Assembly (NCBI RefSeq): GCF_947492965.1
Contig: NZ_CANLOZ010000004.1
Span: forward strand, 310,001-374,000
Length of the DNA: 64,000 bases
From: an uncultured Aquimarina sp.
GTDB taxonomy: Bacteria; Bacteroidota; Bacteroidia; Flavobacteriales; Flavobacteriaceae
Direction: 5' to 3'
The first letter of the stretch is position 1, and every line of letters begins with the position of its first letter. Shown piece after piece: positions 1-64,000 of this stretch. The translations under genes and the position numbers were made by a program. Under the pieces are notes generated by a model. The model was not told the origin of the DNA, made no database searches, and saw only the letters and a list, made by a program, of their open reading frames with translations.

Positions 1-1097
1 ATAGGATTTTGATGGGGCCTGGACCTTCAGACGCACATCCAAGAGTTCTTAAAGCGATGTCAACACCGCTAATTGGCCATCTAGATCCTGAGTTTGTGAC
101 AATCATGGATGAAGTCAAAACAATGGTACAAGATACTTTTATGACTAAAAACCATATGACATTTGTAGTATCTGCTCCGGGGAGTGCGGGTATGGAAACG
201 TGTTTGGTAAATTTATTAGAACCAGGAGATGAAGCTATTATTTGTATCAATGGAGTTTTTGGAGGTAGAATGGCAGACATTGCTGAAAGATGTGGAGCTA
301 CGGTACATAGAGTAGAAGTTCCATGGGGAACGGCAGTTTCACCTGATGATATCAAAAAAGCTTTAGATATCTGTAAGCAACCAAAACTAGTAGCGCTAGT
401 ACATGCCGAGACTTCTACTGGAGTGTTACAGCCTTTGAAAGAAATTAGTGACTTGGTTCATAATGCAGGTGGATTATTGATGGTGGATGCCGTAACTTCA
501 TACTGTGGTATGGAATTGAAAGTAGATGATTGGAATATTGATGCAATTTATACCGGGACACAGAAAAATTTGAGTGCGCCTCCAGGATTATCTCCTGTTA
601 GTTTTTCAGATAAAGCTGTCAAAGCTTTAGAAAATCGAAAAACTAAAGTGCAAAGTTGGTTTTTAGATTTAAGTATGGTTAAAAATTATTGGGGAGGTGC
701 TAAAAGAGCCTACCATCATACAGCTCCTGTTTCTTCTGTATATGCATTAAGAGAAGCACTTAGGATTGTTTTGGAAGAAGGTTTGGAGAATCGATGGAAA
801 AGACATCAAGAAGTACATCAAGTGTTGAAAACAAAATTGGAAAACTTAGGGTTTAACTATTTGGTCGAAGAATCTTACAGACTTCCGAATCTAAATGCAG
901 TTTATTTACCCGAAGGTAATGATGAAGCAATGATTCGTAAGAAACTATTAGATGATTATAATATTGAAGTTGGAGGAGGATTAGGAGCTTTTGCGGGTAA
1001 AATATGGAGAATAGGGATTATGGGAGAAAGTTGTACACTTAATCACGTAAACATGCTTATCAGTGCTTTAGAAGATATGAAAGAGTTTAGCTCTTAA
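1..1097 (+). CDS. Class V aminotransferase, alanine-glyoxylate/serine-pyruvate type (5' truncated)
   Basis: PLP-dependent class V aminotransferase of the alanine-glyoxylate/serine-pyruvate group, expected in the cytosol. The frame is open to the left edge and reads R-I-L-M-G-P-G-P-S; the MGPGPS motif is normally close to the N-terminus in this family, so only about 15-25 residues are missing and the true start lies outside the window. The PLP lysine is in GTQKNLSAPPGLSP, about 186 residues after the left edge, and the cofactor-binding aspartate is in MVDAVTS about 26 residues earlier. The remaining ~363 residues match the usual family length and there is no frameshift. The exact amino donor cannot be told from sequence. 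No operon partner is visible downstream; the next gene begins 123 bp away. Confidence 0.85.
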   Translation, partial: RILMGPGPSDAHPRVLKAMSTPLIGHLDPEFVTIMDEVKTMVQDTFMTKNHMTFVVSAPGSAGMETCLVNLLEPGDEAIICINGVFGGRMADIAERCGATVHRVEVPWGTAVSPDDIKKALDICKQPKLVALVHAETSTGVLQPLKEISDLVHNAGGLLMVDAVTSYCGMELKVDDWNIDAIYTGTQKNLSAPPGLSPVSFSDKAVKALENRKTKVQSWFLDLSMVKNYWGGAKRAYHHTAPVSSVYALREALRIVLEEGLENRWKRHQEVHQVLKTKLENLGFNYLVEESYRLPNLNAVYLPEGNDEAMIRKKLLDDYNIEVGGGLGAFAGKIWRIGIMGESCTLNHVNMLISALEDMKEFSS

Positions 1098-1220
1098 TTT
1101 ACATACATTCAGGGAGTTGGTTTTCACTGAATACTGGGTATGATTTAGGGTAGAGATTTGCAAAATTTGTAGTAATAATATAATAAACAAATTATTTTAA
1201 TCTCTTAATACCTTAATTAT

Positions 1221-1538
1221 ATGAGTTCTATAAGCGATGACCAAATGGTCATGGAAATCTTAAACTTTTTTTATCCTAGAAATACGATTTCAGAGTATGA
1301 TGTAACCGATAGTTTGGGGGATTTGGCAGCAGAAATGTATGCAGAAGCTTTAGAAGCATCAGCCGCAATGCATTTAGTTCCGAGACCAACCTATACACCA
1401 TCGCTATCTTGGTTAGTTAAAGAAGGAGTAAAAACATTTTGGAGATCCAGAGGAGAAGATGAAATTTATGAATCCGTAAGAGTCACTGTCGCACTCAAAT
1501 ATAAGAGTGAATTCAGCATGACGAAGATGGGGATTTAA
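1221..1538 (+). CDS. Hypothetical protein, 105 aa
   Basis: Small, soluble, acidic protein that I do not recognise. It has no signal peptide or membrane segment. The first half is predicted mostly helical and alanine/glutamate rich (DLAAEMYAEALEASAAMH), followed by a PRPTYTPS turn and a basic WRSRGEDE stretch. The ATG start is the first in the open frame, about 120 bp after the aminotransferase. The gene ends at a strong bidirectional terminator, so it is either monocistronic or read through from the aminotransferase. Coding bias matches its neighbours and supports a real gene; no function is proposed. Confidence 0.6.
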   Translation: MSSISDDQMVMEILNFFYPRNTISEYDVTDSLGDLAAEMYAEALEASAAMHLVPRPTYTPSLSWLVKEGVKTFWRSRGEDEIYESVRVTVALKYKSEFSMTKMGI

Positions 1539-1539
1539 A

Positions 1540-1571
1540 AAAAAGAGGCACAATTAAGTGCCTCTTTTTTT
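1540..1571. terminator. Bidirectional intrinsic terminator
   Basis: A perfect 7-bp stem GAGGCAC/GTGCCTC (1545-1551 with 1558-1564) and a 6-nt loop, flanked by an A-run on the left and a T-run on the right. It sits between two convergent genes and can end transcription from both strands. Confidence 0.85.
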
Positions 1572-1588
1572 AATGTACTATTGCATAT

Positions 1589-2881
1589 TTATCTGCTATA
1601 CTTACCACTATAGCGTTTCCATAGTTTGGTTTGGTGGCTTTCTAAACTAACATCTCTTCCTTGGATAAACGCTTTTTCTAATTGGTTGGTACGCATATCC
1701 AAAGCATCACCAATACTTATAAATAAAGTAGCATCTTTACCTATTTCCAACGTTCCTACCATATCATCAATTCCTAAAATTTTGGCACTATTACCCGTAA
1801 TTAACTGCACAGCTTTTTCTTTTTCCAATCCATGAGCAGCAACAGTTCCAGCCTGGAAAGGAAGGTTACGTGCATTGGCACGTTCCATCTGACCACTATT
1901 CTGCAATGCTACTAATACACCTGCATCCACTAATAGTTTCGCATTTTTATATGGCAAATCATAGTCATCGTCTTCATAATTTGGTGTAGAGTGTGTTCTG
2001 GTCAATAGTACAGGAATGTTTTGTTGTTTTAGTTGGCTTGCTACTTTGTAGGCTTCATCTCCGCCAACAATTACTACTTTTTGCAGTTGCTGTTCTTTTG
2101 CAAAACGTAGTACATCTAAAATAGCTTTTTCGGTACCAACGTGTACAAATAAGGTTTGCGTTCCGTTAAATACTCTTTGCATTGCCAGATGAGGTAAGTT
2201 TTCATTTCCTACCTTGGATTTTATAGTTGCTTTTGCCTGAGTAACAAAATCGGTAAGTGTAGTTACCTGCTCCTGGTATTTCTTATTGGGTTTAAAACCA
2301 GGATCTTCTCCTAGCCACCATCTACCTCTGGTAAAAGGATTTGGCCAATTCATATGGATCCCATCATCTGTTTTAATAGCGGCATCTTCCCAGTTCCAGG
2401 CATCTAATTGTACAATAGAAGAAGTACCAGAAATCCATCCGCCACGTGGTGTCGTTTGGGCAATCAATACACCATTAGGACGCATACTTTCTACAATTTT
2501 ACTTTCTGCATTATAGGCAATAATACTTCTGATATGAGGATTAAAACCTCCAATCTCGCTATCATCATCGGTAGCACGCACGGCTCCAATTTCTACCAAT
2601 CCTAGAGTAGAATTCGGTGCTATAAATCCTGGATATACATGCTTACCAGTAGCATCAATTACTTTTCCTTTGGTAGCAATACTACCATTGGTACCAACAT
2701 TTGTAATTTTACCATTTTCGAAAATAATGATACTATTGGTAATCACTTCTCCATTACCAATATGAGCTGTAGCTCCAGTAATCGTAATTGCTTCGGTTTG
2801 ATTTTTTGCTGGAGTTTGTTGTGCAGTTACATTTCCAAATGCAACGATTAACAACAAGAATATATATGATAAGTTTTTCAT
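1589..2881 (-). CDS. Secreted amidohydrolase-family protein lacking the metal-binding HxH
   Basis: 430-residue protein with a signal peptide (MKNLSYIFLLLIVAFG...TAQ) and an amidohydrolase-like fold: an N-terminal beta-sandwich start (ITNSIIIFENGKITNVG), a TIM-barrel core, and a C-terminal NSAKILGIDDMVGTLEIGKDA-type closing motif typical of imidazolonepropionase-like amidohydrolases. The usual D-x-H-x-H metal motif after the first sandwich is replaced by APNST (residues ~88-92), so classical two-metal hydrolysis looks lost. It lies 14 bp downstream of a larger amidohydrolase-like gene on the same strand, so the two are very likely co-transcribed and may form a complex in the periplasm. Substrate unknown. 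Confidence 0.75.
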   Translation of the reverse strand: MKNLSYIFLLLIVAFGNVTAQQTPAKNQTEAITITGATAHIGNGEVITNSIIIFENGKITNVGTNGSIATKGKVIDATGKHVYPGFIAPNSTLGLVEIGAVRATDDDSEIGGFNPHIRSIIAYNAESKIVESMRPNGVLIAQTTPRGGWISGTSSIVQLDAWNWEDAAIKTDDGIHMNWPNPFTRGRWWLGEDPGFKPNKKYQEQVTTLTDFVTQAKATIKSKVGNENLPHLAMQRVFNGTQTLFVHVGTEKAILDVLRFAKEQQLQKVVIVGGDEAYKVASQLKQQNIPVLLTRTHSTPNYEDDDYDLPYKNAKLLVDAGVLVALQNSGQMERANARNLPFQAGTVAAHGLEKEKAVQLITGNSAKILGIDDMVGTLEIGKDATLFISIGDALDMRTNQLEKAFIQGRDVSLESHQTKLWKRYSGKYSR

Positions 2882-2895
2882 TTTGTAATCGGTGT

Positions 2896-5883
2896 TTAGT
2901 GAATGTGTTCTACGGTATCGCAGTGAAAATGTTGTTTTTCCTTTTTCTTAGGCGGTTGTGTCTTTAATCCACTATTTTTTGCTTGCAATAACATGGTAGA
3001 TAACTCATTTCTTTCATTAGCAATAGATCTGCGCATGGCTTTATCTTTTTCTAAATCGAAATAAGTAGCTCCTTCGATCAACGTTTTTTCTGCCTTGGCA
3101 TAGATAGAAAGTGGGTGATCGGTCCATAAAACTACATCCGCATCTTTTCCTACTTTAATACTTCCTACTCTATCATCGATATGTAACATCTTCGCTGGAT
3201 TTAATGTTACAAACTTCCAAGCTTCTTCTTCGCTAACACCTCCGTATTTTACGGATTTAGCAGCTTCTTGGTTTAAACGTCTCGACATTTCACCATCATC
3301 ACTATTAATGGCTACCAGAACTCCTTGATTATGCATAATCGTAGCATTGTACGGAATTGCGTCATTTACTTCATACTTATACGCCCACCAATCAGAGAAA
3401 GTAGATCCTGCAACACCATGTGTCGCCATCTTATCTGCCACTTTATAGCCTTCGAGAATGTGGGTAAAGGTGTTGATTCTGAAATTAAATTTTTCAGCTA
3501 CTTTCATCAACATATTGATTTCACTTTGTACATAGGAGTGGCAACTGATAAAACGTTTTCCATTAAGAATCTCTAATAGGGTTTCCATTTCGATATCCTT
3601 ACGATATGGTTTTCCGCTATTTTTTTGTTGCTCATATCGTTTAGCACGAGTAAAATAATCGATGTATAATTGCTCTACACCCATACGTGTTTGAGGGAAA
3701 CGAACTCGTTCTGCATCTCCCCAGTTACTTTGTTTTACATTTTCACCAAGTGCAAACTTTATAAATTTAGGAGTGTTACTATAAATCAGGTTTTCTGCAC
3801 TTTCTCCCCATTTTAGTTTAATGATAGCGGATCTACCACCAATTGGGTTTGCGGATCCGTGTAATATTTGTATAGAGGTTACACCACCAGCAAGGTTTCT
3901 GTAGATATTGATATCATCTGGTGATACCACATCTTCTATGGTTACTTCTGCTGTAGAGTTATGTCCAGCTTCGTTAATAGCTGCTGCAGCAATGTGAGAA
4001 TGCTCATCTACAATACCACTGGTAAGATGCTTTCCTGTAGCATCTATAACTTTAGCATTTCCTGCATTTAGGTTTTTACCAATGGCAGCAATCTTTCCAT
4101 TTTTAATGAGAACATCTGTTTCTTTTAGAATCCCTTCGCTTTCATTGGTCCAAACAGTAGCGTTTTTGAAAAGTATATTTTCAGACTTTGGCAATGCTGC
4201 ATTACCGTATGCAATGTTAGGATAGGTAACCGATACTACTTTTGGAGCTTCTTTAGCAGCTTCAGGTTTCTTTTTAGAAGCTTCGTTAGCTTCTTCTGGT
4301 TTTTGCTTTGCAGTAAAAGATGTTTCGCTACCATTAGGAAGTACTGCTTTTCCCGTCCAAAATTTTGGATTTTTATTAATGGCACCAACAATACGGGTAT
4401 ATTGGGTTTTACTAGTGTCAGCATCAGTAAAAGTCAGCGTTACCCAATCATTGGTATAGGTAATTTTACTTCCCAGTTTTGTTTCTCCGAGTTTAACTTC
4501 TGCCTTTGGTTTTGTAGGTTTTCCAGTTATGGAAACATCATAAGTCTTTCCAGCTACTGATAATTCATATGAACCTGTAATATCTGTAGTGTTCATATCA
4601 TTCACAATATTTTTATGACCTTGTACCCAGTTTTCATAAATAATATTGTCCTTAGAAAATAGTTCCTTACTAGTAATTAAAAAATTGGCATGAGCTCCTT
4701 TTTTAAGCGTTCCTAGTACATTTTCTTTTCCTAAAATTTGAGCAGGAATTGTAGTTAAAGCTGCTAACGCGGTTTTTTTATCTAATCCATGTTTCAGTGC
4801 TTTTTCTAATCTTTTAGAGAGATCACCGATCTTTTTTAGTTTATGGGTAGTTAACGAAAACTGAACTCCATTTTTTTGCAGAACAGATGGATTGGAAGGC
4901 GCTTGGTTCCAATGACGCATATCGCCCAGACTTACTAGATTTGCCATATACGGATCTGATACATCATAGGCATCCGGAAAATCAAGAGGAATAATATATT
5001 TGGCATTGGTAGCTTTTACTTTGTCTATTCGAGCGTATTCATCACCACCACCAACAATTATATATTGTATGTTAAATTCATCTCCGATTTTATCCGCTCT
5101 AAAACCATTGATTCTACTACCAGCTTCAAAAATCTGTGGGAGGCTTTTATTGTTATTTAATGCCTCTATAGATAAATCTTTATAGTCAACATTATTATTA
5201 GCATACCATTTTGCATCTAAATATACTTGTCTAAGCAAAGCCATAGATCCCATTAGCGAGGTAGGATATATCTGTTTACTTTTATTACTTTTTGAAAAAG
5301 AAAGTAATTGAGAAGAAGCATCACTTAACAATCGATCTCCTTCAGTTCCTTCATTATTAAGAGCTACTAATAATCCAGTTCCTCGGATAATTCCATCAGG
5401 CATATGAGTATTTACAGTTCCAAAACCTGCTTTTATAAACTCATCAGCTTTCTTTTTATCATATTTAAATTCGTGCAACGGATTTGTCTCAGGGCGAATA
5501 TGATCATTCCAATAATATCCCTCTCTAGTAGCATCGTATTGAGGACTACCACCAAAAGGATTCCCTTGTCTTTTTGGTTTTTGGATTCCAAAGTTGGTAA
5601 AAGGATCAATAAAAGACGCATAGATATGCTTTCCTTTTAGATCGATCACAATACTATTTTTCGGAATAGATAATCCTGAACCTACTTGAGCAATCTTTCC
5701 TTTCTGGATGATAAGCATACCATTTTGTATCTCGGATTCTGGAGAAGTGTGAATAGTAGCATTAGTAAACACCGTATAATTAGAATTAGATGTTTTTACA
5801 CCGTCATTTTTTGGGAAGTATTCTTGAGCACGAAGAATCGACCCCATCAATATCACCAAGAGTGATAAAAATAGTTTTTTCAT
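2896..5883 (-). CDS. Secreted two-domain amidohydrolase (995 aa)
   Basis: Large secreted protein (signal peptide MKKLFLSLLVILMGSILRAQ) made of two tandem amidohydrolase-like domains. The N-terminal domain (~35-430) keeps the fold motifs but has DPFTN (93-97) where metal-dependent members have DxHxH. A linker with a beta-rich part and a Lys/Glu/Ala-rich stretch (~525-548) follows. The C-terminal domain (~565-960) has an intact DEHSH motif (His628 and His630), later histidines in CHSYV and THILEG, and an NSDDGE segment as the catalytic-aspartate candidate, so this half is probably the active hydrolase. The C-terminus ends in a His-rich tail (QHFHCDTVEHIH). It is the first gene of a two-gene unit with the smaller paralogue. 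Likely a periplasmic amidase or peptidase; substrate not inferable. Confidence 0.8.
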   Translation of the reverse strand: MKKLFLSLLVILMGSILRAQEYFPKNDGVKTSNSNYTVFTNATIHTSPESEIQNGMLIIQKGKIAQVGSGLSIPKNSIVIDLKGKHIYASFIDPFTNFGIQKPKRQGNPFGGSPQYDATREGYYWNDHIRPETNPLHEFKYDKKKADEFIKAGFGTVNTHMPDGIIRGTGLLVALNNEGTEGDRLLSDASSQLLSFSKSNKSKQIYPTSLMGSMALLRQVYLDAKWYANNNVDYKDLSIEALNNNKSLPQIFEAGSRINGFRADKIGDEFNIQYIIVGGGDEYARIDKVKATNAKYIIPLDFPDAYDVSDPYMANLVSLGDMRHWNQAPSNPSVLQKNGVQFSLTTHKLKKIGDLSKRLEKALKHGLDKKTALAALTTIPAQILGKENVLGTLKKGAHANFLITSKELFSKDNIIYENWVQGHKNIVNDMNTTDITGSYELSVAGKTYDVSITGKPTKPKAEVKLGETKLGSKITYTNDWVTLTFTDADTSKTQYTRIVGAINKNPKFWTGKAVLPNGSETSFTAKQKPEEANEASKKKPEAAKEAPKVVSVTYPNIAYGNAALPKSENILFKNATVWTNESEGILKETDVLIKNGKIAAIGKNLNAGNAKVIDATGKHLTSGIVDEHSHIAAAAINEAGHNSTAEVTIEDVVSPDDINIYRNLAGGVTSIQILHGSANPIGGRSAIIKLKWGESAENLIYSNTPKFIKFALGENVKQSNWGDAERVRFPQTRMGVEQLYIDYFTRAKRYEQQKNSGKPYRKDIEMETLLEILNGKRFISCHSYVQSEINMLMKVAEKFNFRINTFTHILEGYKVADKMATHGVAGSTFSDWWAYKYEVNDAIPYNATIMHNQGVLVAINSDDGEMSRRLNQEAAKSVKYGGVSEEEAWKFVTLNPAKMLHIDDRVGSIKVGKDADVVLWTDHPLSIYAKAEKTLIEGATYFDLEKDKAMRRSIANERNELSTMLLQAKNSGLKTQPPKKKEKQHFHCDTVEHIH

Positions 5884-5905
5884 AGAGTTTGCGTAATAAT
5901 GAATT

Positions 5906-5937
5906 GGTCTAAAAGTAACCGTTACTGTGGAAAGACC
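5906..5937. repeat. Nested inverted repeat upstream of the amidohydrolase pair
   Basis: An inner palindrome AGTAACCGTTACT (5914-5926) is enclosed by GGTCT and AGACC arms (5906-5910, 5933-5937). It lies 23-54 bp upstream of the 995-aa amidohydrolase start, where an operator could sit. Function is not demonstrated by sequence alone. Confidence 0.3.
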
Positions 5938-6001
5938 TTACTAATTAGTATTATTTTAACAGTTAAAGGATGTATGTAATCTCATTAAGTAATATTGAAA
6001 A

Positions 6002-7066
6002 CTATAATTTGTTCTTGTAATAGTTTACTAACAAGGCAACTACATAGCTATAGGTGTCAATCCCTTTAGGTTGATTGTTTGCCTTTAGATAGCTGTCATA
6101 AGTACTTTTAAAAATAGGTTCTAGAGGGTTTTGGTATTGCAGCCAAAATTCATTCACCTCTTGATAATTTTTTCGGATTCCAGGTCTTAATTTTTCGATA
6201 AGACAAAATGCTTTCTGTTCGTCTCGTAAGTACAGATCATTCAAACAAAATTTTAGCGCAAAAGTAGTTCCACTATAGTTAAAATAAGGATCATCATAGT
6301 TCATAGTAGTTAAAGCCGCAAGAAAATTTGCTTCATTTTCTTTAGCAAACCCCAGTTGGTGAGCTTCTTCATGACAGCTAGTAGTTGGAGATTTATAATC
6401 TAGGATCAAACCATTCACTTGTGCTTCATTGGTTATTGGATTAAGGTAACCGCTAAATCCCATATATGTTAGTGGAACACTTAGTAATGATTTTTTAATA
6501 CTCTTTGGCGAATATTTCAAGTTTGGAACAACTTCGTTGATTTGCTCATATGCTGGAATGGTTTTTTCAAATATTTCAGCTTTGCTGTATGGCATTACAA
6601 TGGATAATGAATCATTAGGCTCTAATCGTTTATGAATAGTATTGGCTCGTTTAATTAGCTTTTCTGATACAGATAAAAGTTCAGCTTCCGTATATTGATC
6701 TTCGATGCCTAAAATCTCATGCATAGGTAATCTGTAATAGTTGATTCCCCATAATAAGTGAAAAGCAGCGTATACTACGGATAGGGTAGCACCCACATCT
6801 AAAAGAACAGTTTTCCATTGTACTTTTTTTCTAAAAACTCTTTTAAACAAAAAGCGGATTAGGAGTATAATCAAAATACTATATCCGATGTCTCCAAAAG
6901 AAAAGGGAATCCAACCAAAGGTAAATCGTAAAGCCTTTGATATATAAACATACAATCCATTGCTGTAAAATCGATCAATAAACTCAGGAAAAAAGGAAAG
7001 GATTTTAAGAAGGATAAACTGTACGGGTAACAGTAGAATAAGATATAATTTTGTTTTTGATTGCAT
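6002..7066 (-). CDS. DUF3810 membrane protein with HExxH motif
   Basis: 354-residue membrane protein matching the DUF3810 family of Bacteroidota and Firmicutes. Three hydrophobic segments lie in the first ~125 residues (LILLLPVQFILLKILSFF, ILIILLIRFLF, VVYAAFHLLWGIN), followed by a large soluble domain. That domain contains SCHEEAHQLGFAKENEANF: an HEEAH (HExxH) zinc-metallopeptidase signature followed by an acidic E-N-E-A-N segment that could give the third ligand, so a membrane-bound metallopeptidase role is plausible though unproven. It is alone on its strand, divergent from pepD. The start is an ATG before a short charged head and the first hydrophobic helix. Confidence 0.75.
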   Translation of the reverse strand: MQSKTKLYLILLLPVQFILLKILSFFPEFIDRFYSNGLYVYISKALRFTFGWIPFSFGDIGYSILIILLIRFLFKRVFRKKVQWKTVLLDVGATLSVVYAAFHLLWGINYYRLPMHEILGIEDQYTEAELLSVSEKLIKRANTIHKRLEPNDSLSIVMPYSKAEIFEKTIPAYEQINEVVPNLKYSPKSIKKSLLSVPLTYMGFSGYLNPITNEAQVNGLILDYKSPTTSCHEEAHQLGFAKENEANFLAALTTMNYDDPYFNYSGTTFALKFCLNDLYLRDEQKAFCLIEKLRPGIRKNYQEVNEFWLQYQNPLEPIFKSTYDSYLKANNQPKGIDTYSYVVALLVNYYKNKL

Positions 7067-7112
7067 GAATTATAAATATCAGGTTGTAAATCTACAACAT
7101 TTCATAAAGCAT

Positions 7113-7142
7113 TTGAATTAAGATTATCATAATGTACATTTG
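7113..7142 (+). promoter_or_regulatory. Bacteroidota housekeeping promoter for pepD
   Basis: TTG at 7113-7115 and TACATTTG at 7135-7142 are separated by 19 nt, matching the Bacteroidota -33/-7 consensus (TTG / TAnnTTTG). It would give a leader of only about 14 nt before the pepD start. Confidence 0.7.
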
Positions 7143-7162
7143 TCAAAAAACACAGAATACAC

Positions 7163-8623
7163 ATGAATTTAGAAATAAGAAACCTGGAACCAAAAGAGCT
7201 TTGGAATAAATTTGCGGATCTAAATGCCGTTCCAAGACCTTCTAAAAAAGAAGAACGCGTGATCGAGTTTATGAAAACGTTCGGAGAGTCTCTAGGGCTT
7301 GTTGTAAAAATAGATAAGGTTGGGAATGTTTTGATAAAAAAGCCTGCTACATCAGGAATGGAGAATCGGAAAACTGTGGTGATGCAATCACACCTAGATA
7401 TGGTACACCAAAAAAATGCTGATACTGTTTTTGATTTTGATACACAAGGAATTGAAATGTATGTAGATGGCGATTGGGTGCGTGCAAAAGGAACAACCTT
7501 AGGAGCAGATAATGGATTAGGTGTAGCTACTATTATGGCTATTTTAGAATCAAAGGATATTGTACATCCACCTATTGAAGCATTATTTACCATCGATGAA
7601 GAAACTGGAATGACGGGTGCCATGGGATTACAGCCGAATTGGTTACAAGGTGATATTCTTTTAAACCTAGATACTGAAGAAGATGATGAAATAGGAGTAG
7701 GTTGCGCAGGTGGAATTGATGTTACTGCAGAAAGAACATACAAGGAAGAGGTTACGCCAGATGGAACTACCGCTTTTAGAATTTCGGTTACTGGTTTAAA
7801 TGGAGGACACTCAGGAATGGATATTCATAAAGGCTTAGGAAATGCCAATAAAATTATGAATAGATTACTATTTGATGGTTTTGAAAATTTTGGACTCAGA
7901 ATTCATGAAATAAAAGGAGGAAGTCTTCGTAATGCAATTCCTAGAGAAAGTTTTGCTACTGTGGTTGTAGATACGATACATTCGGAAGCTTTTCAATTTG
8001 AAACATCTGCTTTAATTGCTACGATACAAAAAGAACTTGCTCTAGTTGATGCTAATTTATCTATAGAATTAGAACAAGTAGAGGCTCCAAATAGCGTAAT
8101 GGAATTAGGTGTTCAGGAAGGTATTTTAAAATCTTTATATGCTGCACATAATGGAGTGTATGCGATGAGTTTATCAATACCGGATTTGGTAGAAACATCC
8201 AATAATATTGCAAAAGTAACTATTGGTAGTGGGACTATTAAAATCGAATGTTTAACCAGAAGTAGTGTAGAGTCTTCGAAATTAGATATGGTTAATAAGC
8301 TAAGAGCTACTTTTGAATTGATTGGGTGTGAAGTAACTACCGATGGAGATTATCCGGGATGGGCACCAAATATGGATTCTGCCATTTTAAAGGTTATGGA
8401 TGAACTGTATCAAAAAATAAATGGAGAAAAAGCACATATTGCAGCTTGTCATGCCGGTTTGGAATGTGGTATTCTAGGACAAAATTATCCAGATATGGAT
8501 ATGATTTCTTTTGGGCCTACTATTTTAGGAGCGCATTCTCCAGATGAAAGAGCGAGTATTTCTTCTGCACAGAAATATTGGAATTTTGTAAAGCAGATTT
8601 TAGAAAGTATTCCTGAAAAATAA
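7163..8623 (+). CDS. pepD: Aminoacyl-histidine dipeptidase (M20C, PepD)
   Basis: Cytosolic di-zinc aminopeptidase that hydrolyses Xaa-His and other dipeptides. All M20 metal and catalytic residues are visible: QSHLDMV (His77, Asp79), LGADNGLG (bridging Asp116), TIDEETGMTG (Glu146-Glu147), NLDTEEDDEIGVGCAGG, the dimerisation-domain GLNGGHSGMDIHKG and the final GAHSPDE histidine. Length 486 aa is normal for PepD. It has its own well-formed promoter and a strong terminator, so it is monocistronic. The start ATG is supported by the promoter position. Confidence 0.93.
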   Translation: MNLEIRNLEPKELWNKFADLNAVPRPSKKEERVIEFMKTFGESLGLVVKIDKVGNVLIKKPATSGMENRKTVVMQSHLDMVHQKNADTVFDFDTQGIEMYVDGDWVRAKGTTLGADNGLGVATIMAILESKDIVHPPIEALFTIDEETGMTGAMGLQPNWLQGDILLNLDTEEDDEIGVGCAGGIDVTAERTYKEEVTPDGTTAFRISVTGLNGGHSGMDIHKGLGNANKIMNRLLFDGFENFGLRIHEIKGGSLRNAIPRESFATVVVDTIHSEAFQFETSALIATIQKELALVDANLSIELEQVEAPNSVMELGVQEGILKSLYAAHNGVYAMSLSIPDLVETSNNIAKVTIGSGTIKIECLTRSSVESSKLDMVNKLRATFELIGCEVTTDGDYPGWAPNMDSAILKVMDELYQKINGEKAHIAACHAGLECGILGQNYPDMDMISFGPTILGAHSPDERASISSAQKYWNFVKQILESIPEK

Positions 8624-8645
8624 TAGCATGTCTACTATTAAAATT

Positions 8646-8681
8646 AAAAAATCCCATATCATTTGATATGGGATTTTTTTT
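8646..8681. terminator. Bidirectional intrinsic terminator
   Basis: A perfect 10-bp stem ATCCCATATC/GATATGGGAT (8651-8660 with 8665-8674), 4-nt loop, A-run before and T-run after. It separates the convergent pepD and PPIase genes. Confidence 0.9.
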
Positions 8682-8696
8682 ACATTTTATTAAATT

Positions 8697-9875
8697 CTAG
8701 TGACCGTGACCGTCATCTTTAGAATGAGCTTGAGGAGCTTCAGTTTTATCTACAATGCTTTCTATTTCAAGTTCAAAAATTAAATCTGTATTAGGAGGGA
8801 TTGGAGCTCTTCCTCTTTCTCCGTATCCTAAATGAGAAGGAATAAATATTACTGCTCTATCTCCAACTTTCATTTGTTGAACACCTTCTTTGAAACCGGC
8901 GATCATTTGAGCTTCGGGAGAATAAGGCATTTCTATAGGAGCATATCCCATAGGGTGTTGTGCTCTACGACTCTTTGGGTCATATGTTCCCATTTCTTTG
9001 TCTATATCAATCATATTAGTATCAAATACCCTTCCGTCTGTAAAGAAACCAGCGTAATATAATTTTACAACGTCTGTTGGTTTTGGTTGAACACCATCAC
9101 CTTCTTTTAAAAACAATATTTCTAAACCACTTTCTAATTTAGTTGCTTTCTCCTTTAATCCCTCGTATTTCGCAGCAGCTTTTTTACTATTTTCTTTGAT
9201 CAAACGTTCTTTTGCTAATTTTTCTTCTTCTAGCACTTTCAGTTTGTCTTCGAGTTCTGCCTTTGTATCAAATGCTTTTGCATCTTTACCTTTTCTGATG
9301 ATATTAACTTGTTCCATTCTTACTTCAGAAACAGGTTTGTCTCCAGGTCTTTTTGTTTCTACAACCCCAATGCTATCTACGATATCTTGTCCTGAAACGA
9401 TTTCTCCAAAAACGGTGTGTTTTCCATTTAACCAAGGAGTTTCTTTTAATGTAATAAAAAATTGACTTCCGTTGGTAGCAGGGCCAGAGTTGGCCATCGA
9501 TAAGATTCCTTTAGACTTATGTGTTAAAGAATCTACGATCTCATCTGGGAATTTATATCCTGGATCACCAGTACCTGTTCCTAGTGGATCTCCTGTTTGG
9601 ATCATGAAATCTTTAATCACTCTGTGGAAAATGATTCCGTTGTAATATTTTTTTCCTTTGTAAAGGCTATCTACCATAGTATTGGTTCCTTCTGCAAGGG
9701 ATACAAAATTAGCTACTGTCATTGGCGTAGCATCGTAGTATAATTTTGCAACGGCTGTACCTTTATTTGTTATGATTTCTGCATAGATACCATCCCCAAG
9801 TTCTGGATATTTTTCTTTGCAACTAGTTAGAGTTAAAGCGACAATCGCTAAAAATAAAAGACTTAATTTTTTCAT
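8697..9875 (-). CDS. Lipoprotein PPIase: cyclophilin-FKBP fusion
   Basis: 392-residue lipoprotein (lipobox ending LTSC, Cys19) with two different prolyl-isomerase domains. Residues ~30-195 form a cyclophilin domain (FHRVIKDFMIQTGDP, GSQFFITLKETPWLNGKHTVFGEI). A charged helical linker (~200-250) follows. Residues ~255-378 form an FKBP domain (VKLYYAGFFTDGRVFD, GFKEGVQQMKVGDRAVIFIP, LGYGERG, IPPNTDLIFELEI). The tail is His-rich (DDGHGH). It presumably folds envelope proteins in the periplasm. It is 15 bp downstream of gldI and the last gene of the DHH phosphoesterase-gldI-PPIase operon, so the operon carries three PPIase domains. Confidence 0.9.
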   Translation of the reverse strand: MKKLSLLFLAIVALTLTSCKEKYPELGDGIYAEIITNKGTAVAKLYYDATPMTVANFVSLAEGTNTMVDSLYKGKKYYNGIIFHRVIKDFMIQTGDPLGTGTGDPGYKFPDEIVDSLTHKSKGILSMANSGPATNGSQFFITLKETPWLNGKHTVFGEIVSGQDIVDSIGVVETKRPGDKPVSEVRMEQVNIIRKGKDAKAFDTKAELEDKLKVLEEEKLAKERLIKENSKKAAAKYEGLKEKATKLESGLEILFLKEGDGVQPKPTDVVKLYYAGFFTDGRVFDTNMIDIDKEMGTYDPKSRRAQHPMGYAPIEMPYSPEAQMIAGFKEGVQQMKVGDRAVIFIPSHLGYGERGRAPIPPNTDLIFELEIESIVDKTEAPQAHSKDDGHGH

Positions 9876-9890
9876 TTTTTTAGTTAAGGT

Positions 9891-10442
9891 TTAATTTTCT
9901 TTTGTTGACTGTTTTGTGATTTTGTTGAGAGTTACTCTGGATACTAACGGAATATTTGTTCCAATCTTATGATCATCACCATAATATCCATATGCTTGAT
10001 AAGAAGGAAACAAGAAAACAACAGTTTCTCCTTCTTTCATGAGTTTTAATCCTTCTCTTAATCCAAAAAAAAGATCTTCTTGATCGATAGCATAATTTAC
10101 AGTATCCAACTCTTTTTGACTATAAATAATTTCTCCATCCAAATCTTTTATGTCGTAGGTGAAGTTTACAATATCACCAAATTTAGCAGTAAGTGTTGAT
10201 ATGGTATCCTTTTTCTCATAGTAATACCAAAAACCACCATCTGATGTGATATAATTACGAGAAGTATCTTGTTGGATTATTTTTTGAATTTTTGCTTCTT
10301 CTCCTGCTATAAGTTCCTTGTTCCTGTTAATAGATTCATTGATAAAAGATCCTGAAGAAATACTAATAGGCTTTCTGGCTTCTGGAGCTTTACAAGAGAA
10401 AAATAAGGCGAATAAGCTTGCTAAAAGAAAAAAATGTCTCAT
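9891..10442 (-). CDS. gldI: Gliding motility-associated peptidyl-prolyl isomerase GldI
   Basis: 183-residue lipoprotein (signal ending FFSC, Cys17) with a C-terminal FKBP-type domain (GDIVNFTYDIKDLDGEIIY, LREGLKLMKEGETVVFLFPS, YGYYGDDHKIGTNIPL). The overall layout and short lipoprotein head match GldI, a periplasmic PPIase required for Bacteroidota gliding motility and the type 9 secretion machinery. It overlaps the upstream DHH gene by 4 bp (ATGA), showing translational coupling, and is followed 15 bp later by the cyclophilin-FKBP gene. Its presence implies a gliding-capable lineage, but other gld genes are not in the window. Confidence 0.88.
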   Translation of the reverse strand: MRHFFLLASLFALFFSCKAPEARKPISISSGSFINESINRNKELIAGEEAKIQKIIQQDTSRNYITSDGGFWYYYEKKDTISTLTAKFGDIVNFTYDIKDLDGEIIYSQKELDTVNYAIDQEDLFFGLREGLKLMKEGETVVFLFPSYQAYGYYGDDHKIGTNIPLVSRVTLNKITKQSTKEN

Positions 10443-11455
10443 GAATTTAGGGCATTTTTATAAGACGGTAAGATACTAATAAATTTCTCAACCGTGTCTT
10501 GAAGTGAGAGATTACTTTTTCCACCAGCAGCATTATGATGACCACCACCTTCAAAGTGATTTCTTGAAAATTCATTGACAGAAAAATCACCTTTAGAACG
10601 AAGAGAGATCTTTATGATGTTTTCACCTTTATTTTCTATAAAAATTAAAGCGAGTTTGATGCCTTCTATGGATAGCCCCATGTTTACAAATCCTTCCGTA
10701 TCTCCTTTTTTGAAATTGTGATCATCTAGTTCCTTTTGAGATAGTGTAATGTAGGCCGCTTTATATTCTGGTAACACTTTTAAATTTTTTAAAGCTACCC
10801 CTCTTAATTGTAATCTAGAATAGGTGTTACTATCATAAATTAGTTCATGGATTTCAGTATTGTTAGCTCCACGATCTATTAAATCAGCAATTATTTTATG
10901 AGTTGTACTGGTAGTTGATCGAAAACGAAAAGAACCTGTATCAGTCATGATACCGATGTAAATACAAGTCGCAATGTCGGCAGTAATTTTGTTTACATCT
11001 CCTAAATTATCGATAAAGTGATAGATCATCTGACAAGTAGAACTCATCATAACATCACTGTAGGTATAGACAGCATAATCATCTGGTTGCTGGTGATGAT
11101 CTATCATGATATACGTAGTATCGGTTGTTTTTAGCAAGCTTTCCATATTACCAGTTCTGGAAAAATGGTTGAAATCTAAAGTGAAAATGATATCAGCTTC
11201 TTTTATCTTTTCGGTTGCGACTTCGGTATCACTATCGTATTTAATAATGGTAGACTCACCTGGAATCCATTTTAGAAAATTTGGATAATCATTCGGTGTA
11301 ATTACAGTAGCATTATGTCCCAAACCAGACAAATAGTGATAGAGAGCTAGTGTTGATCCAATAGCGTCTCCATCTGGGTTTTTATGCGGAATGATTACGA
11401 TGTTTTTGGAAGTACTTAAGAGTACTTTTACTTCCTTAAATTCACTTGTGTTCAT
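10439..11455 (-). CDS. DHH/DHHA1 phosphoesterase, NrnA-like
   Basis: 338-residue cytosolic DHH-family phosphoesterase, likely an oligoribonuclease (nanoRNase)/pAp-phosphatase of the NrnA type. Metal-binding motifs are complete: PHKNPDGDAIGS (His24, Asp28, Asp30), the LDFNHFSR aspartate (~94), IDHHQQPD (Asp119-His120-His121), a mid-domain Asp in GIMTDTGSFRF, and the DHHA1 glycine/histidine motif GGGHHNAAGG near the C-terminus. It is the first gene of the operon with gldI and the PPIase fusion, an arrangement often kept in Flavobacteriaceae. The start ATG opens directly on the MNTSEFKEV helix before the Rossmann strand. Confidence 0.88.
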   Translation of the reverse strand: MNTSEFKEVKVLLSTSKNIVIIPHKNPDGDAIGSTLALYHYLSGLGHNATVITPNDYPNFLKWIPGESTIIKYDSDTEVATEKIKEADIIFTLDFNHFSRTGNMESLLKTTDTTYIMIDHHQQPDDYAVYTYSDVMMSSTCQMIYHFIDNLGDVNKITADIATCIYIGIMTDTGSFRFRSTTSTTHKIIADLIDRGANNTEIHELIYDSNTYSRLQLRGVALKNLKVLPEYKAAYITLSQKELDDHNFKKGDTEGFVNMGLSIEGIKLALIFIENKGENIIKISLRSKGDFSVNEFSRNHFEGGGHHNAAGGKSNLSLQDTVEKFISILPSYKNALNS

Positions 11456-11534
11456 AGGTCTGCGAAGATACTATTTATTAATAATATGGTAATAATGGAA
11501 TACTTACTTTTACCATACGTTAACTCTTTACACA

Positions 11535-12566
11535 ATGAAATACTTACTATATTCTGTCTTTTTTTCTCTGTATACCATAAGCAGTGGTTATAGTCAGATT
11601 AATGAAGAAAAAACAAAAGAAGATTTTGTGATTGCTTTTGGTAGTTGTAATAAACAAAGTTTACCACAACCTTTTTGGAGTGAAATTTTAAAGAATAAAC
11701 CAGATTTGTTTATTTGGGGTGGAGATAATATCTATGGAGATTCTGAAGATATGTCTAAAATTAAAAATGATTACAAACTTCAAAACAGTAATCTTGATTA
11801 TCAACTATTAAAAAATAATGTACCTATCATGGCTACTTGGGATGATCATGATTATGGGAAAAATGATGTAGGAGCAGAGTGGAAAATGAAACGCGAAAGT
11901 CAACAGTTGTTTTTAGATTTTTTAGAAGTTGAAAAAGAAGATGAGAGGAGAAATCAAGAGGGAATATATACTTCCAAAATTTTTAAAACGTCTAAAGGGA
12001 GTGTGAAGGTTATTATTTTGGATACGAGATATTTCCGATCTCCGCTATTAAAAGACACAACAGGTAAAAAACGTTATATCCCGCATGATGGCAATAAAGG
12101 AACAGTATTAGGAGAAAAGCAATGGAAGTGGTTAGAAGAAGAATTGAAGACTACAAAAGTTGACTTCCATGTCATTGTAAGTAGTATCCAGTTTTTGTCT
12201 GGTGAACACGGTTGGGAGTGTTGGGCTAATTTTCCAAATGAAGTAACTAGGTTAGAACAATTAATAATAGCGCTAAAAGTTAAAAATTGTGTACTATTAT
12301 CTGGTGATCGTCACATATCAGAATTTTCAAAAAAGGAATTATCAGACTTAGGATATCCTATTGTCGATTTTACATCTAGTGGACTTACTCATTCATATTT
12401 GGGTTTTAATGGAGAACCTAATCAATTTAGAGTAGGAGATGTTATTCATACACCTAGTTTTGGTATCTTAAAATTTAATTTCGAAACAAAGGTAATTACC
12501 ATGCAGATGAGAGGAAAGAATAATAAAGTGCTACAAGAAATACAACAACAGTACCTATTGGATTAA
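11535..12566 (+). CDS. Secreted PhoD-like alkaline phosphatase/phosphodiesterase
   Basis: 343-residue protein with a signal peptide (MKYLLYSVFFSLYTISSGYSQ) and a PhoD-type metallophosphatase core: FGSCNKQ, IWGGDNIYGDS, ATWDDHDYGKND, ILDTRYFRS, VSSIQF and LLSGDRHISEF carry the metal-binding Asp/Asn/His residues. Members act on phosphate esters or phosphodiesters in the periplasm or outside the cell. At 343 aa it is shorter than Bacillus PhoD and lacks its extra N-terminal domain, as is common in Bacteroidota. It is divergent from the DHH operon (79-bp gap) and followed by ndk, which has its own promoter. Confidence 0.88.
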   Translation: MKYLLYSVFFSLYTISSGYSQINEEKTKEDFVIAFGSCNKQSLPQPFWSEILKNKPDLFIWGGDNIYGDSEDMSKIKNDYKLQNSNLDYQLLKNNVPIMATWDDHDYGKNDVGAEWKMKRESQQLFLDFLEVEKEDERRNQEGIYTSKIFKTSKGSVKVIILDTRYFRSPLLKDTTGKKRYIPHDGNKGTVLGEKQWKWLEEELKTTKVDFHVIVSSIQFLSGEHGWECWANFPNEVTRLEQLIIALKVKNCVLLSGDRHISEFSKKELSDLGYPIVDFTSSGLTHSYLGFNGEPNQFRVGDVIHTPSFGILKFNFETKVITMQMRGKNNKVLQEIQQQYLLD

Positions 12567-12616
12567 TTGTTTTTATGATGGAGTAGGATAAAGTTTTTAC
12601 TTTCTGAGAATATTTC

Positions 12617-12646
12617 TTGTTTTTGAAGGTATTATATATACTTTTG
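12617..12646 (+). promoter_or_regulatory. Bacteroidota housekeeping promoter for ndk
   Basis: TTG (12617-12619) and TACTTTTG (12639-12646) are separated by exactly 19 nt, matching the -33/-7 consensus. The implied leader is about 85 nt long. Confidence 0.65.
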
Positions 12647-12737
12647 CACAAAATTTTATAATTGGCTATATAGCCGAAATTTAAAAAAGCAACATTTTCT
12701 TTTTTTTTGAAAATGATATAAAAACAAAATTTTAAAA

Positions 12738-13157
12738 ATGGCAACAAATAGAACTTTTACAATGCTTAAACCGGATGCGGTAAGAAAAGGATACATCGGT
12801 GCGATCCTTGAACAAATAACTGCTTCTGGCTTCAGAATTGTAGCAATGAAATTAACGCAATTAACTACTGACGATGCAAAAGCTTTTTATGCTGTGCATA
12901 GTGAGCGTCCTTTTTATGGAGAGTTAGTGGAGTATATGACAAGCGGTCCAATTGTAGCAGCAATTCTTGAAAAAGAAAACGCAGTAGAAGATTTTAGAAC
13001 CTTAATCGGAGCTACAAATCCAGAAGAAGCTGCAGAGGGTACTATTCGTAAAAAATATGCTACTTCTATCAGTGAAAATGCTGTACATGGTAGTGATAGT
13101 GACGAGAATGCTGCTATCGAAGGAGCTTTTCATTTCTCAGGAAGAGAGCAGTTCTAA
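12738..13157 (+). CDS. ndk: Nucleoside diphosphate kinase
   Basis: Cytosolic enzyme that transfers the gamma-phosphate between nucleoside di- and triphosphates through a phosphohistidine. The 139-aa sequence is full length: [10 protein letters not shown] at the N-terminus, nucleotide-binding ERPFY and [14 protein letters not shown], and the active-site histidine in NAVHGSDS (His117). It has its own promoter upstream and a strong terminator downstream, so it is a single-gene unit. Confidence 0.97.
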
Positions 13158-13185
13158 GAAGCATAGAATTAATCGATATACTAGA

Positions 13186-13217
13186 AACCATTCTGATACT
13201 TTCAGGATGGTTTTTTT
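13186..13217 (+). terminator. Intrinsic terminator of ndk
   Basis: An 11-bp stem AACCATTCTGA/TCAGGATGGTT with one G-T wobble (13186-13196 with 13202-13212) and a 5-nt loop, followed by seven T. It lies 28 bp after the ndk stop. Confidence 0.85.
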
Positions 13218-13282
13218 ATATAACAACTTATGAAGTTAAAGTTGTAGAATTCTACAGATTTAGATTTCATGTTAGAACTATA

Positions 13283-15259
13283 CTATAGGTGGTTTTGGTT
13301 CATTATTTTTTGTTGATTCATAAAAGGAATTTCAATAGTAACAATAGTTCCTCTTTTTATCAAAGAATCGATATGTAAAGTGCCTGATAGTTCTTGTATG
13401 CGACTTTTGATATTTGTTAAGCCTATTCCAAATGGTTTTTTAGAAAGATCAAATCCTTTGCCATTATCCTCAAAAATAATACTTACCTGATCACCAATAG
13501 GATTAATTTGAATTCCAATCTTATCAGCATTAGCATGTTTAAGAGTATTGGTGATGAGTTCCTGAAAAATTGAGAATAATTCATTATGAAATCTCACATC
13601 CATCTGATTAATATAATCTTCTTTATACGTAGAAATATCTATAATTAAATTACTGGATGTGCTAATTTTATCTGTGTATTCGCCTAATAGTTCTGTGAAA
13701 TTACTATCTGCAATTTTTTTTGGAATAAGATCATGCGAAAGCACTCTAACTTCTTGATACGTGTCCTCAATTTGTTTATATACTTGCTTCAGACCAGAAG
13801 AATTATTTTTAATTGAGCTAACCTGTAGTTTGATAGCAGCCAAATTTCCTCCTATTCTATCATGAAGTGTCTGAGCAATTCTCTTTCTTTCTTTGAACTG
13901 AACATTGATAGAATTTTGAATAAGTCTTAACCCATGGTTTTTAATCAAAGCTTCTACCTTTTGTTCTGCCAATTCTTTTTGGTTTTTATTCAATAAGTTT
14001 TGACTTTTCAGTTTTTGATAGTAAAGCACAAATAATCCTATTAAGAGAATTACTACAATGATGAATGCAATGAGTATGGTGTGTTTTTGTGATTGTTGTC
14101 TATTTATTTCTAATTCTCTTAGCTCTTTGTCTTTTTTTAAGATAGATATTTCGTTCTCTTTCTTAAGAGTTTCGTATTGCACTTCTAGTCTAGAAAGTTC
14201 TTCATCTTTTTGTAGCTGATTTACCGAGTCATTAAGTCTGTATTCCTTTTCTGTATATTCCAAGGCACGTTCATAGTTCTTCTGGCGTGTAGCGATCTCT
14301 TTCAGCTTTTGATATGCTAATATCTGTTGTTGGAAATATTCTCTGTCCTCAGCCAGTTCCAGCACATCTTGGTAATTTTTTGATGCCTTATTATATTGCT
14401 TTTTCGCTATAAAAATTTCTCCAATGTTGATCTTATTATTGAGCATTATCAAAGGATACGTATATTCTTCTGCTATTTTAAGGGATTTTTCGAAATAACT
14501 TAATGCTGTTTGATCCTCATACATATCTAGGTAGATACTTCCGATATTAAGTAAGGTTATAGCAATACTTCTTTGGTGAGTTTCTTCGCTATAAATATGT
14601 AAGGCTTTATTTTGATATAAAAGTGCTTTTTCAAAATTACCCATATCCAAATGACAAATGGCTATAGAAACATATAAGTCGGGATTTGGGTTTTCATTAT
14701 CAAGGATCATAGCATTATAAATCTCTAATGCCTTATCATAATCACCTTTCATTCTGTAGGTAATTCCTAGATTTAGAAGCAGTTTTTGTTCAATTTCTGG
14801 ATCATCAATCAACTTTACAGTTTCTAAACCTTTTAGGGCCCATTTTTTACTATCATCAAGTAAACCTTTATCTCTGGAAGCATTAGAAAGAATTAAGTGA
14901 AACCAGTTAGTTAATGATACTCCAATAGAGTCTTGTCTTTTCTCAGTTAGTGCAACTCCTTTTTTTGCGTAAAATATGGCAGAGTCAGAGGTGTAAGAGT
15001 AATAATGATAATGACTTAAATTTTTATAAGCTAAAACCTTATGATATTCATTTTGCGTTCTGGTTAAAACTTCATGGCTAATTAGAAAAGCTTTTCTTTT
15101 GTCTTCTCCTTCTGTATTGGAATAATCTCTAGCTTTTTCTAATAGTTGATAATCATAATCTATGTCTTTAGATTTTTTATTTGTTTCAATCTGAGCATGA
15201 GTTACGAAACAGATACTACATAAAACTAGTAGAAAACTAAACTTAGACAACGGGAACAT
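13283..15259 (-). CDS. TPR sensor histidine kinase (HisKA_3 type)
   Basis: 658-residue membrane sensor kinase. It has a signal peptide (~1-22), a periplasmic region of about six TPR-like repeats (~35-345), a coiled-coil stretch (~345-390), one transmembrane helix (~393-416) and then a cytosolic kinase. The phosphoacceptor is His466 in RIAQTLHDRIGGN (NarX/DesK-like HisKA_3), and the HATPase domain shows ELITNTLKHA (N box), EDNGKGFD (G1) and GIGLTNIKSRI (G2). Such kinases normally pair with LuxR/NarL-type response regulators, but none is adjacent, so it is an orphan here. The gene stands alone; the ATG chosen opens directly on the signal peptide. Confidence 0.88.
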   Translation of the reverse strand: MFPLSKFSFLLVLCSICFVTHAQIETNKKSKDIDYDYQLLEKARDYSNTEGEDKRKAFLISHEVLTRTQNEYHKVLAYKNLSHYHYYSYTSDSAIFYAKKGVALTEKRQDSIGVSLTNWFHLILSNASRDKGLLDDSKKWALKGLETVKLIDDPEIEQKLLLNLGITYRMKGDYDKALEIYNAMILDNENPNPDLYVSIAICHLDMGNFEKALLYQNKALHIYSEETHQRSIAITLLNIGSIYLDMYEDQTALSYFEKSLKIAEEYTYPLIMLNNKINIGEIFIAKKQYNKASKNYQDVLELAEDREYFQQQILAYQKLKEIATRQKNYERALEYTEKEYRLNDSVNQLQKDEELSRLEVQYETLKKENEISILKKDKELRELEINRQQSQKHTILIAFIIVVILLIGLFVLYYQKLKSQNLLNKNQKELAEQKVEALIKNHGLRLIQNSINVQFKERKRIAQTLHDRIGGNLAAIKLQVSSIKNNSSGLKQVYKQIEDTYQEVRVLSHDLIPKKIADSNFTELLGEYTDKISTSSNLIIDISTYKEDYINQMDVRFHNELFSIFQELITNTLKHANADKIGIQINPIGDQVSIIFEDNGKGFDLSKKPFGIGLTNIKSRIQELSGTLHIDSLIKRGTIVTIEIPFMNQQKIMNQNHL

Positions 15260-15629
15260 TTAAAAAAATTAACTAAAAAAAATAATAGGGTTTTCTCATT
15301 CCGGGATGAAGCTATGAAACACTTGTGCAAAGCGATTATTCTTTATTTCTTCCCAAAACGAACTCTAAAAATAGCGTATTTATTGTTCTAATAAATATCT
15401 TTCCTACTAAAATAACTTAAAAGTGATTGATGTTATTTATTGAAAATCTCCAAGCTATGAAGCTTTAAAAGATGTTTTTGGTGTCTATCGAATCAAAATA
15501 TGCAATGGTCATTCATTCTTTTGATAATTATACAAGACAACTCTGGAAATTCTATTTTCACTGAATCCCGTGATCTCTACATCTTATATATTATTTACTA
15601 TTGAAGTCTAATTATAAAATCTCCTTTGA
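15260..15629. other. 370-bp intergenic region between divergent genes
   Basis: No supported gene, tRNA or strong hairpin is seen here. The only ATG-initiated frame of note is a 25-codon one near 15315, without supporting features. The region must hold the start signals of the histidine kinase (minus) and the acidic protein (plus), but no clear TAnnTTTG box was found for either. Confidence 0.5.
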
Positions 15630-16469
15630 ATGAGTATTATTTCTAAAATTGTATTAAATGTTCGTGCAAGTAATACGAATACAGAATCATTAGAATTAAG
15701 TAAAATAATTGATTCCTCAGAAATTCCAACGGATAACCTATCAGAAAATGATGTAGAACAAATTTTAGATCTAGTTTTATCTCTACTAGAAGAATCTAGA
15801 AATAAAATTTTGGAAGAATATACCTATGTATATGAGTTTGAATATCAATTTTATGACGAAAAAGATGAATTGATTCTTGCCAAAAGTGCTTATTCCTATT
15901 TTGATGAACTTATAGAAAAGGGAGTCTCATTTGAAGCTCTCCACAATAAATTATGGCAGTTTATAGATAGATCCTACTATAAAGAAAATGATGCACGATT
16001 CTGGAGAGATAGTGAAACTCCTGTGGGTAGTACAGCAGCCTCTTTATTGGCTTTATATGATAAAAAATATATCGAAAATTACATAAATTTTCTTCGTACG
16101 AATGATATGGATCATGAAGTAGATCAATATGGAGATATTAATACTATTATCGAAAAATATGGAGTTTGCGAAGAAACCCTATCATTAGCAATAGCTAGAG
16201 CTTGTAGTGTCTGTGGTCAACATGGATCTGAACAATTTGAAGAGCTCTTAGAAGACAACTTTTTAGAGTATATAAAATCAAACTTTGATCTGTTTCTACA
16301 AAAATTAGAAGAAGAATATCAGTTTAAAGAGATTTGGTTTATGGATCTAGATTACGATGAGTTTTGGAATCCAGGAAATATGGAAACCGATTGGATAGAT
16401 ATGATTTTAAAGATTCTTAATGAAGACCAAACCGAAAAACTTAGATTGTTTTTTAAGGAGCGCTTATAA
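15630..16469 (+). CDS. Acidic hypothetical protein, 279 aa
   Basis: Soluble, strongly acidic protein rich in Glu, Asp, Tyr and Phe; I recognise no family. No signal peptide or membrane helix is present. It contains helical acidic stretches (DVEQILDLVLSLLEESRN; FLQKLEEEYQFKE), a central CSVCGQHG with two close cysteines, and an aromatic/acidic end (DLDYDEFWNPGN). It stands alone: divergent from the histidine kinase and ending 3 bp from the convergent TonB-receptor gene, with no room for a terminator. Immunity-like or regulatory roles are conceivable, but nothing in the sequence proves either. Confidence 0.6.
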   Translation: MSIISKIVLNVRASNTNTESLELSKIIDSSEIPTDNLSENDVEQILDLVLSLLEESRNKILEEYTYVYEFEYQFYDEKDELILAKSAYSYFDELIEKGVSFEALHNKLWQFIDRSYYKENDARFWRDSETPVGSTAASLLALYDKKYIENYINFLRTNDMDHEVDQYGDINTIIEKYGVCEETLSLAIARACSVCGQHGSEQFEELLEDNFLEYIKSNFDLFLQKLEEEYQFKEIWFMDLDYDEFWNPGNMETDWIDMILKILNEDQTEKLRLFFKERL

Positions 16470-16472
16470 ATA

Positions 16473-19025
16473 CTACCAAAGAATTCTAAAGCTTAGGTTA
16501 GGGGTGATTCCTAAAGAGGTAATGTCATCATTAATAAAACGGTTGTCAAGAGAATTAGTGGTTCTAAACTCTCTGTTTAACAGGTTTTCTCTATCATAAA
16601 GGTTTAGGATAGAAAGTCCAAGTCGGTAATTGATGGGTGAAGTTGATTTTAGTTTGAAATCGTAGATCGCGGAAAAATCAAGTCGATGATAGATCGGTAA
16701 ATTATTTCCATTGATTTCTCCGAAATCTAATACTACGAGCTCTCCGCTTTCGTCAACTCCGTCTACATTGGTGAAAGCCTTTCCAGTATGCCATAACCAG
16801 CCTAACGAAAACTGAAAGTTATTGATTTTATAAAAGTGAGACCATTTTATGGTATGCTCGATATTCCAATTGCCAGGAAAAGACTCATTATTATTGATAT
16901 CATCAAATTTATTTGTAGTATTTATATAGGAATAACTTATCCAGGTTTTGTAATTATTAAAATGCTTTTTTAAGAACACATCGATTCCATAAACAGTACT
17001 TTCACCATTATGATAGGTGTTATCAATAGGGTTTATAAAACCAGCGGTTAGAGAAGTTATATCATCAATTTGTTTATAATATCCATCAACATCAAAATAC
17101 CATTTATTCTTTTTAAAACTGCTTCCTAAGGTAAACTGATAACTGGTAATAATAGGAAACTGTTCTTTATTGGCTAAAGTCCACACCTGATTTTCTAAGG
17201 ACAAATCACTAACAACAGACTCTCTGATTTGACTTACCGCTTGACTTCTATATTCGGCAGTTGCATTTATTTCCCAGAATTTTGAGAGATTTTTTTGCAA
17301 GAAAATTCTGGGTTCCACAAAGGATTTTTCTAATTCCGAGTAATTGTTAAATCGAAGACCAGCAGAAAGATAAAAGCTGTTAGGAATCTCATATTTGTAC
17401 TCGCCATAAATACTGTGTGTATTTAGTGAACGATTATCCTGATCTAAAATTAACTCATAAGTGGGCGTAGTAGTAACAAAAGCATACCTAATTTTATTAT
17501 TAGCATACTGATAACCTCCTAAAAGTTTTTGATAATCCGATATGTTATATGAAAAGTCAAGTGCTGCGCCCAAATCTTTAACACTATTCTTTTTACTTTC
17601 AGTTTCTGTTATGCTTCCAGAATCTCTAGTTATGAATTCATAATTCAGCAAGTAACTGGTAAAATAACTACTTGCTTTCATACCTAAATTAGGGCTCCAT
17701 TGGTGTTTCCAACTAATATTGTATCCCTCGTTTTCGGTGACTAAATTATCATTAAACGACATCGAAGTATCACTCCTCTTAAAATCCAGATCATTTTTAC
17801 TATAAATAGCGTTTGCCTCAATTTTATCAACCTCAGAAAGCTTCGCGATCAGATTTGCATTGTAATCCGCATAGAAAAAATCATTTTTCGCATCGTTTAG
17901 CTCTACAGTCTCAGCAATTGTGGTATTCTGAAAGACTCTGTCTGCAAACTGTTTATACGTAAATGTTTCGAAAACATCTGTGTAAGACCTTCTTCCAGAT
18001 ACTTGTAACGAAACTTTATCTTTTATAATAGGTGTATGAATGACGGCATCGGCATTAATCATATTAAAACCTGCACCACCCGAAAAGCGTTCAGCTACCT
18101 TATCCTCAGTTTTAATGTCTATAATCCCAGAAATTCTATCTCCATATTTTGCACTAACTCCACTTTTAGAAAAATCAACTTCTTTTACTACATATGGATT
18201 GAATGCAGATAACATCCCGAAAAAATGTCCCTGATGATAGGTTTTTATACCGTTCCAAAGTACTAAATTTTGATTAGGAGCACTTCCACGAACATATATT
18301 CCAGAAGCTGTTTCAAAAGGGCTATTAACACCTGGCGTTTGTTGGATGCTCTGTAAAATATCTGGTTCTGTTAAACCAGGTAAAATCTCAATATCTTTAA
18401 GATCTATATTAATTACTCTTTTATCTTGAGTTATTCCCTTAGTAAGATATTCCTGAATAATAACTTCATCCAATGTTTCAATGGCATGGATCAGATAAAT
18501 GGTATTACAATCTTGGCGAATAAACTCTGATGAATTAATTACTTTTTGCCGAAATCCTGGAGCACTTATAAGTACTGGAGTATTAAAAGGGACTTCGGTA
18601 CTTTCGAAGTACCCTTTTTCATCGGTAGTAATATTTGTTCTGGAGGCCTTTACAAATACTCGTATCTTTTCTAAAGGTTCATTATTTTCATCAAATATAT
18701 ATCCACATATAGAGTGAGTGTCTTTTTTGGAGTAAGTCCGCACAGTGATAAAGTTGTTCCCTGTAATTTCAAACTTTAATTGCGTTTGCTTTTCTAATCG
18801 ACCGATCACTTCTTCTATAGTAGTGTCTTTTGTAGTTCTAAAGGAGACTTTCTTTTGTGTTAGAATAGCATCTAAGTAAGAGAATTTTACTTGATATTGT
18901 TCTTCTAATGAAAGTAGTGCAGCCGAAAGGTCTACGTTATCCGCATCAATAATGTAAGAAGCTTTTTCTTGCGAAAAAGCTGATATACCTAATAAAAGTA
19001 TGTAAACATAAAAAAGTCTGGTCAT
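16473..19025 (-). CDS. STN-domain TonB-dependent outer-membrane transducer (FecA-like)
   Basis: 850-residue outer-membrane receptor with a signalling extension. After the signal peptide (~1-19), residues ~22-98 form an STN domain (LSAALLSLEEQYQVKFSYLD...IEEVIGRLEKQTQLKF), which contacts FecR in known systems. A carboxypeptidase-regulatory-like beta domain follows (~105-190), then a TonB plug (~210-320; LPGLTEPDILQSIQQTPGV, IYVRGSAPNQN), then a beta-barrel ending in an aromatic C-terminus (LSFRILW). It lies 4 bp after the fecR gene and is probably co-transcribed from the ECF-type promoter at 19962-19994. No SusD partner or iron-uptake gene is adjacent, so signalling rather than bulk import is a plausible main role. 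Confidence 0.88.
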   Translation of the reverse strand: MTRLFYVYILLLGISAFSQEKASYIIDADNVDLSAALLSLEEQYQVKFSYLDAILTQKKVSFRTTKDTTIEEVIGRLEKQTQLKFEITGNNFITVRTYSKKDTHSICGYIFDENNEPLEKIRVFVKASRTNITTDEKGYFESTEVPFNTPVLISAPGFRQKVINSSEFIRQDCNTIYLIHAIETLDEVIIQEYLTKGITQDKRVINIDLKDIEILPGLTEPDILQSIQQTPGVNSPFETASGIYVRGSAPNQNLVLWNGIKTYHQGHFFGMLSAFNPYVVKEVDFSKSGVSAKYGDRISGIIDIKTEDKVAERFSGGAGFNMINADAVIHTPIIKDKVSLQVSGRRSYTDVFETFTYKQFADRVFQNTTIAETVELNDAKNDFFYADYNANLIAKLSEVDKIEANAIYSKNDLDFKRSDTSMSFNDNLVTENEGYNISWKHQWSPNLGMKASSYFTSYLLNYEFITRDSGSITETESKKNSVKDLGAALDFSYNISDYQKLLGGYQYANNKIRYAFVTTTPTYELILDQDNRSLNTHSIYGEYKYEIPNSFYLSAGLRFNNYSELEKSFVEPRIFLQKNLSKFWEINATAEYRSQAVSQIRESVVSDLSLENQVWTLANKEQFPIITSYQFTLGSSFKKNKWYFDVDGYYKQIDDITSLTAGFINPIDNTYHNGESTVYGIDVFLKKHFNNYKTWISYSYINTTNKFDDINNNESFPGNWNIEHTIKWSHFYKINNFQFSLGWLWHTGKAFTNVDGVDESGELVVLDFGEINGNNLPIYHRLDFSAIYDFKLKSTSPINYRLGLSILNLYDRENLLNREFRTTNSLDNRFINDDITSLGITPNLSFRILW

Positions 19026-19029
19026 GCTC

Positions 19030-19944
19030 TTAATTGTCTAATACCACGGTTTTATTGTCTTGCAATAGTTGGTATTGCAAACCTAAGGTACTAAAAACCG
19101 TTTTAAGAGCAACATCGATATCATTGTTAGGAAAAGTTCCTGTGTAAATGATAGATGTATCTAACTGTTTTGTTTCGATGTTGATATTATATTGTTCTTC
19201 TAATTCTTTAAAAACATATTTTACCGGTACGCTTCTAAATGAACTAATATTGTTAATCCAAGAAGGTTCTAATGCTTCAAAAACCCAATTTTCGGATGCA
19301 GATTTCGCAATTTTTCTGTATCCTTTTCCTGCTGTAAGAATTATTTGTTCTTGACCACTTTGGACACGCACTTTTCCTTCAAAACATACAGCTTTAAAAA
19401 GGGAGGCTTGTGAATCTACACTAAACTCGGTTCCCAAAACTGTTACGTTGCCGTTTTCTGTATGTACTGTAAAAGTGCTTCCTTTTTTAACTTTAAAATA
19501 GGCTTCACCGTCTAAAGAAACAGTCCTATTGTTTTCCCAGTCATTTTTATCAAAACTAACTTCTGATTTTGCGTTTAAAATCATTTCAGAACCATCTGGT
19601 AAGGTTACTGCTAACTGTTCTCCATAAGAACTACTTATAGAATCATTGGTATTGAAAAAGAAAAGACCAAAAATAATTGCAATTGATGCTGCAACAGCGG
19701 CATAAGGCCAAAATTTGATAACAGGCTTTTGATTACTGTCAATAGAAGTTTGTTTACCAGATTTGATAGTATTCAGTGCTGTATCGATATCATATTCAGA
19801 TAAATCTAAGGCGTCAGCACCCGCTTTTATCTTTGCGTAGTGCTTATATTCTGGATGGGATTGGAACTCACGAAGTTCCTCCGGAGAAAGCTCTCCGTTA
19901 ATCCATCTGGATAAGAATATATCATCATTTTTATTATCTAACAT
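19030..19944 (-). CDS. FecR-type anti-sigma factor
   Basis: 304-residue inner-membrane anti-sigma/signal protein. Residues 1-75 are a cytosolic FecR N-domain (FLSRWINGELSPEELREFQSHPEY), one TM helix lies at ~78-98 (AAVAASIAIIFGLFFF), and the periplasmic part has the FecR beta domain (VTLPDGSEMILNAKSEVSFD, GEAYFKVKKGSTFTVHTENG, VLGTEFSV) and a C-terminal secretin/STN-like segment (VPVKYVFKELEEQYNINIETK). In this family the periplasmic part binds the STN domain of the receptor, here encoded 4 bp downstream. The upstream ECF sigma gene is its expected target. A match to the shared regulon motif starts 18 bp before its ATG, suggesting autoregulation. Confidence 0.92.
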   Translation of the reverse strand: MLDNKNDDIFLSRWINGELSPEELREFQSHPEYKHYAKIKAGADALDLSEYDIDTALNTIKSGKQTSIDSNQKPVIKFWPYAAVAASIAIIFGLFFFNTNDSISSSYGEQLAVTLPDGSEMILNAKSEVSFDKNDWENNRTVSLDGEAYFKVKKGSTFTVHTENGNVTVLGTEFSVDSQASLFKAVCFEGKVRVQSGQEQIILTAGKGYRKIAKSASENWVFEALEPSWINNISSFRSVPVKYVFKELEEQYNINIETKQLDTSIIYTGTFPNNDIDVALKTVFSTLGLQYQLLQDNKTVVLDN

Positions 19945-19961
19945 AATCTGCCTTTATATAT

Positions 19962-19994
19962 AAAAAACGTTCTATTTATTAATTACCCTACCCC
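19962..19994 (-). promoter_or_regulatory. Putative ECF-sigma promoter of the fecR-receptor operon
   Basis: On the minus strand, GGGGTAGGGTA (19994 to 19984), a 14-nt spacer and CGTTTTTT (19969 to 19962). The two boxes and the exact 14-nt spacing are shared with three lipoprotein genes nearby. It lies 18 bp upstream of the fecR ATG. The CGT in the downstream box fits ECF-type -10 elements. Confidence 0.72.
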
Positions 19995-20040
19995 TTGCTA
20001 TTAATTTTTTTAATTTTTAACAATTTACCTCATTTATAAT

Positions 20041-20574
20041 TTAGATGTCACCAATCTTTTTTCTTAAACTTAATAAAGCTTTGTGCATTAATTTTTCAAT
20101 AGCCTTAACGGAAACATTAGATAACTCAGCAATTTCTCTATAAGTTTTTTTATCAATTCTATTTAAAAGGAAAACTTCTCTTTGTCTTTCTGGTAAATCA
20201 GCAATAGCATTCTTCAGTTTCTCCATATATTCCTTTTCTAACATCACAAATTCCGGAGACTCATTAGTAACATCAGTTTTACGCTGAGTTATATAATTCT
20301 GATGTTTAAACTTTACTTGTTGATGCCTAGCAATACTAATTCCCAGGTTGGTGGCTACAGTATAAACATAACTTTTTGCTTTGTCTAAAGGTACTTTAGC
20401 ACAATTGTTCCATAATTTAATAAAAGCATCTTGAACAATATCTTCTGCTTGATCTAAATCACCAAACTTATAATACAGATAACTTCTCAAAAGTTTTGCA
20501 TGACTTTTGAAAAAATGATCAAAGGCTTGTTCGTCACAAGTAGAGTTTTTACTATCAGACATTTGGGGATTCAT
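20041..20574 (-). CDS. ECF RNA polymerase sigma factor (FecI-like)
   Basis: 177-residue group IV sigma factor. Region 2 spans ~18-85 (FDHFFKSHAKLLRSYLYYKFGDLDQAEDIVQDAFIKLW, split by motif as usual) and region 4 spans ~115-172 (LPERQREVFLLNRIDKKTYREIAE, then the helix-turn-helix VSVKAIEKLMHKALLSLRKK). There are no extra domains. It sits 96 bp upstream of fecR on the same strand. The classic model is that the STN receptor signals through FecR to release this factor. A TAGTTTTG box lies only 8 nt before the ATG used here, so the in-frame ATG at 20562 (MSDSKNS) is a possible true start. Confidence 0.92.
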   Translation of the reverse strand: MNPQMSDSKNSTCDEQAFDHFFKSHAKLLRSYLYYKFGDLDQAEDIVQDAFIKLWNNCAKVPLDKAKSYVYTVATNLGISIARHQQVKFKHQNYITQRKTDVTNESPEFVMLEKEYMEKLKNAIADLPERQREVFLLNRIDKKTYREIAELSNVSVKAIEKLMHKALLSLRKKIGDI

Positions 20575-20581
20575 TTGTTGT

Positions 20582-20608
20582 CAAAACTAGATTTTTTTCT
20601 GGTATCAA
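20582..20608 (-). promoter_or_regulatory. Possible housekeeping promoter of the ECF sigma gene
   Basis: TAGTTTTG (20589 to 20582, minus strand) matches TAnnTTTG. A TTG at 20608-20606 is 16 nt upstream, shorter than the usual 19. It differs clearly from the ECF-type motif, so the sigma gene itself may be constitutively expressed. Confidence 0.4.
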
Positions 20609-20640
20609 AAAAAAGAAATTTTAAAAAAAATAAAAAAAGA

Positions 20641-20674
20641 GGGGTGGGGTAGTTTTAACATTAGGCGTTTTACT
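20641..20674 (+). promoter_or_regulatory. Putative ECF-sigma promoter of lipoprotein gene 1
   Basis: GGGGTGGGGTA (20641-20651), 14-nt spacer, CGTTTTACT (20666-20674). It lies 57 bp before the start codon. It shares both boxes and the exact spacing with the fecR promoter and with those of the two following lipoprotein genes. Confidence 0.72.
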
Positions 20675-20731
20675 AGTGTTATAACAAACATCTCAATTGA
20701 GCATAACTTATTATTTACTTAAAAAATTAAC

Positions 20732-22183
20732 ATGAAAAATCTTAGAATTTTTAGCTTACTTATGTTTGGGCTTATGATTGCCTTTTCTTCTTGTGAACAA
20801 GAAGATGATAATCAAAACACTGAATGTCCTCAGTTATCTTTTGGACAGGATGGGAAAAAATTATTTGCTGATTTTGAAGGAATTGAAGATCTTGATACAT
20901 ACGAATGGTTTGTTGATGGAGAATTGGTAGAGACCGAAAGTCAGCAGAATGAAAGAGATAATACCTTAGACCTTTCTTCTTATAATCCTGGTACTTATAA
21001 TGTTTGTATCAAAGCAGAAACACCAGATTGTCCTGAAGGAACGGAATTTTGTAGAGAAATTACAATTGAAGAAGAGATGGATGGATGTCCAGATCTAAAA
21101 TTTACTAGAGATGGAGAGTATTTATTTGCAGATTTTGAAGGAATAGACACTTTAGAGTTTTATGCATGGAAGGTGACAGGTGAAAATCTAGAAAACGGTG
21201 AGATCATCGAAAACGAAGGAACAAGTAATCAAGGCGATAATAAGTTCTCTTTAGAAAATTTAGAAGAAGGAACTTATACAGTATGTTTAATTTCAGAAAG
21301 TCCTACTTGTACAAGCACAGAATATTGCGAGGAGATCACAATAGAAAGTGATGGAGATGGACAAGGATCATGCCCTGATCTAACTTTAAGTTCAGAAGGA
21401 AGTATCGTAGTTGCTTCTATATCAGGAACAGATGATATAGAATTATTTAATTGGTTTGTTAATAATGAGCCTTTAGCAGCAGAAGATCTTCAAATCCAAG
21501 GAACTACAATTACTTTAGATCTTAGTGATTACAATCCAGGTTCTTATGAAGTATGTGTAAAGTTTGAATCTAATGATTGTGCTCAGGGAATCGAAGCATG
21601 CGTGTCAGCTCAAGTAACAGATGATAATAATGGCGGTGGAGATGATGGCTGTCCTGACCTTTCTTTTATAGAAGAAGGACCATTTATGTTTGCAAGCTTT
21701 GCAGGAATAGATCAATTAGCGGTATATGAATGGTTTGTAGATGGAGTATTGGTAGAAACAGAGGATCTACAAAGTCAAGATAGAGATGATAAACTTGACT
21801 TGTCTTCATACAATCCAGGTACTTACAGAGTTTGTATCAAAGCAGAAACAAATGACTGTCCTAACGGAACAGAGTTCTGTAGAGATGTTGTAATTCCAGA
21901 GCCTCAGCCTGTAGATTGTACTATTTTTAAATTAGAATATGTGACAACAAATTCTGCAGAATTTGTTAATGCAAAAGGAGTAATTTTATTTGGTTTAGAT
22001 GATAACTCTGTGGTTTGGGAAATTGATGGTAATCAAGTTACACCAACTACTGCTACAGGACATTTCTTAATACTTCAAGATCATCTTCAGCAGCCAGGAA
22101 GATATGAGATTTGTTATAAAGCAGAATCTTCTGAATGTGGAAGCTTACAAGAATGTATTGAGATTGATTTTCAGGGGCTTTAA
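20732..22183 (+). CDS. Surface lipoprotein with five Cys-rich PKD-like repeats (1)
   Basis: 483-residue lipoprotein (signal ending AFSSC, Cys21, followed by acidic EQEDDN, which resembles Bacteroidota surface-export signals). The mature part is five ~90-residue repeats. Each begins C-P-x-L, has a central W-x-V/I-D/N-G-E strand and ends G-T/S-Y-x-V-C-I-K-A-E-T-x-D-C-P-x-G-T-E-F-C. Repeats 1-4 start near TECPQLSF, DGCPDLKF, GSCPDLTL and DGCPDLSF; the fifth (VDCTIFKLEY) is divergent. Four conserved cysteines per repeat suggest two disulfides in each domain. The fold looks PKD/Ig-like. No enzymatic motif is seen; a surface binding or adhesive role is inference. Transcribed from its own ECF-type promoter and closed by a terminator. 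Confidence 0.8.
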   Translation: MKNLRIFSLLMFGLMIAFSSCEQEDDNQNTECPQLSFGQDGKKLFADFEGIEDLDTYEWFVDGELVETESQQNERDNTLDLSSYNPGTYNVCIKAETPDCPEGTEFCREITIEEEMDGCPDLKFTRDGEYLFADFEGIDTLEFYAWKVTGENLENGEIIENEGTSNQGDNKFSLENLEEGTYTVCLISESPTCTSTEYCEEITIESDGDGQGSCPDLTLSSEGSIVVASISGTDDIELFNWFVNNEPLAAEDLQIQGTTITLDLSDYNPGSYEVCVKFESNDCAQGIEACVSAQVTDDNNGGGDDGCPDLSFIEEGPFMFASFAGIDQLAVYEWFVDGVLVETEDLQSQDRDDKLDLSSYNPGTYRVCIKAETNDCPNGTEFCRDVVIPEPQPVDCTIFKLEYVTTNSAEFVNAKGVILFGLDDNSVVWEIDGNQVTPTTATGHFLILQDHLQQPGRYEICYKAESSECGSLQECIEIDFQGL

Positions 22184-22247
22184 TTCATATGCGAAGTGAT
22201 GGTTTATTAAGTTCAGTCAGTTGAATAAATAATCACTTATTTGTAGG

Positions 22248-22277
22248 AAGAGACCGTTTTTACGGTCTCTTTTTTTT
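22248..22277 (+). terminator. Intrinsic terminator after lipoprotein gene 1
   Basis: A 9-bp perfect stem AAGAGACCG/CGGTCTCTT (22248-22256 with 22263-22271), 6-nt loop, then a run of T. It separates lipoprotein gene 1 from the promoter of gene 2. Confidence 0.88.
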
Positions 22278-22365
22278 CGTAGATACTTTTAACATCCAAT
22301 ATTAATAGGGCTTTAGGATGGTTTTTAAGATTTTCATGACAAATTTTTAACTTTTTTTAAAGTAA

Positions 22366-22399
22366 GGGGTAGGGTATTGGTTTTGTACTGCGTTTCATT
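22366..22399 (+). promoter_or_regulatory. Putative ECF-sigma promoter of lipoprotein gene 2
   Basis: GGGGTAGGGTA (22366-22376), 14-nt spacer, CGTTTCATT (22391-22399), 61 bp before the start codon. The upstream box is identical to that of the fecR promoter. Confidence 0.72.
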
Positions 22400-22460
22400 A
22401 TTGTAAAGCAAGTAAAAGCTTCTAAATAATTAATATAAAATAACCCCTAAAATTACAACA

Positions 22461-23885
22461 ATGAAAAAACTTAGTATTTGGTGTGTAATGATTTTTACAC
22501 TACTTGTGGGATTTACCTCTTGTGAAGAAATTGAAGAATTAGAAAATTGTCCAGATGTAACAATTAATGTAGATAATGTTGGTGGCAGTGCTGTTTATCG
22601 CTTTGCCGCACAATTAGATGGAATCCAGGATGTAGAGCTTACTTGGTCTATCGATGGAGAAGATGTAGCAAGTGGAAACTTAGATGATATAGCAAGTCAG
22701 ATTTTTGAATATCAGTTTGAAGAAGGAACATATACTGTTTGTGTAAGAGTAGCTAGTGATGCTTGTCCTATCGAGGTTTGTAAAGAGATTGAGGTAGACA
22801 TAGATGAAACAAACCCTTGTCCGGATTTATTCTTCGAAACAAGACAATTGGATAGACCTAATAGCTATAAGTTTATAGCGGATTTCCCTGGTATTGAAGA
22901 AACTCGTTTCGAATGGTTTATCAATGGAGAAGTAGTAGTAACAGATGGTCAAAATGCAGATAACTATCTATTCTGGGATTTTGAGGAAGTTGGAACTTAT
23001 GAAGTATGTATCAAAACAGAAACGCCAGATTGTCCAGAAGGAACTTCCTATTGTAAAGTAATTGAGGTTCAGGAAGTAGATGAAAGATGTCCAGAACTGT
23101 TCTTCATTGCAGAGCAAGATGGAGATAATCCAGCATATTATTTTCAAGTAGAGTTTGAAGGAGCTGATCAGATTGAATGGTTGGGTTGGTATATCAATGG
23201 AGAATTTGTAGAAGATTCTAATAATGGAGATAATAATAGATTCTATTACCAATTTGCACCAGGAAGATATGAAGTATGTTTAAAAACAGAAACTCCAGAA
23301 TGTCCACAAGGAACATCATATTGTAAAGTTATTGAAATTGAAGGTGATGCTGTTTGCCCAGAGTTGTTTTTCGAAGCCGAACAAGATGGAGATAATCCTG
23401 CATACTATTTCTATCCAGGAGCATTTGACGGAATAGAAGAGTATCCAATAAGTTGGTCGGTTAATAATGAGTTTGTTGGTACAACTCAGAGTCATGATGA
23501 ACCATTTTACTATCAATTTGCTCCAGGAAGTTATGAGGTTTGTGCGGCAGTAGAAACGCCAAATTGCCCACAAGGAGTAACATTCTGTAAAGTGATCGAA
23601 ATAGAAGAAACTGGAACCAGCTGCCCAAATTTATTTTTCACAGTAGATCAAGAAGGAGATACACCTGGATATAATTTTAGAGCAGAGTTCGAAGGAATGA
23701 GTGATATTTCATACGAATGGACTATCAACGGAGATGTTGTAGATAGAGAGATTGTAGATAGTAATGAAAGAGATAATTATTTATACTACCAATTTGGATC
23801 AGGAACATACGAGATATGTATTATAGCAGAAACTCCAGATTGTCCAAACGGAACTATATTTTGTAAAACAATCGTCATAGAATAG
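22461..23885 (+). CDS. Surface lipoprotein with five Cys-rich PKD-like repeats (2)
   Basis: 474-residue lipoprotein (signal ending GFTSC, Cys21, followed by acidic EEIEELEN), paralogous to the gene before it. Five repeats start near ENCPDVTI, NPCPDLFF, ERCPELFF, AVCPELFF and TSCPNLFF. Most have a buried-aromatic centre (EWFINGE, GWYINGE, SWSVNNE, EWTINGD) and end in YEVCIKTETPDCPEGTSYC-like strings. Compared with paralogue 1, its inserts are rich in Asp/Asn (NNGDNNRFYYQF). Neighbouring repeats are also similar at DNA level, giving scope for unequal recombination. It has its own ECF-type promoter and terminator. Extracellular ligand unknown; a structural or adhesive function is inference. Confidence 0.8.
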   Translation: MKKLSIWCVMIFTLLVGFTSCEEIEELENCPDVTINVDNVGGSAVYRFAAQLDGIQDVELTWSIDGEDVASGNLDDIASQIFEYQFEEGTYTVCVRVASDACPIEVCKEIEVDIDETNPCPDLFFETRQLDRPNSYKFIADFPGIEETRFEWFINGEVVVTDGQNADNYLFWDFEEVGTYEVCIKTETPDCPEGTSYCKVIEVQEVDERCPELFFIAEQDGDNPAYYFQVEFEGADQIEWLGWYINGEFVEDSNNGDNNRFYYQFAPGRYEVCLKTETPECPQGTSYCKVIEIEGDAVCPELFFEAEQDGDNPAYYFYPGAFDGIEEYPISWSVNNEFVGTTQSHDEPFYYQFAPGSYEVCAAVETPNCPQGVTFCKVIEIEETGTSCPNLFFTVDQEGDTPGYNFRAEFEGMSDISYEWTINGDVVDREIVDSNERDNYLYYQFGSGTYEICIIAETPDCPNGTIFCKTIVIE

Positions 23886-23916
23886 TTAAGTCAGTTAGGT
23901 TGGATTAATTAGGTTG

Positions 23917-23953
23917 ATTCCCTGGAAGTAAGATCATTCTTCCAGGGAATTTT
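23917..23953 (+). terminator. Intrinsic terminator after lipoprotein gene 2
   Basis: A perfect 12-bp stem ATTCCCTGGAAG/CTTCCAGGGAAT (23917-23928 with 23939-23950), 10-nt loop, then TTT. The T-tail is short, but the stem is strong and GC-rich for this genome. Confidence 0.75.
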
Positions 23954-24016
23954 GTATATACCAACCAGATGTGTTAGATTGTGAATCCAATGAACTAAAT
24001 AATTTTTATTTAAATT

Positions 24017-24050
24017 GAGGTAGGGTATACTGATTTTCAGGCGTTTTACT
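24017..24050 (+). promoter_or_regulatory. Putative ECF-sigma promoter of lipoprotein gene 3
   Basis: GAGGTAGGGTA (24017-24027), 14-nt spacer, CGTTTTACT (24042-24050). It lies only 19 bp before the TTG start used here, so the predicted leader is very short, like that of fecR. Confidence 0.7.
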
Positions 24051-24069
24051 TTATATAAAGAGAAATATT

Positions 24070-25533
24070 TTGAGAAAAATTCATACATATAGTTTAAGGT
24101 TATTACTAATAAGCTTCGCTGTATTGTTATCAGGATGTGTAAATGATGATTCTTTTTTTCCTGAAGAAAACAATAACAACGTAGTATCCAGTACTTCCTT
24201 GGTTACGGTGCTTACTAATTTTGGTTCCGACAATTCGTTTATATCAGAAAATGAACAGTGTTTCCGATTTGTCTATCCTATTACGCTGGGTTATAATACG
24301 GATTCAACTATCACCATAGATAGTTATGACGGATTAGTGGATGTAATTGCTAGCCAGGGACCAAATTTTAATATAACTGGTTTACAATTTCCTGTTTCTA
24401 TTGTGTTCAAAAATACAGATGTAACCGTTAGTTTAAGTAATGAAGCTTCACTGTTTAATGTTTTGTCAGAATGTGAGTTTGATACTGTAAGAGATGATTT
24501 TGACCAGTTTTTTAATAGTTGTTTCAAGTTTGATTATCCAATCACAATGTTTGATAACGGAGGTGTTGAAATAGAAATATCTTCTGATGAAGCTTTTCAA
24601 ACATTTTATCAAAGTCAAGGAGCTCTATATCAACCTAATTTCAAATTTCCTATTACTCTTTTAGTAGGAGCTAATTTAGAAAGTACCACTATTGATACGT
24701 ATTTTGGCTATTATAGAATTATTAGCACTTGTGAAACTCGTTGTCCTCAATTAGATTTCACATCAGAACTTACAGATACATTTAATCTAGGCTATAGATT
24801 TGAAGCAAGTTTTCCTGATATAGAAACGATAGGTACCTATGAATGGTTTATAGATGGACAATTTATAGAGATAGATGGACCAAATGTTCAGGGCGATAAT
24901 CTCTTATTACGAGATTTTGATGGTCCAGGTACTTATGTCGTTTGTATTAAAGCAGAAACACCAGAATGTCCAGAAGGAATTGAGATTTGTAAAAATATAG
25001 AAGTCGCTGAGTTTTGCCCGGATTTAAATTTTAGTTTTGAACAAGAGCAAGGTACATTACAATATAATTTCACCGCTAGTTTTACAGGTATCGAAGAGTT
25101 AACTTACGAATGGTTTGTAGACAATGAAGTAGCGGAACAAGATGGCGGTGGTAATGGAGATAATATTTTTGTTACAGAATTAACTCCAGGAGTACATCAG
25201 GTATGCATAAAAACCACTACACCATCATGCCCAAATGGCGCGGAGGAATGTAGGGAAATTCTTGTGGATCCAATTTGTCCTAATTTATTTTTTAGTTTCG
25301 AACAAGAAGGGAATACCACTGGTTATAATTTTACTGCGGATTTTCAGGATATTGGGACCGTTAATTATCAATGGGAAATCGATGGTGAAATAATAGAACA
25401 AGACGGAGGTCCAACAGGTGACAATATATTCTTCTTTCAATTTGATCCTGGAACATATGTCGTATGTATTAGAGCTGAAACGGAAACTTGCCCTCAAGGA
25501 ACACAATTCTGTGAAGAAATAGTAGTCCAGTAA
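24070..25533 (+). CDS. Surface lipoprotein with duplicated N-terminal domain and three PKD-like repeats (3)
   Basis: 487-residue lipoprotein whose only sensible start is TTG: the signal peptide MRKIHTYSLRLLLISFAVLL ends in a SGC lipobox (Cys23), and no in-frame ATG or GTG lies between it and the promoter. Residues ~65-220 hold two copies of a module starting CFRFVYPITL and CFKFDYPITM and followed by D/E-x-x-I-x-I...QG...FPI/VxLL/IV. Three Cys-rich PKD-like repeats then follow, starting TRCPQLDF, EFCPDLNF and PICPNLFF and ending in AETPECPEGIEIC-like strings. It is thus a third paralogue with a new head. The N-terminal module resembles one I associate with other flavobacterial lipoproteins, but its function is unknown to me. 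Confidence 0.78.
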   Translation: MRKIHTYSLRLLLISFAVLLSGCVNDDSFFPEENNNNVVSSTSLVTVLTNFGSDNSFISENEQCFRFVYPITLGYNTDSTITIDSYDGLVDVIASQGPNFNITGLQFPVSIVFKNTDVTVSLSNEASLFNVLSECEFDTVRDDFDQFFNSCFKFDYPITMFDNGGVEIEISSDEAFQTFYQSQGALYQPNFKFPITLLVGANLESTTIDTYFGYYRIISTCETRCPQLDFTSELTDTFNLGYRFEASFPDIETIGTYEWFIDGQFIEIDGPNVQGDNLLLRDFDGPGTYVVCIKAETPECPEGIEICKNIEVAEFCPDLNFSFEQEQGTLQYNFTASFTGIEELTYEWFVDNEVAEQDGGGNGDNIFVTELTPGVHQVCIKTTTPSCPNGAEECREILVDPICPNLFFSFEQEGNTTGYNFTADFQDIGTVNYQWEIDGEIIEQDGGPTGDNIFFFQFDPGTYVVCIRAETETCPQGTQFCEEIVVQ

Positions 25534-25678
25534 AGATTTTTTTGCAAAAAGGGATATCAAAATAATAAAAATACAAGACCAAAATTTAAGATGTTGTAAG
25601 AATTACATTCGCAAATTCTTAAATAGATAATTCTTTGTGGATAAGGGGTTTATGGGTGTTTATTGGAAGCACTTTCCG

Positions 25679-25686
25679 TAACTTTG
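25679..25686 (+). promoter_or_regulatory. -7 box of the thioesterase gene
   Basis: TAACTTTG matches TAnnTTTG and lies 16 nt upstream of the ATG. No good TTG is found at the ideal -33 distance, so only the -7 element is called. Confidence 0.45.
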
Positions 25687-25702
25687 TCCAAAAGTAAAGG
25701 AA

Positions 25703-26095
25703 ATGAGATATCATACAAGAAAGATCGTAAAACCGGGCGATCTAAATCCAAATAACACTCTATTTGGAGGAAGATTATTAGAGTGGATCGATGAGGAAGC
25801 TGCTTTATATGCAGTGATTCAATTAGAAAGTAATCGAGTAGTTACCAAGTACATGTCGGAAATTAATTTTGTGAGTTCTGCTTTGCAAGGAGATATTGTA
25901 GAAATAGGAATGGATGTTGTAAAATTTGGAAGATCTTCATTAGTGCTAAAATGTGAGGTACGTAATAAGTTGACTCGCAAAACAATTATTCAAGTGGATA
26001 ATATCACTATGGTATATCTAGATGAAAATGGAAAACCTGCACCACACGGAAAGACGAAAATAGAATACGTCAGAGATAGATTAGCATTAAATTAG
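25703..26095 (+). CDS. Acyl-CoA thioesterase, hotdog fold (YciA/BACH-like)
   Basis: 130-residue single hotdog domain. Family signatures are PGDLNPNNTLFGGRLLEWIDEEAA, where the Asn and Asp/Glu lie near the active site, and FVSSALQGDIVEIG followed by FGRSSLVLKCEV. Such enzymes hydrolyse acyl-CoA thioesters in the cytosol; chain-length preference cannot be read from sequence. The ATG follows an AAAGG ribosome-binding site. It stands alone, and the next gene on the other strand is the small GG-leader peptide. Confidence 0.88.
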   Translation: MRYHTRKIVKPGDLNPNNTLFGGRLLEWIDEEAALYAVIQLESNRVVTKYMSEINFVSSALQGDIVEIGMDVVKFGRSSLVLKCEVRNKLTRKTIIQVDNITMVYLDENGKPAPHGKTKIEYVRDRLALN

Positions 26096-26186
26096 TATTA
26101 CTTTGTTAAATTCTGTAAAAAGAGTGTTAGCAAGAATAGAGATGAATAATCTTAGTATTCGAAAGAATGGAATTATGATCTAAAGC

Positions 26187-26224
26187 GTAAACAGAAGTAA
26201 CTCGAAAAGAGAACCTCTGTTTAC
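26187..26224 (-). terminator. Hairpin downstream of the GG-leader peptide gene
   Basis: Arms GTAAACAGA/TCTGTTTAC (26187-26195 with 26216-26224) enclose a second small stem CTC/GAG. It lies 23 bp after the stop codon of the peptide gene on the minus strand. It has no T-run, so it is an RNA 3'-end structure or weak terminator rather than a classic intrinsic terminator. Confidence 0.45.
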
Positions 26225-26247
26225 CTGTTAGTTATTGAATTGACCAG

Positions 26248-26406
26248 TTATCCGCCATAATATGCTTCACATTCAGCAGACATGTCATAGAACCATGTTT
26301 CTGGTTTATCACAATTTTCATAATTAATACCTCCGCTAATTACCTTTTTGTGCTCCTTTTTAAGTACAGTGATTCCTTTTAAATTCAAAATGCTTTGTAA
26401 CATCAT
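26248..26406 (-). CDS. Double-glycine leader peptide (secreted microprotein/RiPP-like precursor), 52 aa
   Basis: A small gene between the thioesterase and the DUF721 gene. The N-terminal part MMLQSILNLKGITVLKKEHK, followed by KVISGG, is a textbook Bacteroidota double-glycine leader: an amphipathic hydrophobic helix, K/E-rich turn, then I-S-G-G. The predicted core after Gly26 is 26 residues (begins INYENCDK, ends AECEAYYGG), acidic and aromatic, with two cysteines that could form a disulfide. Such leaders direct export and cleavage by peptidase-containing (C39) ABC transporters, and the group includes natural-product precursors. No maturation enzyme or transporter gene is in the window. The first of two ATG codons is used; the second is equally possible. 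Confidence 0.7.
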   Translation of the reverse strand: MMLQSILNLKGITVLKKEHKKVISGGINYENCDKPETWFYDMSAECEAYYGG

Positions 26407-26521
26407 AAAATGATTTATTTAATTAATACTAAATATTAATGCAATAAACGGGGAATTTGTTTCTTATCTAAAAGGTAAAAAATGATAGTTTAACAATACT
26501 TTATGCTAAGCGTAGTTTTAG

Positions 26522-26818
26522 TTATCTGAGAACTAGTTTTTTAATTAATGAACGTCCCAAAGCTTCATTAAGGTTGGTAATGATCTTTTCTTTTCCATAG
26601 CTCAATTCTTCTCTAAGTACCGAAGAAGTAAGTTCAACATATAGGGTTTCTCGATCTAGCCTAATTTCGTGTGTGTATTTTGTAATAGCAGGTCCCATAA
26701 TTTGCTCCCAAACATCTTTTACTTCTACCTTATCTAATCCTTTCTGAAGTCTATTTTCACTAACAAACTCCTTAAGTACATCACTAATCCTAAGATGGTC
26801 ATTCTGTCTTCTGCTCAT
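26522..26818 (-). CDS. DUF721 (DciA-like) protein
   Basis: 98-residue DUF721 protein. The motif order is LRISDVLKEFVSENRLQKGLDKVEVKDVWEQIMG (given in part), then ITKYTHEIRLDRETLYVELTSSVLREELSYGKEKII and LNEALG. DUF721 is related to DciA, a replicative helicase loader/regulator, and is commonly found beside recF or near the origin genes; here it is two genes after recF. Its start overlaps the stop of the lipocalin-like gene by one base (TAATG), indicating coupled translation. Confidence 0.82.
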   Translation of the reverse strand: MSRRQNDHLRISDVLKEFVSENRLQKGLDKVEVKDVWEQIMGPAITKYTHEIRLDRETLYVELTSSVLREELSYGKEKIITNLNEALGRSLIKKLVLR

Positions 26819-27231
26819 TACAATTCAATCTTTGTATAGGGTTTGTAAAAATAACGATTTCCGGCTTCATTCTGGATAATCATTTGATCGTTTTTTGCTG
26901 AAAGCAAGGCTTCTTTCCACTCAGATAATGGAGTTTTGTAATGCATCCAAATACTATCGTTTTCTATAGTTATAATAAAGGACTCGCTATCTTTTGTGGT
27001 AATAAAATTACCATTTAATTGCGGTTGCACTTTTTTTCGTATGCCCTTTTTATCTTTTACTTCGAAAAAGTCAACCATCTGACTAAAATTGTATTGTTTT
27101 TCTATACCTTCTGCAGTAATGACCTTTTCAATTTCCCAATACCCAGAAATGTTGGATATTGTTTCTTCTGGATCCTGTTTTGCACAGGAAACAAATATTA
27201 GGATTAATAGGTATATGCTGTTCTTCAACAT
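26818..27231 (-). CDS. Lipocalin-like lipoprotein
   Basis: 137-residue lipoprotein (signal MLKNSIYLLILIFVSC, Cys16). The mature part begins with ISGYWEIEKVITAEG, a GxW strand typical of lipocalin-like domains, followed by alternating beta strands. It lies between recF and the DUF721 gene on the same strand (18 bp after recF, 1-bp overlap with DUF721), so it shares their transcript. Ligand and function unknown. Confidence 0.7.
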   Translation of the reverse strand: MLKNSIYLLILIFVSCAKQDPEETISNISGYWEIEKVITAEGIEKQYNFSQMVDFFEVKDKKGIRKKVQPQLNGNFITTKDSESFIITIENDSIWMHYKTPLSEWKEALLSAKNDQMIIQNEAGNRYFYKPYTKIEL

Positions 27232-27249
27232 TGATTCTGTTAGTTTAAA

Positions 27250-28335
27250 TTAAGATTCTAACTTTATTATTTTATAAGATTGCGATATTTTTTTTACCAC
27301 ATTTTCGGTACGATCCGCATGCGTATCGCTGATAAATAGTTGTCCGAAATTTTGGTCATCTACTAATTGAATGATATGTTCAACTCTTTTTTCGTCTAGT
27401 TTATCAAAAATATCATCCAATAGGAGTAGAGGGTTTACTTTGCTTTGTTTTTTAATGAAATCAAATTGGGCTAATTTTAGAGCGATCAAAAATGATTTCT
27501 GTTGTCCTTGACTACCAAATTTCTTAATAGGATGTCCCTCTATCTCAAAAATCAAATCATCCTTATGGACTCCTACACTTGTGTATTGTAACATTCTATC
27601 TTTAGAAAGATGTTGTTCTAAGAGAGTAAGTAAATTGTTTTCTGCTAATTTACTTTGATATCTTAAAGATACAGCTTCTTTTCCCGAGCTAATAGCTTCA
27701 TATCTGTTGATAAAAATGGGGATGAACGTTTCCAAAAACTCAGTCCTCTTGTTGTAAATCACACTTCCTAATTCATCGAGTTGCTGATTATAAATTTCTA
27801 GTGTAGTAGGATCATAGGTATTATTAGCGGCGAAATATTTTAACAGAGAGTTTCGTTGAGAAACGACCTTAGAGTATTTAAGTAATACTGATAAATATGT
27901 GGTATCACTTTGTGATATGACACCATCGATAAATTTACGACGTGTATCGCTACCTTCAGTAATAAGATCTCGATCTGCAGGAGAGATAATTACTAATGGT
28001 AAGAAGCCGATGTGCTCGCTAAATGTATCATAAGCCTTTCCATTTCTCTTGATTACTTTTTTTTGACCTTTTTTTGCACTAACGATTACTTTTTCTTCCC
28101 GATCCAATTTTTCATATAAACCTTTGACCACAAAAAAATCCGTTCCATGTTTAATGTTTTGACTCGTTATTGGATTAAAATAGCTTTTACCAAACGATAA
28201 ATGATAGATGGCATCTAAGATATTCGTTTTTCCAACTCCATTATGTCCAACTAAGCAATTAATCTTAGTGTCAAAATCGAAATTAACGGATTCAAAATTT
28301 TTATAATTGATTAAAGAAAGGGATTTTAGAATCAT
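27250..28335 (-). CDS. recF: DNA replication/repair protein RecF
   Basis: SMC-like ATPase that loads RecA at gaps in single-stranded DNA. Walker A is GHNGVGKTN near residues 32-40, the ABC-type signature is [17 protein letters not shown], and Walker B is [12 protein letters not shown] with the D-loop DEKR after it, then FISDTHAD. Length 361 aa is typical. I start at the ATG giving [16 protein letters not shown], the normal RecF N-terminus; an ATG 15 codons upstream would add an unusual extension. It heads the recF-lipocalin-DUF721 unit and is divergent from the TPR protein gene. Confidence 0.95.
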
Positions 28336-28443
28336 AAACCACTGATCGTCAGCAAGTAGTGACTTTTTTGAAATTCTCAAATAAGAAGTGCAAAATATTA
28401 AAAAATAACAAATATTTTCGCTTTTAATTATGAATAAAAATTT

Positions 28444-28451
28444 TATTTTTG
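28444..28451 (+). promoter_or_regulatory. -7 box of the TPR membrane protein gene
   Basis: TATTTTTG matches TAnnTTTG and lies 20 nt upstream of the ATG. The -33 region (TTTT) is only weakly matched. Confidence 0.45.
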
Positions 28452-28471
28452 CCCTTCATTAAATAATATTT

Positions 28472-29245
28472 ATGGCAACTTATAAGAAACGAGGATACAA
28501 ACCAAAAAATAAAGCAGAAGAAGTAGAGCAAATAGAAGATCACTCTACAACTGCTGAGGTATTCAATACGCTTGATGAAGGTGCTTCCCGAACTGAAGAA
28601 TGGGTTGCTGCCAATCAAAAATATATATTTATCATTGTTGGGGCTATCGCTGTTGTCGTATTAGGATATTTAGGATATCAAAAGTACGTACAGGAACCAA
28701 AAGAATTAGAAGCATCTAACGAGATGTTTAAAGCACAACAGTATTTTGATGACGCCGTAAACGGTAATACTACTGTAAGTGACTCTTTATATACATTAGC
28801 CTTAAACGGAGGAGAAGGTAAATATGGATTTTTAGAAATCATTGAAAATTATGGTGGTACTAAAGCCGCTAATTTAGCGAATTACTACGCTGGATTTTCA
28901 TACCTTAATATGAATAAGTATCAAGAAGCAATTGATCATTTAGATAAGTTTAAGAGTGATGATGAAATGCTAGGACCTCTTGCTTTAGGAGGAATTGGTG
29001 ATGCTTTTGCTCAATTAGATCAAATGGGTGAAGCTTTATCTTATTACGAAAAAGCTGCGAATGCTAAAACAAATGACTTTACAACCCCAAAGTTTTTATT
29101 GAAATCAGCGGTTACCGCTATTTCTTTAGGAAAACCAGATGTGGCAGTTACTTATTTAGAAAGAATCAAAGAAGAATTTTCTAAGAGTGTAGAAGCGAAT
29201 CAAGCTGATGTTCATTTAGGAAGAGCTCAAGGAATGCTTAAGTAG
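28472..29245 (+). CDS. TPR membrane protein (YfgM-like)
   Basis: 257-residue protein with a cytosolic head (~1-47), one TM helix (YIFIIVGAIAVVVLGYLGYQ, ~50-69) and a C-terminal domain with tetratricopeptide-like repeats (LANYYAGFSYLNMNKYQEAIDHL; LGGIGDAFAQLDQMGEALSYYEKA). The layout resembles YfgM/ancillary SecYEG proteins, i.e. an inner-membrane TPR chaperone facing the periplasm; that role is inference. It precedes ribH by 76 bp and has its own -7 box. Confidence 0.8.
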   Translation: MATYKKRGYKPKNKAEEVEQIEDHSTTAEVFNTLDEGASRTEEWVAANQKYIFIIVGAIAVVVLGYLGYQKYVQEPKELEASNEMFKAQQYFDDAVNGNTTVSDSLYTLALNGGEGKYGFLEIIENYGGTKAANLANYYAGFSYLNMNKYQEAIDHLDKFKSDDEMLGPLALGGIGDAFAQLDQMGEALSYYEKAANAKTNDFTTPKFLLKSAVTAISLGKPDVAVTYLERIKEEFSKSVEANQADVHLGRAQGMLK

Positions 29246-29321
29246 TTTGTAATTGACGGTTTTTAGTTCTAGGATTAAATTTTAAAACTATCAACTGATA
29301 ATAATAAACAGTTAACTTAAT

Positions 29322-29819
29322 ATGGCTACAGAAAATAAAAATTTATCTCAATACGATAAAGCTACAATCCCAAACGCGAAAAATTTTCGGTTTGGGATTG
29401 TTGTTTCAGAATGGAATGAAACAATTACAGAAGGTCTTTTCCAAGGAGCTTTTGATGCACTAATTGATTGTGGTGCCATCAAAGAAAATATTGTTCGATG
29501 GAATGTGCCTGGTAGTTTTGAACTGATTTACGGCTGTAAAAAAATGCAGCACTCCTATGATATGTTGGATGCTGTGATTGCGATCGGAAGCGTTATCCAA
29601 GGAGAAACAAAACATTTTGATTTTGTATGTGATGGCGTTACCCAAGGAATCAAAGACCTAAATATACAGAGTGATATTCCAGTTATCTTTTGTGTTTTAA
29701 CCGATAATACGATGCAGCAGTCCATAGATAGATCTGGAGGTAAGCACGGTAATAAAGGAACCGAAGCTGCTATTGCTGCTATAAAAATGGCTCAATTGCG
29801 TAAAGACGCAAAATTCTAA
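29322..29819 (+). CDS. ribH: 6,7-dimethyl-8-ribityllumazine synthase
   Basis: Riboflavin biosynthesis enzyme that condenses the ribityl-aminouracil intermediate with dihydroxybutanone phosphate. 165 aa with the family motifs FGIVVSEWNETITEGLFQGA, NVPGSFELIYGCKKM, AIGSVIQGETKHFDFVCDG, the active-site histidine in that motif, and LTDNTMQQSIDRSGGKHGNKG. Full length. It is followed by a small membrane protein gene and mutL, a common flavobacterial order. Confidence 0.95.
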   Translation: MATENKNLSQYDKATIPNAKNFRFGIVVSEWNETITEGLFQGAFDALIDCGAIKENIVRWNVPGSFELIYGCKKMQHSYDMLDAVIAIGSVIQGETKHFDFVCDGVTQGIKDLNIQSDIPVIFCVLTDNTMQQSIDRSGGKHGNKGTEAAIAAIKMAQLRKDAKF

Positions 29820-29978
29820 CATATCATTTTATCGCTGATTTTTAATATTCTTATCAAAATTTTAAAAGCGGCACTATAGTTGCTATTTGATATATTCGAT
29901 GTTATTGTAATGCTAAAAGCTTTAGATTGCTATGCATTTTAAGTATATTTGGATAATATAAAAAGAAAGGAGCAACAC

Positions 29979-30272
29979 GTGAAATTAAGTATCCCTAAAA
30001 GAAAAACAAATCGAAGATATAACTATACTCCTAGATATTACAAGGGTAAGAGTGAAGGAAATATCTATGATTTCGAAAATAGAATTACTAAATATCGCGA
30101 TACACGAAATGCTATTGATTTTGGTTCTCAATGGAGCGAAGATAGAAAAGCAAGTCGTAATAGAGGAAATAGAGAATTTAATAAACGAGTAATTCTTATT
30201 GCCTTAGTGTTGACTTTCATTTTTTTATATATAATTGATTTTGATTTATCCATATTTACTGCCGGACAATAA
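29979..30272 (+). CDS. Small membrane protein between ribH and mutL (97 aa)
   Basis: 97-residue basic protein with one C-terminal TM helix (VILIALVLTFIFLYIIDF). The N-terminal half is Arg/Lys/Tyr-rich (RKTNRRYNYTPRYYKGK), so it may be a cytosolic basic head on a membrane anchor. The GTG start is chosen because a strong AGAAAGGAG Shine-Dalgarno lies 7 nt upstream; a TTG ten codons earlier lacks such support. The stop touches the mutL ATG without a gap. Similar proteins in Flavobacteriaceae have sometimes been named riboflavin synthase beta subunit because of the neighbouring ribH, which this sequence does not support. Confidence 0.75.
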   Translation: MKLSIPKRKTNRRYNYTPRYYKGKSEGNIYDFENRITKYRDTRNAIDFGSQWSEDRKASRNRGNREFNKRVILIALVLTFIFLYIIDFDLSIFTAGQ

Positions 30273-32147
30273 ATGTCAGATATTATCCAACTATTACCGG
30301 ATCACGTAGCAAACCAAATAGCTGCGGGAGAAGTAGTGCAACGACCAGCCTCTGTAGTCAAAGAATTATTAGAAAATGCTATTGATGCAAAGGCTTCACA
30401 TATCAAACTAATTATTAAAGAAGCTGGAAAAACGCTCATCCAAGTGATTGATGATGGTATGGGAATGAGTGTAACCGATGCCAGATTAAGTTTTGAGCGT
30501 CATGCTACTTCCAAAATAAAAAATGCTGAAGATCTTTTTCAGTTAAATACCAAAGGGTTTAGAGGAGAAGCATTAGCTTCTATAGCGGCTATCGCCCATG
30601 TGGAGTTAAAAACCAAGCAAGAAAAAGATGAGGTAGGAACGGAAATAAGAATAGAAGGAAGCGAAGTAGTGTCACAAGAAGTTTGTGTAACTCCCAAAGG
30701 GACTTCTATTAGCGTTAAGAATCTTTTCTACAATATTCCAGCAAGACGTAATTTTCTAAAGTCAAATGCTGTAGAGTTACGTCATATAATAGATGAATTT
30801 CATAGGGTTGCTATGGTGCATGCAGATATTAAGTTTGATATGTACCACAATGGTAGTGAGGTTTTTAGTCTGCCTATTACAAATTATCGACAACGAATTG
30901 TACATATTTTTGGAGCGAAAACGAATGAAAAATTAGTTCCTGTAGAGGAAGAAACGGATTTGGTGAGAATTACTGGTTTTGTTTGTAAACCTGAATTTGC
31001 TAAGCGTACGCGAGGAGAACAGTTTTTCTTTGTAAATAATCGTTTTATTAAAAGCGCTTACCTAAATCATGGTGTGAATTCCGCATTTGAAGGTTTGCTA
31101 AAAGAAAAAACACACCCAAGTTATTTTATATATCTTACTGTAGATCCTAAATCTATAGATATTAATATTCACCCTACAAAGACCGAAATTAAGTTCGATG
31201 ATGAACATGCATTGTATGCTATGTTACGTTCTACGATAAAACATAGTTTGGGACAGTTTAATGTAGCACCAATATTAGATTTTAATAGAGATGCTTCTAT
31301 GGATACTCCATATGAGTATAAAAGTAAGATGATAAAGACACCAACTATAGAGGTTGATAGAAGTTTTAATCCGTTTAAGGATGATCCTAAAGAAAATACT
31401 TCATCTTCTTCTAAAAGTTATACAAGTTTTAAGAAAGAACCTACTGGAGGTTGGGAAAATTTATATGCAGGTTTAGAAACTCCAGAAACCTCTTCGAAAT
31501 CTTTAGAGAATGATTTCACCTCTATAGAATTTGAAAGTTCTGAAGTCACTGGCTCTTTATTTAATGCAGATCAGGAGGCAGAGTTAGAGCATCATATTAC
31601 CTATCAGTTAAGAAGAAAGTATATTGTTACGACCATCAAAAGTGGTATGGTCATCATACATCAGAATCGAGCACATTATAGAGTGCTGTATGAAGAGGTG
31701 TTGCGAAACATCACCATGGCAAGTGCAGTTAGTCAGCAATTACTATTTCCTTTAAAATTGTCTTTTTCTAAGCAAGAGATGCAAATTTTAAAAGAAGTAC
31801 AAGAGCATTTAGAAAATACAGGTTTTGTATTTGGCGAAATTACAGATACGGATGTGTCTATTTCTGGTATACCTACTGCAACCACTGAGAGTGAAGTTTC
31901 GGTATTATTAGAAAAGCTAATTAATGATATAGAACAGGAAGTACCAGATAGTGGTTTTTCATTAACCGATCTTTTGGTGAGATCAATTTCTGGAAGTATT
32001 GCTGTTAAAACAGGAATAGCGCTTCCTAAAGAACAGCAGCAATATATTGTAAATAGTCTTTTTGCTTGTACAGAACCAACAATTACACCCGATAACAAGC
32101 CAACCTTCATTACGTTAACAGTAGATGATATAGATAAAAAATTTTAA
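30273..32147 (+). CDS. mutL: DNA mismatch repair protein MutL
   Basis: 624-residue GHKL ATPase of mismatch repair. The ATP-binding motifs are intact in the N-domain: VVKELLENAIDAKA, IDDGMGM, KGFRGEALASI, followed by the IPARRNFLK transducer and the IDINIHPTKTEIKF region. The C-terminal dimerisation domain is present (~430-624), but the endonuclease-type DQHA-x2-E motif is degenerate: the matching segment reads HQNRAHYRVLYEE. It starts directly after the preceding stop codon and runs into two rhomboid genes, all likely on one transcript. Confidence 0.95.
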   Translation: MSDIIQLLPDHVANQIAAGEVVQRPASVVKELLENAIDAKASHIKLIIKEAGKTLIQVIDDGMGMSVTDARLSFERHATSKIKNAEDLFQLNTKGFRGEALASIAAIAHVELKTKQEKDEVGTEIRIEGSEVVSQEVCVTPKGTSISVKNLFYNIPARRNFLKSNAVELRHIIDEFHRVAMVHADIKFDMYHNGSEVFSLPITNYRQRIVHIFGAKTNEKLVPVEEETDLVRITGFVCKPEFAKRTRGEQFFFVNNRFIKSAYLNHGVNSAFEGLLKEKTHPSYFIYLTVDPKSIDINIHPTKTEIKFDDEHALYAMLRSTIKHSLGQFNVAPILDFNRDASMDTPYEYKSKMIKTPTIEVDRSFNPFKDDPKENTSSSSKSYTSFKKEPTGGWENLYAGLETPETSSKSLENDFTSIEFESSEVTGSLFNADQEAELEHHITYQLRRKYIVTTIKSGMVIIHQNRAHYRVLYEEVLRNITMASAVSQQLLFPLKLSFSKQEMQILKEVQEHLENTGFVFGEITDTDVSISGIPTATTESEVSVLLEKLINDIEQEVPDSGFSLTDLLVRSISGSIAVKTGIALPKEQQQYIVNSLFACTEPTITPDNKPTFITLTVDDIDKKF

Positions 32148-32153
32148 GAGTAG

Positions 32154-32906
32154 ATGGGAAGAATTACAGAAACAGTTAAAGCCTTATTGATTATTAATGT
32201 GATCTTTTTTATAGGATCTCTTACATTAGGTGATGCTGCGTACAAACTATTCGCCTTATGGTTTCCAAAAAACGGCAATTTTCAGATATGGCAGATTGCT
32301 ACTCATATGTTTATGCACAGTCAAAAAACATTTGCGCATATTCTTTTTAATATGTTTATGTTATACATGTTTGGAAGTCATATGGAGAATGCAATTGGGC
32401 AAAGAAAGTTCTTATTTCTTTACTTTTCTGCGGGATTAGGAGCGATGCTACTTCAGTTGGCATTTTATTACTTTAATTTTCAGCCAGCATATCAAAGTTT
32501 TATAGAAGCTGGTTTTTCAAATGAAGAAATTATTGGTTTCTTGGATTCTGGAAGATATAATACTTCGGTGTTAAAATATACAACAGAAGAAAGTGTTTCA
32601 GATATGTTTGGAGCGTATCATAGTTTAATGGTGGGAGCTTCCGGAGCTATCGCTGGAGTCATTGCTGCATTTGCAGTTTTGTTTCCAAACTTACCACTGT
32701 ATCTAATGTTTATTCCGGTTCCGATAAAGGCAAAGTACTTGGTTGCAGGGTATTTTGTTTTGGATCTTTTCGGAGGAATCACTGGTCAAAGTGTATATGG
32801 TGCAACAAACATTGCACATTGGGCCCACATTGGAGGAGCAGTAATTGGATTCATCACAATGTGGTATTGGAAAAAGAATTCGTTTAATCAAAATCGTTGG
32901 AACTAA
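32154..32906 (+). CDS. Rhomboid intramembrane serine protease (1)
   Basis: 250-residue polytopic protein with the rhomboid catalytic dyad: Ser in VGASGAIAGV (GxSG) and His in HWAHIGGAVIGF, plus the first-loop HMFMHSQKTFAHILFNMFMLYMFG (given in part) typical of the family. It cleaves membrane substrates within the bilayer. An extended loop between TM3 and TM4 is visible (FNFQPAYQSFIEAG...). It is 6 bp downstream of mutL and its stop overlaps the next rhomboid's start (TAATG). Confidence 0.93.
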   Translation: MGRITETVKALLIINVIFFIGSLTLGDAAYKLFALWFPKNGNFQIWQIATHMFMHSQKTFAHILFNMFMLYMFGSHMENAIGQRKFLFLYFSAGLGAMLLQLAFYYFNFQPAYQSFIEAGFSNEEIIGFLDSGRYNTSVLKYTTEESVSDMFGAYHSLMVGASGAIAGVIAAFAVLFPNLPLYLMFIPVPIKAKYLVAGYFVLDLFGGITGQSVYGATNIAHWAHIGGAVIGFITMWYWKKNSFNQNRWN

Positions 32907-33805
32907 TGTCACAGATAGACGATTTAAAATTGAAATTTAGGAACTTTTCAATAGTTGAAAAGTTGATAGTTATTAATGTAATCGTATTTGTTGGTTTTTA
33001 CCTTATTAATACATTTGCGTATCTCTTTGAAGCGTCCAGTGGTTTTCTAATGGACTGGTTTGTTTTTCCTAAAGAATTAGGAGAGTTTGTGCTAAAACCT
33101 TGGTCTATTGTTACCTACGCTTTCCTGCATAGTGGATTTTGGCACCTAGCATCTAATATGATTATTTTATATTTTTCTGGAAGATATTTTGTCTCGTACC
33201 TTACAGAAAAGAGGGTTTTAACTGTCTATTTTCTTGGAGCAATTTTCGGAGCATTACTATATATGTTATCTTATAATGTATTTCCTGTATTCTCCGAAGT
33301 CGGTAGTTCTGTGTTATTAGGAGCATCTGCCTCGGTAATGGCAATATTAATAGCTGTAGCGAGTTATATACCTCATATGTCCGTTCGTTTAATGTTTATT
33401 GGTAGTGTAAAATTTTGGTGGATTGCAGCATTTTTTGTGGTTCTAGATATTATTCAAATACCAGCTGGTAATGCAGGAGGACATATAGCACATCTTGGAG
33501 GAGCTTTATTTGGATATCTATATGCTATTCAGCTAAAAAAAGGAAATGATATTGGTAGTGGTTTCGAAAAATTTATGGATGCTGTAGTTTCCATGTTTAA
33601 ACCTAAAAAGAAAAGTCCCTTAAAAACAGTACATAAAGCTAAAAAGCCAAAAAAATCTAAAACACAGGTAACAAATTCATCATCAAAAAATAAAAACCCT
33701 AATCAGGCAGAAATCGATGCTATACTAGATAAAATAAGTAAAAGCGGTTATGATAGCCTTACTAAACAAGAAAAAGATTTCTTGTTTAAAGCAGGGAAAG
33801 ATTAA
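32906..33805 (+). CDS. Rhomboid intramembrane serine protease (2) with DUF6576-like tail
   Basis: 299-residue rhomboid with Ser in LLGASASVMAIL and His in HIAHLGGALFGYL; the first-loop motif is HSGFWHLASNMIILYF. The Ser motif is GASAS rather than GASG, a tolerated variation. After the last TM helix there is a Lys-rich stretch (PKKKSPLKTVHKAKKPKK) and a small acidic C-terminal domain (AEIDAILDKISKSGYDSLTK) like DUF6576. The start is the ATG overlapping the previous stop, not the TTG three codons earlier. Tandem rhomboids after mutL are common in Flavobacteriaceae. Confidence 0.9.
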   Translation: MSQIDDLKLKFRNFSIVEKLIVINVIVFVGFYLINTFAYLFEASSGFLMDWFVFPKELGEFVLKPWSIVTYAFLHSGFWHLASNMIILYFSGRYFVSYLTEKRVLTVYFLGAIFGALLYMLSYNVFPVFSEVGSSVLLGASASVMAILIAVASYIPHMSVRLMFIGSVKFWWIAAFFVVLDIIQIPAGNAGGHIAHLGGALFGYLYAIQLKKGNDIGSGFEKFMDAVVSMFKPKKKSPLKTVHKAKKPKKSKTQVTNSSSKNKNPNQAEIDAILDKISKSGYDSLTKQEKDFLFKAGKD

Positions 33806-33807
33806 TT

Positions 33808-34827
33808 ATGAGAAAGGTAGTTAATAAGATTATATTCTTTATTAATTCTTTGGTGGCTTTCGCTCTGCTAATGTCTTATTTACTTCCTTATGTATCCCCA
33901 CAGACCTTTCCCTTATTATCTGTTCTAAGCTTAGCAGTACCTATTTTAATAGTGGTTAACGTATTGTTCTTTTTATATTGGGCAATATTGTTTAAACGTA
34001 AGATGTTGTTATCATTAATAGTTTTATTGTTAGGGATTTCGCATGTTACTTCCTTATATAGATTAAGAGGTAAAAGCTTAGCCGAAGATACCAAGGATAC
34101 ACTTTCGTTATTAACTTTTAATGTTCATGTATTTAATAGATTTAAATGGATAGATTCTGAAGAGATTCCTAAAGATATTTCCGAGTTTATTAAAAAAGAG
34201 AATCCAGATATTTTTTGTGTACAAGAGTTTTATAACAATCCCAACATAGATTTTAAGCAATATCCTTATAAATACGATTACTTTCATCATCGAAGTCAGG
34301 AATTAGCATTGGTTATATTTTCTAAATATCCTTTCGCAAAAAAAGGATCTTTAAATTTCGAGAATACTGCTAATAATGTAATTTTTGCGGATGTAATCAC
34401 TCCAACTGATACCGTAAGAGTTTACAATGTTCATTTGCAATCTCATGGTATTAGTTCTAAGACCGATGATCTTACAAAAGCAGACTCTCAAAAATTATTA
34501 AAACGAATTCAAACGTCTTTTAAAAAGCAGCAAAGTCAAACAGAGCAGTTAATTGCGCATTTAAAATCATCTCCTTACAGAAATATTGTGATGGGTGATT
34601 TTAATAATACTGCTTATTCTTATATTTATGACAAGATCAAATCTGAAGATTTACAAGATACTTTTAAGGAAGCTGGTAGGGGGTTTGGAAAAACATTTAA
34701 CTTCGAGTTATTTCCTGCTAGAATTGATTTTATTCTAGTACCAGATGACGCAGAAGTGATCAGTTTTAAAAGTTATGATGTAGAACTTTCAGACCATTAT
34801 CCAATCTATTCAAAGATTAAACTTTAA
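33808..34827 (+). CDS. Membrane-anchored endonuclease/exonuclease/phosphatase (EEP) protein
   Basis: 339-residue protein with two or three N-terminal TM helices (~8-80) and an EEP (DNase I/inositol-phosphatase fold) domain. Catalytic and metal residues are in LLTFNVHVF, FCVQEFYNNP, YNVHLQSHG, VMGDFNNTAYS and ELSDHYPI. Substrate could be a phosphodiester or a lipid/sugar phosphate outside the cytoplasm; it is not decidable here. It follows the second rhomboid by 2 bp and closes the mutL-rhomboid-rhomboid-EEP unit. Confidence 0.87.
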   Translation: MRKVVNKIIFFINSLVAFALLMSYLLPYVSPQTFPLLSVLSLAVPILIVVNVLFFLYWAILFKRKMLLSLIVLLLGISHVTSLYRLRGKSLAEDTKDTLSLLTFNVHVFNRFKWIDSEEIPKDISEFIKKENPDIFCVQEFYNNPNIDFKQYPYKYDYFHHRSQELALVIFSKYPFAKKGSLNFENTANNVIFADVITPTDTVRVYNVHLQSHGISSKTDDLTKADSQKLLKRIQTSFKKQQSQTEQLIAHLKSSPYRNIVMGDFNNTAYSYIYDKIKSEDLQDTFKEAGRGFGKTFNFELFPARIDFILVPDDAEVISFKSYDVELSDHYPIYSKIKL

Positions 34828-34869
34828 TTTTGATTTTAAAACAAAAAAATAGGAGAAATAATATGTACT

Positions 34870-36183
34870 ATGAGTAATGATTTTATAGATGATCTTTTGG
34901 AAGCACTTTCTTTTTCCCCAGATAATATTCCTCTTAGGTTAAGAATAGCAAAATCCTATTTCGATAGAAGTGAATACCAAAAATCCGAAGAACAGTACTT
35001 GGAGGTTCTTAAATTGGACGGAAATTCTATCGATGCAAAGTTTGGGCTATCCAAATGCTATTTTAGGCTTAAAAAGACAGCTCCTGCAGAGATTATTTTA
35101 GAGGAACTTATTGAGTTAAATTCTTCAAATATAGAATATTTAGAGTTGTTGTGTTACTGCCAGTTGGAGGATGGTAATATTAACGAAGCCAAAGAGACCT
35201 ATCAGCAGATTCTTATTTTTGACACGTCATATAAAAATGCGGACTTTGATAGCGTATTAAGAATGCAAACTGTAAATGATAAGGAAGATACATCGGTAGA
35301 TGAAGACGCAATCAAGTTTCTAAAAAAGCCAACAGTCAATTTTTTGGATGTCGGAGGTATGAATGATGTTAAAGAACAGATTTCTCTGAAAATAATTAAA
35401 CCTTTAGAACATAAAGAACTATACAAAGCCTATGGAAAAAAGATAGGAGGAGGTATTCTTCTGTATGGTCCTCCAGGTTGTGGTAAAACGCATCTAGCCC
35501 GAGCCACTGCTGGCGAGATAAATGCTAATTTTATCAGTATAGGGATAAATGATATTTTGGATATGTGGGTGGGTAGTAGTGAACAAAACCTTCATGAAAT
35601 ATTTGAAACTGCAAGAAGTAATAAACCTTGCGTGATTTTTATTGATGAAATAGATGCTCTTGGTGCCAACAGGAGTGATATGAATAAATCTGCGGGTAGA
35701 AATGTAATCAATCAATTTTTGGCAGAACTAGATGGTATTGATAGTGATAATGACGGAATTTTGGTATTAGGAGCTACCAATACTCCATGGCATTTAGATC
35801 CAGCATTCAGACGTCCAGGAAGATTTGATCGAATAATCTTTGTAGCGCCACCTGATCATGCTGCAAAAATTGCAATTTATGAGATCATGCTTAAGGATAA
35901 GCCTGTAGAAAGTATCGATTATAAAGCTTTGGCTAAAGCAGCTAAGGATTTTTCAGGAGCCGATATCCAAGCTTCTATAGATGTGGCGATAGAAGAAAAA
36001 TTGATGCAATCCTTTAGTGATGGTATTCCTAAACCAATTAGTACGAAGGATTTGTTAAAAGCAATAAAAAGCGTAAAGCCTAGTACCAAAGAATGGTTTA
36101 CTACCTCTAAGAATTATGCGCTATACGCGAACGATTCTGGCTTGTATGACGAAATATTATCGTACCTAAAAATAAGAAAGTAA
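34870..36183 (+). CDS. TPR-AAA+ ATPase (CDC48/VAT-like)
   Basis: 437-residue cytosolic ATPase. Residues ~18-130 are three TPR-like repeats (IPLRLRIAKSYFDRSEYQKSE...). The AAA+ domain (~160-410) has Walker A GPPGCGKT (200-207), Walker B VIFIDEIDA (255-263), a sensor-1 GATN and the arginine finger in AFRRPGRFD (312-320), matching the second AAA domain of CDC48/VAT-like unfoldases. There is no protease domain. An AGGAGA ribosome-binding site precedes the ATG. Its stop abuts the start of a TPR-membrane protein, and a second follows 3 bp later. The trio is probably a membrane-linked unfoldase module; this role is inference. Confidence 0.88.
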   Translation: MSNDFIDDLLEALSFSPDNIPLRLRIAKSYFDRSEYQKSEEQYLEVLKLDGNSIDAKFGLSKCYFRLKKTAPAEIILEELIELNSSNIEYLELLCYCQLEDGNINEAKETYQQILIFDTSYKNADFDSVLRMQTVNDKEDTSVDEDAIKFLKKPTVNFLDVGGMNDVKEQISLKIIKPLEHKELYKAYGKKIGGGILLYGPPGCGKTHLARATAGEINANFISIGINDILDMWVGSSEQNLHEIFETARSNKPCVIFIDEIDALGANRSDMNKSAGRNVINQFLAELDGIDSDNDGILVLGATNTPWHLDPAFRRPGRFDRIIFVAPPDHAAKIAIYEIMLKDKPVESIDYKALAKAAKDFSGADIQASIDVAIEEKLMQSFSDGIPKPISTKDLLKAIKSVKPSTKEWFTTSKNYALYANDSGLYDEILSYLKIRK

Positions 36184-37413
36184 ATGGAGAATGTTTTTTT
36201 TGAAAGAGGTTCTCAACTTTTTCAAATAGGGAAGTTCGATAAAGCATTACAATCATTACAAGAAGGCTTACAATCGGATCCGGATAATTATTGGGCGAAA
36301 AGTTTACTCGTAAGGTGCTATTTAGAATTAGATGATTTTGATAAAGGGGAGAAGTTAAATGAGCTTTTGATATCACAGTATCCAAATGAGGATGAATTGT
36401 TTTATAATAAAGCCGTCATAAAATGGCATCAGGAAAAAAAAGAACAGGCGTTACAAGCAATTAACGAGGCTATCTCCTTGGATCCTTATAATCCCGATTA
36501 TTTTGGCTATAAAGGACTAATGCTTTTGGAATCAAAAGACTATTCAAAAAGTCTAGATTGTGCAAACGAAGGTTTAGCTTTACATCCTAATAATGTTTTG
36601 TGTCTTAATGTTAGAGCGCAGACTTTAGTGAAACTAAATAGAAAAGAAGAGGCTCAGGAAACAGTAGAGAATACGTTACATCAGGATCCAGAAGGAAGTT
36701 TTTCTCATGCAAGTGTTGGTTGGGTACACTTAGAGCAAGGTGATCATAAAAAGGCGATGCATCATTTTAAAGAATCACTAAAGAATGATCCTAACTCCAG
36801 ATATGCAAAAGATGGTATGTTAGAATCTATAAAAGCTAAAAACTTTGTGTATAGGCTTTTTCTGAAGTATGCTTTCTGGGTGTCGAATATGAAAGAAGGC
36901 AATCAATGGGCTTTTATTATCGGGCTTTATATTGCTTATCGGGTAGTTGTATTTTTATTAAGTAAAACGGAATATCCGTATGTAGCATATTTTGTTATTG
37001 TGCCTTATTTGTTATTTGCACTTGGTGGATGGATCATAGGCCCCTTATCAAATGCAATATTACTGTTGAATCCTAACGGCAAATATTTGTTAGAAACTAA
37101 AGATAGAGTATCAGGAATACTGTTTGCCATTTTATCCGGTTTGAGTGTTATTAGTTTTTTGATATTCTTTATATCCAAGGATGAATATTGGTTTTTATTC
37201 GGTATTTCATCGGTTTGCTCGGTAATTCCGATATCTATGTCGGCTTTGATCGAGAAAAAATCTTCTAGATATATTAGTTATTTAATAGGATTTGCTATTT
37301 TATTTTCTGGTACAGTGGGCTCTCTTTTTACAGAATCTATTACAGTTCCAATGATGATTTCTATTTTTGGTTTGGTAGGCTATAGTTGGATAGGAAATTT
37401 TCTTAAGAAATAA
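36184..37413 (+). CDS. TPR protein with six C-terminal TM helices (1)
   Basis: 409-residue protein. Residues ~1-215 carry five to six TPR repeats (FQIGKFDKALQSLQEGLQSDPDNYWAK; YKGLMLLESKDYSKSLD...), and the C-terminal half has about six hydrophobic helices (WAFIIGLYIAYRVVVFLL; YFVIVPYLLFALGGWIIG; ILFAILSGLSVISFLIFF; LFGISSVCSVIPISM; and two more). There is no signal peptide, so the TPRs should face the cytosol, where the AAA+ protein encoded immediately upstream (stop TAA adjoining the ATG) could bind. A paralogue follows 3 bp downstream. No enzymatic motif is visible. Confidence 0.82.
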   Translation: MENVFFERGSQLFQIGKFDKALQSLQEGLQSDPDNYWAKSLLVRCYLELDDFDKGEKLNELLISQYPNEDELFYNKAVIKWHQEKKEQALQAINEAISLDPYNPDYFGYKGLMLLESKDYSKSLDCANEGLALHPNNVLCLNVRAQTLVKLNRKEEAQETVENTLHQDPEGSFSHASVGWVHLEQGDHKKAMHHFKESLKNDPNSRYAKDGMLESIKAKNFVYRLFLKYAFWVSNMKEGNQWAFIIGLYIAYRVVVFLLSKTEYPYVAYFVIVPYLLFALGGWIIGPLSNAILLLNPNGKYLLETKDRVSGILFAILSGLSVISFLIFFISKDEYWFLFGISSVCSVIPISMSALIEKKSSRYISYLIGFAILFSGTVGSLFTESITVPMMISIFGLVGYSWIGNFLKK

Positions 37414-37416
37414 CTT

Positions 37417-38664
37417 TTGAATCCATTAAAGAAAGGAAAAATATTATTTGATTTAGGTAGATATGAGGAAGCTATAGATTTTTTTAAAGCTACCCTTCAG
37501 ATATTGCCTGATGCTTATATTGCTAAGTACCTCATAGGACTTTCTTATCATAATCTCGAAAAAAATGAACAGGCACATTCTATAGCAGAAGAACTAATAA
37601 GTAGTGAACCTGATCAATATTATGGATATTATCTAAAATCAAGTATTTTAATACGAAAAAAAAATTATACTCTAGCGCTTCATTTCATAGATGAAGGTTT
37701 AAGATTAACTCCTACTGAAGTATTACTGCTTAATGAAAAGGCATATATTTTAATGAGACTTAATAGACTGGATGCATCTTTTGAAGTAGTGAAGCAATCA
37801 CTTAAAATAGAGCCAAGAAATTCAGATACACTTAATTTAAAAGCAAAACTTTTATCTAGAAAAAAATACAAAAGAGGTGAAACCATAAGAGCTATAAGAA
37901 GTTCACTGGAGATTTCTCCTGATGATGAAGGTACTCATCGAGCGGCGGCAGTTGTAAACTTAAGACTTGGTAATCTCAAGGCCTCCAAAGAGCACATCAT
38001 AGAAGCGCTTAGAAAGGATCCTGCGGATAGAGATGTTTTGAAGTTTTTATTTCATATTGAAGTTCTTGAGCATAGATTTTATAATTTTTTTCAGAAAATA
38101 GATGATTATTGTAAAGGTCCTAATAAGTGGTCAATAGCATCATTATTTCTTCTTTTTTTAGGTGGTATTACTCTGTTTTTATTAATAAATAACGATTATA
38201 GTATTTTGCATTTTGCACCAGCTTTGTCCATACTAATTGTTGGGAGCATTTATGGGTATTTTTTAGACCCTATACACGGGTTATTATTTTATCTTAAAAA
38301 AGATAGAAGAAGGTTTCTTAGTCTTTCAGAAAAAATGAATGCAGTTACCTTTTTACTTTTGTCATTTTTGTTATTTGTGTTTCCAATGATTCATAGTTTT
38401 TACCCAAAATATGACTGGTCTTTTAGTTGGGCGATTATAATTGCAGTGCTATTTAATATCTTATCAAGATTTTTTTTAGACTTAGATTATATTGCTAGAA
38501 CATTATTTAAGTCAATAGCATTAATAACAGTTATTACAGTTTTTTTAACTCACAATATTTTAGAGGATGATCTTAAGTTTGGTATCTTCTTTGTTATTTG
38601 TGGTATTTATTATCCACTATATTTTTTTATTATGGCTTGGCAAGGATATCTTACGGACGCATAA
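37417..38664 (+). CDS. TPR protein with six C-terminal TM helices (2)
   Basis: 415-residue paralogue of the preceding gene: TPR repeats ~1-225 (GKILFDLGRYEEAIDFFKAT; AKYLIGLSYHNLEKNEQAHS) followed by about six TM helices (SLFLLFLGGITLFLLI; ILIVGSIYGYFL; FLLLSFLLFVFPMI; WAIIIAVLFNIL; IALITVITVFL; FGIFFVICGIYYPLYFFI). The TTG start right after the previous stop is used because the first TPR helix begins at once; the next in-frame ATG would delete half the TPRs. The RBS is weak, so translational coupling is likely. Third gene of the TPR-AAA+ trio. Confidence 0.78.
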   Translation: MNPLKKGKILFDLGRYEEAIDFFKATLQILPDAYIAKYLIGLSYHNLEKNEQAHSIAEELISSEPDQYYGYYLKSSILIRKKNYTLALHFIDEGLRLTPTEVLLLNEKAYILMRLNRLDASFEVVKQSLKIEPRNSDTLNLKAKLLSRKKYKRGETIRAIRSSLEISPDDEGTHRAAAVVNLRLGNLKASKEHIIEALRKDPADRDVLKFLFHIEVLEHRFYNFFQKIDDYCKGPNKWSIASLFLLFLGGITLFLLINNDYSILHFAPALSILIVGSIYGYFLDPIHGLLFYLKKDRRRFLSLSEKMNAVTFLLLSFLLFVFPMIHSFYPKYDWSFSWAIIIAVLFNILSRFFLDLDYIARTLFKSIALITVITVFLTHNILEDDLKFGIFFVICGIYYPLYFFIMAWQGYLTDA

Positions 38665-38741
38665 ATAGTATAGCATTGTAAAGTCAATTAAATCAGCATA
38701 ATATTTTAATACAGGAATAACGACATTGCCAAATTTAAGTG

Positions 38742-39515
38742 CTAGTTTCCTAATCGGACAGCCTGATTTTCCATACTTTTCTCCCAGCCATCTGCAAATA
38801 CAGCATGGCCGTTTTTAACCATATTTCTCATAGTTTCTTTTACAGCTTCTTGTATAGGGGCTGGAAATGTATAAAGTTTCTTATTAATCTTTGTAATTCG
38901 ACCATCCGCAATTTCACTATTTTGATGTTTGATCGTTATTCTACTTTTGTTGTGATATGCTAAAATCCGTACTCTACCATCCACATAGTTGTTATCAGTT
39001 GTCGTACCGTACACAATGATTGGGTCCACTGATCCGTCTCCATCATAATCAAACAATTGCGAGTATTGATTCCAGAAACCGATAGAAGTTTCCCATTGAT
39101 CATCAATTTCTCCTTTTATTGTAGATCTCTTTTTAAATTTGTTATTATCCACTCGAACGCTCATAGCGTAAATATTATCATACAGAGTATCGTTTTTCTC
39201 ATTTATATTTTTAACATGATCGGTTAGAAGAAAATAGTATACTCCAGATTTATCATTATAAGAATATGCTTGGTATAGTTCATTAGAAATGCCTAATTGA
39301 ATTTGTCTGGTTGTATTAAACTTAGCATTCATCTCTTTCTTAGGTAATTTTCTTACTAAAAAAGTATCAATAGCTATCGAACCATATTTTTCAATAGGAA
39401 GTGCATTTGTTGCTGCTGTAGCATCAGATTTTGAAGAGTTTTCATCAGCTTCTTTTTTTTTGTTTCCACAAGAAATAAAAAATAAGATGGTAACAATGAG
39501 TAAAAATTTATTCAT
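38742..39515 (-). CDS. Hypothetical lipoprotein with an EF-hand-like DxDxDG loop
   Basis: 257-residue lipoprotein (signal MNKFLLIVTILFFISC, Cys16) followed by a disordered Lys/Asn/Ser-rich stretch. The mature part is beta-rich (YNDKSGVYYFLLTD) and includes LFDYDGDGSVDPIIVYG, a calcium-loop-like DxDGDGxxD typical of surface proteins. It may belong to the group named M949_RS01915 in Riemerella (linked to surface polysaccharide), but I am not certain. It is convergent with the TPR-membrane gene and has no partner on its own strand. Confidence 0.65.
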   Translation of the reverse strand: MNKFLLIVTILFFISCGNKKKEADENSSKSDATAATNALPIEKYGSIAIDTFLVRKLPKKEMNAKFNTTRQIQLGISNELYQAYSYNDKSGVYYFLLTDHVKNINEKNDTLYDNIYAMSVRVDNNKFKKRSTIKGEIDDQWETSIGFWNQYSQLFDYDGDGSVDPIIVYGTTTDNNYVDGRVRILAYHNKSRITIKHQNSEIADGRITKINKKLYTFPAPIQEAVKETMRNMVKNGHAVFADGWEKSMENQAVRLGN

Positions 39516-39590
39516 AGATATAAGGGGGATTATAAAATTGATTACAATGTATTCTGTATTAAAATTAAAAAATATTTTCTAATTATAACT

Positions 39591-39902
39591 TTATATCATC
39601 TGGCAATCAACGAAATCTGTAATAATATGCCATAATAAAGCAATACCAAAGATTCTAGTTCTTTTGAAAAATAGTAAAATACCGTAGAAAATTATAGCGT
39701 ATATATTATGCAAAAAATGAAAACCAACACTACATCGATTAGGATCAAAAATGGGATTTGCTGCTAAATGATCAAGGTCTATGAGCATTGCAGAAAGAAA
39801 AATAAGATACACTGATTTCCATTTTTGAGGATAAAAAACAAAAGCAATCCCAAAAGGGATGATGAAATGAAAACCATAATGTATCATAAAACGATACATC
39901 AA
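39591..39902 (-). CDS. DUF6122 small membrane protein
   Basis: 103-residue protein with three to four hydrophobic segments and conserved histidine/aspartate pairs (HYGFHF, LIDLDHLAANP, FHFLHN, WHIITDFVD) that match DUF6122 of Bacteroidota and resemble metal-binding YdjM-like membrane hydrolases. The ATG overlaps the WbqC stop by 4 bp (ATGA). It ends the parA-parB-DUF5683-dapB-lepB-WbqC row of genes. Function unknown. Confidence 0.75.
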   Translation of the reverse strand: MMYRFMIHYGFHFIIPFGIAFVFYPQKWKSVYLIFLSAMLIDLDHLAANPIFDPNRCSVGFHFLHNIYAIIFYGILLFFKRTRIFGIALLWHIITDFVDCQMI

Positions 39903-40531
39903 TAAATCATTTGATTTTCTAAATATGTAATAGCATTGGTACCTTCATTGAATAATAAATCCAAAATAGAAAGATTAGAGATAAATCCATGCTTTTCTGA
40001 AAATACCTGAATATACGATGATAATGCATGGTGCTTGTCTTTTTTGGCATTGACAAGAGCCCTCTGGTCGTTTAAGTCGTCACCATATTCTTTTAGAAAA
40101 GCTGTGGTCTTAGAATAGTCTGCTTCTAATTGTAAACAATCGTTAACTGCTTCCATGCACTCATAATTGAAATCTAAAAGGTAATCTTTCTTTTTTTCAA
40201 AAAGAGGGATCAGTTCATCTTCATAATACTCGAAAAAAGGAGAGGTTCTATATGCTGTTTGTATGGATTTCCAATGCAGTGACTGCCATTGAAATTCATT
40301 TTCTATTCTTACATCTCTATACAATTGTTTACCATTACTGTGTTTGCCAGTGTGTTTGATCGGTATGGTTAATAGTAGTTTACCATTTGCTCCATAAATA
40401 TACGTTCTATTGCGATACGTTTGTTTTTGGTAGTTATCATAGTCTTCAAAAATAACAGTATCATTTTGAGCCATGGCAGCATACTGTGCAATAGATCCAA
40501 AATACATGGGATGTAGTAGAACAGTTTTCAA
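39899..40531 (-). CDS. WbqC-family protein
   Basis: 210-residue WbqC-like protein: begins with LLHPMYFGSIAQYAAMAQND, then the YRNRTYIYGANGKLLLTIPIKH strand region (given in part), and WQSLHWKSIQTAYRTSPFFEYYED. The family is found in polysaccharide loci and in the flavobacterial lepB region; its enzymatic role is not established (it has been proposed to act in nucleotide-sugar or glycan modification). Overlaps the DUF6122 gene by 4 bp and lies 52 bp downstream of lepB. Confidence 0.83.
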   Translation of the reverse strand: MKTVLLHPMYFGSIAQYAAMAQNDTVIFEDYDNYQKQTYRNRTYIYGANGKLLLTIPIKHTGKHSNGKQLYRDVRIENEFQWQSLHWKSIQTAYRTSPFFEYYEDELIPLFEKKKDYLLDFNYECMEAVNDCLQLEADYSKTTAFLKEYGDDLNDQRALVNAKKDKHHALSSYIQVFSEKHGFISNLSILDLLFNEGTNAITYLENQMIY

Positions 40532-40583
40532 GATTGTGAACTTAAGTTTTTTAATAAATAGTCAGTAGTTATATAAATAGCAA

Positions 40584-42155
40584 TTACGATGCTTTTTTTC
40601 TTTTTCTATACTGACTAAATCCAATCCAACCCACTAATGCAATTAAGAAATAATAGAAATAAGATACTGGTTCGCCATTACCACCTACAGTAGTAAATAA
40701 GCGTTTCCATCTTATTTTATTTAAAAATCCTTTCGCATTACTATCCCAGCTCATCCATACGAATACTGGTTTCCCTACCACATGATTTGCAGGGACATAT
40801 CCCCAAACTCTACTATCTTCACTATTATGACGATTATCTCCCATCATCCAATAGTAATCTTGTTTAAAGGTGTAACTATCAATAGGATTTCCGTTAAGTA
40901 GTATTTGAGATCCTTTTACGGTTAGTTTGTTCTCAATTCCCATTTCAGAACCTTCATAAACTTCTATAATTCTTCGGTATAATGAAAAACTCTTTAGGTC
41001 TATCTTTACCGTTTTCCCCTCTTCAGGAATATAAATAGGACCGAAGTTATCGTTATTCCAGTTTACTTTTCCATTATTAGGGAAGATACCAGGATCTTTT
41101 TCTCCTTTAGGTTGTATTCTTCTTTTTAATTCAGAAACTCCTGGCTTATTTTTGAACTTTTCAGCATTTTCCTCTGTCAAGAATACAAAAGGGCGCTGCA
41201 AATCTCCGTCAAAACCAATTTCACCAGGTTTTATTTTATAACGATCATATAACACATCTTGGGTAAAATCACCTCCTTTTTTCTTAAAAGAATATGTAAA
41301 CTGAATATCCGCTCGATCAGGTAATTCGGTTTGTTCTCCATTTATATGCACATATCCATCTACTACAGATAACGAATCACCAGGCACGCCTACACACCGT
41401 TTTACATAATTAGACTTTTTATCTATAGGTTTATAAACATGAATTCCAGAAGGGTCTCTAAAGAATCGTACTGTGTCCACTGGCCAGCTGAATACTACAA
41501 TATCATTACGTTTAATTTTCTGAAAACCTGGTAGTCTAAAATATGGATATTGAATATCGCTATTGTAGGATTTAGTTTTGACTAACGGTATCGTATCATG
41601 CACCATAGGAAATGAAACCGATGTCATAGGTGTTCTGGCACCGTAATGAAATTTACTTACGAATAAGAAGTCTCCTACTAATAAAGTTCTTTCTAAAGAG
41701 CCAGTTGGTATGGTATAGGGTTGCATGAAATAGGTGTGTACCAAGGTTGCTGCTACAACCGCGAATAGAATAGAACTAATCCATTCTCCCGTTCCTGTTT
41801 TGGGTTTCAAGTCTCTATCTGGAATGTGAGTTACATCGAGCATATAATTCACATAATAGATGTAAAATCCTAAAGTAACTATTACCAATATCGTATCCGC
41901 GGTAGTATTTTTTCCAAAACTCCTAATAGTTTCTACCCAGATAACAGGTAGCATAATTACATTAATTACAGGAATAAACAATAAAATTACCCACCACCAA
42001 GGACGATTAATTATTTTCATTAGTACCACAGCGTTGTAAACAGGTACACCTGCTTCCCAAGCTTTCCTTCCTGCTTTAACATATAATTTCCAAGTTCCCA
42101 AGAAGTGTATTACTTGGATAGCAAGGAAAAAAATAAACCATTCCGATAGTGTCAT
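40584..42155 (-). CDS. lepB: Signal peptidase I with DUF5684-like head
   Basis: 523-residue type I signal peptidase, longer than the ~320 aa E. coli enzyme. Residues ~1-110 form a multi-helix DUF5684-type membrane head (KAGRKAWEAGVPVYNAVVLM, PWWWVILLFIPVINVIMLPV). The peptidase follows with catalytic Ser153 in PTGSLERT and catalytic Lys252 in NYVKRCVGVPGD, then MGDNRHNSEDSR and a C-terminal TM helix (YYFLIALVGWIGF). A ~140-residue insert lies between box D and the GDNR box, as is usual for Bacteroidota LepB. It cleaves secreted pre-proteins at the outer face of the inner membrane. It follows dapB (64-bp gap containing a hairpin). Confidence 0.93.
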   Translation of the reverse strand: MTLSEWFIFFLAIQVIHFLGTWKLYVKAGRKAWEAGVPVYNAVVLMKIINRPWWWVILLFIPVINVIMLPVIWVETIRSFGKNTTADTILVIVTLGFYIYYVNYMLDVTHIPDRDLKPKTGTGEWISSILFAVVAATLVHTYFMQPYTIPTGSLERTLLVGDFLFVSKFHYGARTPMTSVSFPMVHDTIPLVKTKSYNSDIQYPYFRLPGFQKIKRNDIVVFSWPVDTVRFFRDPSGIHVYKPIDKKSNYVKRCVGVPGDSLSVVDGYVHINGEQTELPDRADIQFTYSFKKKGGDFTQDVLYDRYKIKPGEIGFDGDLQRPFVFLTEENAEKFKNKPGVSELKRRIQPKGEKDPGIFPNNGKVNWNNDNFGPIYIPEEGKTVKIDLKSFSLYRRIIEVYEGSEMGIENKLTVKGSQILLNGNPIDSYTFKQDYYWMMGDNRHNSEDSRVWGYVPANHVVGKPVFVWMSWDSNAKGFLNKIRWKRLFTTVGGNGEPVSYFYYFLIALVGWIGFSQYRKRKKAS

Positions 42156-42188
42156 TCTATGTGTTTTTTTAGTATAAGTATAAGTAAC

Positions 42189-42211
42189 ACAAAAAGTGTT
42201 ACACTTTTTGT
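42189..42211. repeat. 11-bp inverted repeat between dapB and lepB
   Basis: Arms ACAAAAAGTGT and ACACTTTTTGT (42189-42199, 42201-42211) with a single central base. In RNA it would form a hairpin of about ten pairs. There is no following U-run in the direction of transcription, so it is an intra-operon processing or attenuation element, or chance. Confidence 0.45.
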
Positions 42212-42219
42212 TAGTTTAG

Positions 42220-42918
42220 TTATATTCCTAAAACGTCTTTCATTCCATAAACGCCCGTTTTACCCACAAGCCATTCTGCTGCAATTACAGCACCTAAAGC
42301 AAATCCCTGACGATTATGAGCGGTGTGTTTAATTTCAATATCATCAACGGCTGATGTGTAGGTTACAGTATGAGTTCCTGGAACATTTTCTATTCTTTTT
42401 GCAACGATAGGAATTGTTTTGTCATTACCTTGGTCTAATTGCCAATTAGTTTTAGCACTATTTTCTATGATTCCTTCTGCTAATGTTATTGCAGTACCAC
42501 TTGGTGCATCAAGTTTTTGGGTATGATGAATTTCTTCCATATGAATATTGTATCCTTCTATAGGATGCATCATCTTGGCAAGTTTTTTATTCAATTCAAA
42601 AAATAGATTTACTCCAAGACTATAATTAGAGGCGTAAATAAAGCCTCCATTTTTTTCTTTACATAAGCTAATAATTTCATCATAATGATCTAACCATCCG
42701 GTAGTTCCGGAAACGATTGGAACACCTGCTGTGAAACATTTGGTGATATTATCAACAGCAGCTGAAGGTATGCTAAAATCAATAGCGATATCAGCAACAG
42801 ATATATCATACTCGGTATCATCTTTGTCTACGGTAAGTACAATGTTATGACCTCTTTCGGTCGCAATTTTTTCAATGGTTTTACCCATCTTACCATATCC
42901 TAAAAGAGCAATATTCAT
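42220..42918 (-). CDS. dapB: 4-hydroxy-tetrahydrodipicolinate reductase
   Basis: Cytosolic NAD(P)H-dependent enzyme of lysine/diaminopimelate synthesis. 232 aa with N-terminal dinucleotide fold MNIALLGYGKMGKTIE, IDFSIPSA, SGTTGW, and the catalytic His-Lys segment EIHHTQKLDAPSGTA. Slightly shorter than the E. coli enzyme (~270 aa), as usual in Bacteroidota. Between DUF5683 and lepB in the conserved parA-to-WbqC block. Confidence 0.95.
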   Translation of the reverse strand: MNIALLGYGKMGKTIEKIATERGHNIVLTVDKDDTEYDISVADIAIDFSIPSAAVDNITKCFTAGVPIVSGTTGWLDHYDEIISLCKEKNGGFIYASNYSLGVNLFFELNKKLAKMMHPIEGYNIHMEEIHHTQKLDAPSGTAITLAEGIIENSAKTNWQLDQGNDKTIPIVAKRIENVPGTHTVTYTSAVDDIEIKHTAHNRQGFALGAVIAAEWLVGKTGVYGMKDVLGI

Positions 42919-42947
42919 ATTTTTGGTGGTTGTATTCTAATTAAAAT

Positions 42948-43559
42948 CTAAAAACTATAATTTAATGACATTCCATAGCTTGGTGTGTAATCAAATTCGT
43001 TAATATTTATTTTGGGTTGAAAAGTTAGGTCCTTTGAAACATTGAATTGTTGCAAATGCGCAGTTACATTAGCATCTATAATGTTTAATACATACAGACC
43101 TGCGGTAATTAATATTGATAATTCTTGATCCCTTCTAAACCTACGTTGTCGATCAATTAACTGTTCATCGGTTAGGACACTTAATCTATTGTTTGGATCG
43201 TCAGGGATTCCTGCTAACCTTCCTTTATAAAAATCTCGGGCTTCTAGATACAGATTATTATTAAAGGTGTAAAAGTAGATACCAGCTCCTAAGGCTCCAT
43301 ACACAATAGGAATTTTCCAATACTTTCCTGTATATGCTTGACCTAAACCTGGTAATACGGCAGAATAAAAAGCAGCTCTTGCTGGAGCAAGAGGTTCGTA
43401 AGGTTTAATTTTTTTATTTCTTTTTCTCTTTTTTTTAACAGCAACTTCTTCAGTAACTACTTTTAGCTCTTCGTTTTCATTTTCATCTTTCTCTTGAGCG
43501 AAAACGCTATGAATACAAAAGCATAGGAATAAAACGATATAAATGGATTTAATTTTCAC
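42948..43559 (-). CDS. DUF5683 outer-envelope protein
   Basis: 203-residue DUF5683 protein with signal peptide MKIKSIYIVLFLCFCIHSVFAQ, an acidic/Lys-rich stretch (VKKKRKRNKKIKPYEP), then the family core ARAAFYSAVLPGLGQAYTGKYWKIPIVYG and a hydrophobic/beta C-terminal part (YGMSLNYSF). It is probably anchored at the inner or outer membrane. The GTG at 43559 is used; a TTG two codons upstream is an alternative. Either way it overlaps the parB 3' end by about 11-17 bp, indicating coupled translation. Confidence 0.85.
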   Translation of the reverse strand: MKIKSIYIVLFLCFCIHSVFAQEKDENENEELKVVTEEVAVKKKRKRNKKIKPYEPLAPARAAFYSAVLPGLGQAYTGKYWKIPIVYGALGAGIYFYTFNNNLYLEARDFYKGRLAGIPDDPNNRLSVLTDEQLIDRQRRFRRDQELSILITAGLYVLNIIDANVTAHLQQFNVSKDLTFQPKININEFDYTPSYGMSLNYSF

Positions 43560-44454
43560 TATCAATAAGTTTCTTTAGGCGTTTAAAATCTTCTTCAGAA
43601 GAAAACGGGATGATTAATTTCCCTCGTCCGTTACTGGAAACTTTAACATCTATTTTAGCTCCAAAATATTCCGAAAAATCTTTAATTCCTTTTAAGATAT
43701 ATTGAGGCGCCTTTTGTTCAGTTTTTTCAGTAGCAGGTTTTTCTTCCTTGTTGTTTAAAGACCTAACTAATTTTTCAGTGTTACGGACTGATAAAGAATC
43801 TCCAATAATTTTTTCGTAGATATCTAATTGTTGTTGTTTGCTTTCTACATTTATTAAAGCTCTTCCGTGACCCATTGAGATAAAACCATCTCTAATACCA
43901 GTTTGTACAATAGGATCTAATTTTAGTAGTCTTAGGTAATTAGCAATAGTTGATCTCTTTTTACCTACACGATCACTTAATTGTTCTTGAGTTAGCTTAA
44001 TTTCATCTATTAATCTTTGATATGATAATGCAATCTCTATGGGATCTAAATCCTGACGCTGAATGTTTTCAACCAGTGCCATGGTAAGAGATTCCTGATC
44101 GTCAGCAATACGAATGTAAGCTGGTATTGTTTTTAATCCTACTAATTTAGAAGCACGAAAACGTCTTTCACCACTGACTAATTGGTATTTGTCGAAATCT
44201 AATTTACGAACTGTTATTGGTTGAATTACACCAATTTCTTTGATGGAGGTAGCTAGTTCCTGTAGTGTTTCGTCATTAAAACTTGTACGTGGTTGGAAAG
44301 GATTTACATCAATACTTCCCAAATCTAATTCTATAATATTTCCAACAACTTTATCAGCATTTTTATCATCTGCTGATTTTATATCATTTTCAGGATCTTT
44401 CAATAAAGCTGATAATCCTCTTCCTAAAGCCTGTTTTTTCGTTGCCTTCGCCAT
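43549..44454 (-). CDS. parB: Chromosome partitioning protein ParB
   Basis: 301-residue ParB/Spo0J-type CTP-dependent clamp that loads on parS. The N-terminal head is ALGRGLSALL, and the CTPase/ParB box has NPFQPR, GVIQPITVR and SGERRFRAS. The helix-turn-helix is LTQEQLSDRVGKKRSTIANYLRLL, followed by MGHGRALI. The C-terminal dimerisation part is shorter and less conserved. Directly downstream of parA (6-bp gap). No consensus parS could be recognised in the window. Confidence 0.94.
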   Translation of the reverse strand: MAKATKKQALGRGLSALLKDPENDIKSADDKNADKVVGNIIELDLGSIDVNPFQPRTSFNDETLQELATSIKEIGVIQPITVRKLDFDKYQLVSGERRFRASKLVGLKTIPAYIRIADDQESLTMALVENIQRQDLDPIEIALSYQRLIDEIKLTQEQLSDRVGKKRSTIANYLRLLKLDPIVQTGIRDGFISMGHGRALINVESKQQQLDIYEKIIGDSLSVRNTEKLVRSLNNKEEKPATEKTEQKAPQYILKGIKDFSEYFGAKIDVKVSSNGRGKLIIPFSSEEDFKRLKKLIDSEN

Positions 44455-44460
44455 AAATCC

Positions 44461-45225
44461 TTAACTATTTTTCTTTATAATCTCGTGCGCCAAACTTAAA
44501 TAATTACTTGCTCCTTTACTAGCAGCATCATAATTAATTATACTCTCACCATAACTTGGGGCTTCACTTAAACGTATATTTCTCTGAATGATTGTTTTAA
44601 ATACCATTTCATTGAAATGCTTTTGCACTTCTTCAACAACTTGATTAGATAAACGTAATCTAGAATCATACATGGTTAATAACAATCCTTCGATATCAAG
44701 TTGTTCATTATGAATTTTTTGAACACTTTTAATCGTGTTTAATAATTTACCTAATCCCTCAAGCGCAAAATATTCACATTGGATAGGAATAATTACCGAA
44801 TCTGAAGCTGTAAGTGCATTTAGCGTTAAAAGACCTAATGAAGGAGCGCAATCGATTAAAATATAATCATATTCCGACTTTAAGTCATTTACAGCTTTTT
44901 TAAGCATATATTCTCTTTCATCCTTATCCACCAATTCAATTTCAATAGCAACCAGATCGATATGAGCTGGTATAATATCTACATTCGGAGAAGTGGTTTC
45001 TAATACAGCTTCAGAAGGATTGATAGTATGTTCGAGGATTTGATAGGTTCCTTTTTCGATACTTTCAACATCTAACCCTAATCCAGATGTAGCATTCGCT
45101 TGTGGATCGGCGTCTATTAGTAACACTTTTTTCTCTAGTACTCCTAGAGAAGCTGCTAAATTTACAGAGGTGGTTGTTTTACCAACACCACCCTTTTGAT
45201 TGGCAATCGCTATTATTTTACCCAT
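44461..45225 (-). CDS. parA: Chromosome partitioning ATPase ParA/Soj
   Basis: 254-residue Soj-like Walker ATPase that positions ParB-parS complexes on the nucleoid. Deviant Walker A is NQKGGVGKTTTSVNLA, switch I is DADPQANATSGLG, and Walker B is YILIDCAPSLGLLTLNAL. The start is the ATG before GKIIAIANQKGG; an upstream ATG would add 12 unusual residues. It heads the parA-parB-DUF5683-dapB-lepB-WbqC-DUF6122 run and is preceded by the terminator of the neighbouring barrel-protein gene. Confidence 0.95.
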   Translation of the reverse strand: MGKIIAIANQKGGVGKTTTSVNLAASLGVLEKKVLLIDADPQANATSGLGLDVESIEKGTYQILEHTINPSEAVLETTSPNVDIIPAHIDLVAIEIELVDKDEREYMLKKAVNDLKSEYDYILIDCAPSLGLLTLNALTASDSVIIPIQCEYFALEGLGKLLNTIKSVQKIHNEQLDIEGLLLTMYDSRLRLSNQVVEEVQKHFNEMVFKTIIQRNIRLSEAPSYGESIINYDAASKGASNYLSLAHEIIKKNS

Positions 45226-45303
45226 AGGGGGAGATTTGGATTTTAAGCGATAAAAATACAATTAATTATACATTATAAAAATGAAAAATGTTAACAGTGT
45301 TTA

Positions 45304-45335
45304 ATAAAAAAAGACCGTCTTTTGGAACGGCCTTC
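45304..45335 (-). terminator. Intrinsic terminator of the outer-membrane barrel gene
   Basis: On the minus strand, AAGGCCGT/ACGGTCTT arms (one G-T wobble; 45334-45327 with 45318-45311) are followed by a run of T. It lies 23 bp after the stop at 45358 and insulates the parA unit. Confidence 0.82.
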
Positions 45336-45357
45336 TATATAAGCGATTAATCAAAGT

Positions 45358-46569
45358 TTATAGATCGAAACTATATCCAGTTTTTACATAAAAAGTATTA
45401 GTAGCATATGACGCTCCAAAATAGTCTAAGAAATCTCCAATTCTTTCATAACCTAACTTGATAAGGATATTATTTTTTGATGTTACAGCATATGAAGTAC
45501 TAAATTCTATTGCAAATCCTGAAGAAGCACTAGAAATAGGTATTTCGAAATCTTCATATAAATATTCTTCAACACCTTCATTATCAATTCTTAGATAAGC
45601 ACTGTCTTTATTTAGTAATCTACTATTTATATAGAATATCCCCAGACTAGGATTTAATTTTCTCTTGGACTTGTTTAGATTGTAGTGTATTCCAAGCTTA
45701 ATATTTATTGTTTTAGGATTTATTTTTGTAGTTCTGTAATTACCAATAAGAACGTCGTTATTTCTGAAATAAGCAGTTTCGGAATTTACAGAATTGTATG
45801 AAATTCCAGTGGATAAGGATGTTCTAGAATTAAATATAGTGGGAGTATAGACATAGGTAAGACCAACAGTAGGGGAAAAAGAGTTATCGAAGTCTTTTCC
45901 TCGGACACGGTCTCCTTTTTCTCTAATCGAAGTGAAATTTATCCCTGCTTCAATAAAAATGGTGTGATAGTCAGTTCTGTTTAGTCTTTCAGATGTAAAA
46001 GACACTTCACTTACACAATTATTGTATGTTGTAAATGCTTTGGATAAACTACTTAATGTTAATCTTATTTGATTTGTTTTACCATTCATTTCTGTGCAAT
46101 CATTAAACTCAAAGTTTAATATTCCTACGTATCGTTTCAGTTGGAACTGTCCTTTTTGTAGATCTCCTTCATTTCTGGTTATGATATCTAATTCCTTTAA
46201 ACCAGACTTTTCAGATTTTAGAAAATACCTATTATCTCTATTTTCGTCTTTATAAAGCAAAAGGTTCGCTTTTCCCTCGATTATTACCTCCATAAAGATT
46301 GCTTTTAAACCTAGCTTTTCGGAGATTACTTTTTTATTTACATTATCAAGTTTGTAAGAATTAATTTGGTTGGGGGTGAATTGTGTTAGCTCACTATTTA
46401 CTGATTCTTTATAAAAAACTTTATTTGTATTGGTTTCATTTAGAAATTGAATTAATCCTTTTTTTTCTTGACCATTTTTAAGTTGGATTATTCCTGGTTC
46501 AAACTCATTTTGACCAAAAATCATTGAACTCATTAAGAGAATAGTTACTATTACAATAGTATTTTTCAT
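45358..46569 (-). CDS. Outer-membrane beta-barrel protein, hypothetical
   Basis: 403-residue secreted protein (signal MKNTIVIVTILLMSSMIFGQ). The first part (~22-200) is a domain beginning PGIIQLKNGQEKKGLIQF, seen in some flavobacterial proteins; the second (~215-403) has alternating strands and an aromatic C-terminus (FYVKTGYSFDL) typical of an outer-membrane barrel. Two conserved-looking cysteines (NDCTE, YNNCV) may be bridged. The chosen ATG opens on the signal peptide; the frame stays open upstream but gives an implausible head. Monocistronic between two terminators. Role unknown. Confidence 0.72.
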   Translation of the reverse strand: MKNTIVIVTILLMSSMIFGQNEFEPGIIQLKNGQEKKGLIQFLNETNTNKVFYKESVNSELTQFTPNQINSYKLDNVNKKVISEKLGLKAIFMEVIIEGKANLLLYKDENRDNRYFLKSEKSGLKELDIITRNEGDLQKGQFQLKRYVGILNFEFNDCTEMNGKTNQIRLTLSSLSKAFTTYNNCVSEVSFTSERLNRTDYHTIFIEAGINFTSIREKGDRVRGKDFDNSFSPTVGLTYVYTPTIFNSRTSLSTGISYNSVNSETAYFRNNDVLIGNYRTTKINPKTINIKLGIHYNLNKSKRKLNPSLGIFYINSRLLNKDSAYLRIDNEGVEEYLYEDFEIPISSASSGFAIEFSTSYAVTSKNNILIKLGYERIGDFLDYFGASYATNTFYVKTGYSFDL

Positions 46570-46650
46570 GTTGTTTTGTTTATCATTTCCTTTTAGTGTC
46601 ACTATTGTTGATTTTGTTACTTCAAAAAATGATGTTTTTATAAAGAAATA

Positions 46651-46688
46651 GAAAAAGAAAAAGGCCATCAGTTGTAACTGATGACCTT
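46651..46688 (-). terminator. Intrinsic terminator of the M16 peptidase gene
   Basis: Minus-strand stem AAGGTCATCAG/CTGATGGCCTT (11 bp, one wobble; 46688-46678 with 46671-46661), 6-nt loop, followed by T-rich sequence. It lies 22 bp after the M16 stop. Confidence 0.83.
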
Positions 46689-46710
46689 GTGGATGATTAA
46701 TAGGTGAAAT

Positions 46711-49578
46711 TTATTTTTTTTCGGGCATCAACACTCCCAGGATATATCCTGCATCTACATATTTTTTAGCAACATCCTGAATGTCTTTTTGTGTTAATTT
46801 CTCAACGGCCTCTGTATAACTTTCTTTACTTTCAAATGGGATTTTATTGTAATCCGCATTTTGTAAGTTAGACAGCCAAAAAGAATTTTGTTTGCTACTT
46901 TCTTTATAATCCAATAATCTAGATTCTTTGATTTTCGCTAGGTCTTTTTCAGTTGGTCCATCATTAATGATCTTTTTAACTTCTGCTATGGCAGCATCTG
47001 TAAGTTTTGTTACATTTTCAGGCCCACAAGGGAAAGATATAGAAAAACGATATCCACTATATCCACCAGAAGGTCCTATTTTGTACATATTACCTCTGGC
47101 ACCAACACCATATACTCCACCTTCTTCTTCACGAAGTTTTTCAACTAATTTTATACTAAGAATTTCTCCTAAAGCAGCAATAGAAAGACTTTCCGATTTA
47201 TTATAAGGTGTTTCTCCTCTCCAAATAATGTTTACCATACTTTTTGGATCAGTTCCTTTATAGATTGTTTTTTCGTGTGCACCAGAAAGAGGTCTAAAAT
47301 CACTTGTTTTATAGGTTTCTTCTTTTCCAGTGTCTGGTAAACTTCCTATGTATTTCTCTGCATATGACTTTAATTTTTCTTCATCAATGTTTCCGACGAA
47401 ATAGAAATTGAAACCTCCAGCTCCAGCGAATCGTTCTTTATATTTTTGATAAGCTAAATCGTAATTTGTAGCATCTAGTTTTTCTGCAGTTGGAAATCCT
47501 ATATACCTTGGATTTTTTCCAAATTGGAACTTTCCAAATTCTTCTCTGAAATAGTTTTGAGGATTAGACAAGTAATTTGCTAAGAAACCTTTTGTTTTTG
47601 CTTGATCCGATCTAAAAGCTTTTTCATCTTTATTTACATCCGTAAAGTATAAATGTACTTGTTGGAATAAGGTTTCTAAATCTTTTGGTGTTGTTGATCC
47701 GTTAAAACCTTCGGATAATGAGCTAATATAAGGGCGTACTCTCGCTATTTTACCAGCCATCACCTTATTCATGTCATTTAGGGATAACCCTCCCAATCCT
47801 GTTTGAGCAATACTTCCTAATCCATGAGCGATTTGAAGATAATCTTCGGTAGAGAATAAAGAGCTTCCTCCGTAACTAAATGCAGAAAACAGAATTTCAT
47901 CATTTTTAAAATCTGTTTTTTTATAGATGATTTTAGCACCATTATTTAGCGTTAATGTAGTCACATCTAATTCTTTATTGTAATCTGAAGAAACTACTTT
48001 GCCAGGTGTAGGTGTTTTTTCTAATAAATTTTCTCTGACCTTTTTGTCTTTATAATCTTCTATAGGAGTATTTTTCACCTCTTCAAGAAGGCTTAATATT
48101 TCTTCCTTAGTAACTTTCTTTAGTCCTTCTTTTTCAGGACCTGTCATGACAACAGCACGATTGTCATCATGTATGAAGTTTTTAATAAGACTATTTGCCT
48201 CCTTTAATGTAATTGTAGGTAGCTGCTCCATCGTATACTTATATTCCCATTCGATTCCAGGAATAGGTTCCTGTACCAAAAAGTTGTTTATATACTCTCC
48301 CACAATTCTGCCTGATTCTCTTTTATCTCTGTCTTTAAACTGTTTTTCCCAACGAGCAACGATATCTTTTTTTGCACGTTCTAACTCTCCTTGTTTAAAT
48401 CCATATTCTTGAACGCGTTTATTTTCCTGCAAAATAACCTTTAGCGCATTTAATTGTCCAGTTTCTGGAGTCATAGCAAAGGATTGATATGCTTTGCGGT
48501 TACGAGCAAAAGTTCCACTATGACTACTAAAAGCAAATACAAAAGGCGGGTTAGGAGTGTTACGTAATTCATCCAAACGATTATTCATCATTTGACTAAA
48601 GATGGATTTAATCAATTGATTTCTGTAATCAATTTCATTAGACATTGGAGTGCTTAACTCCTTATCTTTATACATGATTCTAACAATAGAATTAGAGGCT
48701 TCTTTGTCAGAAGCAACAGCTATTAGCGTTTCTTCGTGGTTAGGAGTATCAAATACTTCTCTTTTTGGAGGGTTTTCAGGCATTTTAATTCCACCAAAAT
48801 GATCTTTAATTTTTTTCTCTAATGTCGCAACATCTAGATCTCCTACAGCAACAACTGCCATTAAATCTGGCCTATACCAATCTCTATAAAAACTTCTTAC
48901 ATCTTCATATTTAAAATTTTCTAGTACCTCTTTAGTTCCTATTGGTAAACGTTCGGAATATTTAGAATTATAAGCGATAATTGGCAAGTATTGCTGAAGC
49001 ATACGTTCTTCCGCTCCTTTTCCTAATCGATATTCTTCTAAAACTACACCTCTTTCTCCATCGATGCCTTCTTCTGTAAGCTCAGCATTGTGAGCCCAAT
49101 CCTCTATAATTTGAAATCCTTTTTCTAGTTTTTCTGGATCATCACTTGGAATTGGTAAGATATAAACCGTTTGATCAAAACTGGTATATGCATTTAGGTC
49201 TGCGCCAAATTTTACTCCAATGGTTTGTAGATAATCTACTAGATCATTTTTTTTGAAGTTTTTAGTGCCGTTAAAATTCATATGCTCCATAAAATGGGCC
49301 AATCCTAACTGCTTTTCATTTTCTAAAATGGAACCTGCATTTACAACAAGTCTCAATTCTACTTTATCTTCTGGTTTTCCGTTGTTTCGTATATAGTAGG
49401 TTAGACCATTTTCTAATTTCCCAACTTTCACATCAGGATCAACTGGAATTTTGGCATTGTTCTTAAGTTGAGCAGAGGTTTTTAATTCTTTATCTGCCGT
49501 TGTTTGAGCTATTCCTAAGAGTGGTAAACACCATAGAAAGACTCCTAAGAATACATTAAAGATTTTTTTTCTAGTCAT
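46711..49578 (-). CDS. M16 family zinc peptidase (pitrilysin/insulinase-like, 955 aa)
   Basis: Secreted (signal peptide ~1-24) M16 peptidase with two full halves. The N-terminal half has the inverted zinc motif HFMEH (His95-His99) and the distal Glu in GERGVVLEEYRLG (Glu175), so it is catalytically competent. The C-terminal half lacks HxxEH but has the substrate-binding R/Y segment (RGETPYNKSESL; KLREEEGGVYGVGARG). A clam-shell chamber for short peptides in the periplasm is expected from the family. Monocistronic: it is preceded by an inverted repeat and a 284-bp gap and followed by its own terminator. Confidence 0.9.
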   Translation of the reverse strand: MTRKKIFNVFLGVFLWCLPLLGIAQTTADKELKTSAQLKNNAKIPVDPDVKVGKLENGLTYYIRNNGKPEDKVELRLVVNAGSILENEKQLGLAHFMEHMNFNGTKNFKKNDLVDYLQTIGVKFGADLNAYTSFDQTVYILPIPSDDPEKLEKGFQIIEDWAHNAELTEEGIDGERGVVLEEYRLGKGAEERMLQQYLPIIAYNSKYSERLPIGTKEVLENFKYEDVRSFYRDWYRPDLMAVVAVGDLDVATLEKKIKDHFGGIKMPENPPKREVFDTPNHEETLIAVASDKEASNSIVRIMYKDKELSTPMSNEIDYRNQLIKSIFSQMMNNRLDELRNTPNPPFVFAFSSHSGTFARNRKAYQSFAMTPETGQLNALKVILQENKRVQEYGFKQGELERAKKDIVARWEKQFKDRDKRESGRIVGEYINNFLVQEPIPGIEWEYKYTMEQLPTITLKEANSLIKNFIHDDNRAVVMTGPEKEGLKKVTKEEILSLLEEVKNTPIEDYKDKKVRENLLEKTPTPGKVVSSDYNKELDVTTLTLNNGAKIIYKKTDFKNDEILFSAFSYGGSSLFSTEDYLQIAHGLGSIAQTGLGGLSLNDMNKVMAGKIARVRPYISSLSEGFNGSTTPKDLETLFQQVHLYFTDVNKDEKAFRSDQAKTKGFLANYLSNPQNYFREEFGKFQFGKNPRYIGFPTAEKLDATNYDLAYQKYKERFAGAGGFNFYFVGNIDEEKLKSYAEKYIGSLPDTGKEETYKTSDFRPLSGAHEKTIYKGTDPKSMVNIIWRGETPYNKSESLSIAALGEILSIKLVEKLREEEGGVYGVGARGNMYKIGPSGGYSGYRFSISFPCGPENVTKLTDAAIAEVKKIINDGPTEKDLAKIKESRLLDYKESSKQNSFWLSNLQNADYNKIPFESKESYTEAVEKLTQKDIQDVAKKYVDAGYILGVLMPEKK

Positions 49579-49653
49579 AGATGATTTGTAAAAAATGAAT
49601 TAATTAGTTTCAGTAACCGCCTAAAAATAGGAAAACTTTTACAATTCAACTAT

Positions 49654-49677
49654 TTTTTTAGTTGAATGTTTTAGCGA
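49654..49677. repeat. 9-bp inverted repeat upstream of the M16 gene
   Basis: Arms ATTCAACTA and TAGTTGAAT (49654-49662, 49669-49677) with a T6 spacer, 76 bp upstream of the M16 start. Could be an operator or an RNA hairpin in the leader. No recognised family. Confidence 0.4.
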
Positions 49678-49795
49678 TACCTATTTCAAGTTAGAGTGTA
49701 TGAATTATATTTTTCTCCGATTTAAAGCAGGATGAAAGTTATATAATTCCATTAGTAAGTGTCATTACAAGTCCATTTGTTACCCTCTTTTGTAA

Positions 49796-49833
49796 ATAAA
49801 AAAACTGGATATCATTTTCATGGTATCCAGTTT
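49796..49833 (-). terminator. Intrinsic terminator of the SDR gene
   Basis: Minus-strand arms AAACTGGATA/TATCCAGTTT (49833-49824 with 49811-49802) followed by a T-run. It lies about 30 bp after the SDR stop. Confidence 0.78.
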
Positions 49834-49862
49834 ATATCAGATTTTAAAATCTTTACTGCAGT

Positions 49863-50744
49863 TTATTTGTTCTTTTTAGCACGAATTGCTGCTTCTAGCA
49901 TATCCCACATTTGTTCAGGAACTTGATCTAATAAGTTAAATTGACCCGCACCTTTCAACCATTCACCACCATCTAACGTGATGACTTCACCATTTACATA
50001 AGCCGAGAAATCAGAAACTAAATAGGCAGCTAAGTTTGCTAATTCTTGATGTTCTCCTAGACGCTGTAAAGGTACCTTTTTTGATAAATCAAATTTATCT
50101 TTCATGTCACCTGGTAATAATCGGTCCCAAGCACCTTTGGTTGGGAAGGGGCCTGGTGCAATAGCATTAAATCTCATTCCGTATTTTGCCCATTCTACTG
50201 CCAGAGATCTTGTCATAGCAAGAACTCCAGCTTTGGCGGTTGCACTTGGTACAACATATGCAGATCCTGTCCAAGCGTACGTAGTAACAATGTTCAGTAC
50301 ATTAGTATTCTCATATTTTGTGTCAATCCAGTGTTTACCAAAGGCAAGCGTACAGTTTTTAGTTCCTTTTAAAACAATATCTATGATAGTGTCAAAAGCA
50401 TTAGCTGAAAGACGCTCTGTAGGAGAAATGAAGTTTCCGGCAGCATTGTTTAAAAGAATGTCTACGGTTCCAAAAGCTTCAATAACCTGATTTTTCATGT
50501 TTTCTACCTGATCATAATGTCTTACATCACATTGTAGTGGTAGACAAGTTCCTCCTGTCTCTGCTTCGAGCTCTTTTGCTGTTCCTTGTAATTTTTCTAG
50601 ATTACGTGATGTGATAGCAACTTTAGCTCCTAGTTCCATAAAATATTTTGTCATAGATTTTCCAAGTCCACTACCACCACCGGTAACAACAATATTTTTT
50701 CCTTCTAGCGCTCCATCTCGAAGCATTTTATCAGTATAGCTCAT
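49863..50744 (-). CDS. Short-chain dehydrogenase/reductase (2,4-dienoyl-CoA reductase-like)
   Basis: 293-residue SDR. The N-terminal Rossmann motif is VVTGGGSGLGKS, then NNAAGNF and a Ser...Tyr-x3-Lys-type site (TTYAWTGSAYVVPSATAKAG, where the usual Tyr is replaced by Ser/Thr, as in dienoyl-CoA reductases), then RFNAIAPGPFPTKGAW and GEVITLDGGEWL. This fits the peroxisomal/bacterial 2,4-dienoyl-CoA reductase subgroup (fatty-acid beta-oxidation), but substrate is inference. The ATG giving MSYTDKMLRDGALEGK is used; an upstream ATG lies inside a palindrome. It stands alone with that palindrome 46 bp upstream, so it is likely under dedicated control. Confidence 0.82.
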   Translation of the reverse strand: MSYTDKMLRDGALEGKNIVVTGGGSGLGKSMTKYFMELGAKVAITSRNLEKLQGTAKELEAETGGTCLPLQCDVRHYDQVENMKNQVIEAFGTVDILLNNAAGNFISPTERLSANAFDTIIDIVLKGTKNCTLAFGKHWIDTKYENTNVLNIVTTYAWTGSAYVVPSATAKAGVLAMTRSLAVEWAKYGMRFNAIAPGPFPTKGAWDRLLPGDMKDKFDLSKKVPLQRLGEHQELANLAAYLVSDFSAYVNGEVITLDGGEWLKGAGQFNLLDQVPEQMWDMLEAAIRAKKNK

Positions 50745-50789
50745 ATATCTTTGAATTATTATATCAGAATTTTGCTGAAAGTTACAATT

Positions 50790-50829
50790 TATATTTAAAG
50801 TATTATGCATGCATAATACTTTAAATATA
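50790..50829. promoter_or_regulatory. Perfect 40-bp palindrome upstream of the SDR gene (candidate operator)
   Basis: A perfect 40-bp palindrome (20-bp arms, no mismatch, no spacer) centred between 50809 and 50810. The centre reads TTATGCATGCATAA and the outer ends TATATTTAAAG/CTTTAAATATA. It begins 46 bp before the SDR start, which suits a dimeric or tetrameric repressor (MarR or TetR type) site. Its length and perfection are far beyond chance for a site of this kind. Confidence 0.6.
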
Positions 50830-51017
50830 CAAACATCCTAATTTAAATACAGTTTAAACAAATATATCATAAATAAAGGAGCAAACCTTTGATAGATCTT
50901 AAATACTTTTATTGTAAAATTTGGTTGCTATCATTGAAGCTGTACTATTTAAAAGTAGGGGAGTATTTATATCAAAATACTAACTACTCTTTTTTTTACA
51001 CTTTGGTATTAGTGTTA

Positions 51018-52298
51018 TTACATCATCTGGTTTACCATTACTCTTCTTTTTCCAGAGGCTAGCAGAGGGATCTCGGAGACATATTCCACTTTTATAACAG
51101 CATCGTTACCTAAATAGTTTTTGAAATCAGCTATAAGTTCATTTTCTCTTTCAAAATTTTGTAGTGCATTTAGCTTTAGTATATAATGTTTTTGGTTTGT
51201 TTGAATTAATTGGCATTGAGCTAGCTGTAAATATTTGTTTACGATGAGCACGATATTAAATGTGATGATTTCACCATTTGTATTGGTAATTGCGTCAATT
51301 TTTCTTCCAGTTATTTGAGTAAGCACTTTTTTGTTATCAATCTCTTCTATCATTCCTAAGTCTCCAGTGTCATAACGAATCATTGGATTGTATTGATTAA
51401 AAAGATCTGTAATTACAATTCTTCCAAGTGCTCCATTTTGTTGTTGTTCGTCATTTTCTAGGTTTAGTATTTCTATGTAATAACTAGCTTCGTTAATAAC
51501 AAAATAATCTTTATCCTTCGGCTGTTGTGCAATAATGCCGTTTTCTATATTAGAATATCTGGAAATAGGAGTTATACCGAAGTATTTGCGTGTAGATTCC
51601 TTTGTGTATTCGTTGAGTTTTTCTGATATAGCAATAATAGATTTTACAGCATTAGAACGAAAGTTTGGATTTGTGCTATCCAAATGTTTGCATATTTTTT
51701 CAAAAGCAGATACATATCCCAACAAACATATATTACCTTTTCCTTTTTGTATATTTTTTAAAAGATTTTCTATAAAAGAAGGTGTCAGATCAAAAACATC
51801 TATAGGTACAACGTTTTGAGCAAAGTTTATAAAGGATTTTTTCTTTTCGAAAGCATTCCATAATCTAAAAAAGAATAATTTGTCTCCAATATTGTATCCA
51901 GCTTTCTCCCAAAAGTATAGGTTATCAGAAGTGTTACGGATGATTTTTGATATGTCCTGGTGAACAGTAAATGGAGTTCCGGTAGAACCACTTGTAGAAA
52001 CAGTTCTCTTTTTCTCATTTTGAAAAGATTCGGATTGGAATGCTTTGAAATTCTCTCTAAAGATATTTTTGTTTATTACTGGAAATGCAGTGATCAGTGG
52101 TTTTGTGTTTTTGTAATAGGGTACAGTACCGATAGCATGTTGCAGAATAGCGTCTAAATATTCTTTTTTTCTTTTAGTGGATGTTGTAGAATTAACGTTT
52201 TCTAGTAAAGATTGTATATCCTGAAAATTTGACTTTTTTTTACTTCCAGTTAGCGTGTCAATGGTCCAGAATAAAATGTTACGTAGGTTGTTTAACAT
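51018..52298 (-). CDS. CapK/PaaK-like adenylate-forming enzyme
   Basis: 426-residue acyl/aryl-adenylating enzyme of the phenylacetate-CoA ligase/CapK group. The nucleotide motif is TVSTSGSTGTPFT (~105-117), the mid-motif is RYSNIENGIIAQQ, the Asp motif is IRYDTGDLG, and the C-terminal Lys is in ASGKRRVMVN. CapK-type proteins occur in capsule and exopolysaccharide loci and activate small acids for attachment; target unknown here. It is 50 bp downstream of an ATP-grasp gene on the same strand, so the two form a unit. No other polysaccharide gene is nearby. Confidence 0.82.
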   Translation of the reverse strand: MLNNLRNILFWTIDTLTGSKKKSNFQDIQSLLENVNSTTSTKRKKEYLDAILQHAIGTVPYYKNTKPLITAFPVINKNIFRENFKAFQSESFQNEKKRTVSTSGSTGTPFTVHQDISKIIRNTSDNLYFWEKAGYNIGDKLFFFRLWNAFEKKKSFINFAQNVVPIDVFDLTPSFIENLLKNIQKGKGNICLLGYVSAFEKICKHLDSTNPNFRSNAVKSIIAISEKLNEYTKESTRKYFGITPISRYSNIENGIIAQQPKDKDYFVINEASYYIEILNLENDEQQQNGALGRIVITDLFNQYNPMIRYDTGDLGMIEEIDNKKVLTQITGRKIDAITNTNGEIITFNIVLIVNKYLQLAQCQLIQTNQKHYILKLNALQNFERENELIADFKNYLGNDAVIKVEYVSEIPLLASGKRRVMVNQMM

Positions 52299-52348
52299 AA
52301 TAATATTGGCAGTTAGAATGGGGTAGGAGATTTTTTAAGAAAATAATA

Positions 52349-53398
52349 TTAAGCTTCTTCTAAAATTTCTTTAAATATTGGATTTTTTAGATATCCTCCA
52401 TAGATAATGTCTGGTGTAATCAAAGAATTATTGTCATTTCCTTCTACTAATATTGGTCCTTTTTTTCCTATGGCAATATCCCAACCAATGATACGATCAG
52501 GGATGAGTGTAATTGCTCTTAATACTAACTCCTTCGATTCTTCAAAATAGGGGATTTGAAAATCATTAAATATGATATTGGAGTCAGGATGTTTTATTAA
52601 CTGCTTTCCTCCATGTTTCATCAGTTGATGGCTTTTTCCTTTTAGTTTACCTTCTTTTAAATCTACCGAAACACAAATTCCACCTGCACTACTATTATCT
52701 ATAAAACTACCTCCACTTCCAAATCTCATAAAAGCAGATAGGATGTGCTTTTCTCCATTTTTGTCAATATAAGTTGTGAAACGAATAGTATTTATACTAT
52801 GCTGATATATCATATTGATTTTTGGATGTTGTACGATTATTTTTTGGTGAACGAAATCATCATTGACTATTTCCTTATAGTATTTCGTTACTTGATTTTG
52901 GAGGTTGTTTCTGTTAATAAGAAAGCATCCTTTTCCTCCCATTCCTGTGGTAGATTTAAGAAATAATCCGTTGATTTCATTTAGGTTGAATTGAGACTCG
53001 AAAAATTGAAGTAGTTTTTCTTCAGAATCAATTTTAGTTGGTTTTGAATTAAGGTAAAATTGATTCTTATGATTATAGCTCACTAACTGAGGAACAGGGA
53101 AATTGTTCTCTTCCATAAATAGGGCAAATGAAAGCTTGTTTCTTAAGAGTTTAGAAAATTGAATCCGATGAAGCTTTTTGGATAATGTTATTTTATCAAC
53201 TTCCTTGCTACTTAAATAGTCTTTATAGTTTGAAACATCTTTTCGATATAAGAATTTTCCAAAATAGAAATAAGGTATTTCTTTCTTAACAATCCAGAAA
53301 TGTAGTGACTCTTTTAGGATGCGGGAAATACTTTTCCTGTTTTCGTCATTAATAATAACAGATACTCTTCTTATGAAAAGGTTAAGTTTCTTTTTCAT
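52349..53398 (-). CDS. Sugar-transfer-associated ATP-grasp protein
   Basis: 349-residue ATP-grasp ligase of the sugar-transfer-associated subgroup. ATP-grasp motifs are GLFLKSTTGMGGKGCFLINR (Lys and Gly-rich loop), IVQHPKINMIY, HSINTIRFTTYIDKNG and the metal-binding GWDIAIGKKGPILVEGNDNN. An Arg/Lys-rich head precedes the catalytic domain. Such proteins sit in capsule/O-antigen loci and form amide or ester bonds on sugars, but the chemistry is unproven. Operon partner of the CapK-like gene downstream. An imperfect palindrome lies 134 bp upstream. Confidence 0.82.
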   Translation of the reverse strand: MKKKLNLFIRRVSVIINDENRKSISRILKESLHFWIVKKEIPYFYFGKFLYRKDVSNYKDYLSSKEVDKITLSKKLHRIQFSKLLRNKLSFALFMEENNFPVPQLVSYNHKNQFYLNSKPTKIDSEEKLLQFFESQFNLNEINGLFLKSTTGMGGKGCFLINRNNLQNQVTKYYKEIVNDDFVHQKIIVQHPKINMIYQHSINTIRFTTYIDKNGEKHILSAFMRFGSGGSFIDNSSAGGICVSVDLKEGKLKGKSHQLMKHGGKQLIKHPDSNIIFNDFQIPYFEESKELVLRAITLIPDRIIGWDIAIGKKGPILVEGNDNNSLITPDIIYGGYLKNPIFKEILEEA

Positions 53399-53531
53399 CT
53401 TATCAATAAAATGGGGAATAATTCGATAAACTTTGTTTATAGAACGAACTTCGAACTATTTTATTTAATAAATAAATAATTATTTTTTAAAATAGTTTTT
53501 AACCCTATTTTACTTCGTAAAACTTCATATT

Positions 53532-53554
53532 AATATGGCATAGTATACCATATT
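53532..53554. promoter_or_regulatory. Imperfect 23-bp palindrome upstream of the ATP-grasp/CapK pair
   Basis: AATATGG and CCATATT arms around a nearly symmetric CATAGTATA centre (53532-53554), with one mismatched pair and one central base. It lies between scpA and the ATP-grasp gene, upstream of the latter. Candidate operator. Confidence 0.4.
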
Positions 53555-53636
53555 TTTAATTTTAAAAACCACATCGTAGTTCTTTTAAAATTAAGTTATT
53601 AATTGTAGTATTTTGTATTTGATTTTTCAAATAAAA

Positions 53637-55772
53637 TTACTCGAAAGTAGAAATTAGTATATCGAGAATGGTAATTGCTGCATCACTAATTTTGGTTCCT
53701 GGTCCAAAGATAGCAACTGCTCCTTCTTGAAATAAGAAATCGTAGTCATCTGGTGGAATTACTCCCCCAACTATTACCATTATATCTTCTCGTCCATGGT
53801 TTTTCAATTCTTCAATAATTTGTGGGACTAATGTTTTATGTCCACCAGCTAAAGAAGAAACCCCAACAATATGCACATCATTTTCCACAGCTTGTTTAGC
53901 AGCTTCAGCTGGAGTTTGGAATAAGGGGCCTATATCTACATCAAAACCAACATCTGCATAACTGGTTGCTACCACTTTAGCACCACGATCATGGCCATCT
54001 TGCCCCATTTTTGCAATCATAATTCTGGGTCTTCTTCCTTCTAATTCAGAGAATTGATTAGCAAGTTGTCTTGCTTTATTAAAAGACTCATCATTTTTTA
54101 TTTCCTTAGCATACACTCCTGTAAACGATTTTATTTCGGCTTTATATCTTCCAAATTCTTTTTCTAATGCGTCACTAATTTCTCCCAAAGTGGCTCTCAG
54201 TCTAGCTGCATTTACAGCTAAAGCTAATAAATTTTCGTTGTCATCTTTGGCAGCAAGCGCTAGTTGATGTAGTGCTTCTTGTACAGCTTTTTCGTCTCTT
54301 GATTCTTTTACCTTGTTTAGACCTGCTATTTGCTGGTTTCTTACCGCATTATTGTCAACTTTCAGTGTAGCAATATATTCTTCTTCTTCAAGTTGGTATT
54401 TGTTTACTCCAACAATTACATCTTGCTGACTATCTATTTTAGCTTGTTTGCGCGCCGCAGCTTCTTCGATACGCATTTTAGGAATTCCTGCTTCTATGGC
54501 TTTAGTCATTCCTCCAAGTTCTTCTACTTCTTCAATGAGTTTCCAAGCTTTTTCTGCAATCTCATTGGTTAAAGATTCTATGTAATAACTTCCTGCCCAC
54601 GGATCTACAGTTCTGTTTATTTGCGTTTCTTTTTGTAGATATATTTGTGTATTTCTTGCAATTCTAGCCGAGAAATCTGTAGGTAATGCAATAGCTTCAT
54701 CTAATGCATTTGTATGAAGGCTTTGTGTTCCACCAAAAGCAGCGGCACTTGCTTCTATACAGGTTCTGGCAACGTTATTAAAAGGATCTTGTGCTGTAAG
54801 GCTCCAACCACTTGTTTGACAGTGCGTTCTTAACATTAAAGATTTTGGATTTTGTGGGTTAAATTGTTTAATTAACTTAGCCCAAAGCATGCGAGCTGCA
54901 CGCATTTTTGCAATTTCCATGAAATGGTTCATTCCGATTGCCCAAAAGAAGGACAGTCTAGGAGCAAAAGAGTCTACATCTAATCCAGCTTCAATTCCTT
55001 TCCGAACGTATTCCAATCCATCTGCTAGGGTATAGGCAAGTTCAATATCACATGTAGCTCCTGCTTCTTGCATATGGTAACCAGAAATACTTATTGGATT
55101 AAATTTAGGCATGTTTTTAGAGCAATATTTAAAAATATCACTTATGATTCTCATCGATGGTGTAGGAGGATATATATAGGTGTTTCGAACCATAAACTCC
55201 TTCAAAATATCATTTTGAATAGTTCCGGATAATAACTTTTGATCGACTCCTTGTTCTTCTGCGGCAACGATATAGAAAGCCATAATAGGAAGTACGGCAC
55301 CATTCATAGTCATGGACACAGACATTTTATCCAATGGGATTTGATCAAAAAGCACTTTCATGTCTTCTACTGTATCAATGGCTACTCCTGCCATTCCAAC
55401 ATCACCAAACACTCTTTCATGATCACTGTCATAACCGCGATGTGTAGCTAGATCAAAAGCAACAGATAATCCTTTTTGTCCTGCTGCTAGGTTTCTTCTA
55501 TAAAACGCATTACTTTCTTCAGCGGTAGAAAACCCAGCATACTGGCGTATCGTCCAAGGTCTTCTAACATACATAGTAGAATATGGACCGCGTAAATATG
55601 GAGGAATTCCTGCTGCAAAGTCGAGATGTGATAGTTCTTCAATATCTTCTTTGTGATACGAAGGTTTTATTGAAATCCCCTCGGCAGTAGTGAAAGAGGG
55701 ATTGCTAATATTAGGATTCTGTTGAGAAGGTTCTTTATTTATAGTAATGTTTTGAATATTCTTCCTTGCCAT
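53637..55772 (-). CDS. scpA: Methylmalonyl-CoA mutase, large (catalytic) subunit
   Basis: 711-residue adenosylcobalamin enzyme interconverting methylmalonyl-CoA and succinyl-CoA in propionate metabolism. The N-terminal TIM barrel has [20 protein letters not shown] (substrate-binding Tyr/Arg) and [10 protein letters not shown]; the C-terminal B12-binding domain has [11 protein letters not shown] (base-on His motif DxHxxG), [10 protein letters not shown] and SLAGGHKTL. Full length and intact. The small subunit is encoded upstream on the same strand, with one unknown gene between. Two inverted repeats lie in its flanks; no B12 riboswitch was recognised. Confidence 0.95.
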
Positions 55773-55859
55773 TTTAAAATTTCATTTTTTCAACATATTC
55801 ATCAAAATGTATTTCCAAAAGAGTGATTTATTTAACCATTCGTATGGCTCGCCAGTAAA

Positions 55860-55881
55860 GTAATACATCCAATTGTATTAC
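55860..55881. promoter_or_regulatory. Inverted repeat 88 bp upstream of scpA (candidate operator)
   Basis: GTAATACA and TGTATTAC (55860-55867, 55874-55881) with a 6-bp spacer, upstream of the scpA start on the minus strand. The size and symmetry suit a TetR-type or similar regulator. Confidence 0.4.
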
Positions 55882-56038
55882 GTAAAATAGAAATCGACAA
55901 AATACATTTGAGAAAATATACTTTTCTATTTATTAAAGAATAACCATTAATAAAAATGTAAAATTACGGTTTTATTAATGATCTATTTTGAAAAATGCGA
56001 AATTAATTGATGGTTTATAAAGAAATTTATCAAAAAAA

Positions 56039-56668
56039 TTAACCGAATGCTTTTTCGATTACCATGAGTATGGAGTAGTAAATATCAAAAGCGATGAATT
56101 TCTTTATTTCATCGGCTTTGAACCGGTCATCTGGGATATAATAAATTCGTTGTGCAATAAGTGAAGTACTTACATTTCCATCTTGCTCTAGGGTGCTTAT
56201 GATGTTTTGAAAGTCATCGCTATTACTATTATTTTTTAGACATTGAATCAATCCTCCTCTATAATTAAAGATTAAAATTTCTTCTTCTCCTTGATTTGTA
56301 GTTGTGCTTGGAGATGTTTTTTTTGTAGCTTCCTGATTTTCGTATTCGCTTAGTTTTACCCAGATAGAATTAGGGTCACTCGATTTCTTTTTAAATGTAC
56401 GCGCTAATTGTATTGAGTTGTTAGATGGTAGTTTTCTAAGATCTAATGAAAGACTAGCTACTTCTGCTAAAAATGTTCGATACGTTTTGATAGAATCATT
56501 ACCGAAGTTGTAATGTTCGAATAAATCCTTTTCAAAAGAATTAAAGGCTTTGCTATACAAACCACTGGAATCAACAGTTAAACAATTGATACTGCTTTGA
56601 GCGTGACTTATAACTGTAAAAAATAAAAATGCTATTATAGCGATTCTAGATCTAATCATTTGGGGCAT
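56039..56668 (-). CDS. Secreted hypothetical protein between mutase subunit genes
   Basis: 209-residue protein with a signal peptide (after MPQMIRSR: IAIIAFLFFTVISHAQ) and no family I recognise. Two cysteines (NCLT, IQCLK), a Lys/Ser/Thr-rich low-complexity middle (KKTSPSTTTNQGEEE) and an aromatic C-terminus. The first ATG is used; the one three codons later also fits. It sits between the small and large methylmalonyl-CoA mutase genes, 84 bp after the former, but as a secreted protein it is unlikely to be part of the enzyme. Confidence 0.65.
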   Translation of the reverse strand: MPQMIRSRIAIIAFLFFTVISHAQSSINCLTVDSSGLYSKAFNSFEKDLFEHYNFGNDSIKTYRTFLAEVASLSLDLRKLPSNNSIQLARTFKKKSSDPNSIWVKLSEYENQEATKKTSPSTTTNQGEEEILIFNYRGGLIQCLKNNSNSDDFQNIISTLEQDGNVSTSLIAQRIYYIPDDRFKADEIKKFIAFDIYYSILMVIEKAFG

Positions 56669-56752
56669 CGATTAAGATTTAGTTTTGTTAATTGTTTACT
56701 GCTTAACTGTTAATATACACGAAAGTTAACAATAAATTCTCAATTATTAGCG

Positions 56753-58120
56753 TTATATTAGGTTTTTCTCAATTTTTTCACACAATCTCCTGCTAATAAT
56801 TGGGTTTATTAATGTTTTTCTTACGTTTTTTTCTTGAAACACTTCTTTTTGTAAAGGCGGCATGATTTCATCTGGATTTTTAAATGTATTTGCTCCAGTC
56901 AAAACAATTTCCTCTTTATCAAAAAGCTCCTGTTCTTTATCTGCACTTTCTTTTATTTTCTTCTGAATAGTTCCAGCTTTTAATTGACTCAAATAGCCTC
57001 CGCCTTCTTCGATATTCTTAAACAAAGCAAGTGCTTTTTCGGCTAATTGATTTGTTAAACTTTCGATATAATAAGAACCTGATGAAGGATTATTTACAAT
57101 ATCAAAATAACTTTCGCTTTTCAAAATCAATAATTGATTTAGTGCAATTCTTGTACCAAAATCATTTTCTAGATTATAGATTTCATCATATCTTACATTG
57201 TGTATGACATCCGCTCCACCTAAAACAGCGCTCATGCATTCTGTTGTAGTACGAAGCATATTAACATTATAATCTAAAATCGTTTTATTTCTGTGTGAAG
57301 GATGTGCGAATATATAACATTTTTTTAACATATTATATTCTCCTGCTAAAGAATCCCATAAAACTCGTAATGCCCGTATTTTCGCTATTTCGAAAAAGTA
57401 ATTTCCACCTACAGCTACTTTAAAAATAACAGGTGTATTGTTAAAAGGGTTAAGGTTTTTATCTTGAAAATAATTTAAGTATTCATTTACATGTGCTAAT
57501 CCATAAGCTAACTGTTGAATCATTGTAGCTCCAGCATTTTGAAAAGTACTTAAATCAACGCTGATACAACTTTTTAATGATGTTCCTTTTTCTAAAACCT
57601 TTTCTAATACATCATGATCTTCTTTTAGGTTTGCATACCAGTTCCCCGTTTTACTTAAGTTTCCAATAATATCGGTAAGAACAAAAATATCAAGTGCCGA
57701 TTCGCTGACAATTGCATTTAACCTTTCAATGTATGTGCTAGATAAGAAGGCAGTTTCAATATAAATCCCTATATCAGATTTAATATTTGCTAATAATATA
57801 TTAGGATCTATTTTTTCTGAAAGAATAACAAAATAGATTGTTTCCGCACCTTTCTTTATAGCTTCAAGCGCACTGGCATTTCCACCGGTAGCATCTTGAA
57901 CCTCAATTTTTAGAGAATTTTTCCAAGTGGATGGATTTAAATTATCGATTGAAATGTTACTGATATCTTCTTCATTGTAGAAAGGTTTAACATCAATTCC
58001 TTCATATGATTTATAAATCAGTGCCTCATTATAGTCTGCTCCTTTAAGATCGAACTGAATTTTCTGTTTCCATTCTTTTGCAGAAACTTTATCAAATTGC
58101 TCAAACAAAGTTTTAGTCAT
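56753..58120 (-). CDS. mutA: Methylmalonyl-CoA mutase, small subunit
   Basis: 455-residue partner of the large mutase subunit. It has the barrel domain ([57 protein letters not shown]) but no DGHDRG, i.e. no functional C-terminal B12 domain, which accords with a non-catalytic structural subunit. It is shorter than the ~620-aa subunits of some bacteria. The ATG chosen (MTKTLFEQF) overlaps the stop of the divIC gene by 8 bp (ATGACTAA); an upstream ATG would add 18 residues inside that gene. Transcribed with udk and divIC. Confidence 0.9.
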   Translation of the reverse strand: MTKTLFEQFDKVSAKEWKQKIQFDLKGADYNEALIYKSYEGIDVKPFYNEEDISNISIDNLNPSTWKNSLKIEVQDATGGNASALEAIKKGAETIYFVILSEKIDPNILLANIKSDIGIYIETAFLSSTYIERLNAIVSESALDIFVLTDIIGNLSKTGNWYANLKEDHDVLEKVLEKGTSLKSCISVDLSTFQNAGATMIQQLAYGLAHVNEYLNYFQDKNLNPFNNTPVIFKVAVGGNYFFEIAKIRALRVLWDSLAGEYNMLKKCYIFAHPSHRNKTILDYNVNMLRTTTECMSAVLGGADVIHNVRYDEIYNLENDFGTRIALNQLLILKSESYFDIVNNPSSGSYYIESLTNQLAEKALALFKNIEEGGGYLSQLKAGTIQKKIKESADKEQELFDKEEIVLTGANTFKNPDEIMPPLQKEVFQEKNVRKTLINPIISRRLCEKIEKNLI

Positions 58121-58472
58121 CTTTCTTTTTTTTAGGGATACTGTCTTCGTATTCAATAATGTAAATTTCTTCATTGTCTTTCTTCATGAAGTACTCTTCT
58201 CTTGCGAATTTTTCAAGTTCGGTACTATCTTTCAGAATTTTTATATCCTTTTGATCTTTGACAATTTCCTTTTTGTAATATTCTTTATTTTCTTTTAATT
58301 CTTTGATTTCTTGATCTAATTCGCGATGGATTAACCATGAATTGGTATCCAAAAACAATATCCAAATCACAAATACCAAAACAATCAACACATATTTATT
58401 AAAAAATATGGCAAATACGGGTATTAATGCAGGAGTGTTCCTAAGCTTTTCGAAATATTGCTTTAGCTTCAA
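58113..58472 (-). CDS. DivIC/FtsB-type septum formation protein
   Basis: 119-residue bitopic division protein. There is a short cytosolic head, one TM helix (YVLIVLVFVIWILFL, ~27-41), then a coiled coil (ELDQEIKELKENKEYYKKEIVKDQ) and the family tail TELEKFAREEYFMKKDNEEIYIIE. It belongs to the FtsB-FtsL-FtsQ divisome complex. It lies 39 bp after udk, and its 3' end overlaps the mutase small-subunit gene by 8 bp, linking a division gene to metabolism by operon structure only. Confidence 0.87.
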   Translation of the reverse strand: MKLKQYFEKLRNTPALIPVFAIFFNKYVLIVLVFVIWILFLDTNSWLIHRELDQEIKELKENKEYYKKEIVKDQKDIKILKDSTELEKFAREEYFMKKDNEEIYIIEYEDSIPKKKKDD

Positions 58473-58511
58473 TTTGGATTAAATCATTAATTGGTTATAA
58501 AGGTACAAAAG

Positions 58512-59120
58512 TTAATTCAAGCGTTCTTTTACTATTGTTCTCACAATATCTATAGCAACGTTGTTGTAATTATTATTTGGAATAATTAGATCCGCAAATT
58601 CTTTAGTTGGGTCAATAAACTGTTGATGCATAGGTTTTAAAGTGTTTTGATATCTGTCTAGAACTTCTTCCATATCACGACCTCTTTCTGCAATATCTCT
58701 TTTTAAACGTCTTATCAATCGTTCATCACTATCAGTTTGAACATATATTTTGATATCGAACATCTCGCGAATTTTAGGATTGGTAAGAATTAAAATCCCT
58801 TCTACGATGATTACTTTACTAGGTTTTGTAAGAACCGTGTCTTTGGTTCTATTATGTTCTACAAAGGAATATACGGGTTGTTCTATCGTTTCTCCCTTTC
58901 TTAAAGCTGTAAGATGTTCTCCTAATAAATCGAAGTCTATAGATTGCGGATGATCAAAGTTTATCTTAGTTCTTTCTTCGTATCTAAGGTGACTAGTATC
59001 CTTATAATAAGAATCTTGAGAGATTACACAAACTTCATTTTCAGGTAGTTCGTTGACAATTTGTTTTACCACGGTTGTTTTTCCACAACCAGTTCCTCCT
59101 GCAATACCAATAATTAACAT
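58512..59120 (-). CDS. udk: Uridine kinase
   Basis: 202-residue uridine/cytidine kinase for pyrimidine salvage. P-loop GIAGGTGCGKTT, then SQDSYYKDTSHL, NFDHPQSIDFDL, YSFVEHNRT and VIIVEGIL, with LIRRLKRDIAERGR at the lid. Full length. The ATG giving MLIIGIAGG is used; a TTG two codons earlier is not needed. Heads the udk-divIC-mutA unit and has a TAAATTTG box upstream. Confidence 0.94.
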   Translation of the reverse strand: MLIIGIAGGTGCGKTTVVKQIVNELPENEVCVISQDSYYKDTSHLRYEERTKINFDHPQSIDFDLLGEHLTALRKGETIEQPVYSFVEHNRTKDTVLTKPSKVIIVEGILILTNPKIREMFDIKIYVQTDSDERLIRRLKRDIAERGRDMEEVLDRYQNTLKPMHQQFIDPTKEFADLIIPNNNYNNVAIDIVRTIVKERLN

Positions 59121-59136
59121 TCCCAATATTTTTTTG

Positions 59137-59144
59137 CAAATTTA
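59137..59144 (-). promoter_or_regulatory. -7 box of the udk-divIC-mutA unit
   Basis: TAAATTTG on the minus strand (59144 to 59137) matches TAnnTTTG and lies 16 nt before the udk ATG. No good TTG at the -33 position was found. Confidence 0.4.
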
Positions 59145-59218
59145 GAAATAGTTATTGAGTTATTATACGTTTAACTTGTAGAGTTTTTTCGGGATTTATC
59201 CGAAACCTGAATTTCGTT

Positions 59219-60304
59219 TTATGACGGATTGTAAATTACTCCAGAAGATGAATTTGTTTTTGCGCCTGTTACCGAACTTAAGCAATTCGCCTCATTTCTT
59301 TCTCGTAATACACCCATAAATGCGAATATTAAAGCTTCTTTGAAATCAATAATAGCTTCGGTAGGAGTAATTACTTTACAAAAGCTATGAGTTTTGTTTT
59401 CTAAAGTTTCTATTAAAAAATCATTTTTAGCACCTCCACCCGTGATCAGAAGTGTTGAACCTTGTTTATTGGTTTGTTTGACAGCATTAGCAATTTGTTC
59501 GGCTATATGGTGTATCGATGTATGTAATAAATTTTCGGTGGTGTCCTGAGTGTTTTTAATGATGGGAAGCATCTTTTCTTGAAACCATTCAAAACCAAGG
59601 GATTTAGGATACGACTTTTTGTAGTAGTCTAGTTCGTTTAGTGATTTCAGTAATTTTTCGTTTAAAGATCCGTTTCTGGATAGATTTCCTTTATCATCAT
59701 ACTCCAGCTGAATGGTTCCGCAAATATGATTTAATAACATATTTGCTGGAGAAATATCATATGCGATTCTTTTCTGGTGTAATTCAAAAGAAATATTGGC
59801 AATTCCTCCAAGGTTTAAACAGAAATCATATTCATGAAATAATAATAAATCTCCGATTGGTACTAAAGGAGCTCCTTGGCCACCGAGTGCTACGTCATTT
59901 GTCCTGAAATCACAAATTACTTTTTGCTCACTAGCATTGGCAATATGTTGCCCAGAACCAATTTGATAAGTAATACCAATTTCTGGCTGATGAAAAACCG
60001 TGTGTCCATGACTAGCAATAAAATCTGGATCTAAGTCATAACGCTCTGTAAATGTCTTTACTTGTTTACCTAACCATGTACCATATTCATTATGAAAAGC
60101 CAAAAGTTCAACAGGATTTAAGTGGATAGAATTCTTGAGTTTTTGTTTGAGTTCCGGAGAATAGGAAACATCAGATGTTTTTTCTATGGAAAAAGACCAT
60201 CCTTTTGTGTTTTTTGTAAAGTGACAATAAGCAATATCTAAACCATCTAAGGATGTGCCAGACATGAGTCCAATTACTTTATATGTTGAAGGGTTTGTAA
60301 GCAT
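59219..60304 (-). CDS. anmK: Anhydro-N-acetylmuramic acid kinase
   Basis: 361-residue ASKHA kinase that phosphorylates 1,6-anhydro-MurNAc during cell-wall recycling. Motifs: IGLMSGTSLDGLDIA at the N-terminus, ASHGHTVFHQP, IGSGQHIANA, CDFRTNDVALGGQGAPLVP, LNLGGIANIS and the ATP-binding LLITGGGAKNDFL. Full length. The ATG giving MLTNPSTYKVIG is used instead of a TTG four codons upstream. Single gene between udk and an unknown secreted protein. Confidence 0.94.
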   Translation of the reverse strand: MLTNPSTYKVIGLMSGTSLDGLDIAYCHFTKNTKGWSFSIEKTSDVSYSPELKQKLKNSIHLNPVELLAFHNEYGTWLGKQVKTFTERYDLDPDFIASHGHTVFHQPEIGITYQIGSGQHIANASEQKVICDFRTNDVALGGQGAPLVPIGDLLLFHEYDFCLNLGGIANISFELHQKRIAYDISPANMLLNHICGTIQLEYDDKGNLSRNGSLNEKLLKSLNELDYYKKSYPKSLGFEWFQEKMLPIIKNTQDTTENLLHTSIHHIAEQIANAVKQTNKQGSTLLITGGGAKNDFLIETLENKTHSFCKVITPTEAIIDFKEALIFAFMGVLRERNEANCLSSVTGAKTNSSSGVIYNPS

Positions 60305-60409
60305 TTGTGATCGCAAAATAGAACATTTTGATTAATATTTTGACCGAAATATGGGATTTACATGAGCCAAAATTTCCGAAAATGTTTAATTTGTTCGTGA
60401 TGGACTCTT

Positions 60410-61162
60410 TTAGTTGTATTTGTTGATATATTGAAGATCCAATTTTTCTGGATTGATTTCTACGATAGCTTTTTTGTAATAGAAATCGATAATTTCATTT
60501 TCCAGATATCGTTTAATTTGATCCACACTCTTCTTTTTGTAAACAGAGAATACATATCCGGCTTGCGCTTTTTTAAACTCGGTAATTAATTCATCTGGAT
60601 TTTCCACAACATTAATTCCTTTATAAGTATCGAACTTTTTTTTCATCCATCTATGACTCGCTAATCTAATCAAACTTTTCTGTCGTTCACTGCTTAAAAA
60701 TTCTATTTCTTTTATATTGGTGGAGTCTGTTTTTTTTATGCGATCTACTGCGGTTTTTGCTTTTATGAATTGTCTTTCGAGTTTGAAATCAATTTTTTTC
60801 ATATCTCTTTTTAGTTTCTCCACTACATCATAAAGTGCCCCGTTATACATAATAACAAACGCTTCATAATCGTACAGGGCATCTAGAAATACAATCGCCT
60901 TTCTTTTATAAACTCTAGGAAAAGCTTGGCTTTTAGCGTCCTTAAAAAGCTTGTTAATTCCAGTTTGTATTTCTTCGGGTATGCCAGAAAACTTAGGTCC
61001 GTTTTTAATAGTTCGAAGTTGTTCGGTTATCTGTAGCCGTGTTCCCTTAAAAACTTGAGACTTGTACTTAAATCTATATCGATTAGGAGAAAGATCTTCT
61101 ATATCTTGATTGTAAGCACTAATGCTTATAAAAAGTAGTACAAAAAATAAAGAAGATTTCAT
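60410..61162 (-). CDS. Secreted hypothetical protein, basic (250 aa)
   Basis: Signal peptide (MKSSLFFVLLFISISAYNQ) followed by a very Lys/Arg-rich, mostly helical protein (EKLKRDMKKIDFKLERQFIKAK; SHRWMKKKFDTYKG). No cysteines or known domain motifs. Aromatic residues are frequent in the C-terminal third (DFYYKKAIVEIN). I recognise no family. The leader contains a strong hairpin and a TATCTTTG promoter box. It stands alone downstream of the cytochrome c gene. Confidence 0.65.
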   Translation of the reverse strand: MKSSLFFVLLFISISAYNQDIEDLSPNRYRFKYKSQVFKGTRLQITEQLRTIKNGPKFSGIPEEIQTGINKLFKDAKSQAFPRVYKRKAIVFLDALYDYEAFVIMYNGALYDVVEKLKRDMKKIDFKLERQFIKAKTAVDRIKKTDSTNIKEIEFLSSERQKSLIRLASHRWMKKKFDTYKGINVVENPDELITEFKKAQAGYVFSVYKKKSVDQIKRYLENEIIDFYYKKAIVEINPEKLDLQYINKYN

Positions 61163-61189
61163 CTATTTGTATTTTACCATTCTTTACCC

Positions 61190-61215
61190 ATAAAAACTTA
61201 GAAGTAAGTTTTTAT
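61190..61215 (-). repeat. Perfect 11-bp hairpin in the leader of the basic secreted protein gene
   Basis: ATAAAAACTTA/TAAGTTTTTAT arms (61190-61200, 61205-61215) with a GAAG loop. It lies just downstream of the TATCTTTG box, so it would form at the very 5' end of that transcript. It could also serve as an A/T-tract terminator for the cytochrome c unit. Confidence 0.5.
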
Positions 61216-61221
61216 AATATA

Positions 61222-61229
61222 CAAAGATA
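61222..61229 (-). promoter_or_regulatory. -7 box of the basic secreted protein gene
   Basis: TATCTTTG on the minus strand (61229 to 61222) matches TAnnTTTG, 59 nt before the ATG. The -33 element is not clear. Confidence 0.4.
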
Positions 61230-61302
61230 GTAACGTAAAGTTTAGGAGTATTGTTATCCTTGGTTTTTGAAAAATGGAAATTCAGAAATAAACAGTGTTC
61301 AT

Positions 61303-61761
61303 TTATCGTTTAACAGATTTTACTTCTTCTACAGTAACCATTTTGCTTTGTTTGTTTCCCCAGCTATTCATAATATAGTTCATAACATCCGCAATTTCTT
61401 CATCTTCCAAACCTAATGAAGTCATAGCGTTATTGTATGTTTCCCCATTCACAGTTATAGGCCCGTTTAGACCATATTTTATAGAATGAATACTTTGTTC
61501 TCTTTTGTTTGTTAACCAATCCGAACCAGCTAATGGTGGAAAAACTTTTGGAGTACCTTTTCCATCTGGTAAGTGACATTGCATACAAAAATCAGTATAT
61601 ATTTCTTCTCCTCGTTCGATACTCTTGGAAAGATCTGTTTCCTGAGTATCTGGAATTACATTATACTCTTCAACATTCTTATGCTGTTTCGCTAGTAACG
61701 AAATACAACAGATGAGCGAAACTATTTCTAAAATTATGATTTGTTTGATTTGTTTTTTCAT
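61303..61761 (-). CDS. Monohaem c-type cytochrome
   Basis: 152-residue secreted or membrane-anchored cytochrome c. An N-terminal hydrophobic segment (IIILEIVSLICCISLL) is followed by one haem site CMQCH (~60-64), then PDGKGTPKVFPPLAGSDWL and a C-terminal axial-Met candidate in YNNAMTSLG. It lies 17 bp downstream of the PQQ sugar dehydrogenase gene on the same strand, so it is the likely electron acceptor for that enzyme, passing electrons to the respiratory chain. Confidence 0.88.
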   Translation of the reverse strand: MKKQIKQIIILEIVSLICCISLLAKQHKNVEEYNVIPDTQETDLSKSIERGEEIYTDFCMQCHLPDGKGTPKVFPPLAGSDWLTNKREQSIHSIKYGLNGPITVNGETYNNAMTSLGLEDEEIADVMNYIMNSWGNKQSKMVTVEEVKSVKR

Positions 61762-61778
61762 GTGAAAAATATCAGATA

Positions 61779-62897
61779 TTACTTAGGAACTATTTTTACA
61801 ATCCCTTTATTTTCAACTGCTACATAAATATATCCGTCAGGACCTTGACGTACATTACGTACACGACCTATACCATCAAGTAATTTTTTTCTGCCAATTA
61901 CTTTGTTTTTGTCTAGTTCTACCAGTTCTAGATATTGAAATTTAAGAGATCCTACTAATAGATCATTTTTCCAATCGGGATATATGTCACTAGTTACAAA
62001 GTCCATTCCACTTGGTGCGATAGAAGGAACCCAATAGTATAGAGGTTGTTCCATACCTTCTTTACTCGTAATATCTGTTATAGAAGTTCCGCTATAATTA
62101 ATTCCATAGGTAATTACTGGCCATCCATAATTTAAACCTTTTTCTATGATGTTAATTTCATCACCTCCTCTAGGACCATGTTCATGAACCCAAATTTTTC
62201 CAGTAGTAGGATGAATTGCCATTCCTTGTGGATTTCTATGTCCAAAAGAAAATATAGCTTTTTTTGATGTCTGGTGGTTTACAAAAGGGTTATCATTTGG
62301 GATGCTGCCATTATCTTGTAATCGATATATTTTTCCTCCATCTCTAGTAATATCTTGGGGATTCTCGTCTCTATTACCACGATCTCCAATACTAAAATAT
62401 ACATATCCATCATCGTCAAATTCTATTCTGGATCCAAAATGGTGACCACGAGTGGTATTAGGATCACCTTTATATAAAGTTTCTATAGACGTTAGTTGAT
62501 CATTTTGCAGTTTAGCTCTTATTAACGCTGTGTTTCCACCTTTTTCAGAACCTTCTTTAGAAGAATAGGTAATATATAACCAACCATTTTTGCTATACTC
62601 TGGATGTAACTCTATATCTAGTAATCCACCTTGATTTCTATTATAGACTTCTGGAATATTGCCAATAGTTTTTTTAATGCCATCTTTATAATGAATCAGT
62701 TCTCCTTTTTTTTCGGTTATAAGCATACTGCCATCAGGAAGCCAGACCATTCCCCAAGGAATTTCTAAATCAGGAACTATAATCTCAGTCGTATAATTAT
62801 TGGGGTCAGGATCAATTGTAATATCATTTTTCTTTTCTTGAGCACAAGAGAGAAGAGCGGATAAAATAACGGTTTTAAGTATTAAAAAGTTTCTCAT
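61779..62897 (-). CDS. PQQ-dependent soluble sugar (aldose) dehydrogenase
   Basis: 372-residue periplasmic beta-propeller of the Asd/YliI group. The signal ends in a lipobox-like LLSC (Cys18). Motifs: IPWGMVWLPDGSMLITEKKG, GGLLDIELHP, RGHHFGSRIEFDDDGYVYFS, FGHRNPQGMAIHP and EHGPRGGDEINI with the catalytic His and Arg/Asp residues of soluble glucose dehydrogenases. It oxidises aldoses with PQQ as cofactor; no PQQ synthesis genes are in the window. Co-transcribed with the cytochrome c gene. Confidence 0.88.
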   Translation of the reverse strand: MRNFLILKTVILSALLSCAQEKKNDITIDPDPNNYTTEIIVPDLEIPWGMVWLPDGSMLITEKKGELIHYKDGIKKTIGNIPEVYNRNQGGLLDIELHPEYSKNGWLYITYSSKEGSEKGGNTALIRAKLQNDQLTSIETLYKGDPNTTRGHHFGSRIEFDDDGYVYFSIGDRGNRDENPQDITRDGGKIYRLQDNGSIPNDNPFVNHQTSKKAIFSFGHRNPQGMAIHPTTGKIWVHEHGPRGGDEINIIEKGLNYGWPVITYGINYSGTSITDITSKEGMEQPLYYWVPSIAPSGMDFVTSDIYPDWKNDLLVGSLKFQYLELVELDKNKVIGRKKLLDGIGRVRNVRQGPDGYIYVAVENKGIVKIVPK

Positions 62898-62942
62898 TAT
62901 AATGTCTTGTGTTTACGATAGAAAAGTACAAATATTTTTTAT

Positions 62943-64000
62943 TTATAATCTATATTTTATGTTAATGCCACCATACATATTAAAAGGTAATCCCGGATAA
63001 AAATATCTAGGAGCATTACCACCAAATCCGCGAGCATTAATTTGTAATTGTGCTGTGTAAATATTATCCAAGATATTATTAGCTCCTAAAAAAATATCAT
63101 AAAAAATGTGTGATCCAATCTGATTTTGATATCCTATTTTACCATTAAGTAATTCATAGCTATCACTATAAACGGTATTAGCATCATTAGCAGGTATCTG
63201 TCCAACTTGTTGGAAATTAAGATTACCATAGACACCTTTTTTTGTGATATAATCTAATCCAATATTCACTACATGCGAAGGTACTCCTGTTAGATCATTC
63301 CCAGAGAAATCATTATCAAGATCTATGAATTCATCAAACTGGAAATCATTGATAGTACCATTAAAGTAAAGAAGCAACTGCTTTTGTTTGGATTGGTATA
63401 GTTGATAATTTATTGATCCTTCTATACCATTATGCGTTGTTTTACCTGCATTAATAGCAAAAAAAATATCTTCTTCTGTTCTGCGAGAAACCAATAAGTC
63501 TCTTACTCGTAATGAATAGATAGAAAAAGTACCATATAATTTATTGTCAAATAATTGGTATCGAGTTCCTATTTCATAATTCCAGCCTATCTCAGGTTTT
63601 ATATTTGCATTAAATTCTCCATCGGGCAGTAAGGTTTCTGCGCTGGTGGGTGTAGAAAAACCGTGTGCAATATTTCCAAAAATGATAACGCTATTATTTA
63701 GCTCATAATTAGCACCTATTTTCGGAGATAAAACAGGATCGAAATCAAAATCTCCAGAGCTATCCTCATTGTTTGTAAACAAGTCTTCAACTTCAAAAAA
63801 CGTTTGATTTAAATGAACCCCTAAATTAAAGGTCAGTTTGGGAGTGAACTCCAAATTAGATTCTAGGAAAAGATTATAATAATTTCTTTTTTCATCTAGA
63901 TCAGAGAGTTGCTCGCCTAATACACTTCCGGTTCCAATCGGGAAGTCTTCATATAGGTTTTCAAAGGTTTTACTATTGTAATTGTCAAAGAATAGTTCAC
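62943..64000 (-). CDS. TonB-dependent receptor (3' part; 5' end beyond window)
   Basis: C-terminal part of a TonB-dependent outer-membrane receptor: long beta-strand-rich barrel sequence (IFGNIAHGFSTPTSAETLLP; GIEGSINYQLYQ; DIFLGANNILDNIYTAQL), ending in an aromatic C-terminus (GINIKYRL). The frame is open to the right edge of the window, so at least 350 residues are present and the plug and signal peptide lie beyond it. It is 45 bp upstream of the PQQ dehydrogenase gene on the same strand, and could share its transcript. The substrate is not inferable. Confidence 0.85.
   Translation of the reverse strand, partial: ELFFDNYNSKTFENLYEDFPIGTGSVLGEQLSDLDEKRNYYNLFLESNLEFTPKLTFNLGVHLNQTFFEVEDLFTNNEDSSGDFDFDPVLSPKIGANYELNNSVIIFGNIAHGFSTPTSAETLLPDGEFNANIKPEIGWNYEIGTRYQLFDNKLYGTFSIYSLRVRDLLVSRRTEEDIFFAINAGKTTHNGIEGSINYQLYQSKQKQLLLYFNGTINDFQFDEFIDLDNDFSGNDLTGVPSHVVNIGLDYITKKGVYGNLNFQQVGQIPANDANTVYSDSYELLNGKIGYQNQIGSHIFYDIFLGANNILDNIYTAQLQINARGFGGNAPRYFYPGLPFNMYGGINIKYRL

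Follow-up and report, generated by a model that had tools for sequence, protein, structure and literature searches.

Gene cluster and bipartite boxes

The window, the whole 64-kb stretch of Aquimarina DNA analysed here, contains a cluster of six genes, three of which lie on the minus strand. The first encodes an ECF sigma factor (20041..20574; PF04542 and PF08281, regions 2 and 4) of 177 residues from the listed start; comparison with relatives, most of which begin MSD, suggests a start at 20562 (MSDSK..., 173 residues). This sigma factor belongs to the same sequence family as the FecI-like ECF sigma factors of Bacteroidetes, scoring 125.8 bits against TIGR02985 (Sig70_bacteroi1), 0.6 under the cut-off of 126.4; we take these FecI-like groups to be of the ECF10/ECF240 type. 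The fecR gene (19030..19944), 96 nt downstream of the sigma gene, encodes a FecR-type sigma regulator of 304 residues (PF04773, 1.9e-19; PF16344, 2.4e-8). The gene for a TonB-dependent outer-membrane receptor of 850 residues (16473..19025) starts 4 nt downstream of fecR. The receptor comprises an N-terminal FecR_C/STN-like signalling domain, CarbopepD_reg_2, a plug and a barrel (PF16344, 1.6e-7; PF13715, 4e-8; PF07715, 1.8e-9; PF00593, 1.7e-12), and its signalling domain scores over the cut-off for PF16344 and under it for STN (PF07660, 1.9e-4). An ECF sigma factor, an adjoining FecR-domain regulator and a receptor with an N-terminal signalling domain are the components of FecI/FecR/receptor signalling. 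No SusD match was found among the six cluster proteins or the two genes past the receptor, and the locus was therefore not assigned to the SusCD polysaccharide utilisation loci.

The other three genes are in tandem on the plus strand and encode putative lipoproteins with repeats in common; their lipoboxes were assigned by a crude regular expression. Lipoprotein 1 (20732..22183; 483 residues) carries Cys-containing Ig/PKD-like repeats, read directly from the sequence, with Por_Secre_tail over the cut-off (3.8e-14) and PKD_3 under it (0.037). Lipoprotein 2 (22461..23885; 474 residues) consists of tandem Ig/FnIII-like β-sandwich repeats (PKD_3, 1.2e-6, over the cut-off). Lipoprotein 3 (24070..25533; 487 residues) has an N-terminal α/β region followed by Ig-like repeats and begins with TTG; at the corresponding position most orthologues carry ATG (alignment of 17). 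The predicted structures of lipoproteins 2 and 3 (mean pLDDT 70.9 and 84.6, respectively) retrieved Ig/FnIII arrays from the PDB, all of them generic and with low TM-scores.

An earlier note on this DNA had reported four identical bipartite boxes with 14-nt spacing before fecR and the three lipoprotein genes, and a pattern search agrees: GRGGTRGGGTA-N14-CGTTTYW has exactly four matches in the window, with 0.00 expected from 100 dinucleotide shuffles. The box before fecR (19963-19994, minus; gene at 19944-19030) reads GGGGTAGGGTA - 14 nt - CGTTTTT. On the plus strand, lipoprotein 1 is preceded by GGGGTGGGGTA - 14 nt - CGTTTTA (20641-20672; gene from 20732), lipoprotein 2 by GGGGTAGGGTA - 14 nt - CGTTTCA (22366-22397; gene from 22461) and lipoprotein 3 by GAGGTAGGGTA - 14 nt - CGTTTTA (24017-24048; gene from 24070). 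Restriction of the boxes to the cluster, also claimed, is true within the window but fails at genome scale. The genome-wide motif search that the note had proposed returned one additional perfect match (five in 5.54 Mb, against 0 for the pattern read backwards), a fifth, distant candidate target. This fifth box (G000:C3:636266-636297) precedes a gene of 429 residues whose product bears a type IX secretion tail, and the site is syntenically conserved in 5/6 loci inspected (12 genomes searched). When up to three mismatches were allowed, the genome gave 25 matches and the reversed control 27, so the loose pattern is not evidence by itself; GGTAGGGTA-N13-16-GTTWYA gave eight matches versus one in the control.

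Conservation of the boxes and the probable promoter of the sigma gene

Together with 16 related Aquimarina clusters, the window (17 loci of the W clade in all) provided 62 promoters for comparison, with 12-17 for each gene. All 62 contain the core GTRGGG-N16-CGTT, namely in 17/17 loci before fecR and in 12/12, 16/16 and 17/17 aligned loci before lipoproteins 1, 2 and 3, the window being included each time. GGTRGGGTA-N14-CGTT, with the full 9-mer, occurs in 46/62, and the 9-mer is departed from at the other 16/62 sites. The mean majority fraction is 0.92-0.98 in the -35 box and 0.93-0.99 in the -10 box, versus 0.52-0.75 in the spacer; the leader of lipoprotein 1 is also well conserved (0.77). 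Two conserved boxes at a fixed spacing, separated by a variable spacer, are what is expected of an ECF-type promoter. L128 and L134 each carry a pair of lipoprotein genes and, in addition to the box of fecR, two boxes. Across 52 genomes of the genus, GGTRGGGTA-N14-16-GTTWYW has 276 matches, compared with 29 for the reversed pattern.

The sigma gene itself is preceded by TAGTTTTG (20582..20589, minus), a TAnnTTTG match resembling a housekeeping-type -7 box. This motif lies upstream of the sigma gene in 17/17 loci (background 8%), at a similar distance in 15/17. A sense-strand target box was found in 0/17 of the W-clade upstream regions (250 nt) and a target box in 0/61 upstream regions over seven clades (120 nt); the sigma factor is thus not autoregulated through the box, and the cluster lacks the target promoter before the sigma gene that marks an autoregulated ECF operon. 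Of the autoregulated fecR-receptor operon and three outputs that had been envisaged, all are retained as predicted targets; the sigma gene is not among them.

A putative promoter frame shared by sigma clades

In the systems compared, FecR-linked ECF sigma factors have a common promoter frame of a 9-mer, 14 nt and nGTT, the letters of which go with the sigma clade. The -10 box is CGTT in the W clade, TGTT in most other clades and GGTT in one; the CGT-containing -10 described previously is correct for the W clade and represents one variant of this wider frame. The scan model was seeded from eight boxes of the genus, partly from other genomes, and was fixed before other genera were retrieved. Within the genus, 100 of 158 non-own FecR matches were hand-picked among the matches listed, with short FecRs favoured; 34/92 fecR upstream regions (L132 omitted) lacked a box scoring above the 99th percentile for shuffled sequence, and some of these carry a box elsewhere. 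In other genera, 40 regions were chosen by hand (short FecRs, 28 genomes), five of which had no FecR open reading frame scoring at least 150, leaving 35 systems from 25 genomes; 26/35 exceeded the 99th percentile, where 0.4 were expected, and 14 nt scored best among spacings of 10-19. FecRs of other classes (fec-HMM score 80-250) exceeded the same threshold in 2/27 cases, so the modelled frame is particular to the present class. A trimmed W motif was found in 6/149 genomes family-wide, the own genome included (one genome per genus), and the analysis following that search indicates that TGTT variants predominate outside the genus.

Position weight matrices (PWMs) built for each clade from fecR boxes were scored on the non-fecR upstream regions. 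The own-clade matrix was best in 55/61 loci (mean 13.8, maximum 25 in 10,000 permutations) and in 23/24 W loci; the VPS clade failed, with 2/6. The test used 61 of 97 systems, leaving out four repeated genomes, L233, L242, L183, L166, two systems without sigma, single-member clusters and clusters whose gap had no box, and the T7a/T7b division was drawn by the analyst inside one sigma cluster with the boxes already known. It supersedes an own-versus-foreign test without clade grouping, which was uninformative, orthologues being among the foreign loci.

The type of -35 box goes with the sigma-4 helix, in which a Tyr accompanies GGA rather than GGG boxes. With Tyr there are 14 GGA and 1 GGG in the genus and 11 and 0 in other genera; without Tyr there are 1 and 51, and 0 and 17, respectively (95 systems; boxes of L297, L299 and L314 entered by hand, five rows deleted by hand). 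Mutual information of similar size is found in many sigma columns beyond the helix, and clade structure confounds this measure. Because the sigma clade, its box and the adjacent genes are co-inherited, what supports the associations is about seven clades, not 61 separate cases.

The proposed regulon and its relation to known systems

We consider that the four boxes are probably the promoters of a single ECF sigma regulon (probability about 0.88). The proposal that the neighbouring sigma factor uses the motif gains support from orthologous loci, in which boxes and spacing are kept and the spacer letters vary, from the concordance of box variants within sigma clades and from the parallel between -35 type and sigma-4 helix. 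The sigma factor, the control protein of a surface-sensing switch in this marine bacterium, appears to recognise a private two-part DNA tag before its partner genes and the three surface-rod genes. The boxes might instead be ECF promoters read by another sigma factor or by several related ones, in which case there would be no private regulon. The genome has 50 sigma-like matches, part of them partial, so cross-recognition is possible; GGTAGGGTA is common to the W and T7a/T7b clades, which differ chiefly in the -10, and W loci score fairly high with the T7a matrix (mean z 3.5, versus 5.5 under their own). However, the own-clade preference and the retention of CGTT in every W promoter examined make this reading unlikely.

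It is still less probable that an ordinary transcription factor binds the boxes as operators, or that they are a DNA or RNA element of some other kind, and that they adjoin the sigma gene by coincidence. The G-rich half is indeed unlike GGAAC, the classical -35 of ECF promoters, but the spacing is fixed, the strand polarity is towards the genes, the start codon is near (17-19 nt from the box at most W fecR genes) and the box covaries with the sigma-4 helix. That the boxes are functionless and were merely duplicated together with the paralogous lipoprotein genes, as three tandem genes with common repeats might suggest, is scarcely credible: fecR is not one of these paralogues and yet bears the same box, the cores were kept while the spacers diverged, and the arrangement of fecR plus unrelated output genes with boxes recurs in other clades.

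Under the single-regulon reading, we place the system within surface signalling of the FecI/FecR type, wired in an unusual way and with a promoter code that can be read. The predicted outputs are for the most part lipoproteins or secreted proteins, and in this cluster rods of Ig-like repeats. In the signal flow that we infer, a ligand would act at the TonB-dependent receptor, whose N-terminal domain would signal to FecR, and FecR would release or license the sigma factor. Sigma-dependent transcription would start as the sigma-RNA polymerase reads GGTRGGGTA-N14-CGTTTYW before fecR-receptor, providing feedback, and would likewise drive the three Ig-like repeat lipoproteins, presumably located at the surface, and, at a distance, the type IX-secreted protein. 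Expression of the sigma gene itself would rely on a housekeeping-type promoter, outside its own regulon. Relatives seem to have parallel switches, each with its own version of the tag, which would make the code readable from genomes and testable. We lean slightly towards a broader model, in which FecR-linked ECF sigma factors of Flavobacteriaceae use one frame (9-mer, 14 nt, nGTT), sigma-4 helix residues (V156/H164 versus R/T and Y) would set GGGT or GGA at -35, and T75 and S80 of sigma-2 would set the base before GTT. A genome would then hold several largely insulated surface-sensing channels, and every channel would make a receptor, a FecR and lipoproteins or secreted proteins dedicated to it; the sigma-fecR gap alone would suffice for reading the code. 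Bacteroidota have many ECF sigma factors, the promoters of which are, to our knowledge, largely unknown. If the model is true, the gap ahead of fecR would reveal the promoters of many FecI-like sigma factors. Each sigma factor could then be given a list of target genes, flavobacteria would supply candidate orthogonal sigma-promoter pairs of their own, and there would be a route to what surface sensors control beyond iron and sugar uptake, here mostly lipoproteins and secreted proteins.

A literature search with the literal 9-mer gave titles that looked unrelated among the matches listed. The 2013 ECF promoter map, in the portion available to us, omitted the FecI-like groups ECF05-10 because they are not autoregulating (PMC3817407), whereas here the sigma-fecR gap is the source of the proposed code. 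Mapping of transcription starts in Flavobacterium psychrophilum gave SM6, a putative ECF motif with a conserved CGT at -10 (PMC9723704). SM6 resembles the present motif in being flavobacterial, in its -10 and in its attribution to an ECF sigma factor; as far as the accessible text describes it, it differs in its targets, which are components of type IX secretion and a pair of ECF and anti-sigma factors, and is possibly common to several sigma factors. The word FecR is absent from the main text of that paper. In Bacteroides thetaiotaomicron, the available text reports TGTT near -10 at two ECF-linked promoters, with a motif search that was not significant (PMC12596196), and a second promoter motif, PM2, with -10 and -30 elements (PMC7366714). 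TGTT near -10 is the feature in common with the present frame; SigW-1 and PM2 are linked to sulfatase and oxidative-stress genes, and a FecR link was not seen in the portions at hand. In components the system resembles the ferric citrate signalling system FecI-FecR-FecA of Escherichia coli, which also consists of an ECF sigma factor, a FecR-domain regulator and a TonB-dependent receptor with an N-terminal signalling domain. According to the part of the source available, fecI and fecR are co-transcribed outside FecI control and FecI reads one promoter, that of fecA (PMC9249621); the E. coli sigma gene is thus not autoregulated, and here too it appears to lie outside its own control. In contrast to E. 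coli, fecR and the receptor gene would form a sigma-driven operon from which the sigma gene is separate, and the four further predicted targets encode putative surface or secreted proteins rather than iron transport.

Conservation of the box in the window cluster and at a remote site

The window cluster comprises, by domain matches, a sigma gene (20574-20041), fecR (19944-19030) and, 4 nt after it, a receptor gene (19025-16473) on the minus strand and three lipoprotein-like genes (lipoproteins 1-3, from 20732, 22461 and 24070) on the plus strand. The four two-part boxes with a constant 14-nt spacing described in the earlier note are confirmed: a pattern search for GRGGTRGGGTA-N14-CGTTTYW returned exactly four matches in the window and none in shuffled sequences. 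Their supposed confinement to the cluster was not borne out in the 5.54 Mb genome, where the fixed-spacing search proposed in that note gave five exact matches, against none for the reversed control, the fifth at C3:636266. With three mismatches allowed there was no excess (25 genome matches versus 27 for the reversed control).

Orthologous clusters from 16 Aquimarina records and the window provided 17 fecR, 12 lipoprotein-1, 16 lipoprotein-2 and 17 lipoprotein-3 upstream regions for alignment; two further finds of the same search, one in a Cyclobacteriaceae record (L132) and the other a remote fragment from Saprospiraceae, were excluded. The core GTRGGG-N16-CGTT is present in all 62 aligned upstreams and the full GGTRGGGTA-N14-CGTT in 46 of them. 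Mean majority fractions are 0.92-0.98 for the -35 half and 0.93-0.99 for the -10 half, 0.52-0.75 for the spacer and 0.59-0.77 for the remaining upstream sequence, the highest of these last values (0.77) belonging to lipoprotein 1. The nearest named relatives found for the receptor are from Aquimarina (A. litoralis, 88% identity), which makes this genus the most likely host. In the uncultured Cyclobacteriaceae record L132, a box like that of the window (8968-8997) precedes fecR, the receptor is 46% identical and the fetched locus has no sigma match. In A. muelleri (L129, 3233-7927) a SusC-like/SusD-like pair (SusD-like_2, 1.3e-116) occupies the place of the absent lipoproteins 1 and 2.

The fifth site (L006:8269-8298) precedes a gene for a 429-aa protein with a type IX secretion tail, which, used as a query, found a match in nine of 12 chosen relatives. 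With one 9-mer mismatch tolerated, the remote box lies beside the same 294-aa neighbour in five of six inspected loci (L265, L266, L270, L272 and L274) and is missing from the sixth, L267. Two of the five boxed loci still encode the intact protein; in the other three the gene is a decayed remnant after the box, yet the window-type box persists.

Transcription of the sigma gene and a proposed mechanism

The reading of these boxes as an ECF-sigma regulon is supported by the sequence comparisons once it is corrected for restriction to the cluster and for sigma autoregulation. None of the 17 sigma genes of the window clade (W) has a sense-strand box within 250 nt upstream. TAnnTTTG, described in PMC7366714 as the -7 element that the primary sigma factor of Bacteroidetes uses, occurs within 110 nt upstream of sigma at all 17 loci (background 8%), at a similar distance in 15 (L124 and L130 differ). 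Across seven sigma clades, no own-clade box was detected before any of 61 sigma genes (120 nt, at the threshold used). Outside these clades, a box-like site lies ahead of sigma in L217, and L257, L229 and L193 are boxed at both sigma and a divergent gene; because the box precedes sigma itself, the sigma factor of this last clade would be autoregulated, unlike that of the window.

On the model of FecA-FecR-FecI signalling, as outlined in PMC9249621, a ligand at the receptor would signal through the N-terminal domain to FecR and thence to sigma. Because the box precedes fecR and the receptor gene, activation would be expected to raise sensor and restraint together, with sigma remaining at whatever level housekeeping transcription sets. 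We infer that the window system is a bounded switch.

A family of clade-specific boxes

Seven of the eight FecR matches of the genome lie in sigma-fecR-receptor triplets, and reading the gaps revealed a box variant between sigma and fecR in six of the seven. In the C3 triplet the variant is found not in that gap but ahead of sigma and of two lipocalin-like genes. The clade of this triplet (L071, L070:9110-9139, L076:9599-9628, L187, L168, L169, L177 and L173) seems to form a dispersed regulon in which GTAGGGTR-N14-TGTTTTA precedes lipocalin-like lipoproteins and secreted proteins of about 200 aa.

For the genus, 100 of 158 FecR matches were fetched from 18 further genomes; with the own genome and the orthologous-cluster loci, 97 systems belonged to the same FecR class. 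A box model built on eight seed boxes from the genus (threshold, the 99th percentile of dinucleotide shuffles) exceeded threshold before fecR in 58 of 92 non-repeated systems, the seed systems among them (0.9 expected). As an independent test, systems of other genera were collected once the model was fixed; of these 35, from 25 genomes, 26 exceeded the threshold (0.4 expected). Among spacings of 10-19 nt, 14 nt was best in both sets. L297, L299 and L314, additional to the 26, keep this frame by eye but with a TCAGGA variant. In other FecR classes, GGGG(T) and CGTCTT about 14-15 nt apart were seen by eye before fecR (L208, L224, L234 and L245), possibly a sister code.

Position weight matrices from the fecR boxes of the seven clades were scanned on the upstreams of other genes. 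With clades taken from sigma clustering, but T7a and T7b separated and a few members trimmed with the boxes already known, the own-clade matrix gave the top score in 55 of 61 loci (W 23/24, T7a 3/3, T7b 8/8, FAS 10/10, R359 6/6, HYR 3/4, VPS 2/6), an effective sample nearer seven than 61 because clade members are related; over 10,000 label permutations the wins averaged 13.8 and reached 25 at most. In a residue-box comparison of 95 systems (window sigma numbering), a GGA-type -35 accompanied Tyr at the H164 position of the sigma-4 helix in 14/15 genus systems (1/52 without Tyr) and in 11/11 from other genera (0/17 without). Directly ahead of GTT, W boxes have C (sigma Thr75/Ser80), T7a boxes have G (Thr75/Asn80) and those of the remaining clades have T (mostly Asn75 and Asn80). 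The sigma-4 helix and residues 75/80 are hypothetical specificity determinants, since many other sigma columns track the clades equally well.

No description of the box motif or of a FecR-linked promoter code in flavobacteria was found in the portions of open-licence PMC literature consulted, including parts of PMC9723704, PMC12596196, PMC7366714, PMC9249621, PMC3817407, PMC7406223 and PMC8999054; the 2021 ECF reclassification may contain a prediction. The wider value would be a promoter code that can be read for a large and little-known class of sigma factors.

Output genes

By a crude assignment rule, 38 of 44 own-clade-boxed genes other than fecR and sigma are lipoprotein-like, versus 138 of the 443 remaining genes of these loci, and 43/44 versus 333/443 have a lipobox or signal-like start. 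Outputs vary by clade: Ig/PKD-like repeat lipoproteins in W and, as typed in own-genome members, a 7TM-transglutaminase protein with an adjacent ATP-grasp gene in T7a and a fasciclin lipoprotein in FAS. The C2 system has its box before a PAP2-domain protein. Acidic residues following the lipid cysteine are a surface export signal, and their presence suggests that the window lipoproteins are surface-exposed. Structure models and fold searches present lipoproteins 2 and 3 as tandem Ig/FnIII-like rods, lipoprotein 3 with an extra alpha/beta N-terminal part in its model. The start codon of lipoprotein 3 is TTG (24070); in the alignment, most orthologues show ATG at this place.
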